A stretch of DNA of 64,000 nt from an uncultured Psychrobacter sp. (GTDB taxonomy: Bacteria; Pseudomonadota; Gammaproteobacteria; Pseudomonadales; Moraxellaceae). Below the pieces are notes generated by a model. The model worked only from the letters and a program-made list of their open reading frames with translations. It was not told where the DNA came from and searched no databases. The stretch lies in assembly GCF_947500265.1 (NCBI RefSeq), contig NZ_CANMRN010000004.1:186001-250000 (forward strand), written 5' to 3'. How positions within the stretch are numbered: the first letter of the stretch is position 1; every line of letters begins with the position of its first letter. A program made the position numbers and the translations under genes. Positions 1-64,000 of the stretch are shown here, in pieces.

Positions 1-1
1 A

Positions 2-1552
2 AAATATGTACCAGAAAAACCAAATTTCTATGGTAACAAGCAGGGTGCACAAGAGGCGCATGAAGCGATTCGTCCTTCTAACGTCAATATGAAATCAACA
101 CAGCTCAAAGGTGTTGAGCGTGATGCGATACGTCTATACGAGCTAATCTGGCGTCAGTTTGTGGCGTGTCAGATGTTACCTGCCAAATATTTATCAGTGA
201 ACCTGTTTGTAGGCGCAGATGATATCGAGCTAAAAGCCCGTGGCCGTACCATGGTATTTGATGGCTACACAAGAGTGATGCCACCAGCCAAGACTGACGA
301 TACCTTACTGCCTGATGTCAAAAAAGGCGATAAGTTAAACCTAGATAAGCTAGATCCGAGCCAACATTTTACTAAGCCTGCGCCCCGCTATACTGAAGCA
401 AGCTTAGTAAAAGAGCTTGAGAAGAAAGGCATCGGTCGTCCATCGACGTATGCCTCAATCATCTCGACTATTCAAGATCGTGGTTATGTGAAGTTAGAAA
501 ACAAGCGTTTATTTGCTGAAAAGATGGGCGATATCGTCACCGATAGATTGACGGCTAGCTTCCCAGATTTGATGGATTATACCTTTACTGCTGCGTTAGA
601 GGACAAGCTCGACCATGTGGCAGAAGGTGATCAAGATTGGAAAGATGTGCTTGATAATTTCTATGGCGAGTTCAAAACCACTCTAGAGCGTGCCAAAGAA
701 AAAGACGGTATGCGTCCAAACGATCCAACTGACGTGCCAGATGTCCACTGTGATATCTGTGATCGTCCGATGCAGCTGCGCACAGGCTCAACAGGTGTAT
801 TCTTAGGTTGTACTGGTTATAACTTACCGCCAAAAGAGCGCTGTAAAGGCACCAAAAATCTAATGCCAGTCGAAGCATTCGCCAATCTAGATGATGCGGA
901 AGGTGATGACGAAGCGGCAGAAGTTAAAGATTTGATGGAGAAAAAACGCTGCCCGAAATGTGGCACGGCGATGAATGGTTACATCGTAGATGGTGGCCTC
1001 AAACTACACATTTGCGGCAACAACCCTGATTGCGATGGTTATATTCTAGAAGAAGGTAAGTTTGAAGTTCCTGGCTCAGATGCACCAACTATTGACTGTA
1101 ATAAGTGCGATGGGCAGATGGAGCTTAAAACAGGACGCTTTGGTCCGTACTTTGCTTGTCAGAACTGTGATAACACGCGTAAAGTACTAAAAACTGGTGA
1201 AGCAGCTCCGCCGCGTATGGATCCAATACATCTTCCAGAGCTAAAGTCGACCAAACACGATGATTATTTCATCTTGCGTGAAGGGGCGGCTGGCATGTTC
1301 TTAGCGGCGTCTAAGTTCCCGAAAGTGCGTGAGACACGTCCGCCAAAGCTGGCTGAGCTACGAGAAATTAAAGATAAAATGGAAGACAAGTTCCAGTATC
1401 TGTTTGCAGGGCCAGATGAAGATCCTGAAGGTAACCCAACCATCTTGCGCTGGTCACGTAAGAAAAAAGAGCAGTATATCGGCTCTGAAAAAAACGGCAA
1501 GGCCACACGTTGGGGTGTTTATTGGCGTAAAGGTGAATGGGTAGAGGAGTAA
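2..1552 (+). CDS. topA: DNA topoisomerase I, C-terminal part (5'-truncated by window start)
   Basis: Open frame extends from base 2 (KYVPEKPNFYGNKQGAQEAHEAIRPSN...); type IA signature 'EASLVKELEKKGIGRPSTYASII'; three C-terminal Cys4 zinc-ribbon motifs. Confidence 0.95.
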   Translation, partial: KYVPEKPNFYGNKQGAQEAHEAIRPSNVNMKSTQLKGVERDAIRLYELIWRQFVACQMLPAKYLSVNLFVGADDIELKARGRTMVFDGYTRVMPPAKTDDTLLPDVKKGDKLNLDKLDPSQHFTKPAPRYTEASLVKELEKKGIGRPSTYASIISTIQDRGYVKLENKRLFAEKMGDIVTDRLTASFPDLMDYTFTAALEDKLDHVAEGDQDWKDVLDNFYGEFKTTLERAKEKDGMRPNDPTDVPDVHCDICDRPMQLRTGSTGVFLGCTGYNLPPKERCKGTKNLMPVEAFANLDDAEGDDEAAEVKDLMEKKRCPKCGTAMNGYIVDGGLKLHICGNNPDCDGYILEEGKFEVPGSDAPTIDCNKCDGQMELKTGRFGPYFACQNCDNTRKVLKTGEAAPPRMDPIHLPELKSTKHDDYFILREGAAGMFLAASKFPKVRETRPPKLAELREIKDKMEDKFQYLFAGPDEDPEGNPTILRWSRKKKEQYIGSEKNGKATRWGVYWRKGEWVEE

Positions 1553-1583
1553 CTATTGTGAAATCCAATATAGTGCTTTTATA

Positions 1584-1633
1584 GCGTCAGACTCATCTGA
1601 TGTACTACAGGTACAATTTGCATTGGTCTTTCT
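1584..1633. repeat. Dispersed intergenic repeat, copy 1 (dyad core TGTAC-N5-GTACA)
   Basis: 40/50 identical by eye to 10291-10340; starts GCGTCAGACTC, ends GTCTTTCT. Confidence 0.7.
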
Positions 1634-1670
1634 TTTATTGGCTTAAACAAACCTAATAATTACTTCCAAC

Positions 1671-1704
1671 AAAAAACCCTCTTATAGTTTAAGAGGGTTT
1701 TTTT
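1671..1704 (+). terminator. Rho-independent terminator after topA
   Basis: aaaccctcttatagtttaagagggttttttt. Confidence 0.8.
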
Positions 1705-1776
1705 GTGCTCATAAAATTTCTTTTAAGCCATTTCTACGTTTATAGACTTAGCTTGAGTTCATAGATTTGGACAGTA

Positions 1777-2334
1777 TTAGTTTTTTACGATGATACCGCA
1801 ACCAATACGATCGCCTGCATTACCTGAAGGCTGACTGGTATAGTCATCAACGCCAGCATGTACGATAAAGGCCAAACGATTTACGCTGTATTTGCCTGCT
1901 TCAGTCGCTGCGATTTTCTTGTTCACGTAATTGATAGTAGCAATACCATCTTCATTAGCAGTTAAGTTTGGCAAGTCACCAGCATGGCCATTCATATCAT
2001 CTGGATTAGAGTGTGGCTTGTTATCTGGGTTGAAGTGCCCACCTGCTGCTTTACCCATGACGTCACAGCTACCTGTTTCATGGATATGTAATGAAACAGT
2101 TCTGCCTGGCTGTAGATTAGTGAGTTTACCGTAAACTTGGACACCACCATCAACTGGACGTAAGAAAACTTGACCAACTTCTTTCTTCTTACCATCTACT
2201 GTTTGTATGGTTGATTTTAGCGTTGGCTGTGCTAAAGGATTGCCTGTTTGCATTTGGCTTTCTACCGTTTGGCAACCAGTCATTGCTAACGCTGAACCGC
2301 ATAATAGGGTACTTGCAAGTAATGTCTTATTCAT
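1777..2334 (-). CDS. sodC: Superoxide dismutase [Cu-Zn], lipoprotein signal
   Basis: SLHIHETGSCD, GGHFNPDNKPHS, HAGDLPNL, GNAGDRIGCGII; lipobox-like LAMTGC. Confidence 0.92.
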   Translation of the reverse strand: MNKTLLASTLLCGSALAMTGCQTVESQMQTGNPLAQPTLKSTIQTVDGKKKEVGQVFLRPVDGGVQVYGKLTNLQPGRTVSLHIHETGSCDVMGKAAGGHFNPDNKPHSNPDDMNGHAGDLPNLTANEDGIATINYVNKKIAATEAGKYSVNRLAFIVHAGVDDYTSQPSGNAGDRIGCGIIVKN

Positions 2335-2628
2335 TATTATCTCCAATTGTTTGAGTTGTTATTTTTAATCTTCATTAAAGTCACGAATATATATCGTTAT
2401 TGTTCTATAAAAATCGGCGTCAATATTCGTTAACATCGGAGTCAGTATAGCCAAGCTAACTCTATAGTTATTCATCAAATGCGCAACAATCAGTTAATAA
2501 ATGTAAGTAACGTATGGGTTTGAAAAACGGACTAAAATAAATAATTTCTGAAATTAAATGGCTTTAAATGCGTGAGAAACCTATTAAGAAAGCTATGAAC
2601 TATAAGTAAATAGATAATAAACAGGCAT

Positions 2629-2662
2629 AAAAAAGCCGCCCATCATTGTGATGAGCGGCTTC
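2629..2662 (-). terminator. Terminator after lon
   Basis: aaaaaagccgcccatcattgtgatgagcggctt; T-run on minus strand. Confidence 0.7.
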
Positions 2663-2695
2663 TTAATCTATAGGACGAGTTTAATAAAGGTTCAA

Positions 2696-5299
2696 TTAAT
2701 TATGCAGTGCTTTGCCAGAGGTTTTATCAACCGTAACTTTTGCAGGTTTGATTGGTGTTGGCATACTCACCAAAGCAACCTTTAAGATTTCTTCAATCGT
2801 GGCGACTGGCTGAATGGTTAGGCCTTCTTTTACGTTGTCAGGGATATCAGCCAGATCACGCTCATTAGTCGCTGGGATCAAGACGTGCTTGATACCGCCG
2901 CGATGTGCCGCCAGCAATTTCTCTTTGAGACCACCGATGCGTAATATCTTACCGCGTAAGGTAATCTCACCTGTCATCGCAATATCTGGACGGATAGCGA
3001 TACCTGTCAACGCAGAGACTAGCGCTGTCGTCAGTGCACCACCAGCAGATGGGCCGTCTTTTGGCGTGGCGCCTTCTGGCATATGCACATGGACGTCTGT
3101 TGTTTTAAACGTCTCGTAATCAATGCCTAAGCTATCACCGCGAGCACGAACCACACTCATAGCCGCGCGAATCGACTCTTTCATTACATCGCCGAGTGAA
3201 CCGGTAAAGCTAAGCTCGCCTTTACCTTTCATACCGACCGCTTCGATGGTCAATAGCTCACCGCCGACCTGAGTCCATGCAAGACCAGTGATACGACCAA
3301 TCTCAGGCTCTTCTTCAGCCAGACCATAGTCATACTGATGTACACCTAGATAATCATCGATGTTCTTGTCATCGACTGTCACTAGCTGACGTTCTGCTTT
3401 TTTCGGAGCACGCGCACCATGAGTTTCAACCGAACCGCGAACCACTTTACGGCAGATTTTGTTCACTTCACGCTCAAGGTTACGCACACCTGCTTCACGC
3501 GTATAGCTACGTACGATGCTGTGCAATGCTGCTTCAACAATCTCAATTTCACCTTCTTTGAGACCGTTTTGCTTAATCGCTTTTGGCACTAGGTATTTCT
3601 GTGCGATATTGACCTTTTCTTCTTCGGTATAACCCGGCAGACGAATGACTTCCATACGGTCAAGCAGCGCAGGCGGAATATCCATACTGTTAGCAGTACA
3701 GATAAACATCACTTGCGACAAGTCTAAGTCCATGTCTAAATAATGGTCGTTAAATGTATCGTTCTGTGATGGGTCCAATACTTCAAGCAACGCTGATGCT
3801 GGATCACCGCGGAAGTCTTGTGCCATCTTATCGATTTCATCTAATAGGAACAGCGGGTTTTTGACTTCTACTTTTGCAAGTGATTGAACGATTTTACCCG
3901 GCATCGCACCGATATAGGTACGGCGATGACCACGAATCTCTGCTTCATCACGTACGCCACCAAGCGCCATACGCACAAACTTGCGACCAGTGGCACGGGC
4001 GATAGATTCGCCTAGTGAAGTTTTGCCAACACCTGGAGGACCGACAAGACATAGAATCGGACCACGAAGTTTTTTCACGCGTGATTGCACGGCGAGGTAC
4101 TCTAAGATGCGGTCTTTTACATCTTGTAGACCATAATGATCCTCGTCTAATACCGTTTTAGCTTTATCTAAATTGATAGATACTTTGGTCGTCGCATTCC
4201 ACGGTGTGTCTAAGATCCATTCAATATAGTTGCGTACCACAGATGATTCACTTGATGCAGGCGGCATCATTTTGAGCTTTTTGAACTCTTGCTCAGCTTT
4301 TTTGCGCACATCGTCTGGTAGGTCAGCATCTTCTAAACGCTGCTCTAGCTCAGCCACATCATCTTCACCATCGAACGCGCCGTCATTCATATCTGACAGC
4401 TCATTTTTAATGGCTTTCATCTTCTCGTTCAAGAAGTATTCGCGCTGATTGTCTTCCATTTGCTGACGCACAGCATCTTGGATATCCTGTTCGATATTTT
4501 GCTCAGCACTTTGCTTAACCAGATATTCAGTCAACGTATTGATATGCGTTTTGATATCGTCTTCTTCTAGGAAAGACTGTTTGATATCAAGGTCCATCGA
4601 TACACGAGTTGAGATGAAATAAACCAACTCAAGCAAGTCGTCAATACGTTTGGCCACACGAGTCAGCTCACGTGCATTGCGAAGTCGCGCATCTGCATAG
4701 CTTTCGAATAATGTAGTTAATGCTTGAATCGTATTTTTCTGTTGGCTTTCATCCATGCTGACATCAAGGTCGGCACGTTCAAATCTCGCCATCAATAAAT
4801 CATCATGGCCTTCTATATTATCGACACGAGCGCGGTATTGACCTTCGATCAATACTTTAATGCAGTTCTCATCGCTGTCATGTGGCATAGTGCTGACGAT
4901 GCGGCACACCGTACCGTACTGATACAAGTTGTCTTGATCAATATCTTCGGTCAGTGAGTCTTTTTGCGCGACTACCAGTACTTTGTTGCCATACTCAGCC
5001 TGTGCCAGCTCAACCGCTTTCACCGATGGCGCACGTCCCACAAACAATGCAATTTGCATGTGTGGATAGACGACGACGTCACGTAATGCCAGCAGTGGCA
5101 GATAGCTTTCATCTTCATTGTCTTTGACAGCGTTGGATGAGGCATTTGACGCATCCGTAGATGAGCTTTTTGTCTCATTATTCGCGTCAGCACTGATATT
5201 AGCGTCAGTGTCAGTATTTGCGTCAGACGTCGTGTCAGTGTTCAGGGCAGATGATACATCGATGTCGATGTTGTCTTTATCAATATTATGTTCACTCAT
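2696..5299 (-). CDS. lon: ATP-dependent protease La (Lon) with acidic low-complexity N-terminal extension
   Basis: LPLLALRDVVVYPHM, GPPGVGKTSLGESIARATGRKFVRMALGGVRDEAEIRGHRRTYIGAMPGKI, catalytic PKDGPSAG; start MSEHN chosen because GAGGAAAAACATATG gives a good RBS (ORF track start is 5368). Confidence 0.95.
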   Translation of the reverse strand: MSEHNIDKDNIDIDVSSALNTDTTSDANTDTDANISADANNETKSSSTDASNASSNAVKDNEDESYLPLLALRDVVVYPHMQIALFVGRAPSVKAVELAQAEYGNKVLVVAQKDSLTEDIDQDNLYQYGTVCRIVSTMPHDSDENCIKVLIEGQYRARVDNIEGHDDLLMARFERADLDVSMDESQQKNTIQALTTLFESYADARLRNARELTRVAKRIDDLLELVYFISTRVSMDLDIKQSFLEEDDIKTHINTLTEYLVKQSAEQNIEQDIQDAVRQQMEDNQREYFLNEKMKAIKNELSDMNDGAFDGEDDVAELEQRLEDADLPDDVRKKAEQEFKKLKMMPPASSESSVVRNYIEWILDTPWNATTKVSINLDKAKTVLDEDHYGLQDVKDRILEYLAVQSRVKKLRGPILCLVGPPGVGKTSLGESIARATGRKFVRMALGGVRDEAEIRGHRRTYIGAMPGKIVQSLAKVEVKNPLFLLDEIDKMAQDFRGDPASALLEVLDPSQNDTFNDHYLDMDLDLSQVMFICTANSMDIPPALLDRMEVIRLPGYTEEEKVNIAQKYLVPKAIKQNGLKEGEIEIVEAALHSIVRSYTREAGVRNLEREVNKICRKVVRGSVETHGARAPKKAERQLVTVDDKNIDDYLGVHQYDYGLAEEEPEIGRITGLAWTQVGGELLTIEAVGMKGKGELSFTGSLGDVMKESIRAAMSVVRARGDSLGIDYETFKTTDVHVHMPEGATPKDGPSAGGALTTALVSALTGIAIRPDIAMTGEITLRGKILRIGGLKEKLLAAHRGGIKHVLIPATNERDLADIPDNVKEGLTIQPVATIEEILKVALVSMPTPIKPAKVTVDKTSGKALHN
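5180..5233. repeat. 3 x 18-nt imperfect tandem repeat in the lon 5' coding region
   Basis: ATTCGCGTCAGCACTGAT / ATTAGCGTCAGTGTCAGT / ATTTGCGTCAGACGTCGT, encoding TTSDAN-TDTDAN-ISADAN. Confidence 0.8.
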
Positions 5300-5622
5300 A
5301 TGTTTTTCCTCGTTCCCCAGACTTGTAAAGTCAAGTTCGTGGTTCATGTTTAGATAAATGGTGCTCACGAAAAAAATTGCAAGGCTGATTGGTGAAGTCG
5401 TCTGCTTATCTTTGTTAAATAGTTATCTGAGCGTCCAGTTATTAATGCAATTAATGTGGGTAACGATGTGTTGTCATTAGTGTGACTGGTCTGTGAAGGA
5501 TAAAGACAGTCAGAAATTATAAAAGAGGGTTTAGATGTATAGGTGATATTTGGCTACCTATGTTGATGCCTAATTGGTTCTATGCGTAGGCTTTATACCC
5601 AAAATAAGGTAAACTGGCGCGC

Positions 5623-5707
5623 GTCTAAAACAGGCTCTCATATTGAGACGTTTTAGACAACAGGGCGATATTCATTAGTTTCAATATTCATAGGTCTCAA
5701 TAAGACC
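5623..5707 (+). promoter_or_regulatory. Candidate structured leader upstream of the antiporter gene
   Basis: GTCTAAAAC(5623-5631)/GTTTTAGAC(5650-5658) with inner TCTCA/TGAGA; TATTGAGAC(5641-5649) also complementary to GTCTCAATA(5694-5702); local GGTCT/AGACC hairpin 5693-5707. Confidence 0.45.
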
Positions 5708-5733
5708 AAAGTATAAAGAACAAGGGGCAACAC

Positions 5734-7095
5734 ATGGCCATCAATGCGGTATTGCTAGCAGTTATTATTATGCTAGGACTGTCACTTTCGCGAGTGCACG
5801 TGGTGCTCAGTTTATTAATCGGGGCGCTGGCAGGTGGACTGCTAGCAGGGCTTGGTATTACTGATACGCTCAATGCTTTTCAAGAAGGCATCCGTAATGG
5901 CGCAGAGATTGCGCTGTCATATGCACTGCTTGGGGCGTTTGCGGTAGCGATTGCTCATTCAGGTTTGCCGCAATCGTTGGCAGGCGCGGTCATCAAGCGT
6001 ATCGATGCTGCTGGTACGAGTGGCATGATTAAGTACATGCTGTTTGCAGGCCTCATTACCATGAGCTGCTTTAGTCAAAACTTAATCCCTATTCATATTG
6101 CCTTTATTCCGCTGCTGGTACCGCCACTATTGTTAGCATTCAATCGCATGCAGATTGATAGACGCCTGATTGCTTGTCTGATTACGTTTGGACTGGTCAC
6201 CACCTATATGTTTATTCCTTATGGCTTTGGTGATATCTATCTCAATCAGATTATGCTAAAGAATGTAGGTGAAGCGGGTATCGATGTTGCTAATATTTCT
6301 GTGGTGCAAGCCATGGCGATTCCTGCATTGGGTATGCTAATTGGTTTACTGGTTGCTGTATTTATCAGCTACCGTAAGCCACGTACGTATCAGCAGATTG
6401 CGATAGATCAGCAAGCGCATGATGCAGTAGTGGAAGGCGATGCATTAAGTAAAACCGCCGTTGGTGCACAGTCGCAAAGCAAGTTAAAGACACTGGTTGC
6501 ATTGGCTGCTATCGTGACTGCTTTTGTGGTGCAGCTATATACTGATTCGCTACTTCTCGGCTCAATGTTTGGCTTCGGTGTGTTTATGGCGACCGGCGTG
6601 GTGAAGTGGCGTGATGCTGATGGCGTCTTTAATGACGGTATCAAACTGATGGCGATGATTGGTTTTATTATGATTACCGCGCAAGGCTTCGCTGAAGTGA
6701 TGAAAGCCACTGAGCAAATTCAGCCATTAGTCGATGGGGCAGCGTCACTGTTCGCTGGTAACAAAGCGATGGCCGCATTTATCATGCTATTGATTGGTTT
6801 GATTGTGACCATGGGCATTGGTTCTTCATTTTCGACCATTCCTATTTTGGCCGCGATTTATGTACCGCTATGTATTTCTTTAGGGTTTTCGCCATTGGCT
6901 ACTGTAGCGATTATCGGTACGGCTGGCGCGCTGGGTGATGCAGGTTCGCCAGCGTCAGATTCGACGTTGGGGCCAACGTCTGGTCTGAATATCGACGGTC
7001 AGCATGACCATATCAAAGACAGTGTGATACCGACATTCTTGCATTACAACATTCCACTACTGGCATTTGGTTGGATTGCAGCGATGGTGTTGTAG
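5734..7095 (+). CDS. Na+/H+ antiporter family (NhaC/YuiF-like) membrane protein
   Basis: 453 aa with many hydrophobic segments; 'GTAGALGDAGSPASDSTLGPTSGLN' typical of this antiporter family. Confidence 0.75.
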   Translation: MAINAVLLAVIIMLGLSLSRVHVVLSLLIGALAGGLLAGLGITDTLNAFQEGIRNGAEIALSYALLGAFAVAIAHSGLPQSLAGAVIKRIDAAGTSGMIKYMLFAGLITMSCFSQNLIPIHIAFIPLLVPPLLLAFNRMQIDRRLIACLITFGLVTTYMFIPYGFGDIYLNQIMLKNVGEAGIDVANISVVQAMAIPALGMLIGLLVAVFISYRKPRTYQQIAIDQQAHDAVVEGDALSKTAVGAQSQSKLKTLVALAAIVTAFVVQLYTDSLLLGSMFGFGVFMATGVVKWRDADGVFNDGIKLMAMIGFIMITAQGFAEVMKATEQIQPLVDGAASLFAGNKAMAAFIMLLIGLIVTMGIGSSFSTIPILAAIYVPLCISLGFSPLATVAIIGTAGALGDAGSPASDSTLGPTSGLNIDGQHDHIKDSVIPTFLHYNIPLLAFGWIAAMVL

Positions 7096-7122
7096 GTTGC
7101 TTTAGCTAAAATATAGTTTTAT

Positions 7123-7151
7123 AAAAAGCCATCGTATAGATGGCTTTTTTG
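7123..7151 (+). terminator. Rho-independent terminator
   Basis: aaaaagccatcgtatagatggctttttt. Confidence 0.8.
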
Positions 7152-7196
7152 TTTTAAGGTGGGAATAGAAAATAGTGCATAAAAAAGGATGGGTTT

Positions 7197-7631
7197 ATGA
7201 AAGTTAAAGAACACATGAGTGCAACTCAGCTTAAAAAGATATTAAAAGAAAGAAAATATTTAAATCCCAAGAAATTAGAGACACTTCTAAGGATTCTTGA
7301 AGAGAAAGTACAAGAGGTTATTCCACCTAAAAAATTTGAAGAGGTCTACTATATCTTTAATACAGAAGAGGCTGTTTTCTATGGGATACAAGGACCGATA
7401 TCTTGCTTAAGTTACGTATTTTTGAATAACAATTTTGTTGTAAATGTAGACATAAGAGGTAATCGTTCCTACTCCGTAACATTAAGTTTTCATGACAACA
7501 TTAATAAACCAACCGATGAAGATAAAAAGGAAATCATTAACCAGTTGTTTGACATTGTCGAAAATGCAGAAGTTTTTTTGCTTGAAGACATGACTAGAGA
7601 CAACACGACTATTGAATTTGTAGAGGTATAA
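7197..7631 (+). CDS. Hypothetical protein (144 aa)
   Basis: AT-rich intact ORF between convergent and codirectional neighbours; no family recognised. Confidence 0.65.
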   Translation: MKVKEHMSATQLKKILKERKYLNPKKLETLLRILEEKVQEVIPPKKFEEVYYIFNTEEAVFYGIQGPISCLSYVFLNNNFVVNVDIRGNRSYSVTLSFHDNINKPTDEDKKEIINQLFDIVENAEVFLLEDMTRDNTTIEFVEV

Positions 7632-7663
7632 GTTATTGGTGCGCTAGGCGCACCCTACTCAAG

Positions 7664-7921
7664 TCAAAGGTCGTCTTCATCAAAATCCTTAATCTCACCG
7701 CTTAAACTACTCAAAAACTCATCACTTTGCGCGAGCAAAGCATTTAAGCGTTCTTCATTGACGAGCCTTGTCATCTCATCAGCGCTAAACGGCTGCTCTT
7801 GACTGTAGTAGCGTTGCTCTCTAGCGTCTTCATTGCCTAATGTCTGCAAATACTCATCCACACTGTCTGCACTGGAATCAGCAGCACTAGAGTCTTTTTC
7901 AAAGTGTTTATCGTCTTTCAT
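7664..7921 (-). CDS. Hypothetical small acidic protein
   Basis: MKDDKHFEKDSSAADSS...; stop/start overlap with the upstream 5-FCL gene; ORF track start 7975 is longer. Confidence 0.6.
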   Translation of the reverse strand: MKDDKHFEKDSSAADSSADSVDEYLQTLGNEDAREQRYYSQEQPFSADEMTRLVNEERLNALLAQSDEFLSSLSGEIKDFDEDDL

Positions 7922-8700
7922 TAAAACCACCTTATGCCGCTTGGGGTAATTAAGCCGTCTAATGGTACATCCCACGGTTGACGCGCTAATTGTTCAACCA
8001 CTTGAAAGTCATAACACCAGCCAATTTTTAATGGATTTTTCGCACCTGAGCGATGGCTGTTACCAAGCGTCGTATCATAGAACCCACCACCCATGCCCAT
8101 ACGGTTGCCGTTTAGGTCTACCGCCACCAGTGGACAAATCATCACGTCTAGTTCTGATGCCCATAATAGGGCGCGGCTGTGGTTTTGCTTCATGCCTAAT
8201 TGGTGAATGCGAGTGGGGACGTTGATCAGTTTTGAGTGATAAACAGGTACAAAGCGCAGGTGTTTATCATCATTGCCATTGCTAGTACGACCAAGTGAAC
8301 CAACAACTGGCAAGTAAGGTAAATAGCCTAAGCGCTGACACCAGTCTAGCAGTGGCTGGGTAGGTAGCTCACCAAATCCATCATAGTACAGTCCAATGCG
8401 TGCATGTGTAGGCAATCGCTGCTGTAGCTTAGATAAATGCAAGCTTGCAGACTGAGCAAATTGTCTACGCGCGCCATCGCTTAACTGGCGACGCTGGCGA
8501 GTAAAGTGCCGTCTAGGCGGGTTGCTGATGACAGTTTCGGATGTTTCAGTGTTTTTTGAGTCCGAATTATTTGGATCAAGGTTATTTGGCTCAGGCCGTA
8601 TTGGTTTGGGGTGCATGGTTTCAGAGTGCATAATTTTAGATAGCATAGGTATCTTATCCAATGAAGTATCAGATTGGTGATGACAGGCGTTTTTAGACAT
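7921..8700 (-). CDS. 5-formyltetrahydrofolate cyclo-ligase
   Basis: 'VDLNGNRMGMGGGFYDTTL' and 'DVPLDGLITPSGI'; about 65 aa N-terminal low-complexity extension. Confidence 0.85.
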   Translation of the reverse strand: MSKNACHHQSDTSLDKIPMLSKIMHSETMHPKPIRPEPNNLDPNNSDSKNTETSETVISNPPRRHFTRQRRQLSDGARRQFAQSASLHLSKLQQRLPTHARIGLYYDGFGELPTQPLLDWCQRLGYLPYLPVVGSLGRTSNGNDDKHLRFVPVYHSKLINVPTRIHQLGMKQNHSRALLWASELDVMICPLVAVDLNGNRMGMGGGFYDTTLGNSHRSGAKNPLKIGWCYDFQVVEQLARQPWDVPLDGLITPSGIRWF

Positions 8701-8858
8701 TCGTTTTTAGGCATTGCTCAAGGCTATTTGTGAATATTCAACACGCCCTAGTCATGCTATCATAACGCCACTTTACATCGTATTTCCGTTTATGTGCAGC
8801 AGCTGTTGCACTTTTTATCGTTCAGTTATCTAACAACAAACCAGTAAAGAGGGTAGTT

Positions 8859-10262
8859 ATGTCGACACAGAATCAGGCAACTCGTACCGAAAAAGACACC
8901 ATGGGCAACGTAGAAGTCCCAGCTGACGCTTATTGGGGTGCGCAAACTCAGCGTAGCCGCGAAAACTTCAAAATCGGTGGCGAGACGTTGCCGCGTCCAA
9001 TGATTGAAGCGATGGCACTGGTCAAAAAAGCCGCTGCGATTACCAATGCAAGCCTAGAGCGTATCGAAGGCGACAAGCGTGACCTTATCGTACAAGCCGC
9101 TGACGAAATCATCAATGGTGGTCTGGTCGATCAGTTCCCATTGGTTGTATGGCAGACAGGTTCTGGCACACAGTCAAACATGAACATGAACGAAGTATTG
9201 GCCAACCGTGCTAACGAAATCGCTGGTTCTGAGCGCGGTAGCTACACGCCAATTCACCCAAATGACCATGTGAACCATGCACAGTCTACCAACGACAGCT
9301 TCCCAACGGCGATTCGTGTGGCAGCTGCTCGTCAGATCAACAGCTTGTTGATCCCAGCAGTACAAGCCCTACGCGATACGCTAGCGGCAAAAGCCAAAGA
9401 ATTCGATAGCATCGTAAAAATCGGTCGTACGCATTTACAAGACGCGACGCCTTTGACTTTAGGCCAAGAGTTTAGCGGCTATGTGAGCCAACTTGACCAT
9501 TCATTGACTCGTATCGACAACGCGCTACAAGGTCTATATGAATTGCCACTAGGTGGTACTGCCGTTGGTACTGGTCTAAACGCCCATCCTGACTATGCAG
9601 TAAAATCAGCTGAGCAACTAGCGACTTTGACTGGCTTGCCATTCGTTACGTCACCAAACAAATTTGAAGCACTAGCCGCTCGTGATGCAGAAGTATTTGC
9701 CTCAGGCGCACTAAAAACATTAGCGGGCAGCTTAAACAAAATCGCTAACGACGTACGTTGGTTGGCATCAGGTCCTCGTTGTGGTCTGGGCGAGTTGACG
9801 ATTCCTGAAAATGAGCCAGGCTCTTCTATCATGCCAGGCAAAGTGAACCCAACTCAGTCAGAAGCAATGACCATGGTTGTCGCTCAGGTCATGGGTAACG
9901 ACACAACTATCAGCATGGCTGGCGCGTCAGGTAACTTTGAGCTAAACGTGTATAAGCCAGTTATCGCGTTTAACTTGTTGCAATCTATCAAGCTGCTTGG
10001 CGATGCTTGCAACAGCTTCAACGAAAACTGTGCCGTTGGTATCGAGCCAGTAAAAGACAAAATCGATGACTTCTTGCACAACTCATTGATGCTAGTCACG
10101 TCATTGAACCGTCATGTTGGTTATGAAAATGCTGCAAAAATCGCTAAGACTGCTTATAAAGAAAACAAAACTTTAAAGCAAGTTGCGGTTGAGCTAGAGC
10201 TATTAACTGAAGCGCAGTTCGATGAGTGGGTAATTCCTGCTGATATGGTACATCCTAAGTAA
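8859..10262 (+). CDS. fumC: Fumarate hydratase class II
   Basis: '[16 protein letters not shown]' fumarase signature; full-length 467 aa. Confidence 0.97.
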
Positions 10263-10290
10263 GCAGTAGACCAAATAATGAGCTGCTACG

Positions 10291-10340
10291 GCGTCAGACT
10301 CGCTTAATGTACGATAAGTACAATTTGCCCTCGTCTTTCT
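10291..10340. repeat. Dispersed intergenic repeat, copy 2
   Basis: GCGTCAGACTCGCTTAATGTACGATAAGTACAATTTGCCCTCGTCTTTCT; flanked by GCTGCTAC ... GTAGCAGC inverted arms. Confidence 0.7.
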
Positions 10341-10378
10341 GGTAGCAGCATCATATTTGTTCCACTGAGAATTTAGAA

Positions 10379-10420
10379 ATAAAAAGACCTTGTCACGTTA
10401 TGTGGCAAGGTCTTTTTTTT
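10379..10420 (+). terminator. Terminator after fumC
   Basis: aaaaagaccttgtcacgttatgtggcaaggtctttttttt. Confidence 0.85.
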
Positions 10421-10542
10421 GTTTTCGATTGGATATTACTTTTATCTATTAAATGTTTCATTCGCTATAGAAATAATACAATTTACTTATTATCGTATTA
10501 AGTTTACTCTCAATATCAAAATTACGTTCAATGAGGCAAACA

Positions 10543-11634
10543 ATGGCTTCCAATAAGAACCAACATTATGTACCTCAGTGCTATTTAAAAAAATTTTCTA
10601 CTGATGAATCAAAAGCAGCTATTTGTCTCTATAATCTGAACAAAAAGAAACTAATAGAAAATGCACCTATAAAGAACCAGTGTTCAAAAAACTACTTCTA
10701 TGGCGAAGACCTAGCTTTAGAGAAGGCGTTACAGCCGATTGAAGGGCAGTTCTCTGAAATAGTTCGCAATCTTGAAAATATAAATTACGTTCTGACAGAC
10801 AAAGACAAGCTATTTCTCATAGAATTTTGGCTACTTCAACGTGCAAGAACTGAGGAGTTTTCTAAGTCTACTGCTGAATCAACTGAACAAGATATAAAAA
10901 CTTTGCTTTCTATTGACATTAAAATGGAAGTTAAAGAAGTTGTTCACAAAGTAATGCAGTCGATCTTAAAAGATAGGCATTTAATTCATGACTTAAAGGT
11001 TTGTATTTTAAAGAACAATACTAAAACTGATTTCATAACCTCAGACCATCCAGCAGTACTCACAAATCGATGGTATTTTCTCAATAAAAAAGTGCAATTT
11101 AGATCTTTTGGATTACAGTCAGCAGGAGGACTGTTTATTTTACCTCTTACTCCTAGAATTCTTATGTTGGCCTATGATAAAGATGTTTATAGTATTGCTA
11201 ACGTAAAAGGGTGGGTTCAGCTTAAAAATAGGTGTGATGTAGATGCTTTTAACTATCTTCAGTTACTGAATTGTCGAGCTAATATATACACAGCAAATCC
11301 TGATAGTGCTCGATATCTAGAGAGTCTTCATAATAAAGTGGAGTATTCAAAATCTTTGCAAGGCCATAAAACAGAGTTTTACATTTCAGATAATTCTGAC
11401 GGTAAGATAAGAGATGAAAATCGAATTGATGTTTCTGAAATTAAAGTAAATCAAAAGTTCTTCAAAGTCTCTCAAACCGTTTACGCTGCACCACCAATAT
11501 GGCCTAGAGTAATAAATTGGAAGCCAAATGGGTTTATAATGACAAATGACACGTATGATGATTTTGTTCGTCAAGCAGTAGTAAAAAAAATAGGGCGAAG
11601 TGATTTTTATAAAATGTCGATCCGCAAAGGCTAG
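10543..11634 (+). CDS. DUF4238-like protein
   Basis: N-terminal 'NQHYVPQCYLKKFS' and internal 'DFITSDHPAVL' resemble DUF4238; GAGG RBS upstream of 10543. Confidence 0.75.
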   Translation: MASNKNQHYVPQCYLKKFSTDESKAAICLYNLNKKKLIENAPIKNQCSKNYFYGEDLALEKALQPIEGQFSEIVRNLENINYVLTDKDKLFLIEFWLLQRARTEEFSKSTAESTEQDIKTLLSIDIKMEVKEVVHKVMQSILKDRHLIHDLKVCILKNNTKTDFITSDHPAVLTNRWYFLNKKVQFRSFGLQSAGGLFILPLTPRILMLAYDKDVYSIANVKGWVQLKNRCDVDAFNYLQLLNCRANIYTANPDSARYLESLHNKVEYSKSLQGHKTEFYISDNSDGKIRDENRIDVSEIKVNQKFFKVSQTVYAAPPIWPRVINWKPNGFIMTNDTYDDFVRQAVVKKIGRSDFYKMSIRKG

Positions 11635-11722
11635 CTAGAGTCAGTAAAAGTAATTTTATTCAAACAACTAAACTTCTCTGACTTCTTAAAAACTCAAAAT
11701 ATGTGTTGATCTAAAGTACCTA

Positions 11723-11753
11723 CAAAAAAGCCAAGCAAAATGCTTGGCTTTTT
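11723..11753. terminator. Bidirectional terminator
   Basis: aaaaaagccaagcaaaatgcttggcttttt. Confidence 0.8.
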
Positions 11754-11775
11754 CATATCAAACTTCTAAGCTTAG

Positions 11776-12588
11776 TTAAAACTTATAAAGCAAACCAAGC
11801 GTGGTCGCCGCTTCAGTACGTGAGTCGACCATTGGGCTATCATACTGCTCATTCGGTACATAGCTCACGCTTTGATTGGCGAATCCTGCCCAGCGCTCAT
11901 TAAAGTCATAGTTGGCACTGATATTGATATACGGGTTCAGGCTTGAGTTAGATTTATACGCATCAACGCCTGTCTCTGCTGACTCTTTTTCACTGACACC
12001 ATAGTAGTATTCATTGTAGTCAGCATCATGATATTCAAAGCCAATACTTGGATAGACCGTTAGCTTGCCTTTAGTGATTCTAGAAAGGTAGGTCAAGCGA
12101 GCTGTGTTACCACCACTACGATCTAATACATCAGCACCTATCTGCGCGCGGATGCCGCCAATAGCCGTACGACGCTGATAGCTTAGACCTGCTTCTGCTG
12201 ATGATTTACGCTCATCTAAGCCTTGTAGTGCGCCATTGGCATCATCAGGTTCAAACTCAGAACCTGCAAGCTTGGCATAGGCAGACAGCTGATTGACACC
12301 ATCATTGATCAGATACGCACCAGCTTGCGCACCGCGTACATAGACTTTATTGTTGTCATAAAATGCACCTGGTAGCACGCGCACTTTAGTACTGTCTTCG
12401 AGATCATAGGCTGATTTGACCGCCATGACATTGACCCCAACGCTGAGCCCAGCATCTTTATCAGTCGGCAAGTTGTCATTAAAAAGTGCGGCGTTAGACA
12501 TGCTAGCCACACTAAGTAGTGCAGTAGCTGTGAACGCGCTAAACATAGTACGTGTAGAGATATTAGGTAGCGCTGCAAGTTTTAACAT
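11776..12588 (-). CDS. MipA/OmpV family outer membrane protein
   Basis: Signal peptide; C-terminal 'YYYGVSEKESAETGVDAYKS...SYVPNEQYDSPMVDSRTEAATTLGLLYKF' typical MipA/OmpV beta-barrel ending. Confidence 0.75.
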   Translation of the reverse strand: MLKLAALPNISTRTMFSAFTATALLSVASMSNAALFNDNLPTDKDAGLSVGVNVMAVKSAYDLEDSTKVRVLPGAFYDNNKVYVRGAQAGAYLINDGVNQLSAYAKLAGSEFEPDDANGALQGLDERKSSAEAGLSYQRRTAIGGIRAQIGADVLDRSGGNTARLTYLSRITKGKLTVYPSIGFEYHDADYNEYYYGVSEKESAETGVDAYKSNSSLNPYINISANYDFNERWAGFANQSVSYVPNEQYDSPMVDSRTEAATTLGLLYKF

Positions 12589-12735
12589 AATTGGATCTCG
12601 TAAGTGAGTATAAATAACTGAGTGGTGCGATTAAGCAAAACATGTTCAAAAGAGTAAGTAATCAAATGAATCAGTAATATAGGTCAGTATGCTGTTTTTG
12701 GAGTCTATATAGCAATGATAGATAAGTATGAGCAT

Positions 12736-13821
12736 TTACTCAATGGCTTTTAGTACTTGCAGTAATTGCTGATGAATATCTTGCCACCACCAGACAAAAC
12801 CAATGCTAATAAGTAGCATTGCAAGCCATGGTAATAGCTGCCAAATAATGGAAGGTTTTTTAAGTGCTTTGGGATCAATACTATTATGAACAGCTTCATT
12901 ACTTAACGGTGAATTGTTAGCAGTAACGCTTTCAGCACTATTGTTAGCATTTATATCAGACACATTCGTTTCATTGTTAGCAACCGCAGTATTTTGTTCG
13001 ATTGAGTTGGCAGCAAAATGAGGTGGCTGTTCGATAGGAGTGGCGTCATAGCGGCCTTGATTATCATGTTGGTCATGATACTGGCCACTATACTGACTAT
13101 CATATGGTGGGTTGTCGTGAGCACCGTATGTATAGTTGGTTTGATAAGAATTAAACGTGCGCTGCTGCTGAATCGCTGCGTTTTGTATAGCAACGGCTAA
13201 ACGCTGACGGTAGCCAATCGCAAAAGCCAATGCAATCACTAGTCCCGTGATTGCGCCACCGATATGACCAGCATTATCAATACCCGGTACGGCAAACCCA
13301 TAGACAAGATTGATGCCCATAATAAATATGAGGCTTTTGAGGTTAAGCACCATGCCATTGACCGATATTTTAAACAGTGCAGCGATTAATAGTGCCGCGC
13401 CAATGCCCATGATACCGCCTGATGCGCCAGCTGATAGTCCAGGCTGTCCCGTACCATCCAAAATACTTTGCCACGTGACATAGCTGTTGAGTAAGTTACC
13501 ACCGATTGCCGCCAGCAAAAATAACGCTAAAAATTTGGCTGAGCCAAACATCGGCTCGGCAATCTGCCCAAAGAAATACATGGCAAACCCATTAAACAAT
13601 AAATGCATCAGACCAATGTGCAAAAACGCACTGCTGACCAGTCGCCAAGGATCATCACCCATAGTAAAAGGTAGGGCATTAGCACCCCATTTGAGCAGGG
13701 CTTCAGTTGAAGGGTTATTGGCATCGACGCCCGTCAGTACCTGCATAATAAATAGCCCAATAAAGCTGGCTAATAGCAGGGTAGTGACGGGTGCAGTTTT
13801 TAATAGTTGTTGAATGGTCAT
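12736..13821 (-). CDS. Rhomboid family intramembrane serine protease with Q/Y/N/H-rich linker and extra C-terminal TM
   Basis: 'GLSAGASGGIMGIG' (catalytic Ser) and 'GIDNAGHIGGAITG' (catalytic His). Confidence 0.88.
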   Translation of the reverse strand: MTIQQLLKTAPVTTLLLASFIGLFIMQVLTGVDANNPSTEALLKWGANALPFTMGDDPWRLVSSAFLHIGLMHLLFNGFAMYFFGQIAEPMFGSAKFLALFLLAAIGGNLLNSYVTWQSILDGTGQPGLSAGASGGIMGIGAALLIAALFKISVNGMVLNLKSLIFIMGINLVYGFAVPGIDNAGHIGGAITGLVIALAFAIGYRQRLAVAIQNAAIQQQRTFNSYQTNYTYGAHDNPPYDSQYSGQYHDQHDNQGRYDATPIEQPPHFAANSIEQNTAVANNETNVSDINANNSAESVTANNSPLSNEAVHNSIDPKALKKPSIIWQLLPWLAMLLISIGFVWWWQDIHQQLLQVLKAIE

Positions 13822-13930
13822 AAAAGCGAGATATCATCAAAATGTTGTATAGATAGTATAAAGGGTATGGCCAGATAATGTTATGTATCCGCAGGTCATC
13901 ATGGTACAAGTTTTCATAGTCTTGATGGCT

Positions 13931-14028
13931 GATAGCTTTTAAAACTAGATAGTTCTTAGAAAAAGTTCTTAAAAATGAATAGTTCTTTAAAGCGGATAAC
14001 TCTTAAAAATTGATAGCTCTAAAAATGA
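13931..14028. repeat. About six degenerate tandem units of 14-17 nt at the lldD 3' end
   Basis: GATAGCTTTTAAAACTA / GATAGTTCTTAGAAAAA / GTTCTTAAAAATGA / ATAGTTCTTTAAAGCG / GATAACTCTTAAAAATT / GATAGCTCTAAAAATGA. Confidence 0.7.
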
Positions 14029-15218
14029 CCAACTTTAAGATTCTCATAAGTACCTTTTACCAAGATATCGTCCGTAACTTTATTGATATCAGTATGACCG
14101 CAGAATGCCATTGAGATATCACACTCTTTATAGATGATTTCGAGCGCGCGGCGTACACCATCTTCACCATAAGCGCCCAATCCATAGAGAAAAGCGCGAC
14201 CAATCATCGTGCCTTTTGCACCCAGTGAGATGGCTTTTAGCACATCTTGACCAGAGCGAATGCCACTGTCTAACCATACCTCGATATCGCTATCCTCAGC
14301 ATGGATAGCTTGTACGATGTCAGACAGCGCAGAAATAGAAGACAGTGCGCCATCTAATTGACGACCACCATGATTAGAGACGACCAGTGCATCAGCACCG
14401 CTACGGGCCGCCATAATGGCATCTTCAGGTTCCATGATGCCTTTGATGATGAGTTTGCCACCCCACATATCTTTGATACGCGCCACATCATCCCAGCTCA
14501 AACGTGGATCAAACTGCTCTTCTGTCCATGAGCTCAATGATGACAAGTCTTCAACGCCTTTGGCATGACCGACGATATTGCCAAAGCTACGACGTTTGGT
14601 GCCTAGCATATTCATACACCACTGCGGCTTGGTCATTAGATTGATGATGTTGGTAAGTGTCGGTTTAGGCGGTGCAGACAAGCCGTTTTTGATGTCTTTA
14701 TGACGCTGACCCATGACCTGCAAGTCGGCAGTTAATATCAGTGCTGAACAATTGGCATCTTTGGCCCGTTGAATCAAATTGGCCATATAGTCTTGATCGC
14801 GCATGACATATAATTGGAACCAAAACGGTTTGCTGGTATGAGTGGCGATATCTTCGATAGAGCAGATGCTCATGGTCGAGAGGGAGAAAGGCACGCCAAA
14901 TTTTTCAGCGGCACGTGCGGCATGAATCTCGCCATCTGCCCACATCATACCAGTGAACCCAGTTGGAGCGATGGCGACGGGCATATTGACGGACTCACCA
15001 ATCATTTGTGTTGCTAGACTGCGATTGTCCATATCGACCAATACTCGCTGGCGCAGTTTGATACGGTCAAAGTCAGTTTCATTACTACGATACGTGGTCT
15101 CAGTCCATGAGCCTGAATCGACATAGTCATAAAACATACGCGGTACTTTGCGCTCAGCGACACGGCGCAGATCTTCAATCTCTGTTATTTTCTTTAAGAC
15201 AGGTTTTAAATCTTTCAT
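14019..15218 (-). CDS. lldD: FMN-dependent alpha-hydroxy acid (L-lactate) dehydrogenase
   Basis: 'VSNHGGRQLDGA', 'DSGIRSGQDVLKAISLGAKGTMIGRAFLYGLGA'. Confidence 0.9.
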   Translation of the reverse strand: MKDLKPVLKKITEIEDLRRVAERKVPRMFYDYVDSGSWTETTYRSNETDFDRIKLRQRVLVDMDNRSLATQMIGESVNMPVAIAPTGFTGMMWADGEIHAARAAEKFGVPFSLSTMSICSIEDIATHTSKPFWFQLYVMRDQDYMANLIQRAKDANCSALILTADLQVMGQRHKDIKNGLSAPPKPTLTNIINLMTKPQWCMNMLGTKRRSFGNIVGHAKGVEDLSSLSSWTEEQFDPRLSWDDVARIKDMWGGKLIIKGIMEPEDAIMAARSGADALVVSNHGGRQLDGALSSISALSDIVQAIHAEDSDIEVWLDSGIRSGQDVLKAISLGAKGTMIGRAFLYGLGAYGEDGVRRALEIIYKECDISMAFCGHTDINKVTDDILVKGTYENLKVGHF

Positions 15219-15274
15219 GATTTCTCACCACTTTATCATCGTAATTGGGCGTCTTTATTATAGGTCTAATGCTA

Positions 15275-15583
15275 TTAAGCGAGCAGCTGTTGCAAATCCA
15301 TCACCGAAAACGGATAGTTCAATCGTTTGGATGGCGTCAAAATCACAGGAATAGCTGTGGCAAATTCCATCATCAGCGCCTCATCAAAGTCTGCAATATC
15401 GACATGTTGGTAACTAATTGGTTGTACGGCTTGAAACTGAGTGATTATTTGCTCAGCGATGTCACATAAATGGCAGCCCGAGGTGCCGAGTAGCCACCAT
15501 TGATTGTTATTTTCAGCGATGTTGAGGCTTGGACTTGCTGCAATAACACGCGCTCGTAATACTTCTATATTATCATCGTACAT
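15275..15583 (-). CDS. Glutaredoxin family (DUF836-like) protein
   Basis: 'LLGTSGCHLCDIAEQII' CxxC motif, ~100 aa. Confidence 0.75.
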   Translation of the reverse strand: MYDDNIEVLRARVIAASPSLNIAENNNQWWLLGTSGCHLCDIAEQIITQFQAVQPISYQHVDIADFDEALMMEFATAIPVILTPSKRLNYPFSVMDLQQLLA

Positions 15584-15880
15584 GGTTAATCTCTTATCTT
15601 CATACTGATTGCAAAGCGCTGATGCTCAGCACGCGCTTATTTAAAATGTAAAATACTTTAACGGTCATTACATCATAAAGAAGTGGGGTAAATAATGACA
15701 GCGATTGTGAGATTAGGTAAGATGACCTGCTATTGATCATTATTAATGACGAATGCTCAACAGTTAATGATTGGCTATAAATAGCCCGTTTACAATCATT
15801 GATTCTTAGTTGATGTTTCATAGTCATTAATAGAGTATCTATCTTATCTTATTACTTTTTTAACCACTCGGACATCGCGC

Positions 15881-16570
15881 ATGACAAGTTTTGGCACATT
15901 TATCAAACGTCTGTTATTGGCAATTATGCTATTGGTTGTCGCATTCCACATATTGGTCGTTGGACTACTATTAATTTGGAAAACACAGCCAATTAACAAC
16001 AGTATGTTTATGTTGACGCATCGCCTAACGGGCGGCACGGTCACTCAAACATGGGCTGAATATGATGCAATTGCCAAATCTGCCAAACAAGCAGCGATTG
16101 TAAGTGAAGACTCAACGTTTAGTCAGCACAGTGGTTTTGATTTTAAAGGTATCAAAGCGGCGCAAAAGAAAAATGAAGAGACAGGCAAAATGTCTGCTGG
16201 TGGCTCAACGATTACTCAGCAATTGGCAAAGAACTTGTTCCTCACCTCGCATCGCTCTTATGTGCGTAAAGCGGAAGAGGCTGTCATCACTGTGATGATT
16301 GAGACGCTATGGGACAAGCAGCGCATCATGACCGCTTACCTAAATGTGGCGGAGTTTGGTAATGGTATCTATGGTATAGACGCGGCAGCGCATCATTATT
16401 TCGATAAGTCTGCGGCCAATCTAAACCGAGATGAGTCAGCACTTCTGATTGCGATGCTTACCAATCCAAAGTACTACGAAGACAATCAAGGCGATAAGCG
16501 TTTACGTAACAAGCAACGTATTATCAAAAAACGCATGAAAAATGCCGTATTACCGCAAGCCTCTTCATAA
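15881..16570 (+). CDS. mtgA: Monofunctional biosynthetic peptidoglycan transglycosylase
   Basis: 'SEDSTFSQHSGFDFKGI', 'GGSTITQQLAKNLFLTSHRSYVRKAEEA' GT51 motifs, N-terminal TM. Confidence 0.95.
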   Translation: MTSFGTFIKRLLLAIMLLVVAFHILVVGLLLIWKTQPINNSMFMLTHRLTGGTVTQTWAEYDAIAKSAKQAAIVSEDSTFSQHSGFDFKGIKAAQKKNEETGKMSAGGSTITQQLAKNLFLTSHRSYVRKAEEAVITVMIETLWDKQRIMTAYLNVAEFGNGIYGIDAAAHHYFDKSAANLNRDESALLIAMLTNPKYYEDNQGDKRLRNKQRIIKKRMKNAVLPQASS

Positions 16571-16690
16571 ATATAAATCCTTAGGGCTGGGCTAGATTAT
16601 AGGATCGGATGTTGTAGGCTAGGATATACCCTAATAAAGACAGAACTATAAAAGATGATGGCGTATCGATAACGCAAAAGGAGTAGTGAC

Positions 16691-18934
16691 GTGGTAGAGA
16701 TGACTAGTAATCAGGGCAGCAGTAATGTTAACGATATGATTGACGTTAATAATGTTGAAGATGGCGCTAATGACAATATTGATAAAGACGTTAGTGTAGA
16801 TAATATCCAAAATAATTTAGCAGAAATCGAATGGCAACGCTCAGCAGATGGTAGCTATTCACCTAGCAGTTATATCAATCGTGATTTGTCTTTACTACAG
16901 TTTCATCTGCGGGTATTGGCGCAGGCATCTAGTTCGCGTCACCCATTGCTTGAGCGCTTATTTTTCTTGATTATTTTTTCATCCAATCTCGATGAGTTTT
17001 TTGAAATTCGTGTCGCTGGCATCATGCAAAAGCTCAACATCGGTGATGTATCGACCAGTGCTCATGGCATGCGTCCTAGCGAAGTGTTAAACGAGATATC
17101 TATTATCACTCATGCTGCAATCAGTGAGCAGTACCGTATTCTCAATGAGGATATCTTGCCAGCGCTCGCGCTCGAAGATATCCGCTATCTCAAACGTGAT
17201 GAGCTAAACGCTGAGCAGTCTGCATGGATGAAGCGCTATTTTACGGAGCAAGTCGTACCCGTATTGACACCGATTAGCATTGATCCAGCGCATCCATTCC
17301 CGCGTCTTGTAAATAAAAGCTTAAACTTTATTGCCACGTTGGAAGGTAAAGACGCCTTTGGACGTGACATCAACTTGGCGATTGTACCTGCGCCGCGCAG
17401 TCTGCCGCGTGTGATTCGTCTGCCAGATGAGCTAACTGGTGGCAAAGAGCATCATGTGATGCTATCCGCTATTATTCATGAGCATATCGGTGAGCTATTC
17501 CCTGGAATGAGTGTGACAGGCTGTCATCAATTTAGGCTAACACGTAATGCCGATTTAGATTTGGCCGATGATGTCGAAGACATTGCCAAAGCACTAGAAG
17601 GCGAGCTTGAAAACCGCCGCTTTGGTGATAAGGTGCGCCTTGAGGTCACCACCGATTGTCCAACGCACATCAGTGAGTATCTGCTCAATGAGTTTGAGCT
17701 GCATGACAATCAGTTATACCGTGTCAATGGCCCAGTCAACCTAACGCGCTTGCTGTTTGACTTTAATATTCCTGCGCTACGCTATCAGCCATTTACTCAT
17801 GTCGTGCCAAAGGCATTCCGCCGAGAAATGGATAAGTCAGATAAATCGACCAGTATGTTCGCTGCCATGCGTAAAAGTGATGTGTTGGTTCATCATCCTT
17901 TTCATGCCTTTTCTCCGATTATTAATTTACTTTGGCAAGCGGCCAGTGATCCCAAAGTATTGGCGATTAAGCAAACGCTATATCGTTCAGGCACCAATTC
18001 AGAAATCGTCAAAGCACTTGCAGCCGCCGCTCGTAATGGCAAAGAAGTTACGGCTGTTATCGAGCTGCGTGCGCGTTTTGATGAAGCGTCTAATATCGCA
18101 GTTGCCAACTATCTACAAGAAGCAGGCGCGGTCGTGGTCTACGGTATCGTCGGTTATAAGACCCATGCCAAGCTCATGCTAATCGTACGCCGCGAGGACG
18201 ACCGAATCCGCCGTTATGTCCATTTGGGCACTGGTAACTATCACGCAGCCAATGCCAAGGTCTATACGGACTATGGTCTGTTTAGCGCTGATCCTGATAT
18301 CTCAGAAGATGTTCACAAAATATTCCAAGAGTTAACCGGCATGGGTAAGCCTGCCAACCTCAAAAAACTATTACATGCACCGTTTACTTTGCATGAAAAA
18401 TTGATGAGCTTTATCGATGATGAAATCGCTCATGCCAAAGCGGGCAAACGTACTCATATTATCATCAAGGCCAATGCGCTCACTGAGCGCCGTCTCATTG
18501 ATAAGTTATACGATGCCTCGCAGGCAGGCGTTAAGATTGAGCTGATTTTACGGTCTATGTGTTGTCTACGTCCACAAGTAAAAGGACTCTCCGAAAATAT
18601 CACTGTGCGTTCTGTTATCGGCCGATTTTTGGAGCATACGCGTGTTTATTATTTCTATAATGACGGCGATGAGCGCTTATACTGCGGTAGTGCAGACTGG
18701 ATGGATCGTAACCTGTTCCATCGCGTAGAAGTGGCATTCCCGATTGAGAATAAAAAGCTGTTTAAGCAGATTTATCAAGATGGCTTAATTAACTACTTAC
18801 AGGATAATACGCAAGCGTGGACACTTGATGGCACTGGCGTTTGGCAGCAGCTACAGCCAGCAGCAGGCGAGGAGCCACATGTCGCACAAGAGCATTTACT
18901 AAAAACAATTAATCGTGTCGAGGAATCTAGCTAA
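16691..18934 (+). CDS. ppk1: Polyphosphate kinase 1 with acidic N-terminal extension
   Basis: '[16 protein letters not shown]', '[14 protein letters not shown]', '[18 protein letters not shown]', '[16 protein letters not shown]', 'HLGTGNYH'. Confidence 0.96.
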
Positions 18935-18982
18935 TCCGTAAAAGCACCTTTAGGCGATAATCAGCTATTCAATTATCTATCT

Positions 18983-19019
18983 AACCAAGCACTGGTAAAT
19001 ACCGGTGCTTGGTTTTTTT
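18983..19019 (+). terminator. Terminator after ppk1
   Basis: aaccaagcactggtaaataccggtgcttggttttttt. Confidence 0.85.
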
Positions 19020-19250
19020 GCGCTCACCAATTGCAAAAGTTACAAACTGACTTGCAACCTCACAATTATTCACATATTGATACGGCAGTACACTGGTGCA
19101 TTACCCAAGGTCATACCTATAATTAATATCAATTCTGACGCTACTTGATAAGTATTGGTTACTCATTTGGGCGTTGGTATAAGTTCAAAATGTATATCTA
19201 TTTAATGTTTCAAAACAATTTAATAAAATCATAAGAATAGGAAATAAACC

Positions 19251-19421
19251 ATGAGTACTACTAACGATGACAATTCAGATATCAAGCAAGCTGCAGAACA
19301 GGTAAATGGTCAGGAAGTTGAGAAGAACTTAGCAGAGAATAAAAAAGTCGACGCCCCTGAATCATTAAGTGAAGAAGAGCAAACACCTTTTATCGATGAT
19401 GACTTACGTACTGATAAGTAA
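19251..19421 (+). CDS. Small acidic hydrophilic protein 1 (56 aa)
   Basis: MSTTNDDNSDIKQAAEQVNGQEVEKNLAENKKVDAPESLSEEEQTPFIDDDLRTDK; below the ORF-track length cutoff; RBS-like aggaaa upstream. Confidence 0.65.
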   Translation: MSTTNDDNSDIKQAAEQVNGQEVEKNLAENKKVDAPESLSEEEQTPFIDDDLRTDK

Positions 19422-19484
19422 TTTCTAATATTAATCACCGACCTAATATACGACAATAATAAATAATAAAGCGAGGGATACGCC

Positions 19485-19751
19485 ATGACTATGCAAGAAC
19501 CTATAGGAACAGAAGCAACAGACACAGAAGAAAAAGTAATCGTGGATGACCCTGCTGCTAATGAGTTAGAAAACCCTAAAGATAGCTATGCAGGGCGCAA
19601 GCACAAGCCTGAAATCGATGGCCCTGAGCAAGACTCACAAGAGACTGACGAAGTTTATGCTGATCCACGTAAAGAAGAGAATCTTCCAGCTGGTGGCAAG
19701 AACGCAGCAGAACTAAGTGCCTACGACTTGAGCCAAAAAGGTAATGAGTAA
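19485..19751 (+). CDS. Small acidic hydrophilic protein 2 (88 aa)
   Basis: No Cys/Trp, D/E/K/P/N-rich; RBS gcgaggg. Confidence 0.75.
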   Translation: MTMQEPIGTEATDTEEKVIVDDPAANELENPKDSYAGRKHKPEIDGPEQDSQETDEVYADPRKEENLPAGGKNAAELSAYDLSQKGNE

Positions 19752-19811
19752 AGGAGTATAGCTAACAGTGTGCTAACCAAATCGACAAAATTATAAATAT
19801 AAAAAGAGGAT

Positions 19812-20144
19812 ATGATAATGCAAGCCAAAGACTCAGCAATAGACAAGACAAAGGTACTAGGATCTGATGATCATAGTGCAATTGAAAGAAATACTACTGA
19901 GAACAAAGGGACCGATACTTTTGATGAGTCTGTTGTCGACTCAGAACACGTAAATGATAATGACAATCCAGCGCGCCAACCAGATCGTCGTGATCAAGAA
20001 GGTAGTACCGCATTTGATGACAATATCAATGAAGATACTGTCGGTAGTGCAGCACCAAAGAGTGAGGGTATTAATGATTTAAATCGTTATGCCAATATTG
20101 ATAATGCACAAACCCGTATTTTAAATCCTGATGAAAAAGATTAG
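19812..20144 (+). CDS. Small acidic hydrophilic protein 3 (110 aa)
   Basis: No Cys/Trp, D/N/E-rich; RBS aaagagga. Confidence 0.75.
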   Translation: MIMQAKDSAIDKTKVLGSDDHSAIERNTTENKGTDTFDESVVDSEHVNDNDNPARQPDRRDQEGSTAFDDNINEDTVGSAAPKSEGINDLNRYANIDNAQTRILNPDEKD

Positions 20145-20216
20145 ATAGGTTTAAATCTCGAAAGATATATAGCGTTTCTTGGATTAGATAAGTAATTATT
20201 ATAGTAGGGAGTACCA

Positions 20217-20417
20217 ATGAATAACTCACATAATGAAAGCGTCAATAGCGATTATAACTTAAAAGATGCAGATGATAATAATGGTATTGTCCCTGATGAT
20301 GCATTACAGAAAGCAAATCCAGCCGCAGCAGAAAAAGCTACGGAAGATCATGATCCGCATAATGTCGCTAAGAGTAACAAACAGTATGACAGTCCACTCA
20401 TGGAAGATAAAAAGTAA
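20217..20417 (+). CDS. Small acidic hydrophilic protein 4 (66 aa)
   Basis: No Cys/Trp, D/N/A/K-rich; RBS taggga. Confidence 0.7.
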   Translation: MNNSHNESVNSDYNLKDADDNNGIVPDDALQKANPAAAEKATEDHDPHNVAKSNKQYDSPLMEDKK

Positions 20418-20442
20418 GAATTAACTATATCGGTAGCTATTA

Positions 20443-20478
20443 GTATTTGTACATAAATAGGCATTTGTACATAAACAG
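20443..20478. repeat. 2 x 18-nt tandem repeat
   Basis: GTATTTGTACATAAATAG / GCATTTGTACATAAACAG, 16/18 identical. Confidence 0.8.
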
Positions 20479-20534
20479 AAAGGCACTGTGTTTGGTAAGA
20501 GTATATAACTCGTATCAAACACAGTGCCTTTTTT
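20479..20534. terminator. Strong hairpin terminator between convergent units
   Basis: aaGGCACTGTGTTTg...cAAACACAGTGCCtttttt. Confidence 0.85.
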
Positions 20535-20594
20535 GCTTACTATATTTTTACTTTCTACATTATATAGGTAGTAGGTTTAGGTAAGGCGTGGGTT

Positions 20595-21407
20595 TTAAGC
20601 AGGTGTACCACTATGAAAACGTAGCTCAGCATCTGGGCTACTTATTAATTCAGCCTCTACTTCTTTAAAGAAAGCGACTCGCTCGTCTATATTCTCATCT
20701 GACAATGTTTGAGCAAGCGCAAGATAATCTTCGAAATGACGACTCTCTGACTTGAGTAGATAACGATAATACTTCGCTAAGCGTTCATCATCGATGACCT
20801 CGGCCAACGCTGCAAAACGCTCACAAGAGCGCGCCTCAATAAACGCCCCGATTATTAATACATCAACCATCGCTGCTGGCTCGTAAGTGCGTTTGTGCTT
20901 TAACATACCTTTGGCGTAGCGTCCAGCACTCAGATATTTCCACTCTTGGCCGCGCTCATTCATGATACCTAGTACTTGCTCGTAGTGCAGCATCTCTTCA
21001 CGTATCAGCTGCGCGAGTTTACGTTGCAAGTCATAAGAGAACTCATAACGAAATATTAAATTCATCGCAGTACCAGCGGCCTTTTTTTCGCAGTTAGCGT
21101 GGTCTTGAATAATCATAGGTAGGTTTTCAATCGCGGCATCTACCCAAGATTGCGTGGTTCGAGCACCTAAAAAGTTATAAACAGGAGATAGGTCTACCTT
21201 TATAGGAGTGCGCAGATGCGTAATATCGATGCTATCTTCTTCAGGCAGCTCTTTTTCAGACAGCTCTTCTTCGATTAGATCTGTTTCGGCACTATTATTT
21301 ACAGTTTGAGAAATATTTTCTTCGACAGATTTTTTTTCGATACTATCGTTATCTATAGTATTTGCTGTTGATTGGAATGTTGCGAGGTCTTGTTGATTGA
21401 TAGTCAT
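20595..21407 (-). CDS. miaE: tRNA-(ms2io6A)-hydroxylase-like (MiaE family) protein with ~70 aa acidic N-terminal extension
   Basis: 'LPMIIQDHANCEKKAAGTAMNLIFRY', 'REEMLHYEQVL', 'GAFIEARSCERFAALA', 'LLKSESRHFEDYL' di-iron ferritin-like motifs. Confidence 0.85.
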   Translation of the reverse strand: MTINQQDLATFQSTANTIDNDSIEKKSVEENISQTVNNSAETDLIEEELSEKELPEEDSIDITHLRTPIKVDLSPVYNFLGARTTQSWVDAAIENLPMIIQDHANCEKKAAGTAMNLIFRYEFSYDLQRKLAQLIREEMLHYEQVLGIMNERGQEWKYLSAGRYAKGMLKHKRTYEPAAMVDVLIIGAFIEARSCERFAALAEVIDDERLAKYYRYLLKSESRHFEDYLALAQTLSDENIDERVAFFKEVEAELISSPDAELRFHSGTPA

Positions 21408-21958
21408 AGTCTAAGGAAGCTTTATTTATGAATGGTGATACGAGTAATTATATCGTTAGTCTGACCTAGATACGATGTTAAATAACTGACAGTCATCAAT
21501 AGGTGTTTATTAATAGATAACGGTTAAGCATAATTAAAGGTGTCAATGATTACTTACTGTTTATATTAATTTTGCTGCATCTAATTCCTAGATGATGATT
21601 ATAGCTCCTAGAGTAGGCCACTTATACATTATCATTATTAAACAGCCTAAGTATTTACTTAGTAAATGGTGTTTCCTTGTTAATTTTATTATTTGATAGT
21701 AGGATGATATTTTGCTATTTAAGCATTTCGTCTTACTTTTATGATTCACTATTAGTAAAGAGTAAGTCTAATATCAATAGATTGCGTTTTACTAGAACAT
21801 CAAATTTGTAGATATATCTTCTCAGAAAAATTAGAGAATCAAAGATTCCACAACGAATGAGATATGAACGTTTAAAACCTCACAAGATTAAAAAATCTTA
21901 AACAGTTACTGTCACAACTCAGTATTAGTACCCCTCACGAACAGATAAGGATAACAAT

Positions 21959-24157
21959 ATGAGCCAGTCTTCTAACACCAATCGTATTCAAAAAGGCAGT
22001 CTTGCCATCGATCAGCAGTTATATGACTTTATTGAAAACGAAGTATTACCGAAAGTCGGTGTGGATTCAGACGATTATTGGTCAGGTTTCGAAAAGGTTA
22101 TTAAAGAATTTACCCCGCGCAATAAAGCGCTATTGGAAACTCGTGACAAGATTCAAGCACGGATTGACCAGTGGCACCTAGATAATCCTGCAAAAGATGG
22201 CGAAATCGACTATCCAGCTTATAAGACATTCTTGCAAGAGATTGGTTATTTGCTACCTGAAGGCGAAGCATTTACAGTTGATACCAAAAACGTCGATGAC
22301 GAAATCGCGCACATCGCAGGGCCACAGCTAGTCGTACCAGTTCGTAATGCTCGTTATGCGCTTAACGCGACCAATGCACGTTGGGGTAGCTTATACGATG
22401 CTTTATATGGCACCGATGTTATCAGTAGTGAAAATGGTCAAGAAGCGGGTGGTAGCTATAATCCTACCCGCGGTGCTGCTGTTGTCGCTTACGCCAAAGC
22501 GTTCTTAGATGAGCACTTCACACTAGCATCAGGTTCTTACAATGATGTGACTGGCTTTAAAGTAGTCGATGGCAAGCTAGAAGTTGTACAAGGTGATAGC
22601 AGTACCGAGCTAAAAGATACGGCTAAGTTTGTCGGTTTTGTCGGTGACGCTGAGGCTCCTACAGGTGTACTGTTAAAGAACAACGGCTTGCATGCTGAGA
22701 TTCAAATCGATAGCAACCATCCAGTGGGTAAAGACGATCCAGCAAACATCAAGGACGTACTGCTTGAGTCAGCCATGACAGCCATTCAGGATTGTGAAGA
22801 CTCAGTTGCTGCTGTAGATGCAGAAGAAAAAGTCGAAGTCTATCGTAACTGGCTTGGCTTGATGAATAGCGACCTACAAGAAACCTTTGAAAAAGGCGGT
22901 AAAACCCGTACACGTAAGCAAAACCCAGATCGTGAATATAACACGCCAGATGGTGGCAAGCTGATCTTACCAGGTCGTTCGCTATTGTTAATTCGTAACG
23001 TCGGTCACTTAATGCAGAACCCTGCCATCTTAGTCGATTTGGGCGAGGGTCAAGAGCAAATATTTGAAGGCTTAATGGATGGCCTAATCACACCACTATT
23101 ATCACTTAATGATATTAAAGGTAAAAACGAGCTATCAAACTCACGTCAAGGCTCAATGTATATCGTGAAGCCAAAAATGCATGGCCCTGAAGAAGTTAAA
23201 ATGGCCAATGACTTATTTAATGCATCAGAGGATCTGTTAGGTCTAGAACGCAATACGCTCAAAATCGGTATCATGGATGAAGAGCGCCGTATGACGGTCA
23301 ACTTAAAAGAAGCAATCCGCCAAGCCAAAGAGCGCGTTATATTCATTAACACGGGTTTCTTAGACCGTACTGGTGATGAGATGCATACCAGCATGAATGC
23401 AGGTCCATTTGTACCAAAAGGCGAGATGAAGTCGCAAGCATGGCAGCCTGCTTACGAGCAGTGGAACGTCGATATCGGTCTAGAGACAGGCCTACAAGGT
23501 CATGCGCAAATAGGTAAGGGTATGTGGGCTAAGCCTGATGAAATGAAAGAGATGATGGATACTAAGGCTGCTCATCCTAAATCTGGCGCTAGCACTGCAT
23601 GGGTACCATCACCAACGGGCGCTACCTTGCATAGCATACACTATCATCAAGTGAGCGTAGCTGATGTACAAGATACGCTAAAATCACGCGAGCGTGCTAG
23701 CTTGGATGACATCTTGACCATTCCATTAGCAAAAAATACCGACTGGACTGACGAAGAAAAGCAGCAGGAGCTTGAAAACAATGCTCAAGGTATCTTGGGT
23801 TATGTCGTACGCTGGGTAAATCAAGGCGTTGGTTGCTCCAAGGTACCTGATATCAACGATGTAGGTCTCATGGAAGATCGTGCTACTTTGCGTATCTCAA
23901 GCCAACATATTGCTAACTGGTTGCATCATGGCGTGGTTAGTGAGCAGCAAGTGATGGATACGATGAAACGTATGGCCAAGGTCGTCGATGAGCAGAATGC
24001 AGGCGATGATGACTATCAATCGATGGCAGATAGCTTTGATAGCTCTTACGCGTTCAAAGCAGCCTGTGATTTAGTCTTCAAAGGCCGCGCACAGCCTAGT
24101 GGTTATACTGAGCCATTGTTGCATCAAGCACGTTTGGATCTTAAAGCAAACGCTTAG
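21959..24157 (+). CDS. glcB: Malate synthase G
   Basis: 732 aa; '[29 protein letters not shown]', '[18 protein letters not shown]', '[18 protein letters not shown]'. Confidence 0.97.
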
Positions 24158-24187
24158 AACAACAGACTAAATATGACAAGCATTTGA

Positions 24188-24210
24188 GCATACTTGATGG
24201 GCAAGTATGC
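24188..24210 (+). other. 3'-UTR hairpin after glcB
   Basis: GCATACTTG-atggg-CAAGTATGC perfect 9-bp stem. Confidence 0.7.
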
Positions 24211-24272
24211 CAGTCATTCTTGCTCATTTGTAACTGCTGAATGTGTCAAGTATAAGTCATAAACTATTTTAT

Positions 24273-24309
24273 GAGCGCTATTTGTGATCAATAAATAGCG
24301 CTCTTTTTT
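24273..24309 (+). terminator. Terminator after glcB
   Basis: gagcgctatttgtgatcaataaatagcgctctttttt. Confidence 0.85.
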
Positions 24310-24765
24310 GGCATATTACTTAGTATCTATTACGTGCGTTTAAGACTATTAGTAACGGTATTAACCAATATTATTCGTATCTAATTGAGTAAATAGAAGT
24401 TTTTTCACAATCGTTCAAATATAAGAAATCATCTGTTATTCGATAACGCGTGTATCGAAAAAGCAAAAAAATATGTTGCAAATTATGTCAAAGTTGTTAT
24501 GCTTGTATTCGAAGTATGAGTTTGGTAACGGATGTTACGCACGGAGCAATAAAGACCAAACGTTACATGGCAGTTGCGTTGTTTAATCCCAGTCATGTGT
24601 GTCATGGTTTTTTACCTTACTGTAATAGAAATTCGCCACACTTGTTTCTGACTAATCTCGGTAGCCAGTTACACATTATATCTTTGAGGATTTGTGACGA
24701 TACCATTATGGGCGCCAGCTAATAATAGCTTGCTCATTACTACAATTGTAAAGTGGAGATACCCC

Positions 24766-25821
24766 ATGAAAAAACTACTTTTAGCTACAGCAATCGCAGC
24801 CCTATCTGTATCTGCAGCCAACGCAGCACCTACCGTTTATGGTAAAGCTTTCGTTACTGCTGACTATGTAAATGCTGAGCGTGACGGTACTGATGATCAG
24901 TTCGACGTAGATAGCGATTCAGTACAAATCAACTCAAACATTTCACGCCTTGGTTTCAAAGGTTCTGAAGCGATGACTGCTAACACTGATGTTATCTATC
25001 AGTTAGAGTATGGCATTGCTATCGACGGTAATGATGACAACATTGGTTTCAAAAGCCGTGATACTTACCTTGGCCTAAACAACAAAGACTTCGGTCAGTT
25101 CCGTTTTGGTCGTAACTACTCAGTAACTGACTACATCAACAACGTTACTGTTACTGAAGGCTACTGGGATAACCTAGGTGTTAGTAACCTTGATATGGAT
25201 GGCGACGTACTTGACGCTGTAACTATGGCTGATGGCGGCCGTGTTAATGATTCTATCGTATGGATTGCACCTAAATACAACGGCTTACCTTTAGAGCTTG
25301 CTCTACAGTATGGTGCTGACGAATCATTTGTTTCTGACAGTGATGACCGTGACAGTGGTTATGGTGCTTCTTTAATGTTTGACCAAGGTACTGGCTTCAC
25401 TGCTGGTGTTGCTTACGAAAAAGACATGAGCCAAGATGGTGACCTTCTACGTGGTAGTGCTACTGTTGATCTAGGTAAATACATGGCTGCCCCAGTTATG
25501 CTAGGTGCTATGTATCAAGTAGCTGATTTCGATGGTGCAGATAACGGTACTGAAGACGAAAAAGGTCTAATCGTAAGCGCTGAAATGGGTCTAAACAATT
25601 TTGCTCGTCCAGCATCTGTATATGTACAGTATAATGGTACTAAAAACCTAGCTGGTTTTGACAACCGTGATTCAGATCAAGTGGTTGTAGGTGGCAAATA
25701 TAACTTTAAAGACAACATGATTGCTCATGCTTATATCGGTAACAACTCTGCTGAAGACAAGAATACTAATACTGATCTTGACGTATTCGCATTGGGTGGC
25801 GGTCTAGAATACTTATTCTAG
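24766..25821 (+). CDS. Gram-negative porin, copy 1
   Basis: Signal peptide MKKLLLATAIAALSVSAANAA, 'PTVYGKAFVTADYVN', C-terminal '...GGGLEYLF'; start refined from ORF-track 24694. Confidence 0.9.
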   Translation: MKKLLLATAIAALSVSAANAAPTVYGKAFVTADYVNAERDGTDDQFDVDSDSVQINSNISRLGFKGSEAMTANTDVIYQLEYGIAIDGNDDNIGFKSRDTYLGLNNKDFGQFRFGRNYSVTDYINNVTVTEGYWDNLGVSNLDMDGDVLDAVTMADGGRVNDSIVWIAPKYNGLPLELALQYGADESFVSDSDDRDSGYGASLMFDQGTGFTAGVAYEKDMSQDGDLLRGSATVDLGKYMAAPVMLGAMYQVADFDGADNGTEDEKGLIVSAEMGLNNFARPASVYVQYNGTKNLAGFDNRDSDQVVVGGKYNFKDNMIAHAYIGNNSAEDKNTNTDLDVFALGGGLEYLF

Positions 25822-25845
25822 TATCACACTTAAGCAGATTACATA

Positions 25846-25877
25846 AAAAGACTCATCCTTCGGGATGAGTTTTTTTG
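25846..25877 (+). terminator. Terminator after porin 1
   Basis: aaaaagactcatccttcgggatgagttttttt. Confidence 0.85.
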
Positions 25878-26070
25878 TGCGATAAAGAATGATAACAGTT
25901 ATGTAAACTTTGGTTTTTTCATCTTACTGTAATATTTGCTTGGTAAAGTTATGTCTAAGCAGTTCTTATGGCTCGCTGTATATCATGGTTTCGAAGGTAT
26001 AGGACCTTACCATTATATATCTAACGATCTTAGACCATTTATCACTCAAATCGTAAAGTGGAGATATCCT

Positions 26071-27192
26071 TTGAAAAAATTACTTTTAGCTTCAGCAATT
26101 GCAATGCTATCAGTTTCTACTGTTCAAGCAGCCCCAACTGTCTATGGTAAGGCATTCGTGACTGCTAACTATGTAAATGCTGAGCTTGATCGCCAGTCGA
26201 TGGATTTGCCAAACGATGCTATCAATGTCAACGAAGACAATAGCTCGGTACAAGTTAGCTCACACTCTTCACGTTTAGGATTCAAAGGATCTGAGACAAT
26301 AACTGCTAATACAGACGTCATCTATCAATTAGAGTACGGTATCAAAATCGATGACAGTGGCAGTGACAATATTGGTTTCAAAAGCCGAGACACTTATCTG
26401 GGTCTAAAGAATAAAAACTTTGGCCAATTTCGATTCGGTCGTAACTACTCAGTTTCTGATTATGTTAACAACGTGACTGTAAATGAAGGGTATTGGGATA
26501 ACATTGGTTCGAGCTCTTTAGGTAGTAGCAATACACTAACTGAAGCACTTACCTTGACTGATGGTGAGCGTATCAATAACTCAATCGTGTGGATTGCGCC
26601 AAAATATAACGATTTACCAGTAGAGCTTGCATTACAGTACGGCGCTGATGAGTCTTTTGTTTCTGATAGTAGTGATCGCGATAGTGGCTTCGGTGCTTCG
26701 TTGATGTTCGATCCGGGCACTGGTTTTACCGCAGGCGTTGGGTATGATAAAGATATGAGTGTTACAGGTGAGATTCTACGCGGTAGTGCTAGTGTCGACC
26801 TAGGTAAATACGTGGCTTATCCAGTGAAGCTAGGCGCGCTATACCAACAAGTAGATTTTGATGACTCAAACGATGAAGAGAAAGGCTTGGTCGTCAGTGC
26901 TGAAATGGGTCTAACCAACTTCTCACGTCCAGCTTCTGTTTATCTACAGTATGATAAGACTGAGAACTTAGCAGGTCTAGGCGGCAATGATTCAGACCAA
27001 ATCGTATTGGGCGGTAAGTATAAATTCAAAGACAATATGATTGCACATGCTTACATCGGTAAAAACTCTGCAGATTTAGAAAATGGTCTCCTAGTAGTCA
27101 GAGACTACGCCAACAATACTTCTGAAGAAGTTGTTGCACGCGGTGATGCAGATGTATTCGCTATCGGCGGCGGTTTAGAATACAAATTCTAA
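26071..27192 (+). CDS. Gram-negative porin, copy 2 (probable TTG start)
   Basis: Tandem paralogue of copy 1; conserved GTAAAGTGGAGATAyCC immediately before TTGAAAAAATTACTTTTAGC; signal peptide begins at TTG 26071. Confidence 0.85.
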   Translation: MKKLLLASAIAMLSVSTVQAAPTVYGKAFVTANYVNAELDRQSMDLPNDAINVNEDNSSVQVSSHSSRLGFKGSETITANTDVIYQLEYGIKIDDSGSDNIGFKSRDTYLGLKNKNFGQFRFGRNYSVSDYVNNVTVNEGYWDNIGSSSLGSSNTLTEALTLTDGERINNSIVWIAPKYNDLPVELALQYGADESFVSDSSDRDSGFGASLMFDPGTGFTAGVGYDKDMSVTGEILRGSASVDLGKYVAYPVKLGALYQQVDFDDSNDEEKGLVVSAEMGLTNFSRPASVYLQYDKTENLAGLGGNDSDQIVLGGKYKFKDNMIAHAYIGKNSADLENGLLVVRDYANNTSEEVVARGDADVFAIGGGLEYKF

Positions 27193-27218
27193 ATTAGATT
27201 TTTGTATAAGTTATTCGT

Positions 27219-27247
27219 AAAAACTCATCCTTCGGGATGAGTTTTTT
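27219..27247 (+). terminator. Terminator after porin 2
   Basis: aaaaactcatccttcgggatgagtttttt, same hairpin as after porin 1. Confidence 0.85.
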
Positions 27248-27270
27248 GTTGTGCAACGTTTTAACAATAG

Positions 27271-29022
<1,752 letters not shown>

Positions 29023-29060
29023 CTCTCAAAATGTAATGTATATTGAAAGCGTTTATTATA

Positions 29061-29093
29061 AAAAAGACTGATCTTCGGATTGGTCTTTTTTTT
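29061..29093 (+). terminator. Terminator after pyrG
   Basis: aaaaaagactgatcttcggattggtcttttttt. Confidence 0.8.
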
Positions 29094-29138
29094 GCTTAAT
29101 TTAGACTGTTTGTTGTTATTAGCCAGTAACTATCTTGA

Positions 29139-30113
<975 letters not shown>

Positions 30114-30140
30114 TACGGTACGTGATAAGAGGGCTATATA

Positions 30141-30398
30141 ATGGCAATTCAGATGGCGCAAGTAAGCATCGAAAATATCGATGATGCAGAGGGCTTAGAT
30201 AGCGTAATGACCGCTCTTAAAAATATCTCAGGCGTGACGGCTATCAATTTGGATCCCAAGCATAATGTCGCAACGGTGAGCTATGATGATACAGATACTA
30301 GTATCCATGCCTTGACGGCGGCGATTAGTATGGTGGACTATGTGACTCAGCCATTTCCGATTGATTCACCGCAGAACCCGCACCATAACGATTTATAA
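30141..30398 (+). CDS. HMA-like small protein lacking CxxC
   Basis: 'VSIENIDDAEGLDSVMTALKNISGVTAINLDPKHNVATVSYDD' HMA-like pattern without the metal-binding cysteines; 27 nt after kdsA. Confidence 0.7.
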   Translation: MAIQMAQVSIENIDDAEGLDSVMTALKNISGVTAINLDPKHNVATVSYDDTDTSIHALTAAISMVDYVTQPFPIDSPQNPHHNDL

Positions 30399-30562
30399 TT
30401 ACAAATAGCTATTGCTATAAACTTGTCGATGCGCTTTTTTACGTTTTTATTGACAAGTTACTGTCTCGTTAATAGCATCTCGTTAATAAAGCAACAACCA
30501 AACGGTCTTGTTGTCGAGGGTAATAGAGCTTATGCTTATTTAATGTAGCTTTGGTAATTGCT

Positions 30563-30596
30563 CTTACTTTGATAACTTAAAAAATATCAAAGTAAG
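30563..30596. promoter_or_regulatory. Perfect 12-bp dyad upstream of copZ
   Basis: CTTACTTTGATA-acttaaaaaa-TATCAAAGTAAG. Confidence 0.6.
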
Positions 30597-30652
30597 CATT
30601 AACAGAATCACTATTAGAGTTGCTCATTACTAATAAAAATAAGGAGTCCAAT

Positions 30653-30877
30653 ATGGCAGATCAAACACGTATTATTAAAATTGACGGTATGACTTGTGGC
30701 GGATGCGTAGCAAGCGTACATACAGCAACAGCCGATATTGATGGATTAGAAACTATTACCGTTGACCTTGCTGATAACCTAGCGACGATAACCTTTGATA
30801 ATAGCAAAACCAGTGCAGAGGCTATTGCTTCAGCTATTGACGATGCTGGATTTGAGGCGACAGTTGCTAACTCATAA
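30653..30877 (+). CDS. copZ: Copper chaperone-type HMA protein
   Basis: 'IKIDGMTCGGCVASVHTA' GMTCxxC. Confidence 0.9.
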   Translation: MADQTRIIKIDGMTCGGCVASVHTATADIDGLETITVDLADNLATITFDNSKTSAEAIASAIDDAGFEATVANS

Positions 30878-30893
30878 ATCTCATCTTCTATGT

Positions 30894-30939
30894 AAAAAAC
30901 CAGCTAACATGTTATTACAAGCATGATAGCTGGTTTTTT
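30894..30939 (+). terminator. Terminator after copZ
   Basis: aaaaaaccagctaacatgttattacaagcatgatagctggttttttaa. Confidence 0.8.
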
Positions 30940-31113
30940 AATGATTAACGATTACGAGTATTCAGTCTCAATACTTTGATACATTGCTACTTTGTCTAAA
31001 ACACTAATACTGAATACGATATTACCCAATTCCTTTATTTGAATTTTTTGCCTACCCACTGATATTTTATCGTGGTTCCTACAAATTTATAGGCACCATG
31101 ACGAGTTTTATTT

Positions 31114-33471
31114 ATGAACGATACCACCCGTACTACTAAAGATGAGTCTTATGATGTCGAAACTGATGTTGAGTCCAACACGCCACTGACACCGCAACGC
31201 GCGCATTTGCAATTAGCGATTGATGGCATGACTTGTCAGGCCTGCGCCTCAAGAATCGAGAAGGTGCTTAACAAAAAGCCTTCGGTGTACGAGGTAAGTG
31301 TGAGTTTTGCTGGCGAGACCGCCAATGTTGATTATGATCCAACCCAGACGACGCCCGAGCAGGTGACAGAGTGGGTGAATAAAACGGGCTTTGTGGCTAA
31401 TGTGCAGGCAGCCGATAGCTTATTTGCTCAGACTGACGAAGATACCGCCACTCAATACCCATGGCGTTTGATCGGATTATGGGTTTGTTTGGTGCCATTT
31501 TTGGTAGGTATGGCAGGTATGTTGACAGGTTTCGGTATGGCGTGGATGCCGCCAGTCTGGGTGCAATTTATTTTAGCGACCATAGTACAGTTTGGTTTGG
31601 CGCTACCGTTTTATAAGAGCGCATGGGCATCTATAAAAGGTGGCCTTGCCAATATGGATGTACTGGTGGTCATCGGTACAGTGACGATATGGGCATATTC
31701 GACTTACCTTTGGCTCACGCACGGCGATGGTACTTTAAACAGTCTATTGCAAAATGGACATTTGGGTGGACATGGCATTAGTAACAGCCCAGCCGTATAT
31801 TTTGAAGCAGGGGTGATGGTCATTGCCTTTGTGCGTACAGGTAAATATCTTGAGGAACGTACCAAGAAGCACAGCCTAAACAGTATTGATTTATTATTGT
31901 CATTGACACCTGATGAAGTAGAGCAGCGACAGCCAAATGGTGAATTTCATAGGATTGCGTTGTCTGATGTACAAGTAGGTGACGTCTTACGTGCAAAGCA
32001 AGGCAGCCGCGTCGCTACAGATGGTACCGTCATAGAAGGCAGCGGTTGGTGCGTGGAGAGTCATTTAACTGGCGAGTCGGTAGCTCTCAAAAAAGAACAA
32101 GGTGATGGATTGCTGGCAGGCGCTTTGGTAGAGAATGGCAGTCTGCTATACCGTGTCAGTGCGAAGGGCAGCGACACGAAACTCGGCGATATGGTACAAG
32201 CGTTGAGTGATGCACAAGGCTCAAAAGCCAATCTAGCGCGTCTCGCGGATCGAGTAACGGCTATTTTTGTCCCCGTGGTAGTAACGATTGCGTTGGTTAC
32301 TTTTGGAGTCACATGGTGGCTAACAGGTATGGTTGATACTGCACTAATGCATGCCGTATCGGTATTGGTTATTGCTTGTCCTTGTGCGCTTGGTTTGGCC
32401 ACGCCAGCGGCGATCATGGCGGGTATGGGCGTTGCCGCGCGTCATGGTGTGTGGTTCAAGGATGCACAAAGTCTTGAGGCAGCAGGTAATATCGACACGG
32501 TAGTACTCGATAAAACAGGTACATTGACTATTGGTAAACCTACTATCGTCGATCATGTCATGGTGGATAAGTCGCTTGCTGTGGACGATGTATTGCAGAT
32601 TGCGGCCAGTGTCGAGGCGCACGCCAGTCATCCACTAGCAACTGCTCTCGTCAATACGGCTAAAGAACGTCAACTGTTTCTATTTAATGTGACCGATATC
32701 AGTGTGATAAAAGGTGCTGGTATACAAGCAAATATCGAAGGGCTTGGATTAGTAAAAGTGGGTACGGCAGAGTTTGCGAACTTGACGTTGCCAAGATTTA
32801 TGCCAAAAGTATGGCAAATTGCCAGTACCGTTGCGATTAGTATCAATGATGAGCCACTAGGTGCGTTTGCACTAGCCGATGACTTGAAAGCGGATACGCC
32901 GCAAGCAATCGCTGCACTACAAGATGCGGGTATTAATGTGATTCTGATGAGTGGTGATAAGCAGTCCGTCGTCGATCATGTAGCAGGGCAGTTGGGTATT
33001 GATAAGGCTTATGGCAAAATGAGCCCGCGTGACAAGGCCAGTCAAATTGCACTATTGCAAACTGCTGGTCATAAGGTAGCGATGGCAGGAGACGGTGTCA
33101 ACGATGCGCCAGCGATGGCTACTGCCGATGCCAGTTTTGCGATGTTTGAGGGGACTGATGTCGCTCAGCATAGTGCCTCTGCACGTCTAATGGGTGAGTC
33201 GCTCATGCATATCGATGCGGCACAAAAAATCGCTCAAGCAACGCTACGCAATATTAAGCAAAATCTGTTTTTTGCCTTTATTTATAACTGTCTTGGTATT
33301 CCGCTTGCAGCATTTGGATTTTTGAATCCGATGATTGCCGCCGCTGCTATGGCGCTTAGCTCCATCTCAGTACTCATGAATGCACTACGATTGACACAGT
33401 TTAAGACGAAGGTTGAGCTAGATAATACGGTATCAACCCCTCATACGGATAAAGAACGTATAGCGAAATAG
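31114..33471 (+). CDS. copA: Copper-translocating P1B-type ATPase
   Basis: N-terminal GMTCQAC HMA domain, 'VIACPCALGLATPAA', 'VLDKTGTLTIG', 'GDGVNDAPA'. Confidence 0.95.
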   Translation: MNDTTRTTKDESYDVETDVESNTPLTPQRAHLQLAIDGMTCQACASRIEKVLNKKPSVYEVSVSFAGETANVDYDPTQTTPEQVTEWVNKTGFVANVQAADSLFAQTDEDTATQYPWRLIGLWVCLVPFLVGMAGMLTGFGMAWMPPVWVQFILATIVQFGLALPFYKSAWASIKGGLANMDVLVVIGTVTIWAYSTYLWLTHGDGTLNSLLQNGHLGGHGISNSPAVYFEAGVMVIAFVRTGKYLEERTKKHSLNSIDLLLSLTPDEVEQRQPNGEFHRIALSDVQVGDVLRAKQGSRVATDGTVIEGSGWCVESHLTGESVALKKEQGDGLLAGALVENGSLLYRVSAKGSDTKLGDMVQALSDAQGSKANLARLADRVTAIFVPVVVTIALVTFGVTWWLTGMVDTALMHAVSVLVIACPCALGLATPAAIMAGMGVAARHGVWFKDAQSLEAAGNIDTVVLDKTGTLTIGKPTIVDHVMVDKSLAVDDVLQIAASVEAHASHPLATALVNTAKERQLFLFNVTDISVIKGAGIQANIEGLGLVKVGTAEFANLTLPRFMPKVWQIASTVAISINDEPLGAFALADDLKADTPQAIAALQDAGINVILMSGDKQSVVDHVAGQLGIDKAYGKMSPRDKASQIALLQTAGHKVAMAGDGVNDAPAMATADASFAMFEGTDVAQHSASARLMGESLMHIDAAQKIAQATLRNIKQNLFFAFIYNCLGIPLAAFGFLNPMIAAAAMALSSISVLMNALRLTQFKTKVELDNTVSTPHTDKERIAK

Positions 33472-33776
33472 TAGCTATCATATTTGCTTAGGTATTTTAT
33501 AAATATGAAACAGACAGCCATCGCATATCTGTATCTCTAAGATTGTTTTTATGACTGCAAGTCGGTGTAAGATAAGGGAAGTTTGGTAAAATATATGCTA
33601 TGATGCCAAGCACTATAGCCGACTATTAATCTGCTCCATACACCTCTAATCGTTAGGCAACGATAGCCACAAGATAGAAAGGTATGAAGGGTTTTTAGGA
33701 CTATGCGCTATATGATATTTTGCTTTATCTTTTTTGTATGCTAGCTGCCGTTATTTATCTCACAAACTTGGCATGA

Positions 33777-35114
<1,338 letters not shown>

Positions 35115-35265
35115 GAGTCTGACTGGCTCTTTGGTGCATAATATGCGTTAGAAAGCCTAGACTCATCAGCTGAAGTCAATATTTAGGCGATATATAATCA
35201 TTTGTATATCGCCTAATCAGCTTAAATTTTACTATCTTTTTTATACCGTTTGGCGTTATCACCTT

Positions 35266-35574
35266 ATGAAATATTTTAGCCAATTTATACTACTTGCTTT
35301 AGCCGTTGCCGTGCTTTTAGGACTGCAATATCAGTATTGGTTGGGTGAAAATGGCCGTTTTGAACACAATAAGTTGACGGCTCAAATCGAAGAGCAACAA
35401 CGTTTGAATGACAATCAAGTTGCAGCAAACAACTTACTACGCACCGATGTCCAAGATTTAAAAACGGGACTTGAGGCCGTAGAAGAGCATGCTCGCTTAG
35501 ATTTAGGTTTAATCAAACCCAATGAGACTTTTGTCCAAGTATCCACCGCACCAACCACGCACAGCAACTATTAG
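35266..35574 (+). CDS. ftsB: Cell division protein FtsB
   Basis: N-terminal TM, 'LQYQYWLGENG', coiled coil, 'EEHARLDLGLIKPNETFVQV'; follows eno. Confidence 0.9.
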   Translation: MKYFSQFILLALAVAVLLGLQYQYWLGENGRFEHNKLTAQIEEQQRLNDNQVAANNLLRTDVQDLKTGLEAVEEHARLDLGLIKPNETFVQVSTAPTTHSNY

Positions 35575-35723
35575 CTTTATAAATACACTAATTTTTACGA
35601 CATGAATTAATTTTCATGATGCAGCATCATAGTGTTGTTATCTGACACCATTCATCATACTTAACAGCTGCTTTATTCCTCTCTACATATACTGTCATGG
35701 GCTCAAACCATGAGTACACTACT

Positions 35724-36452
35724 ATGAATACAACCCCTAATATACATGCCATGATCGTCGCAGCTGGTCGCGGCAGCCGTTTTGGTGCATCTATCGCCAA
35801 GCAATATACAATGCTAGAAGGCCAGACACTGTTGCAGCATAGCGTGGCACGACTTGCTTGTAGTGATTACATTGATAAGTGTCTATTGGTCATATCAGCC
35901 GATGACAGCACGGCGCAACAATTAGAGTTTACACTTCCTGTGCGCTATGCAGTCGGCGGAGTAGAGCGTTGGCAGTCAGTACAGTCGGGCGTTAAAGCGA
36001 TTAGTCAGACAGGTGCTGATGATTCGGATTTGGTGCTTATCCATGATGCGGCTCGTCCCGCTGTGCCAAATGTAGATATCGATCAAGTGATTGAAGCAGC
36101 GATGCTGGAGCCTTACGGCGCTATCTTAGCGACACCAGTGGCTGATACGTTAAAAGCTTCCTATCAGCAAGCTACAAATACAGAAGAGAGTCGTGCACAC
36201 TCTTATACCAAATCTACTATTGATCGTAGCAACATGTGGCAAGCACAAACCCCGCAAGTATTTCGCTTAGGTCAATTAAAAAAAGTCCTAAATCATGTGT
36301 TTGAGCATCAGCTAAGTATCACAGATGAAGCCAGTGCTTTTGAACAACTAGGTTTTCCAATACGCTTAGTCTCTGGTAGTCGCCAGAATATAAAACTAAC
36401 CTATCCTGATGATGCGATACTGTTAACAGCGATTATGGCGCTTCAGTCTTAG
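35724..36452 (+). CDS. ispD: 2-C-methyl-D-erythritol 4-phosphate cytidylyltransferase
   Basis: 'IVAAGRGSRFGASIAKQY', 'LIHDAARPAV', 'ITDEASAFE'. Confidence 0.93.
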   Translation: MNTTPNIHAMIVAAGRGSRFGASIAKQYTMLEGQTLLQHSVARLACSDYIDKCLLVISADDSTAQQLEFTLPVRYAVGGVERWQSVQSGVKAISQTGADDSDLVLIHDAARPAVPNVDIDQVIEAAMLEPYGAILATPVADTLKASYQQATNTEESRAHSYTKSTIDRSNMWQAQTPQVFRLGQLKKVLNHVFEHQLSITDEASAFEQLGFPIRLVSGSRQNIKLTYPDDAILLTAIMALQS

Positions 36453-36883
36453 TTTCAACTCTGCTTCCGCTAACGAGCATCAGTTTTACTCCTTTTATAC
36501 TTAATGATGGCCATGATAAGAATTATGGCTTTAGTAGCCACTATATCCTCGTTAAAATTTTCTGTACTATTTCAGAAAAATAATGAATCCAAAAATTAAC
36601 TATTACTAAAGCCTATACCAAGAATATATATACTCTACTTTGGAATATAATATGGTTATTACATATGTTTTTTGTGTCTGAGCGGGCCTATGTCCAGTAA
36701 TAGGTTGCTTTAATGACCAAACTAACCTATGATGTAACTAACTTAATACAATTAATATAAAAACTTATAAAATCAATAATATATCAGACCAATTCATTAC
36801 GCTTAGTTATGTTGTCTCTATATTTTTTCTGAAGTTAGTATGATTGTTTTAGCGACATTTACCTGATAATAGGGAGAAGCTGA

Positions 36884-37492
36884 TTGTCAACAATCAACGA
36901 TTCAACAAATCCAGTAACGCCAGATCTCTGCCAGCTTGTATATATAAGCCGGATTACCTCTACTGGTCTTTCAAGTCCTAGCACGCTTAATGATATCTCA
37001 GAGACCGCGGTTGAACGCAATCAAATAGATAATGTCACGGGTATTCTTTGCTATGGTAATGGCTACTTTTTACAGTGTGTCGAAGGCTCAGAGCAGGCAC
37101 TAACCAATCTAAAAAATCGTTTGTTGGTAGATGATCGACATAAAGAATTAAAGATTTTAGATTTTTCTGAAATTACTAAACGCCGTTTTGCCAGTTGGTC
37201 ATTACGTTCAATTACCCTTGAGCGTTGGATGACTAAAGAGCCTGAGCTTAAAAAGTTAATGCCATTCAAGCCGTATGAGTGGGATTCTAATGAGTGGCAG
37301 AAGTTCTTGGACGTGTTGCAAGGCTACTATGAAGAGCAAACGAGAACAGGTAACGTTGATACGCCACCTGTCAAATACAGTACGTTAGGGGTGACTTTAA
37401 GTAAGGTTGTAGGGCAGCATCAGGCGTTCTTTTTAATCCAGACGATATTGGGATTGATGATAGTGGCTACGTTGCTATGGTTACTACTGTAA
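36884..37492 (+). CDS. BLUF-domain blue-light sensor with C-terminal TM segment (TTG start)
   Basis: 'QLVYISRIT...ERNQIDNVTGILCYGNGYFLQCVEGSEQAL...DDRHKELKIL...RRFASWSLRS' BLUF pattern; C-terminal 'FFLIQTILGLMIVATLLWLLL'. Confidence 0.87.
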   Translation: MSTINDSTNPVTPDLCQLVYISRITSTGLSSPSTLNDISETAVERNQIDNVTGILCYGNGYFLQCVEGSEQALTNLKNRLLVDDRHKELKILDFSEITKRRFASWSLRSITLERWMTKEPELKKLMPFKPYEWDSNEWQKFLDVLQGYYEEQTRTGNVDTPPVKYSTLGVTLSKVVGQHQAFFLIQTILGLMIVATLLWLLL

Positions 37493-37561
37493 TCGATAGA
37501 TATGAATAAAGTTGCCCATTGAGCCTAGCTATATTTTATAATTGATAAGACAACCAAATAG

Positions 37562-37596
37562 AAAAAGCCAGCATTCAATTGATGCTGGCTTTTTTA
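37562..37596. terminator. Terminator after the BLUF gene
   Basis: aaaaagccagcattcaattgatgctggctttttt. Confidence 0.8.
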
Positions 37597-37631
37597 TTTG
37601 AAAGAATAAGTTGGCTCTTAATGAGAGACAT

Positions 37632-37671
37632 AAAAAAACCCAGTTCATAATAAATTATGAACTGGGTTTTT
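37632..37671 (-). terminator. Terminator downstream of tRNA-Glu
   Basis: aaaaaaacccagttcataataaattatgaactgggttttt. Confidence 0.75.
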
Positions 37672-37734
37672 GGTGGTACGCTTGTTAGTCTAATCTAATG
37701 CTAAGCAATAGTGCTAACAAGTGACGCCAAATAG

Positions 37735-37810
37735 TGGCGTCCCCAGGGGGATTCGAACCCCCGTTACCGCCGTGAAAGGGCGGTGTCCTAGGCCTCTAGA
37801 CGATGGGGAC
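37735..37810 (-). tRNA. tRNA-Glu (anticodon TTC), CCA encoded
   Basis: Reverse complement GTCCCCATCGTCTAGAGGCCTAGGACACCGCCCTTTCACGGCGGTAACGGGGGTTCGAATCCCCCTGGGGACGCCA folds as a cloverleaf. Confidence 0.97.
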
Positions 37811-37862
37811 TAGTAACAACACTTCAACTGCTTTCACCATTTATGCTGAAGTGGTGCGTATT

Positions 37863-38060
37863 TTAATAGCGTCGGCGCTTCCTGTCAAGCCTTTTTCTAC
37901 GTCTTTTTAAAATTAAATATCTTTTTTTAATTGCGCGACGAGGATGTAGGTCATTTCGCTTTAAATGATAGCGAATCCATAAAGAAGTACAGGCGCTAAT
38001 CGTCAATGCAAGCAGCATATAACCGAGAATGGTGCCCCATAACTTGAGCTGTGGATCCAT
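37863..38060 (-). CDS. Small hypothetical protein, one TM and Arg/Lys-rich tail
   Basis: MDPQLKLWGTILGYMLLALTISACTSLWIRYHLKRNDLHPRRAIKKRYLILKRRRKRLDRKRRRY; AGGAGGGAC-like RBS upstream. Confidence 0.5.
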   Translation of the reverse strand: MDPQLKLWGTILGYMLLALTISACTSLWIRYHLKRNDLHPRRAIKKRYLILKRRRKRLDRKRRRY

Positions 38061-38344
38061 AATAAAGTCCCTCCTATTAATCTTGATAATGCTTACTATC
38101 AAGACAGTGTGAGCAACTTAAACCATCTATAGGATATAACTACATCGCTTAAGAGTGATATTTTATCATCAGACCGTTATTCGTATCGAATAGAACAACT
38201 ACGTCTGTCATCACTAAAATAGTTCCGTCTATATATTATGATATCAATCATATCCCTATTGATTGCCAAATCAAGATGTCAAAGTCATCAAGTATTACAA
38301 ATAGCACTATTATGTATGATTGGCAATATAGGATATGTGACTTA

Positions 38345-39127
38345 TTAACTGTCGCTATCAGCTGACTCTTCTTTCGCCTCTTCATTATGCAGTGCATTGG
38401 CCAACATAGGGTAGTTATTTAGTATATGGCAAAATAGCTCAGCAGTCTTTTGAGTGTCATACAGAGCTGAGTGAGCATTCTTACCATCAAACTCTAACCC
38501 TGCTGCTTTACAAGCGCGTGCTAGGACAGTTTGACCAAACGCCAATGCTGATAAAGTGACGGTATCGAATACTGAAAAGTTATGAAATGGATTGTGGTTT
38601 TTGCTATTGGTTCGTAGCACAGCTGCATTCAAAAAAGCCAAGTCAAAATGGGCATTGTGTCCAATTAAGACACATTGACGGCATTCTTCGTCACGGCGTA
38701 CGTCTTTTAACCCTTTAAAGATGCGGCGCAATGCTGTCTTTTCATCTTCCGCAATGGCTTTGCGCATTGGGTTTTTAGGGTCAATACCCGTAAATGCAAG
38801 CGCACTTGGCTCTAAATTTGCGCCTTCAAAAGGCTCGATATGAGCATTAAAAGCTTCACCTGGATAAAATACACCTTGCTCATTCAGTAAGACGGGAATA
38901 CAGGCAATTTCTAACAGGGCATCGGTCTGGGCGTTGAAGCCTGCTGTTTCCACATCGACAACGACAGGCAAGAACTTGCGAAAGCGGTCTTTTAAGGCCA
39001 TAGGTGCTTGCTCATCCGTCGCTGAAGCTGCATCTTCAGCAGAAGTGCTTAGAGTAGCATCAAGACTGGCAGATTTAGGGTTTGATAAGTCTTCGTCAGG
39101 CAAGGTCGCTATGTTTTGATTGGTCAT
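38345..39127 (-). CDS. rnt: Ribonuclease T
   Basis: 'LPVVVDVETAGFNAQTDALLEIA', 'LIGHNAHFDLAFLNAAVLRTNSKNHNPFHNFSVFDTVTLSALAFGQTVLARAC'. Confidence 0.92.
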   Translation of the reverse strand: MTNQNIATLPDEDLSNPKSASLDATLSTSAEDAASATDEQAPMALKDRFRKFLPVVVDVETAGFNAQTDALLEIACIPVLLNEQGVFYPGEAFNAHIEPFEGANLEPSALAFTGIDPKNPMRKAIAEDEKTALRRIFKGLKDVRRDEECRQCVLIGHNAHFDLAFLNAAVLRTNSKNHNPFHNFSVFDTVTLSALAFGQTVLARACKAAGLEFDGKNAHSALYDTQKTAELFCHILNNYPMLANALHNEEAKEESADSDS

Positions 39128-39291
39128 ATAAAGTTAAATCACTTTTATCAGTCGTACTAATATATTGAATAAGAAATAAGCATCCTATGATATTAACTGC
39201 ACCTTTAGTACAAAGAAATCTACTACAAAGGTATCATTAATATCATAGGATAAAATAATAGGTCATTTTTGAATGCTAAGCTTTGTGAGCA

Positions 39292-40362
39292 TTAAGCCTT
39301 AATCGACCAAGGTAGCGTCTCACCTGCCATCAAGGGCGTCAATGATGCACCATCAAAATAAGGATAGTCAGTCGGTACTTGCATAGGCGTGTTAACAAGC
39401 GTGATAGTACTTTCATTCAGAGGTAAACCGTAGAACTGGGCACCAAAACGACTCGCAAAACCTTCTAACTTATCTATTTTTCCAACACTATCAAAGGCGG
39501 TTGCATACAAAGGTAGCGCCGTGGCTGCACTATAGCAACCGGCACAGCCACAAGCGGCTTCTTTTTTATCTGTCGCATGTGGCGCAGAGTCAGTACCCAA
39601 GAAGAACTTTGGATTACCACTAGTAGCTACATCTAATAGCACTTTTTGGTGGCTCTCACGCTTCAAAATGGGTAAGCAATAAAAATGTGGTTTGATACCA
39701 CCAACCAATAGATGGTTGCGGTTAAACATTAAATGCTGCGGTGTAATAGTCGCAGCAACATGATTACCTTGTGACAATACAAAATCTGCCGCATCGCTGG
39801 TAGTGATGTGCTCTACTACTATTTTCAATGTAGGGAATTTTACGATAATTTGTGCCAATACTTCATCTAAGAAACGCTTTTCGCGATCAAAGATATCTAT
39901 ATGGTCTTGTGTCACTTCGCCATGTATCAGTAGTGGTAAATTGTACTTCTCTAATGCTTCAAAGACATCGACACAGGCATTGATATTGGTGACACCATCT
40001 GCAGAATTGGTAGTTGCTCCAGCAGGATAGAGTTTGACAGCTTGTACGATACCTGACTGCGCTGCCAACTCAATATCTTGGGCAGTGGTGTTATCCGTTA
40101 AGTATAGAGTCATACGCGGATCAAAAGCTGACTTGCGCTCAAGACTTAAGTTACTAGCTGCTAATTGCTCCATGATACGTGCGCGGTAGGCAATCGCATC
40201 CTGCGCATTTTTGACTGGAGGCACAAGGTTAGGCATACAGATGACACGGTTAAAGCTGCTTGCTGCATGAGGTACGGTCGTGCCCAAGGCGAGATCGTCA
40301 CGCAAGTGAATATGCCAGTCATCTGGCTGAAGGATGGTCAATTCTCTAATCGAATCAGTCAT
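39292..40362 (-). CDS. pyrC: Dihydroorotase (type II)
   Basis: '[14 protein letters not shown]', 'PNLVPPV', '[25 protein letters not shown]'; start MTDS preferred over ORF-track 40482. Confidence 0.94.
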
Positions 40363-40697
40363 AGTGTCAAAGCGCTCTATATCGTCAAATAAAGGAAACA
40401 AAAGGGAGTGATACTGTGGGTCTATCATAACAGATTTGCCCACTTGACTAAATATAAGGCTAGATATCTGTACATAATTCATCGGACTAAGATTAATATC
40501 TTGTTGTTAAATGATGTTTAAATGCTGGTGGCAAAAATGAAGTTGACCAGAATTTAAGTCAAAAGCGCATGCCTTATGGCAGTTAGACTTTTGCCCATAG
40601 TAAATATGATGTACACTGAGCAGGTAATTATCGTTCGACTTGCTTTCGATTTGATCGTCGCCTTTTCTAAAACTATATTTCATAATGGGAGTTCTTC

Positions 40698-41936
40698 ATG
40701 GCTCAACTTGATCCAAAAAATATCAATAAAATCGTCTTGGCTTATTCAGGTGGTCTTGATACCTCAATCATCGCTAAATGGCTACAAGAAACTTATGATG
40801 CGGAAGTAATTACCTTCACCGCTGATATCGGTCAAGGCGAAGAAGTTGAACCAGCACGAGCCAAAGCTCAAGCAATGGGTATCAAGCATATCCATATTGA
40901 AGACTTGCGCGAAGAGTTCGCTCGTGATTATGTATTCCCTATGTTCCGTGCTAACGCCATTTACGAAGGTGAGTACTTATTAGGTACGTCCATTGCTCGT
41001 CCATTGATTGCCAAGCGTTTGGTTGAGATTGCTAAAGAACATAACGCCGATGCTATCAGCCATGGTGCGACTGGTAAAGGCAATGACCAAGTTCGTTTTG
41101 AGCTAGGTGCTGTCGCTTTGTCACCAGACGTAGTGACTATTGCTCCTTGGCGCGAGTGGGATTTATCAAGCCGTGAAAGCCTGATGAAATATGCTGAAGA
41201 GCATGATATCGCAATCGATTATGCGGGCAATAAGAAAAAATCTCCTTACTCAATGGATGCTAACTTATTACACATCTCTTATGAAGGCGGTGTCCTAGAA
41301 GAACCATATACTGAAGCAGAAGATGACATGTGGCGCTGGTCTGTTAGCCCAGAAGAAGCACCTGATGAAGCGCAATATCTAGAACTAGAATACGAAAAAG
41401 GCGACATCGTTGCTATCGATGGCGAAGCGCTTAAGCCTTATGAAGTCATGATTAAGCTGAACGAAATCGGTGGCAAACACGGTATCGGCCGTTTAGATAT
41501 CGTTGAAAACCGTTACGTAGGCATGAAGTCACGTGGTTGCTATGAGACGCCAGCGGGTACTATTATGTTAAAAGCGCATCGAGGTATTGAGTCGTTAACG
41601 CTTGATCGTGAAGCTGCCCATCTAAAAGATGAGCTAATGCCACGCTATGCAAAAATCATCTACAATGGCTATTGGTTCAGCCCTGAACGTATGATGCTAC
41701 AAGCATTGATTGACAAGTCACAAGAATACGTCAACGGTACTGTACGTGTAAAACTGTATAAAGGTAGCGTGAGCGTCGTCGGCCGTAAATCTGACGATTC
41801 ATTATTTGATGAAAAAATCGCCACTTTCGAAGATGATGCGGGTGCTTATGACCAAAAAGACGCAGAAGGCTTTATCCGTCTAAATGGCCTACGTTTAGCT
41901 ATCGAAGCTAGCCGTGGTCGTGATTTATCTAAGTAA
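40698..41936 (+). CDS. argG: Argininosuccinate synthase
   Basis: '[19 protein letters not shown]', '[15 protein letters not shown]'. Confidence 0.98.
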
Positions 41937-41981
41937 GTTTTTGGGCTACTGATAGTCAATTCGTAACTTAGATCGCACAAC

Positions 41982-42019
41982 AAAAAAGAGACTCTATATT
42001 GATAGGGTCTCTTTTTTTA
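41982..42019 (+). terminator. Terminator after argG
   Basis: aaaaaagagactctatattgatagggtctctttttttat. Confidence 0.75.
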
Positions 42020-42081
42020 TGGCTAATAAATGATTGCTAAAACGGTTGCTTTGAGGGTAGCTATTTCAAAAGTAAAGAGCT

Positions 42082-43350
42082 TTACTCAGCTGTTTCTGTC
42101 TCTACAACGTCAGATTCATCTTCGTCTACCATTACAATGGCCACATCTTGCTGTTGGCGCTCATCAATGGCATCTTGTTCTAATACTTCTTCAGTTGCCA
42201 GAATCGCACCGTCAGACTTTTGCGATTGGTATTTTAAAGTAGCGAGTGCACCAAGGACACCAACGACAAGTATGATGATAAGAATGACCGGATTTTTCCA
42301 TAGCGGTGTGGAAGCCTCATACTCGATGGGCTTTTCACTGGTGGTGGTAGGTGTGTTGTCGTTATTGCCGCCGATTAGTCCCAAACTTACTAAAGGCGGT
42401 TTAGGCGGATTGGCTGGTTCAGAGTTAACGCGCAGTCGATTTCGACTGAGATAGATATCTGAGATTTTGGCCAACTGCAATAACCAACGTTGATGTGGTA
42501 AGGCAACGGCATGCATTTCGGTAAATACCAACATATCGTTGTGACGACCCTGCTGTAGATTGTCAGGTGAACGCCCAATGGCTTTTAAGTAATTGCCTGT
42601 TGCCATTTGCATGTCTTGCACAGGTTCATGGTTTTCAGGTTTGAATCCGCTCAGCTCATACCAGTAAGGATCAAAAGAAGGTGGAGTGCTTGATAACTGA
42701 GCAGCATTTAATAACGTACGCTCCGCATTATTCTCTGAGTTGTTCTCTATCGCTTCAACAGCTTCAGTAGTTGTTTCGAGCAGGTCACTATTGCTTTCTG
42801 TTTCAGCAGATGAGGTATGCGTTTGCTCTGGGCTAAATCGTGCCGCCGATAAAAACTGTGGTTGTAGCGCAAACCATTTATTGATCTCATCACTGTCTAG
42901 TTGACTGTATTCTGTCAGGATAGCCAATTCACGTAGCACAATTACGCACAATGAAGTGAGTAGAGTTTGAGCTTGCTGCGTCGTTGCATCAATCTTCTCA
43001 GCGATATGTTCGCTTGCCTTTATGACACGGGCATTATCACTAAATACAGCATCTGCTGCATCGTGACGATGGTAGAGTGTGGCGCTGATGGTGGCAAAGT
43101 TCATTGAGTTATACTGTCGTAACTCTTTGACAGCACTACGACTAAACAGCTTTTTGCTGACTGCTTGTCCCTGATGACGCTGCTGATAGGCGAGAAGCGC
43201 ACTTACGATGGCTTGTAGACTGGCATCCATCCCTAAGCGAGCTTGCGGTAGAGAGAGCTGTGCCGCATCGGCCAAAAGTGACAGCATAGGCTGGGTATCA
43301 TGATATAAAAAATCATACATCGACACACGTGTCGGTGAAATAGTCGTCAT
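42082..43350 (-). CDS. Hypothetical protein with C-terminal TM and acidic tail
   Basis: 422 aa intact ORF; 'NPVILIIILVVGVLGALATL'; no family recognised. Confidence 0.75.
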   Translation of the reverse strand: MTTISPTRVSMYDFLYHDTQPMLSLLADAAQLSLPQARLGMDASLQAIVSALLAYQQRHQGQAVSKKLFSRSAVKELRQYNSMNFATISATLYHRHDAADAVFSDNARVIKASEHIAEKIDATTQQAQTLLTSLCVIVLRELAILTEYSQLDSDEINKWFALQPQFLSAARFSPEQTHTSSAETESNSDLLETTTEAVEAIENNSENNAERTLLNAAQLSSTPPSFDPYWYELSGFKPENHEPVQDMQMATGNYLKAIGRSPDNLQQGRHNDMLVFTEMHAVALPHQRWLLQLAKISDIYLSRNRLRVNSEPANPPKPPLVSLGLIGGNNDNTPTTTSEKPIEYEASTPLWKNPVILIIILVVGVLGALATLKYQSQKSDGAILATEEVLEQDAIDERQQQDVAIVMVDEDESDVVETETAE

Positions 43351-43490
43351 AATCTGCTAGCATCAAAAAGTGTGCCCCTATATTACGGTGCCAAATGTCT
43401 TGATACAATCCCTTGATAATAGAAATTTTCAATCATTTTACTAATAACCTTAATAGTAATCTGATGAATGACAGATAGTCGGAAGCATTT

Positions 43491-44006
43491 ATGAACAATA
43501 ATAAGACCCTTAATAAACAACTCGTGATTAATATCGCTGAACAAACATTGACGCTGTACCAGCAGAAAACTGAGGTTGCGAGATACGTAGTCTCCACTGC
43601 AAAGAATGGTATTGGTAGTCAGCAGGATAGCGGTTGCACGCCGCTCGGTAGGCATATCATTGAACAGAAAATAGGTGGTAGTGAGCCTATAAATGCGGTA
43701 TTTGTTGGGCGTGTGCCGACAAGTGAGATATACGATGCAAATCTTGGTGAGCTACATCCCAAGCGTGACTGGATATTGAGCCGCATTCTTTGGTTAAGGG
43801 GTCTTGAAGAAGGGTTAAACAAAGGTAGCAATAGCCAAGGTGGCTGCGATACTTATGAACGCTATATTTATATTCACGGCACACCAGATACTGAACCAAT
43901 GAGTATTCCGCTATCACATGGCTGTATCCGTATGCGTAATGAAGATATTGTAGAATTATTTGAGCAAGTAGAAGAGGGCATGCCTGTTACGATTGTGGCT
44001 AATTAG
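43491..44006 (+). CDS. L,D-transpeptidase (YkuD) family protein, no obvious signal peptide
   Basis: 'YIYIHGTPDTEPMSIPLSHGCIRMRNEDIVELFE'. Confidence 0.88.
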   Translation: MNNNKTLNKQLVINIAEQTLTLYQQKTEVARYVVSTAKNGIGSQQDSGCTPLGRHIIEQKIGGSEPINAVFVGRVPTSEIYDANLGELHPKRDWILSRILWLRGLEEGLNKGSNSQGGCDTYERYIYIHGTPDTEPMSIPLSHGCIRMRNEDIVELFEQVEEGMPVTIVAN

Positions 44007-44056
44007 GACATGTTGCACATTTAGCCATGGCGCTGACAGAAACTATTTCAACACAA

Positions 44057-44096
44057 TAAAAAAAGACAGCCTGTTATATAACAGGCTGTCTTTTTT
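44057..44096. terminator. Bidirectional terminator
   Basis: aaaaaaagacagcctgttatataacaggctgtctttttt. Confidence 0.85.
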
Positions 44097-44153
44097 ATGA
44101 AGTGGTTTTACTTTATGAAAGCAGTATCCGTCATAAACATAATATTCCTACTT

Positions 44154-45752
44154 CTACCAAAATGTTGAGCTGTCCGCAAATTTGGCCAAACGCGTTTCGA
44201 TATGACTCTGGTCATCAGTCAGTATGGCCGTAAACCAACCTGCACCATATAAAGCATTAGCATCTGTTGTTGATTTTAACTCATAGAACTGCTGATATTG
44301 ATTATCATCGTTCAGTTGTTCTAATGCCTTTTGCGCTTTTATCAGCCGTTTGAGCCAACGTTTGGTTTTCTTCTTAGCTTTTTTCTTGCTTAATAAAGGC
44401 GTAGAAAACTCACTGATGTAACGCAAATCTCTTAACTGATTGAGCAGGTCGCTTTCAGGTTGGTCATTATCAGAAGTGTTTGTGCTTACCTCTACGTCAT
44501 CGCTCGCAAGCTCGGTAACACTTACTTCATCACTTACTACGTCAGCTTTTTTATCAGTTTTAAGGCATTTCTTATATTGTTTAGAAAGGACTTTCGTTAG
44601 CTTATCGCGGGCAAGCTGATCAGTCTGAGGTTCAATGCTTGGGTCGCTCATAGTAAAGGCAATCAGCTCTAGCAAGGTTATCTGAAAATCATTGGCTTGT
44701 AGCGTATTGATAGGCGTGATTTTGATATTTTCAATATCTGTCGTCCAGTCAACGGCAGGCGCGCCACATGCTTGTAGTTCAGGTTCGATCTGTGCATTAA
44801 TATAAGCAAGTTGATAGTAATCGCTAAGCAAGTTCGCAGTTTGCTTTAGTATCGGCAGCCATTCAGGGTTAATTTCATCGGAGAAGTCAGCAAATGCTTT
44901 CAACACAGTACGCAAGCGATCAATACCAATCCGTAATTGTAAAATATGATCGTCATCTATACTGCCAGCGACGATAGCACTGCTGTTTGGTAATATCTGC
45001 AATAAGCAATTATGTACGATCGCACGTATAAAAGCAGGTGCACTACTGTCTTTGTCTATTTGCAATTGACTTAGGTTTGCGTTGACCGCTGGACTGTGAT
45101 TTTGTCCGTTAATAAGTAAACCGCCGTTTTCAGCTTTGGTAACGGTAGATAGACACAGCTTGTAGCGCTTGCACCATGTTTTGGCAGTCGTAAATAGAAA
45201 ATCTAAATCTCCTGACACCAATTCAAACTCTATCTCTTGAATGGCTTTGCGTAGCGAGTCATCAGTACCATGGATGATTTCTCCCTGATCGTAAGCCATT
45301 TCGATGCAATTATCGGTTTCATCCTCATTACTTTCTGTTAGTAACCGCGTAGTGCGCTCGACGTCAGTCACATAAAGTCGTGTCAGATTTTTTGCCAACT
45401 TTTTTAATTTAAAATCAGCTAATGCTGCAGTGATTGGAGTGTCTTGATATATCGTTAAATCAGGCATCAGCTTATTATTATCGAGCATTATTTGTACTTG
45501 CTCATTATCGAGTACGGCATTGTGCTCCAAGCGTGCCGCGATACTATCACCACCAGCTTTAATGGTTTGGACCCATGTATCACCTTCTTTGCGAATACGC
45601 AGACCGATACCTGCCTGTGCAAGCTGTTGGTCAGGCGTATCGTAATAGTGTGCAGCCAGTTGTGTCACTTGTGAGGATTTAACATGCGTTTGACGCATTA
45701 AACCCTTTAGCCGTGACTCTGGTACCAAAAACTTCAGCTCTATCTCTTGCAT
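44154..45752 (-). CDS. CYTH and CHAD domain protein (inorganic triphosphatase-like)
   Basis: 'MQEIELKFLVPE' ExExK start; His-rich helical CHAD-like C-terminal region ('RIGIDRLRTVLKAF'). Confidence 0.82.
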   Translation of the reverse strand: MQEIELKFLVPESRLKGLMRQTHVKSSQVTQLAAHYYDTPDQQLAQAGIGLRIRKEGDTWVQTIKAGGDSIAARLEHNAVLDNEQVQIMLDNNKLMPDLTIYQDTPITAALADFKLKKLAKNLTRLYVTDVERTTRLLTESNEDETDNCIEMAYDQGEIIHGTDDSLRKAIQEIEFELVSGDLDFLFTTAKTWCKRYKLCLSTVTKAENGGLLINGQNHSPAVNANLSQLQIDKDSSAPAFIRAIVHNCLLQILPNSSAIVAGSIDDDHILQLRIGIDRLRTVLKAFADFSDEINPEWLPILKQTANLLSDYYQLAYINAQIEPELQACGAPAVDWTTDIENIKITPINTLQANDFQITLLELIAFTMSDPSIEPQTDQLARDKLTKVLSKQYKKCLKTDKKADVVSDEVSVTELASDDVEVSTNTSDNDQPESDLLNQLRDLRYISEFSTPLLSKKKAKKKTKRWLKRLIKAQKALEQLNDDNQYQQFYELKSTTDANALYGAGWFTAILTDDQSHIETRLAKFADSSTFW

Positions 45753-45843
45753 ATTAGCTCCTAATAATTCTGACTGATGGCTCTGATCGATGGTTGTGAT
45801 AAACAATTATTAGTCTACCATTCTCTGATTATTTAAACCGTAA

Positions 45844-45879
45844 TAAAAAACCGCCCTACATGATGTAGGGCGGTTTTTT
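45844..45879 (-). terminator. Terminator after aceA
   Basis: aaaaaaccgccctacatgatgtagggcggtttttt. Confidence 0.85.
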
Positions 45880-45905
45880 GATAAATACTGCTAGTTTGTC
45901 GGTTA

Positions 45906-47492
45906 TTAGAACTGGTTCATCGTGTTCTTGCCGCCGCCAGCTTTCAGAGCGTTATCGCCTGAGAAGATTTCTTTGTGGTCATCGCCAAGGTCAGAACCAG
46001 CCATTGCTTGGTGCTTAACACAAGAGATGCCTTCACGGATTTCTTTACGCTGTACGCCAGCTGCATAAGCAAGCATACCTTCTTCACCGAAGTAGCCTTT
46101 AGCAAGTTCATGAACGCTAAGAGCAGTCGTGTGGTAAGTCGGTAGCGTGATTAAGTGATGGAATACACCAGCTTCACGTGACGCATCACGTTGGAAGTTC
46201 TTAGCGGCTATGTCAGCTGCTGCATCAAGCTCAGTACCGTCATAATCAGCACTCATCAAGTCATCTTTATTGTATGCAGAGATGTCTTTGCCTTCTTCTT
46301 CCCACTGAGCGATAACTTGCTTACGGAAGTTAAGTGTCCAGTTGAATGATGGGCTGTTGTTGTATACAAGCTTGGCTTTAGGCTGCTGTTCTTTAATACG
46401 GTCAACCATCATTTTGATGTGTTCTACGTCTGGAGTCGGTGTTTCGATCCATAGTAGGTCAGCGCCGTTTTCTAGAGCAGTTACACAGTCAAGTACAACA
46501 CGGTCAATGTTGGTCTCTTCACGGAACTGATATAGACCGTTAGGTAGACGAACTGGGCGTACTAGCTTGCCGTTGTGCTTAAGTAGGCTGTCATTTTCTT
46601 GAGCATTTTCTAGCGTTACTTCTTCCATTTCGATGAAATCGATATATTTAGAAGCAAGATCGCCTGGCTCATTTGATACTGGAATTTTTTGCGTTAGTGA
46701 CGCGCCTTCAGAGTCAGTACGAGCAACGATAACGCCGTCTTCAACACCAAGCTCTAGGAATGCATAACGAATAGCGTTTAGTTTAGAGATGAAGTCTTCA
46801 TGCGGTACAGTTACTTTACCAGCCTGGTGACCACATTGCTTAGCATCAGATACTTGGTTTTCAACCTGAATGGCACAAGCACCAGCTTCGATCATTTGCT
46901 TAGTCAATAGGTAAGTGGCTTCTTCGTTACCGAAACCTGCATCGATATCAGCGATGATTGGCACAACGTGTGAATCAAAGTTTTCGATTTTTTCTAGGAT
47001 AGCTGAAGTGTCTTGGCCAGCTTCTTCAGCAGCGTTTAGCTCACGGAAGTAGTCGTTCAATACTTTAGCATCTGCTTGACGCAAGAAGGTGTAGATTTCT
47101 TCGATTAGCTTAGGTACTGACGTTTTTTCGTGCATAGATTGGTCGGGTAATGGACCAAACTCAGAGCGTAGAGCAGCTACCATCCAACCTGAAAGGTAGA
47201 TGTAAGTTTTAGAAGTCGTACCGAAATATTTTTTCTTAGCGTACATAGTTTGCTGTGCAACAAAACCATGCCATGCACCTAAAGACTGCGTGTACTGAGA
47301 CGTATCATTGTCATAATCTTCCATGTCTTGACGCATGATTTTTGCAGTATATTTTGCAATATCCAAACCCGTTTTGAAACGGTTTTGTGACATCATACGT
47401 GCAGCATCAACTTCGCTAATGTTCTGCCAGTTGCCGTGCTTTTGCTTTAATTCACGTACTAAGTCGATCGCTGATTTATATGCAGTTGACAT
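45906..47492 (-). CDS. aceA: Isocitrate lyase (long ~530 aa form)
   Basis: 'PIIADIDAGFGNEEATYLLTKQMIEAGACAIQVENQVSDAKQCGHQAGKVTVPHEDF'. Confidence 0.96.
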   Translation of the reverse strand: MSTAYKSAIDLVRELKQKHGNWQNISEVDAARMMSQNRFKTGLDIAKYTAKIMRQDMEDYDNDTSQYTQSLGAWHGFVAQQTMYAKKKYFGTTSKTYIYLSGWMVAALRSEFGPLPDQSMHEKTSVPKLIEEIYTFLRQADAKVLNDYFRELNAAEEAGQDTSAILEKIENFDSHVVPIIADIDAGFGNEEATYLLTKQMIEAGACAIQVENQVSDAKQCGHQAGKVTVPHEDFISKLNAIRYAFLELGVEDGVIVARTDSEGASLTQKIPVSNEPGDLASKYIDFIEMEEVTLENAQENDSLLKHNGKLVRPVRLPNGLYQFREETNIDRVVLDCVTALENGADLLWIETPTPDVEHIKMMVDRIKEQQPKAKLVYNNSPSFNWTLNFRKQVIAQWEEEGKDISAYNKDDLMSADYDGTELDAAADIAAKNFQRDASREAGVFHHLITLPTYHTTALSVHELAKGYFGEEGMLAYAAGVQRKEIREGISCVKHQAMAGSDLGDDHKEIFSGDNALKAGGGKNTMNQF

Positions 47493-47556
47493 CTATAGTC
47501 TCCTTGGTGGGGTGTAAAAACAAATAAGTTAATTGTTAAAATAATGGGTCTGTCGT

Positions 47557-47596
47557 TTTACTAAAATCCGCTTTACTAAAATCTTTGTACTAAAAA
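47557..47596. repeat. About 3 x 14-15-nt tandem repeat upstream of aceA
   Basis: TTTACTAAAATC (47557), TTTACTAAAATC (47572), GTACTAAAA (47587). Confidence 0.7.
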
Positions 47597-48190
47597 GTAA
47601 TATTCAAAATTTGGTCCATCATTTATCTATCGAAGCTCTATTTACCCTAAACAAACCGTTAGGCTATTACAAGAAATTTGCTGAACTCAACAGTTGAAAA
47701 TAATTGCTGGTTTATAAATATTTATCGATTCTCACTATATATCTAGAAGGTATCTGAATACTTAATAGCCAGTGATGTCATAATTGGTAGCAAGAGATGT
47801 TACAATAATGAGGTCAATTAACCGTATTTAACGACTGATAAAAACCATTAATATATTACTTAGCGACAATATTTAATCGGATAAAAACAGCTTATGAACC
47901 TAAAGTTCGTCATCTATGCTGCAAATCCTTTATAGAACTCACTATAACCACCTTACCAAGATTTATCTAATTTATGATAGTTATCTTTGGTATTTCTGTA
48001 TGATATAATGTTTATATAACAGGGTCTTACGATAGGTTGAATGAGTTATCATACCTATCTATCAGAAAAAACTAGAACAAAATTAGTAAAAAATAATGAA
48101 ATTATGCTGTTATAGCGCACAAATCACCGTAGCAGCACTACAAATGCCAGCATTAATATGGCGTTTATTCAAAAGCCAAGAGAACCAAAT

Positions 48191-49180
48191 ATGAATTTGC
48201 AGCGGGTTGATTTAAATTTATTAGTCCATCTAGATGTGTTGCTACGAGAAAAAAACGTTACTCGCGCAGCCGAGCAGCTTGGGATTACTCAGCCTGCTAT
48301 GAGTAATATCTTGCGCCGTTTGCGTAAGCTGTTTAATGATCCATTATTGGTACGCTCATCTGAGGGGATGACGCCGACTGAACGCGCCCTTGAGCTACAG
48401 CCACGTATCCGCGAGATACTCGCTGACTTGACTCAGGTGTTGGAGCCGCGTACCGAATTCCGCCCTTATAGTACCTCTCGTGTGTTCCGTATCATGACAT
48501 CGGATTATGCCGAAGCGACCCTAGTACCTAAGCTGGTAAAAGCACTACGTTCTGAAGCACCTAATGTAATTTTGGACTTTTTGACTCCATCAGATGTCTC
48601 TTACCGAGATATGGAGCAGGGACGAGTTGATTTAGCGATTAACCGTTTTAATGAGATACCTCAAAGTTTCCATCAGGTTCTAGTGTGGCGTGATACTTTT
48701 AGTTGCTTATTATCTTCTGACAGTCCTTATGCCAATCGTTTTAATTTAAAGAACTATCTAAAAGCACAGCACGTTTGGGTATCTAAAACAGGGATGGGTG
48801 TGGGTTTTGGGGTCAATCCAGAAAAATCTGGTGGACTAGGGTCTATCGATCAGGCCTTGCAGCGTCTTGGTCAGAAACGCCAAATCAGTGTCTTTACTCG
48901 TCATTATCAAATGCCTGCTATGCTTGCAGCAAATAAAGATTTGATAGCGACTTTGCCTACGCGTGTGGCAAGAATGCAGGCAAATAACGACAGTATCATG
49001 ATGGAAGATCCACCGTTTTTTATCCCTGAATTTGAGCTTACGATGGCATGGTCACCTCTATTGCAGCATCATCCAGCCCATCGCTGGTTACGTCAGTTAA
49101 TTATGCATGTAGCGCGCCAAGTCGTTGCTGAAGAAGAAAATCCACCACAAGAGATACCTGTCATCAATCATTTGTTTTGA
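48191..49180 (+). CDS. LysR-family transcriptional regulator
   Basis: 'VDLNLLVHLDVLLREKNVTRAAEQLGITQPAMSNILRRLRKLFNDPLLVRSSEGMTPTERA'. Confidence 0.93.
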   Translation: MNLQRVDLNLLVHLDVLLREKNVTRAAEQLGITQPAMSNILRRLRKLFNDPLLVRSSEGMTPTERALELQPRIREILADLTQVLEPRTEFRPYSTSRVFRIMTSDYAEATLVPKLVKALRSEAPNVILDFLTPSDVSYRDMEQGRVDLAINRFNEIPQSFHQVLVWRDTFSCLLSSDSPYANRFNLKNYLKAQHVWVSKTGMGVGFGVNPEKSGGLGSIDQALQRLGQKRQISVFTRHYQMPAMLAANKDLIATLPTRVARMQANNDSIMMEDPPFFIPEFELTMAWSPLLQHHPAHRWLRQLIMHVARQVVAEEENPPQEIPVINHLF

Positions 49181-49288
49181 TTGGTTTGTGTGAGTCGAAC
49201 CTATCTTTTATCAGAGCAGAATATTTTTGATTATCTGAATTTTTAATAAACATATTTTCCTATATCTCCCACTATATATAGTTATTAG

Positions 49289-49312
49289 ACCAGCCACTAG
49301 GCTGGTTTTTTG
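49289..49312 (+). terminator. Terminator after the LysR gene
   Basis: accagccactaggctggtttttt. Confidence 0.7.
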
Positions 49313-49582
49313 TGTTCTAGCGTTTAATAGTTAGTGTATGATATTTAGTTATACTTAATAAGCCAGTCACACTATTAACATCTTCAACACACTTCACAAT
49401 ATATTGTAAAACTCTTAATCAAATAGCTTGTTAAGATAACGGCAGATAGAAAACGAGCTACCAATAGATTGTGCTATCGACGTAAATTTAATAATTAAGA
49501 CTGTCACAGCAGCACAACTACAAGTGGCAGTAATTCCAATTATAAATCACAAATATAAATTCGAATAATAAGGACAGTAACT

Positions 49583-50956
49583 ATGTCAGACATTACTACT
49601 ATCAACCCCACCACGGGCGAAGAACTTAGTAACTACAATTATATGAGCAATGACGAAGTCAACAAGATTGTCGATGCTTCACATAACGCATTTCTAGAAT
49701 GGCGTATAGTGAGTCACGAAGAACGTGGCCGTGTCATCAAATCTATCGGTGATAAGCTGATGGAGTATAAAGAAGAACTGGCTAAACTGATGACTGAAGA
49801 GCGTGGTAAGTTGTATAGCCAAAGCATGCAAGAGATTGATCTCTGTAAAGCCATCTGTGATTACACTGCTGAAAACGGCGTCGCTTCTTTGGCTGATGAT
49901 GTACGTGATATCGAAAGCATGAAAAAAGGGCTAGTGACGTACCAACCTATCGGTATTATCTATGGCATGCAGCCTTGGAACTTCCCAGCGTATCAGGTAT
50001 TCCGTTATACCATCGCGAACTTGATGGCAGGTAACAGTGTCTTACTAAAACACGCATCAAACGTAACAGGCTCTGGTCTACTAATTGAAAAAATTCTTCA
50101 CGAATCTGAATTACCAAGTGATTTGTTCCGTACGATTATCATTGATCATGACCAGTCAGAAGCATTGATTGGCAATGACAAAGTACGCGGCGTGACATTG
50201 ACAGGTAGTGACAAAGCAGGCGTGATCGTTGGTCAGCAAGCAGCTAAAGCGATTAAGAAAGCTGTATTAGAGCTAGGTTCAAATGATGCGTTCATCGTGT
50301 TAGAAGATGCTGACATTGAAACTGCTGTAGAAACTTGTACTCAAGCACGTTTAATCAATAACGGTGAAACCTGTGTAGCAGCCAAACGCTTTATCGTAGT
50401 CGATAGCGTATATGATGAGTTCCGTAAACGTATCGTTGAGAAATTTGAAGGTACTAAAGCAGGTGACCCAATGGATGATAGCTCAGATATCGGTCCATTA
50501 GCACGTGCAGATCTACGTGAGCAGCTACATGAGCAAGTAGAGCAAAGTGTGGCTAAAGGTGCAACGATTGCTGTTGGCGGTAAAGTACCTGAAGGTAAAG
50601 GTAGCTTCTATCCAGCAACTATCCTAGAGAACGTTGAAAAAGGTCAGCCTGCATATGATGACGAACTATTTGGCCCTGTCGCTTCACTAATTCGTGCCAA
50701 AGATGAAGACGACGCAATGCGCATCGCTAACGACAGTCGTTATGGTCTAGGTGGCGCGATTTTCTCGAAAGATGAAGAGAAAGCTGTTCGTTTAGCACGT
50801 GAGCAATTCGATACTGGTATGGTCTATATCAATGGTTATGGTCTTGCCAATCCTGCACTACCATTTGGTGGCGTGAAGAACTCAGGTTATGGCCGTGAGC
50901 ATGGCGGCTTCGGTATCAAAGAGTTTGTCAACATTAAAGCGGTTCATGTATTCTAA
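49583..50956 (+). CDS. Succinate-semialdehyde/aldehyde dehydrogenase (NAD(P)+)
   Basis: 'VLELGSNDAFIVLEDADIE', 'NNGETCVAAKRFIV', 'PALPFGGVKNSGYGREHGGFGIKEFVNIK'. Confidence 0.88.
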   Translation: MSDITTINPTTGEELSNYNYMSNDEVNKIVDASHNAFLEWRIVSHEERGRVIKSIGDKLMEYKEELAKLMTEERGKLYSQSMQEIDLCKAICDYTAENGVASLADDVRDIESMKKGLVTYQPIGIIYGMQPWNFPAYQVFRYTIANLMAGNSVLLKHASNVTGSGLLIEKILHESELPSDLFRTIIIDHDQSEALIGNDKVRGVTLTGSDKAGVIVGQQAAKAIKKAVLELGSNDAFIVLEDADIETAVETCTQARLINNGETCVAAKRFIVVDSVYDEFRKRIVEKFEGTKAGDPMDDSSDIGPLARADLREQLHEQVEQSVAKGATIAVGGKVPEGKGSFYPATILENVEKGQPAYDDELFGPVASLIRAKDEDDAMRIANDSRYGLGGAIFSKDEEKAVRLAREQFDTGMVYINGYGLANPALPFGGVKNSGYGREHGGFGIKEFVNIKAVHVF

Positions 50957-51036
50957 GAATGAACTAATTAGACAAATTACCTAAATAGATAACTATTTAC
51001 GATTTTAAATGATAGTAAATAATAAATAGTTATCAA

Positions 51037-51078
51037 ATAAAAAAGCCCAGTTGCTCGTAATGAGTAGCTGGGCTTTTT
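51037..51078. terminator. Bidirectional terminator
   Basis: aaaaaagcccagttgctcgtaatgagtagctgggcttttt. Confidence 0.8.
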
Positions 51079-51126
51079 ATTGTGCTATATAAAGCATTAT
51101 TAAAGGCATTTAATAAGCTTAAATTT

Positions 51127-51819
51127 TTATCCGTCTATCAGCAATTGCAAAGGTAACTTAGGTAAATAAGTTTCCGTTTGCGATGGTGTATTATTTTTTT
51201 CAAGTGATAATACGTTTTTTGCTAGTAGTAAAATCGTCCAAGGTAGCAACTGATGTTCAAGCTTCTGTACCCGTGACTGTAAACTCTCTGCGGTGTCGTT
51301 GATATCGACATTCAATACGGCTTGAGTCAACACCTGACCTGCATCAAGCTCCGCTGTCACTTTATGAATACTACAGCCGTGACGACGTTCACCCGCTTGT
51401 ATAACCCGTTTGTGAGTATCTAAACCCTTATAAACCGGAAGTAGAGAAGGGTGAAGGTTAATCATGGGCGCTGGTACATTATCGATAAACGAGCCACTTA
51501 ATACACGCATGAACCCAGCTAAGACGATCAAATCAGGTTGCCACGCTATTAGCTGCTCGTTGGCATGGGTTTCAAACGTCTTGATACCCATACGTTTACC
51601 ATTAGTAACGTGTGACAATACCGCAACTGGAATATTGGCATCTTTAGCACGTGTCAACGCATAAGCATCTTCACGATTACTAATGACACCAACGATTTCA
51701 ATCGGTAGCGCACCTGCTTGCATGGCATTGATTAACACTTGCAGGTTGCTACCACTTCCTGAGACTAGAACAGCAATACGCAATGGTTTGATAGGCTGGC
51801 TTGCGTTATCAATTGACAT
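51127..51819 (-). CDS. purN: Phosphoribosylglycinamide formyltransferase
   Basis: 'IAVLVSGSGSNLQVLI', 'NLHPSLLPVYKGLDTHKRVIQAGERRHGCSIHKVTAELDAG'; 1-nt overlap with purM. Confidence 0.96.
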   Translation of the reverse strand: MSIDNASQPIKPLRIAVLVSGSGSNLQVLINAMQAGALPIEIVGVISNREDAYALTRAKDANIPVAVLSHVTNGKRMGIKTFETHANEQLIAWQPDLIVLAGFMRVLSGSFIDNVPAPMINLHPSLLPVYKGLDTHKRVIQAGERRHGCSIHKVTAELDAGQVLTQAVLNVDINDTAESLQSRVQKLEHQLLPWTILLLAKNVLSLEKNNTPSQTETYLPKLPLQLLIDG

Positions 51820-52886
51820 TAACGGTACACCACTGCATCCGCCTGATCATCAGTGCTGCGTTTGACCATTTCACCTATTTGCCAAGCTGTTTCGCCCGCG
51901 TCAGTTAAAGTCTGAATAGCAGCTTCTGCTTTGTCTTTTGGCATAACGATGACAAAACCAACGCCGCAGTTAAAGGTACGGTACATCTCACTCTGCGCGA
52001 TATTACCTTGGGTCTGTAGCCAAGTGAATAGCTCTGAGAACTGCCAGCTATTGGTATCGATGCTAGCCGCTAGATTATCAGGTAGTACACGTGGCAAGTT
52101 ATCCGTCAGACCACCACCTGTGATGTGTGACATCGCATGTAAGGCTGAGCTACCAAGCGTGTCTTGTAATGCCTTGATTGCTTTTACATAGATACGGGTA
52201 GGAGCCATTAAAGCGTCTTGAATAGGCTGGCCGTCTAGTTGCTCATCACTACTCGTAACATCCACACCGCTAACTTCGATGACTTTACGAACCAATGAGT
52301 AGCCGTTTGAGTGCGCGCCACTTGAGGCAAGTGCAATCAGTACGTCGCCTTCTGCGACATTTTCACCAGTGACGACTTCTGCTTCTTCAACCACGCCTAC
52401 ACAAAAACCAGCTAGATCGTAATCGTCGTCTTGATACATGCCTGGCATTTCAGCAGTTTCACCACCGATAAGCGCACAGTTAGCTAGTTTACAACCATCA
52501 CCAATACCAGTCACGACAGTCGCCGCTACATCAACATCCAGCTTACCAGTTGCATAGTAGTCTAAGAAGAATAATGGCTCTGCGCCGCAAACCAGTAGAT
52601 CATTGACGCACATCGCGACCAAATCAATACCAATCGTGTCATGACGGTTCAACTGTAGGGCTAATTTTAGTTTGGTGCCGACGCCATCAGTGCCAGAAAC
52701 CAATAGTGGCGAAGTATAACCTGTCGGGATACGGCACAACGCACCAAAACCGCCAAGTCCACCCACGACTTCAGGACGAGTAGTGGCTTTTGCAACGGAC
52801 TTGATTCGCTGAACCAAAGCATCGCCTGCATCGATATCAACACCGGCATCTTTGTAGCTTAAAGAAGGCTTGTCACTCATAGTCAT
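51819..52886 (-). CDS. purM: Phosphoribosylformylglycinamidine cyclo-ligase
   Basis: '[20 protein letters not shown]', '[12 protein letters not shown]', '[11 protein letters not shown]'. Confidence 0.97.
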
Positions 52887-53379
52887 CTCACAGTTGGGGA
52901 TAGATAATTGGGATTAGAAGGTAAAGTAATTGAGCACGCAAAAATCAGCGTTATAAAGTTCAAAAGCAAAGTTTAAAGACAGTGCGCGCATTATACCCAA
53001 AAACAGACCGTACTCGCAAAGCAACTTGCCAATATTTGACTAAGATTTGCATTAAGTGGCAAATAAGCCGTTAAGAAACAAAAAATGACTGATTTTTTGT
53101 TGTACTCTGCGATAATAGAACGCTAAATTTATTGTCAATAATGGCTTTAATACAAGTCCAAATGTGATTGACAGAATAAAAACTAATAAACATAAATTTA
53201 TCAAAAATTAGATTTTTTAGGAACTTTGATACGTCTCAGTCTAGCTAGCTAAAACTAATGAGAAAAGAATTCGCCTAGTGATACATCGTGATGGCTATAG
53301 TTATACCATTTAGAAATCGCTATCACTGACTGACTCACTGTCACTTTTTTAACCTCGTCCAACTATAGGATTACTTGCC

Positions 53380-54486
53380 ATGATGAACCAACCAATAGAT
53401 CCTTTTTTTCGGCGTTTATTTATTGTCGTGGCGTTAGTTGTGGCTGTGTTTCTCTTGTATTTAATGATGCCCGTCATCGTACCTTTCGTTTTTGCCTTTA
53501 TGTTGGCTTATCTATTTAATCCTCTAGTCAAGCGCCTATCAAAATACATCAAGCGTTGGGTCGCGATTATTATCGTCTACTCGACGATTACTTTGGGGAT
53601 GGCGTTATTATTATGGTGGTTGGTACCGACATTGTGGCATCAGTTGCAAGCGGCGTGGGATTATTTGCCAAAGATATTTAATTGGTACAACCAAGTAGTA
53701 AGAGAGTGGTTCAATAGTAATACTCGTATCAAACTGCCCCAATTAGAATCTAAAGAGTTTTCCGATACCCTCGTCGATTATATGCAAACGAACTATAAGT
53801 TCGCTGATGCTAGCACCATGATGAGCCAAATACTGACCTCAAGTATGAACTTCATCAATAATGCTGGCCTTATTGTATTGGTACCTATTTTGACCTTCTA
53901 CTTTCTATTTAATTGGGATCAGCGTTTGCATAACTGGAAGATGGCGATACCAGGTGCTTACTGTCAAAAAGTAACTGAAATAGCTAAAGAATGTGATCTT
54001 GCATTGATGGCATTTATTAAAGGTCAATTGCTGGTGATGGTATTGCTAGGCGCTATTTATGCTGTACAGTTGCAGCTCATTGGCCTAGAGCTTGGGCTTA
54101 TCATTGGTATGGTAGCAGGCATTGCCAGTTTTGTGCCGTACTTAGGGTTTGGTATTGGTTTTATCGCGGCTATTATCGCCTGTCTATTTCAGTTCGGATT
54201 GGACTGGACGTATTTGTCATTGGTCGTAGGTGCGTTCTTGATTGGACAAGCTGCAGAAGGTTATATTCTACAACCATTGCTGTTAGGTGATAAGATTGGT
54301 CTATCGCCATTGTGGGTCATATTTGCCGTATTGGCAGGTGCCAGTCTACTAGGCTTTGTCGGTATGTTAATCGCCTTGCCAGTATCCGCTGTCTTAAACG
54401 TTCTGTTCCGCCATTTATATAACTATTATCGGACCACTGACTTTTATAAAGGTCGTAAACAACTGGCACTGTTTGAAAAAAGATAA
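53380..54486 (+). CDS. AI-2E family transporter / PerM-like permease
   Basis: Multiple TM; 'GIASFVPYLGFGIGFIAAIIACLFQFG', 'PLLLGDKIGLSPLWVIFAVLAGASLLGFVGMLIALPVSAVLNVL'. Confidence 0.9.
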   Translation: MMNQPIDPFFRRLFIVVALVVAVFLLYLMMPVIVPFVFAFMLAYLFNPLVKRLSKYIKRWVAIIIVYSTITLGMALLLWWLVPTLWHQLQAAWDYLPKIFNWYNQVVREWFNSNTRIKLPQLESKEFSDTLVDYMQTNYKFADASTMMSQILTSSMNFINNAGLIVLVPILTFYFLFNWDQRLHNWKMAIPGAYCQKVTEIAKECDLALMAFIKGQLLVMVLLGAIYAVQLQLIGLELGLIIGMVAGIASFVPYLGFGIGFIAAIIACLFQFGLDWTYLSLVVGAFLIGQAAEGYILQPLLLGDKIGLSPLWVIFAVLAGASLLGFVGMLIALPVSAVLNVLFRHLYNYYRTTDFYKGRKQLALFEKR

Positions 54487-54563
54487 TTATCTTATTATTG
54501 AATACACTAGATAAAGATTGCTATGTAATATCAAGATAGGAACGCAATGATTGATAAGGCTTA

Positions 54564-54674
54564 ATGGGTAAAAGACTTGTCAGTCATTTTGTAAATATGT
54601 TATATATAGGCGCAGTGTTGATAGTATCAACCGTTTTGGTACCAGTTTTGCTAAATTTGTTTTCGACAAAGTGA
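54564..54674 (+). CDS. Possible 36-aa single-TM small protein
   Basis: MGKRLVSHFVNMLYIGAVLIVSTVLVPVLLNLFSTK, AAGG upstream; below ORF-track cutoff. Confidence 0.3.
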   Translation: MGKRLVSHFVNMLYIGAVLIVSTVLVPVLLNLFSTK

Positions 54675-54814
54675 CTGACCTATTTTTGCAAATAATATAG
54701 GGCCATTACTTACAGTTGTAGCGGCTAGTATTGATAGTAATGAATACAGCTCAAAGCAACCTATCTTTTCTATTGTATTTTTCCATTGCACTACGCAACA
54801 CGAGTTGATGATTC

Positions 54815-55618
54815 ATGGCAGAAGCACAGCTAAGTCTCAATCTGGACATTAAGCATGATGCAAGTCTCAGCGACTTTGCCGGTCCCGGTTGGATGTCGAT
54901 TATCGATGCAGTACGGCAGTTACATGTCGGCCTGATCGGTCAACTATATCTGTTTGGTAGCCCTGCCACAGGTAAGTCCCATTTGCTGTCCGCTATTTGT
55001 GAGTCATTTATCGAGATGGACAAATCGGCTATCTGTTTGTCCCTTAATGAGCTGATTCATACAGATGTCCACGTACTATCATCGTTAGAAAACTTTGATC
55101 TCATCGCCATTGATGATTTGGAAGTGCTTGAGCAAAGCAGTCAGTGGCAAGAAGCTTTATTTCACCTGATTAATCGTAGTCGAGAAGGGCAACGCCAGTT
55201 GTTGTTTGCCGCCAATAAACCAGCCGACGACTTACCATTTCAGTTAAGAGATTTAATGACGCGTTTGGCACAAGCACCGTCCTTTAAAGTGCCTACTGGT
55301 CATGATTTGGCAGACAGACAAGCATTATTACAGTCTATTTTGCGTCGACGTGGATGGCAGTTTGACGATCGAATTATTGATCACTTACTAACTGATGGAC
55401 CGCATCGTATCGGTGCGATGATGGAAGTACTTAATTATATTCAACCAATGTTCTCTAACCTTGGTCGCAGTAATATCTCAAAAGCGGTCATAAGTGATGC
55501 TTTGCGTACCATCGATGAGCAGACGCTTGCCGCGGAGCTGGCGGATATCGCTCAAGAGACGCAAGTGGATAACGATACGCCTGATCAAGACCAACATACG
55601 ATGCCACTTGATTTTTAG
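54815..55618 (+). CDS. hda: DnaA regulatory inactivator Hda-like AAA+ protein
   Basis: 'LYLFGSPATGKSHLLSAI', 'DLIAIDDLEVLEQSSQWQEALFHLINRSREGQRQLLFAANKP'; follows the perM-like gene. Confidence 0.9.
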   Translation: MAEAQLSLNLDIKHDASLSDFAGPGWMSIIDAVRQLHVGLIGQLYLFGSPATGKSHLLSAICESFIEMDKSAICLSLNELIHTDVHVLSSLENFDLIAIDDLEVLEQSSQWQEALFHLINRSREGQRQLLFAANKPADDLPFQLRDLMTRLAQAPSFKVPTGHDLADRQALLQSILRRRGWQFDDRIIDHLLTDGPHRIGAMMEVLNYIQPMFSNLGRSNISKAVISDALRTIDEQTLAAELADIAQETQVDNDTPDQDQHTMPLDF

Positions 55619-55657
55619 CAGCAAGACTCTTAGCAGTAAAACTTTTAGCAGCAAAAA
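55613..55657. repeat. 3 x 15-nt tandem repeat spanning the hda stop codon
   Basis: TTTTAGCAGCAAGAC / TCTTAGCAGTAAAAC / TTTTAGCAGCAAAAA. Confidence 0.85.
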
Positions 55658-55720
55658 ATGAATAACCGTAAGAATACGAATCTTTTGTCCAACTCGCTTT
55701 TACTATTAATGGAATAACTT

Positions 55721-56425
55721 ATGAAATCGAATGCTTCTTTGCTAAAAAAATTAACGATAGGTACGTTATTGGTAGGTGCTGCCTCGGTCTCTATGTTGTC
55801 ACAGGCAGCAGTGACCCTACAGGTTGATGACCATATCAAAGTAACCGCTATTAATGGGCAGGAAATTCAGCAGAGCGCTTTTCAGCCGCTGCAAAAAACA
55901 TTTACGTTACAGCCTGGACAACATGCTATTACTGCTAAGTATGACCGTCTATATAACTTGCCTCGTGATCAGCACGACTATTTGCGTTCAGGTAACGTCA
56001 GCGTGACAGCACAATTAGCCGACAATCAAACATATCGTTTGACTATGCCTAATCAACCAGAAGCATATGAAGCTGCTAAAGACTATGCCAAGCAGCCAAC
56101 ACTCGCTGTGCAACAAAACAATACGGTCATTGCTAGTCAGCAAAGTATGGTCGGCAACCAAGGCGGCATATTCTCAGGCCTTGGTAAGGCACTAGGCGGC
56201 GTGTTCGGCGGTGCAGGTGATGCAGAGCTACAGAATCAACGTGTTATTGCCTCTTTAGATCAACCAGTAGTAAATTCTACTAGCAACGTCAACGCTAGCA
56301 CGACCACTGTTAAGCAAGCTACTAGTGTGAAGACTTCTACTAGTACGCTAGATACGTTTATGCAAGTATGGCTACAAGCCACGCCTGCTGAACGTGAAAA
56401 AATGCGTCAATGGATCGAAAAATAA
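55721..56425 (+). CDS. DUF2057-like secreted protein
   Basis: Signal peptide ending SQA; 'VTLQVDDHIKVTAINGQEI...FTLQPGQHAITAKYDRLY'. Confidence 0.7.
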   Translation: MKSNASLLKKLTIGTLLVGAASVSMLSQAAVTLQVDDHIKVTAINGQEIQQSAFQPLQKTFTLQPGQHAITAKYDRLYNLPRDQHDYLRSGNVSVTAQLADNQTYRLTMPNQPEAYEAAKDYAKQPTLAVQQNNTVIASQQSMVGNQGGIFSGLGKALGGVFGGAGDAELQNQRVIASLDQPVVNSTSNVNASTTTVKQATSVKTSTSTLDTFMQVWLQATPAEREKMRQWIEK

Positions 56426-56451
56426 AACAGTCTTTTCTAAAAGATAGACAA

Positions 56452-56480
56452 TAAAAAAGCACCTAGTTAGGTGCTTTTTT
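56452..56480. terminator. Bidirectional terminator
   Basis: aaaaaagcacctagttaggtgctttttt. Confidence 0.85.
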
Positions 56481-56543
56481 GTTATTTAGAATTTGATAAT
56501 CATTATAGTTGGTTAGGTTAAGCCGAATAAAAACTAACGACTC

Positions 56544-57029
56544 TTAACCCAAAAATGCGTTGTACATCCAGACGAGTTTCTCTTGTTCTTGTACGTAGGC
56601 ATCGACTAGGTCAGCTGAACCTTGGTCTTCGCTCTCTTCTGCTAGGGCTGATACTTGACGCTGCTCTGCAATTAACGCTTGTAAGCCAGTGACCACACCT
56701 TTGACACAGCTTGTACCATCTTTGACGTTTTTATCTTCACTGATGCTAGTATGCTGCGTAAAATCACTATAAGCGTGAAGTGGTGTACCACCCAACGTTA
56801 AAATGCGCTCGGCGATTTCGTCGATTTGGACCTGTAGTGACGTATATAGTTCTTCAAATTGCGGATGCAAAGTAAAGAAATGCTCACCTTTTACGTTCCA
56901 ATGATAGCCACGTACGTTTAGATAGAACACGTGATATGTTGATAGTAGATTGTTCAACTTGGCGATGACTTCGCTCATGTCTGCTTTTTCTAGACCGATC
57001 TGGTTAGTAGCATTATTAGAATTACTCAT
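56544..57029 (-). CDS. dps: Dps/ferritin-like DNA-protection protein
   Basis: 'LLSTYHVFYLNVRGYHWNVKGEHFFTLHPQFEELYTSLQVQIDEIAERILTLGG'. Confidence 0.93.
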   Translation of the reverse strand: MSNSNNATNQIGLEKADMSEVIAKLNNLLSTYHVFYLNVRGYHWNVKGEHFFTLHPQFEELYTSLQVQIDEIAERILTLGGTPLHAYSDFTQHTSISEDKNVKDGTSCVKGVVTGLQALIAEQRQVSALAEESEDQGSADLVDAYVQEQEKLVWMYNAFLG

Positions 57030-57295
57030 AGTATTGTCCTTATAGCGTGAGTGTAGTTATATGATAATGAACAAAGAAGAATAAAGACTCTAACAAATCA
57101 AAATACAGAGAAAGATACTTTATTTTTCATCTGTATCTATCAATATAGACTCTATCTCTTCCTTTGATGCTTATAATAATAGCAAACTATTATTAATAAG
57201 TTAAATTTAATAAATACAATTTTACGATTGGTTTTATAAAACTTAAATCAAGTCTCTCTACTGTTTTTCTAAACGATAGAGAGACCTCATTACAT

Positions 57296-57955
57296 TTACG
57301 CTGGTGGTTGCAAGTTTTCAGGGTTTAAGCCTTTAACGGGAACCACTTCTTGTAAATGTTGACGTATCGTATCGATAGGAAACTTCTGTGCTTGCAAGCG
57401 TTTTGGTACGATTTGGCTACCTTGCTGACCTTTTAGCTCAAACATCATAAAGATATAATCATCAGTCTCATCCCAGCTCTTGATAGATGTCCAAGGAATA
57501 ACTGCTTGCTGAGTCGCACCTGCACGCATTTGCATACCGCGCATTTGCGAGTTTTTCATCATATCAGGCTGGTTGCTTGGCATCGCCATGACTAGACCAT
57601 GCTTTTGCACACCTAACTTCATCTGGCGCATTTCATCTGGCATCTCTTGGTCAGCCACTTGTTTGTCAAACTCTCTTTTTACGTACCATTTAAAACCTAA
57701 AGTACGTGCCAATAGATAAATCACCACACCAACCAGCATTAACCAAAATATAATGGTTGAATAGCCTGTGACAAAGATAAGTCCTGCAATAGCGAGTACC
57801 ACAACCACGGCCATGATGATCCACTCTTTGGTCTTAAAGCTTGATAAACCAAAAGACGGGCTGGCACTGGCAAACAGTTCATACTGTGCTTGGTGAAATT
57901 CAGCCTCAGTTAGGTTTAAGGCGACAGGTTGGAGCGTGTAGGGGTACAGGGCCAT
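57296..57955 (-). CDS. YcxB-like membrane protein
   Basis: Two TM segments; C-terminal 'VIPWTSIKSWDETDDYIFMMFE...IVPKRL'. Confidence 0.65.
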   Translation of the reverse strand: MALYPYTLQPVALNLTEAEFHQAQYELFASASPSFGLSSFKTKEWIIMAVVVVLAIAGLIFVTGYSTIIFWLMLVGVVIYLLARTLGFKWYVKREFDKQVADQEMPDEMRQMKLGVQKHGLVMAMPSNQPDMMKNSQMRGMQMRAGATQQAVIPWTSIKSWDETDDYIFMMFELKGQQGSQIVPKRLQAQKFPIDTIRQHLQEVVPVKGLNPENLQPPA

Positions 57956-58453
57956 AAAGGTTTCTCAAATACTTATATTAAAAGCGTTGGATTAAAACTG
58001 CCAAAGCGAAGCAGCGATGCTGTACTTGGCTAGAAGTGAATAAAGGTATGCGCTTATCTTACCGAAAAGTACTCCTAAATGAAACATATAAGCAAGACTG
58101 TTCACGGATAGATGTCATATTAATGACGTAGTTCACGCTCTATACTCAGCTTATTCAGACTAGACGAAAGTAAAAGTGAGAAATTAAAAACAGAATAATT
58201 TGCTATAAGCGATTAGCATAATGAACAAAACTTGGTGAGAAGCAGCTAAAAACAGGGAAAAGCAGTCAAAGATATCCAAAACATGGTCAAATCTGCCGTG
58301 TCTTGGTATTATAGCGACTACAAGATATGTTGATATAAAACATAACGTCATAGCCAGTTATCACAGAGACCGTGATAGCGATGCGCTAGGCAATTACCTT
58401 ATTAATAATACTTTTAAACCTTTTACTCACCTTTAGTGTTACAGGCAACTACT

Positions 58454-59740
58454 ATGATTGATCCGAAACTCTTACGCGGCGATTTAAGCGACCTACAACA
58501 GCAGCTAGCCACCCGTGGTTATGAGCTTGATATGGAGTTCTGGCAGACGATTGAAAACGAGCGTAAGTCTCTACAAGTCAAAACCGAAGAGTTGCAATCG
58601 CGCCGCAATGCTGGTGCAAAGCAAGTAGGTGCCCTAAAAAAATCAGGTGAAGATGCCAGTGAGCTATTGGCTGAGATGCAAAGCGTTAGTGGTGAGATTA
58701 AAGCTGCGGAAGACGAGTTACGTACGCTACAAGAGCGTATCACTCAAGCGGCTTTGCAAATTCCGAATATTCCGGCGGCGGATGTACCAGTCGGTACGTC
58801 AGAAGACGATAACGTAGAAGTGCGTAAGTGGGGCACGCCGCGTACGTTTGATTTTGAAATTCAAGATCATACGCATATCGGTGAGACGCTTGGTATGCTG
58901 GACTTTGAGGCAGCGACCAAATTGACTGGTAGCCGTTTTAACGTGCTCAAAGGGCAATTGGCGCAACTGCATCGCGCACTAATTCAATTCATGTTGAACA
59001 CGCATACGATGAAGTACGGCTATCTTGAGACCTATGTGCCTTATATTGTCAATAGCGATAGTTTAAAAGGTACGGGTCAGTTGCCTAAGTTTGAAGATGA
59101 TTTGTTTAAGCTAAGCAATCACACCAATAACGATGAGATGGATTTTTATTTGATTCCAACTGCTGAAGTACCAATGACCAACTTGGTACGCGGCGAGCGT
59201 TTAGATATTAAAGAGCTCCCATTAAAATTCACGGCGCATACACCATGTTTCCGTAGTGAAGCAGGCTCTCATGGTCGTGATACTCGTGGTCTGATCCGTC
59301 AGCATCAGTTTGAAAAAGTTGAGATGGTCAATATTGCCACGGCTGAGCAGTCTGATGACTTGTTAGAGGCAATGACTGGACAAGCCGAATATATCTTGCA
59401 GCAGTTAAACCTGCCATACCGCACGGTTCAGCTATGTACGGGTGATATGGGTTTTGCAGCACAAAAGACTTATGACATCGAAGTATGGTTGCCAAACCAA
59501 GATACGTATCGTGAAATCTCTAGCTGCTCTAACTGTGGTGATTTCCAAGCTCGCCGTATGGGAACTCGTGTCAAAGATGGTAAGCAAACCAGTTTGGCTC
59601 ATACTTTGAACGGTTCAGGCTTGGCGGTTGGTCGCACGCTATTAGCAGTGATGGAAAACCATCAAAACGCTGATGGCAGCATTACGATTCCAGAAGTATT
59701 GCGTCCGTTTATGGGCGGTGCTGAGACTATTTCAGTTTAA
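58454..59740 (+). CDS. serS: Serine--tRNA ligase
   Basis: '[22 protein letters not shown]', '[29 protein letters not shown]', '[20 protein letters not shown]'. Confidence 0.98.
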
Positions 59741-60035
59741 TAGATTGACTATAAGTAATGAGCTGCTTGTCACTTAGGTCACTCGCAGCTTATTATTTAT
59801 AACTTAAATTGAAATATATAACTGTCTATCGTTTAACAAAACTGATGTGAGTCATTGCTAAATATAAACGGTCTTGTCACCGCATTTTTGGCTAGGCTCA
59901 TAGCAAATATGTTAATATTGCATTTTTATTTTATAGCCTATCCATTGAGGACGCCTGTCGCGTTTTTGATGGATTATCCTCTGAGTAAACTCTCCTCTTA
60001 TCTTTATACGACTCATTCGAATATTAGGACACTCT

Positions 60036-62033
60036 ATGCCAGCTCCAATTAGCGAACGTAAACTAGCCAATGCCATCCGTGTACTGTCGTTTGACGCGGT
60101 TCAAAAAGCCAACTCTGGACATCCGGGTGCGCCAATGGGTATGGCTGATATTGCCGAAGTTTTGTGGCGCAAATTTTTGAAGCACAATCCAGCAGATCCT
60201 AATTGGCACAACCGTGATCGCTTTGTACTGTCAAACGGTCATGGCTCGATGCTTATTTATTCATTGCTACATTTATCAGGTTACGATGTGAGCGTTGATG
60301 ACCTTAAAGGTTTCCGTCAGCTGCATTCAAAAACCCCAGGTCACCCTGAGCTTGGTTACACGCCTGGTGTAGAAACGACGACTGGTCCACTAGGACAAGG
60401 CATTGCTAATGCCGTTGGTTTTGCGATCGCAGAAAAAACCCTAGCCGCACAGTTCAACCGTGACGGTCATAACATCGTCGATCATCATACCTATGCGTTC
60501 TTGGGCGATGGCTGCTTGATGGAAGGTATCAGTCATGAAGTTTGCTCACTAGCTGGCACGTTGGCGCTTGGTAAGTTGGTATTCTTCTATGATGACAATG
60601 GCATCTCAATCGACGGTAATGTCGAAGGCTGGTTCACTGATGATACCGAAGCTCGCTTTGAGTCTTACGGTTGGCAAGTTATCAAAGTTGACGGTCATGA
60701 TACTGATGTAATTACGCAAGCGACTGAGCAAGCGATTGCAGAGACTGCTAAGCCAAGTCTAATCATTTGTAAAACGACTATCGGTGCTGGTAGCCCGAAC
60801 AAGCAAGGTCTAGCGGCCAGTCATGGTGCACCACTTGGTGATGATGAGATTGCCTTGACTCGTGATGCGCTATCTTGGAAGCATGCCCCATTTGAATTAG
60901 ATGACGAAATCTATGAAGCATGGGATGCCAAAGCCAAAGGCGACGTCCAGCAAAAGAACTGGGATGCAGACTTTGCAGCGTATAAAAAAGCCTATCCAGA
61001 GCTTGCAGCAGAATTGTCACGCCGTCTCAATGGCGAGTTGCCTGCTGATTTTGCTAGCCAAGCACAAGCTTATATTCAGCAAACGCAAGAAGCGGGCGGT
61101 GATGTCGCTAGTCGTAAAGCGAGTCAAAATGCTATCAACAGCTTGCAGCCATTATTGCCAGAACTATTGGGCGGTTCAGCAGATTTAGCGGGCTCAAACC
61201 TTACGCTATTCAAAGGTGCTAAAGGCATCGAAAAAGACGCTGACGGTAACTATATCTATTACGGTGTACGTGAGTTCGGTATGACTGCGATTGCCAATGG
61301 TATTGCATTGCATGGCGGCTTTATCCCTTACGTAGCGACGTTCCTCATGTTTATGGAATACGCACGTAACGCAGTACGCATGGGCGCATTGATGAAGCAG
61401 CGTGTCATCCATGTCTATACGCATGACTCTATCGGTCTTGGTGAAGATGGCCCAACGCATCAGCCAGTTGAGCAATTGACTAGCCTACGTACCACGCCAA
61501 ACCTACGTACATGGCGTCCTTGTGATGCGACTGAATCTGCAAGTGCCTGGGTAGAAGCAATCAAGTCTGAAAACAACCCATCAGCATTGATCTTTAGCCG
61601 TCAGAGCTTGCCACATCAAGCACGTGATAGCGAGCAAGTAGCGAACATCACCAAAGGTGGTTATGTACTGGCAAAAGAGCAAAGCGAGCTACAAGCAATC
61701 ATCATCGCCACTGGTTCAGAAGTTGGCCTAGCGATGGAAGCGTACGAAGCGTTGAGCGCGAATGGTGTTGGCGTACGTGTAGTGTCTATGCCATGTGCTG
61801 AGATTTTCGTCGAGCAAGATGCTAGCTATCGCGAGGCCGTATTGCCTACCAATATCCGTGCTCGCGTCGCAGTAGAAGCCGCACATGTAGATTACTGGTA
61901 TAAGTTCGTTGGTCTAGATGGCAAAGTCATCGGTATGACCACTTATGGTGAATCTGCTCCTGCTAGCGACTTGTATAAAGAGTTCGGTATCACGACTGAT
62001 GCTGTGATTGAAGCGGTAAATAGTTTAGTGTAA
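60036..62033 (+). CDS. tkt: Transketolase
   Basis: '[30 protein letters not shown]', '[14 protein letters not shown]', '[18 protein letters not shown]'. Confidence 0.98.
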
Positions 62034-62056
62034 TAAACCTAACTTAGTTAGTATTT

Positions 62057-62094
62057 AAAAAAGAGCTACTAGAGAAATCTAGTGGCTTTTTTTA
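62057..62094 (+). terminator. Terminator after tkt
   Basis: aaaaaagagctactagagaaatctagtggctttttttat. Confidence 0.7.
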
Positions 62095-62303
62095 TGGCTT
62101 AATCTTTGGCTTTTCTTTTGGTCTGCTTTCATCAATATGGCTATCGGTAAAATAACTGCTGCAATCAGTACTAAATTCTGTGCCTTAATATAATGATTTA
62201 GTGGTAAATTAGAATAGATTGATTGCTCACAAAGTTAAGTTTTATTTCTTGTGCAGCTCTCATATAAAAATAAATTATATGACTATAGAACTGGAAAAAT
62301 TAG

Positions 62304-62846
62304 ATGGATAGTATCGAACTGGCAAATGCTATTACATGGCTAAAACAGATTGAACTAAGTGAAGGCTTGATAGCAGCCTGCATAATCGGAATATTTGGGC
62401 TATGCGGTATTCTCATTACTCAGAGATCTGAACGCAAAAAGGAGTATGAAGCCTTTTTGAGAATAAAGTTTGAGGAAGTGGTTTTTAGACTGGTTGATTT
62501 TGCAGCCATTATTCAGGAAGTTCAATCCAAAAGTTTTTCAAGCAATTGCGATGAAGCTTTGGACGTTGATGAGTTTTACAGAGAAGGTGGCAAGATAGAA
62601 ATATTAATAGCTTTATATTTTCCAGAGCTTGAGAAAAAATATGAGTTGTTTTTGAATACAGGGGGAAACCTGATAAATGCACAGCAGGAATATGAAACTA
62701 ATCCTAACGATAGTACTTTAGATGTACTTAAACAGCTTGATGAAGAGTATGATCGGGTTTATAAGAGTTTTTATAAACATATCAAATTATGTTCTTCTAC
62801 TTATGCCAAGCCTTTAAAGCATCGTAAGAGAGTGCTGATTAATTAA
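62304..62846 (+). CDS. Hypothetical membrane-anchored protein (180 aa)
   Basis: N-terminal TM 'LIAACIIGIFGLCGILITQ' then charged helical region. Confidence 0.7.
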   Translation: MDSIELANAITWLKQIELSEGLIAACIIGIFGLCGILITQRSERKKEYEAFLRIKFEEVVFRLVDFAAIIQEVQSKSFSSNCDEALDVDEFYREGGKIEILIALYFPELEKKYELFLNTGGNLINAQQEYETNPNDSTLDVLKQLDEEYDRVYKSFYKHIKLCSSTYAKPLKHRKRVLIN

Positions 62847-62906
62847 ATTTAAAGAGTCTTGGTATTACGCCTAGTACATTCTATAACCATTCTAAAGATC
62901 GCTACC

Positions 62907-63953
62907 ATGTCCCTAAAATCCTCCTTCAAAGGTTTCCTAGGTGAGACCGTCATCAACGTCGCCATGTGGTTAAAGCTTGAAAAAGATGTTTACCACCGAT
63001 TAAACGGTATTACTTTGCCACGAGCTAATGACGGCAGTACCCAAATCGATCATATCATCGTTTCTGCATACGGCATATTCGTCATCGAAACCAAAAACTA
63101 TAAAGGCTGGATATATGGTAGCGAGAACCAAAGACAATGGACACAAGTTTTCCAAAATGGAAGTAAATTCAAATTCCAGAACCCACTCCGCCAAAACTAC
63201 TTGCACATTAAGACGCTGGCAGATTTATTGGGCTTGGAGCTGAGCTACTTTCATTCGATGATTGCTTTCATCGGTGAGTGCGAATTAAAAACCCGCGATG
63301 AGTTGCCCGAGCATGTATTGACGAGTGGTATGGTCTCGTATGTAAAGAAAAAGCAAGATAAGATACTCACTGAAGATGAGGTTGCATCTATTGTTGAGCA
63401 GATTAATAGCAATAGATTTAGCAAATCGTGGCGCACCAATCGGCAGCACAAAGCCTATCTAAAAGACAAGCATAGCAATCCAAGCCAGAATACAAACAAA
63501 CAGCCTAGCGGTAACGCTAATGATAAACCAATTGCTAAAGTGGCTACTAAGGCTACACCAGAGCCGATAGTAAAAGAGACCGCTAAACGCGCTATTCTAA
63601 AAAGTAGAGAAGTGCATCGATGGTCTGGTCAGACTGAAATTGAATTTAGCGAGTTACCAATTGATAGTATGGACACTCAGCAGGCAGTCACTCAGCATAC
63701 AATTACATCGCACGATATTGCTGATAAGGTTTTTCTTACGCCGTTTGAAGTTATGGAACCTGAACTAGCAGCGAGTTCCTCTGCGACAGATGAAGTGATA
63801 GACCATACAGCTGATTTAATTCAAACACCAACCTGCCCAAGATGTAACGGTGAGATGATAAAGCGCGTGGCAAAAAAAGGCCTGAATCAAGGTCAGACCT
63901 TTTTTGGTTGTAGCAAATTTCCTAAGTGTCGCGGTGTGGTGAATATTGATTAA
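62907..63953 (+). CDS. NERD (nuclease-related) domain protein with C-terminal topoisomerase-type zinc ribbon
   Basis: 'KGFLGETVINVAMW...QIDHIIVSAYGIFVIETKNYKGWIYG' NERD motif; 'CPRCNGEMIKRVAKKGLNQGQTFFGCSKFPKCRGVV' zinc ribbon. Confidence 0.87.
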   Translation: MSLKSSFKGFLGETVINVAMWLKLEKDVYHRLNGITLPRANDGSTQIDHIIVSAYGIFVIETKNYKGWIYGSENQRQWTQVFQNGSKFKFQNPLRQNYLHIKTLADLLGLELSYFHSMIAFIGECELKTRDELPEHVLTSGMVSYVKKKQDKILTEDEVASIVEQINSNRFSKSWRTNRQHKAYLKDKHSNPSQNTNKQPSGNANDKPIAKVATKATPEPIVKETAKRAILKSREVHRWSGQTEIEFSELPIDSMDTQQAVTQHTITSHDIADKVFLTPFEVMEPELAASSSATDEVIDHTADLIQTPTCPRCNGEMIKRVAKKGLNQGQTFFGCSKFPKCRGVVNID

Positions 63954-64000
63954 TCGTTAATTATCTTAACCTTAATCATCTTAACCATATATCTCTTCTA

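Follow-up and report, generated by a model that had tools for sequence, protein, structure and literature searches.

Four consecutive open reading frames occupy positions 19251-20417 (+ strand) of the window, the 64,000 nt stretch of Psychrobacter DNA analysed here. They encode proteins of 56 (ORF1, 19251-19421), 88 (ORF2, 19485-19751), 110 (ORF3, 19812-20144) and 66 aa (ORF4, 20217-20417), lie 63, 60 and 72 nt apart, and are each preceded by a purine-rich, Shine-Dalgarno-like stretch; number, lengths, gaps and individual ribosome binding sites are all as given in the initial annotation. The same annotation placed the unit between the ppk1 terminator and a strong convergent terminator, and hairpins are indeed found at both borders. 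The upstream border is formed by the intrinsic terminator of ppk1 (18983-19014, + strand; 14 pairs and a T tail, z -6.0). Downstream, a strong terminator hairpin (about 20477-20533) separates ORF4 from the convergent miaE; it can fold on both strands, with energies of -36.0 kcal/mol (z -9.4) and -35.4 kcal/mol (z -9.5). An RNA-family search of the region gave sub-threshold matches only, mostly on the terminator hairpins. The miaE homologue (20595-21407, - strand) has an N-terminal extension, acidic and about 70 aa long, ahead of the MiaE domain (PF06175), which starts at residue 73, and its NCBIfam score of 245.7 bits lies under the equivalog cut-off of 320 bits.

Conservation in Psychrobacter and relatives in other genera

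Single-sequence queries (E <= 0.001) against 105 Psychrobacter genomes found ORF1 in 94, ORF2 in 99, ORF3 in 101 and ORF4 in 83. The matches are collinear across the genus and lie at one syntenic place, the interval between ppk1 and miaE. A scan with a profile of ORF3 across 84,980 species, each represented by a single genome, returned 77 loci, all of them (77/77) from Psychrobacter, and all four ORFs are present at 58 of these 77. Median pairwise dN/dS is 0.139 for ORF1, 0.129 for ORF2, 0.093 for ORF3 and 0.103 for ORF4, indicating purifying selection on every one of them, and amino-acid motifs are kept while third codon positions vary. Both the homology search and the dN/dS comparison had been proposed as checks in the initial annotation, and both speak for the reading frames. 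Judged from these alignments, ORF1-ORF4 are real genes, chance ORFs being excluded by the collinearity and the low dN/dS. It is scarcely credible that the ORFs are untranslated, or translated without function, and that the conserved element is instead a regulatory or RNA feature: the stronger conservation of a block upstream of ORF1 speaks for such a reading, but it is opposed by the dN/dS values of 0.09-0.14, by the retention of amino-acid motifs over variable third positions and by the lack of any RNA family match of note in the region.

The unit is widely kept yet dispensable, because it is missing altogether from one genome (G032), where ppk1 and miaE are 128 bp apart, and because ORF1 or ORF4 has been lost elsewhere in part of the genus. 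With such losses on record, it can be regarded as useful rather than essential. Another genome (G078) keeps only ORF3 of the four, and in a further one (G040) the apparent absence reflects a contig end that falls inside ORF1.

Outside Psychrobacter, 244 genomes from 15 other genera of the family were searched. ORF2 had no match among them and was found in Psychrobacter only. ORF4 gave two weak matches, both in genus g2 and both with an internal stop, so that convincing matches are, by these searches, confined to Psychrobacter. Genus g8 has ORF3 in four genomes (E 2.5e-26 to 3.3e-19), and there the genes run ppk1, ORF1, an acidic protein of another kind, ORF3, miaE, as at the Psychrobacter site. 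The acidic protein in the place of ORF2 carries the motif EDSVTHQxGxGxTxGxxPxxETPDIFDN (L162 4187-4810, L163 3419-3781, L164 3419-3769, L165 3461-3811), and profile comparison showed no similarity between it and either ORF2 or ORF4. One weak ORF3 match (G343), on a contig of phosphate-transport-like genes in an incomplete genome, was rejected as spurious, and an ORF1 match in g14 (G318) proved to be an unrelated protein.

ORF1 gave weak but repeated matches in g2 (E 4e-4 to 0.02 per genome), a genus that is probably Acinetobacter, given how abundant it is in the family. The g2 relatives (L197-L204, L206) are acidic proteins of 116-149 aa encoded at a place other than the ppk1-miaE interval; profile comparison relates them to ORF1 (E 3.5e-6, probability 88%), and shows no similarity between them and ORF4. 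They are disordered-looking, and their genes adjoin a parA-like or a dihydrolipoamide-acetyltransferase-like gene. A diverged ORF1-like protein (L153, genome G063) reads NPAPFID, intermediate between the ORF1 and g2 motifs. With matches in g8 and distant relatives in g2, ORF1 looks like the oldest member of the unit.

The conserved block upstream of ORF1

The interval between the ppk1 terminator and ORF1 contains an essentially invariant block of 60 bp (19039-19098, + strand), presumed to be the activator-binding platform of the promoter. In a set of 30 representatives, each less than 85% identical to any other across 150 bp, column conservation averages 0.94 within the block and 0.46 at flanking positions; the block value also exceeds that of the coding sequence (for ORF2, 0.87 at codon positions 1 and 2, and 0.61 at position 3). 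At a fixed distance from the block lies a -10 box (TATAAT, 19118-19123, + strand), which reads TATAAT in 20 of the 30 sequences, TATACT in nine and TACAAT in one; a consensus -35 element upstream of it is absent. Transcription would start near 19130. The core pattern of the block occurs in 85 of 105 genomes, mostly as one copy, and the reversed control gave 0; a few genomes have a second core-pattern site with 3 mismatches. The block is present once in the source genome, and its upstream half once in each Psychrobacter relative that has it. In G078 a degenerate copy (9/37 mismatches) is found 5' of ORF3. A DnaA-box-like sequence (TTATTCACA) lies within the block, as does an inverted repeat, GTTACAA-N6-TTGTAAC, that is perfect in the genus consensus and degenerate in the window.

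AC dinucleotides recur in the block at a spacing of 10 bp, five of them in register (p ~0.002, first-order Markov sequence). Together, block and -10 box look like a dedicated, activator-dependent promoter. One regulator to consider is BfmR, a response regulator that in A. baumannii controls tolerance of desiccation as well as an acidophilic-repeat protein (PMC6181384). As a candidate for this unit it is a lead and not a finding, because the AC phasing is OmpR/PhoB-like whereas the RstA box TACATNTNGTTACA (PMC4117788) is matched only weakly (9/12, a score that 5.7% of random 60-mers reach). No BfmR binding sequence was found in the papers searched. The spacing, 10 bp and not 11, rules out a Pho box.

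The lack of Pho-box spacing also bears on the idea of a role for the unit in phosphate or polyphosphate metabolism, suggested by its position beside ppk1. This is very unlikely. The ppk1 synteny is kept in Psychrobacter and in the four g8 genomes, but a terminator separates ppk1 from the unit, which has its own promoter block; miaE on the opposite side is equally constant, and other genera have ppk1 without these genes.

Composition, motif blocks and predicted disorder

The four proteins of the window are acidic and hydrophilic, with 0 Cys and 0 Trp. This composition, described in the initial annotation, holds nearly always across the genus: at the 77 named loci, Cys occurs in 3/69 ORF1, 3/74 ORF2, 5/77 ORF3 and 1/65 ORF4 members, and Trp in two, none, four and none, respectively. 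Median hydrophilicity (-GRAVY) across the four proteins is 1.37-1.44, and values above 1 are seen in 64/69, 72/74, 75/77 and 63/65 members. By comparison, among 47 non-overlapping window ORFs of at least 100 aa (median 0.26), only ORF3 exceeds 1. Charge-hydropathy analysis classed every member of the four families at these loci as disordered. AlphaFold2 modelling, which covered ORF2 and ORF3, agreed in giving no fold for ORF2 (58 sequences; pLDDT 63.5, pTM 0.20) or ORF3 (52 sequences; pLDDT 61.5, pTM 0.22), with the caveat that few effective sequences can hide a real fold. A C-terminal stretch of ORF3 (residues 81-100) is moderately confident (mean pLDDT 84), the rest of the model being unfolded. 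The disorder prediction called for earlier thus comes out in favour, and ORF1-ORF4 are predicted to be intrinsically disordered. None of the four has a usable match in Pfam, NCBIfam, PHROGs or PADLOC, and a search of PDB sequences with ORF2 and ORF3 gave nothing usable either. By profile comparison these two proteins show no similarity to each other, in line with the initial annotation, which saw no obvious sequence repeat shared by the four.

Each protein nevertheless has a conserved motif block of its own; these blocks, like the invariant promoter block, go beyond the initial annotation. In ORF1, a nearly invariant TPFIDxxLRTDK at the C-terminus (residues 45-56) follows a SDIKxAAExxDxxxIxxNL segment. 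ORF2 has a block of about 50 residues (34-83; 19584-19733) around GRKHxPxIDGPxQxSQETDExYxDPRK. The ORF3 block (residues 31-104; 19902-20123) includes SEHVNxxDNPARQPDRRDQ and NRYAxxDNAQxRxL, and that of ORF4 (residues 15-58; 20259-20390) includes PDDALQKxNPAAA and DHDPHNVAK. Outside the blocks, sequence and length vary in all four proteins; ORF3 is as long as 290 aa in one species, and its length varies through a segment that is partly repeated in several. In genome G005, a - strand ORF of 165 aa (L051) joins an ORF1-like N-terminal segment to ORF2, a fusion that may hint that both proteins work together. All of this supports the view that ORF1-ORF4 constitute one conserved operon of small, acidic, predicted-disordered proteins.

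The conservation of the motifs suggests specific contacts beyond bulk hydrophilicity. The proteins could be binding partners (adaptors, inhibitors or scaffolds) that fold on defined targets via their motifs, bulk protection not being their job. This is a possible reading, only a little less likely than the one preferred below. It would account for the dense, near-invariant block in each protein, with aromatic, Arg and Pro residues included, for the confident C-terminal segment within the otherwise unfolded ORF3 model, and for the recurrence of the ORF1 segment and PFI motif in the g2 proteins. However, the unit encodes no obvious partner, in most of the family ppk1 and these genes are not linked, and it would be unusual for one operon to encode four different proteins of this sort.

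Possible role and comparison with known systems

Hydrophilins are usually defined by a Gly content above 6% and a hydrophilicity above 1. All four proteins exceed the second value in nearly all members, while ORF1, ORF3 and ORF4 fall short of the first: at the 77 named loci, Gly exceeds 6% in 0/69 ORF1, 42/74 ORF2, 5/77 ORF3 and 0/65 ORF4 members. The KGG repeat profile (PF10685) matched none of the four, nor did LEA profiles at E values up to 1. No KGG protein was found anywhere in the source genome, and the profile matched in 3 of 14 control genomes. The earlier likening of the unit to hydrophilins and DtpA therefore stands as regards a small, acidic, predicted-disordered operon, and does not as regards the Gly rule, failed by three of the four, and the KGG and LEA profiles.

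The reading tentatively preferred, at somewhat less than even odds, is that these are condition-induced, motif-bearing disordered proteins with a hydrophilin-like protective role, switched by an activator as a single unit. An activator, perhaps a response regulator of the OmpR/PhoB type, would bind the 10-bp phased repeats of the block and switch the unit on in some stress or growth state, such as cold, salt, drying or stationary phase. The single transcription unit would then yield up to four small, acidic, motif-bearing disordered proteins, which would build up in the cytoplasm and have a protective effect resembling that of hydrophilins, their conserved motifs contacting particular cell components or one another. 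This role is favoured by the genus-wide synteny, the low dN/dS, the extreme hydrophilicity and predicted disorder, the rigidly spaced promoter block with its 10-bp AC phasing, the dispensability of the unit, the length variation of ORF3 and the lack of a KGG hydrophilin in the genome. The control of desiccation tolerance by BfmR in A. baumannii (PMC6181384) provides a precedent. Against it count the failure of three proteins under the Gly rule and the lack of homology to proven protectants, and the near-invariant motifs argue against a protectant driven purely by composition. A motif-bearing protectant is placed only slightly above a set of partner-binding proteins without such a role. A stress role stays plausible; the Psychrobacter papers searched, on hydrophilins, disorder and transcriptomes, contained nothing on expression or phenotype of these genes. 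More speculatively, and with rather low probability, a genus-wide set of four mutually unrelated, motif-bearing disordered proteins might act together, for example as co-assembling or condensate-forming protectants, with the nearly invariant 60-bp block as an activator platform of their own; they would then form a stress system particular to this lineage and distinct from the hydrophilins known so far.

Habitats of Psychrobacter impose cold, salt, freezing and drying. The unit is found in nearly every species of the genus, its proteins match no known family, and it may help survival under stress. As a compact, deletable set of four genes under one strongly constrained promoter, it allows a direct test of what disordered proteins contribute to such survival, and the promoter block gives a clear starting point for identifying the regulator. 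It also illustrates that small bacterial disordered proteins can face strong selection at the level of motifs.

The promoter resembles those of the OmpR/PhoB type (RstA box) in having 10-bp phased repeats 5' of a -10 box and no consensus -35, and differs in the use of CACA for TACA, in its greater length and in its single genome copy. The g2 NPAPFI proteins have an IxxAxExxDxxxxxxNL segment and the PFI motif in common with ORF1, but are longer (116-149 aa), carry an extra EGLTDS motif and are encoded by a single gene elsewhere, without adjoining relatives of ORF2-ORF4. LEA and KGG stress proteins belong to a similarly hydrophilic, disordered, stress-linked class, from which ORF1-ORF4 are separated by the lack of a profile match. 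Closest in character are the hydrophilins and DtpA (AbsA) and DtpB of Acinetobacter baumannii, which are likewise small, hydrophilic and predicted to be disordered, the latter two from the same bacterial family; the unit differs in having no match to KGG or acidophilic repeats and in that three of its four proteins are glycine-poor. From DtpA and DtpB it is further set apart, by description and not by sequence, through its four different proteins per operon, their motif blocks and its other neighbourhood, katE being the gene that stands with dtpA and dtpB in A. baumannii (PMC13232832).
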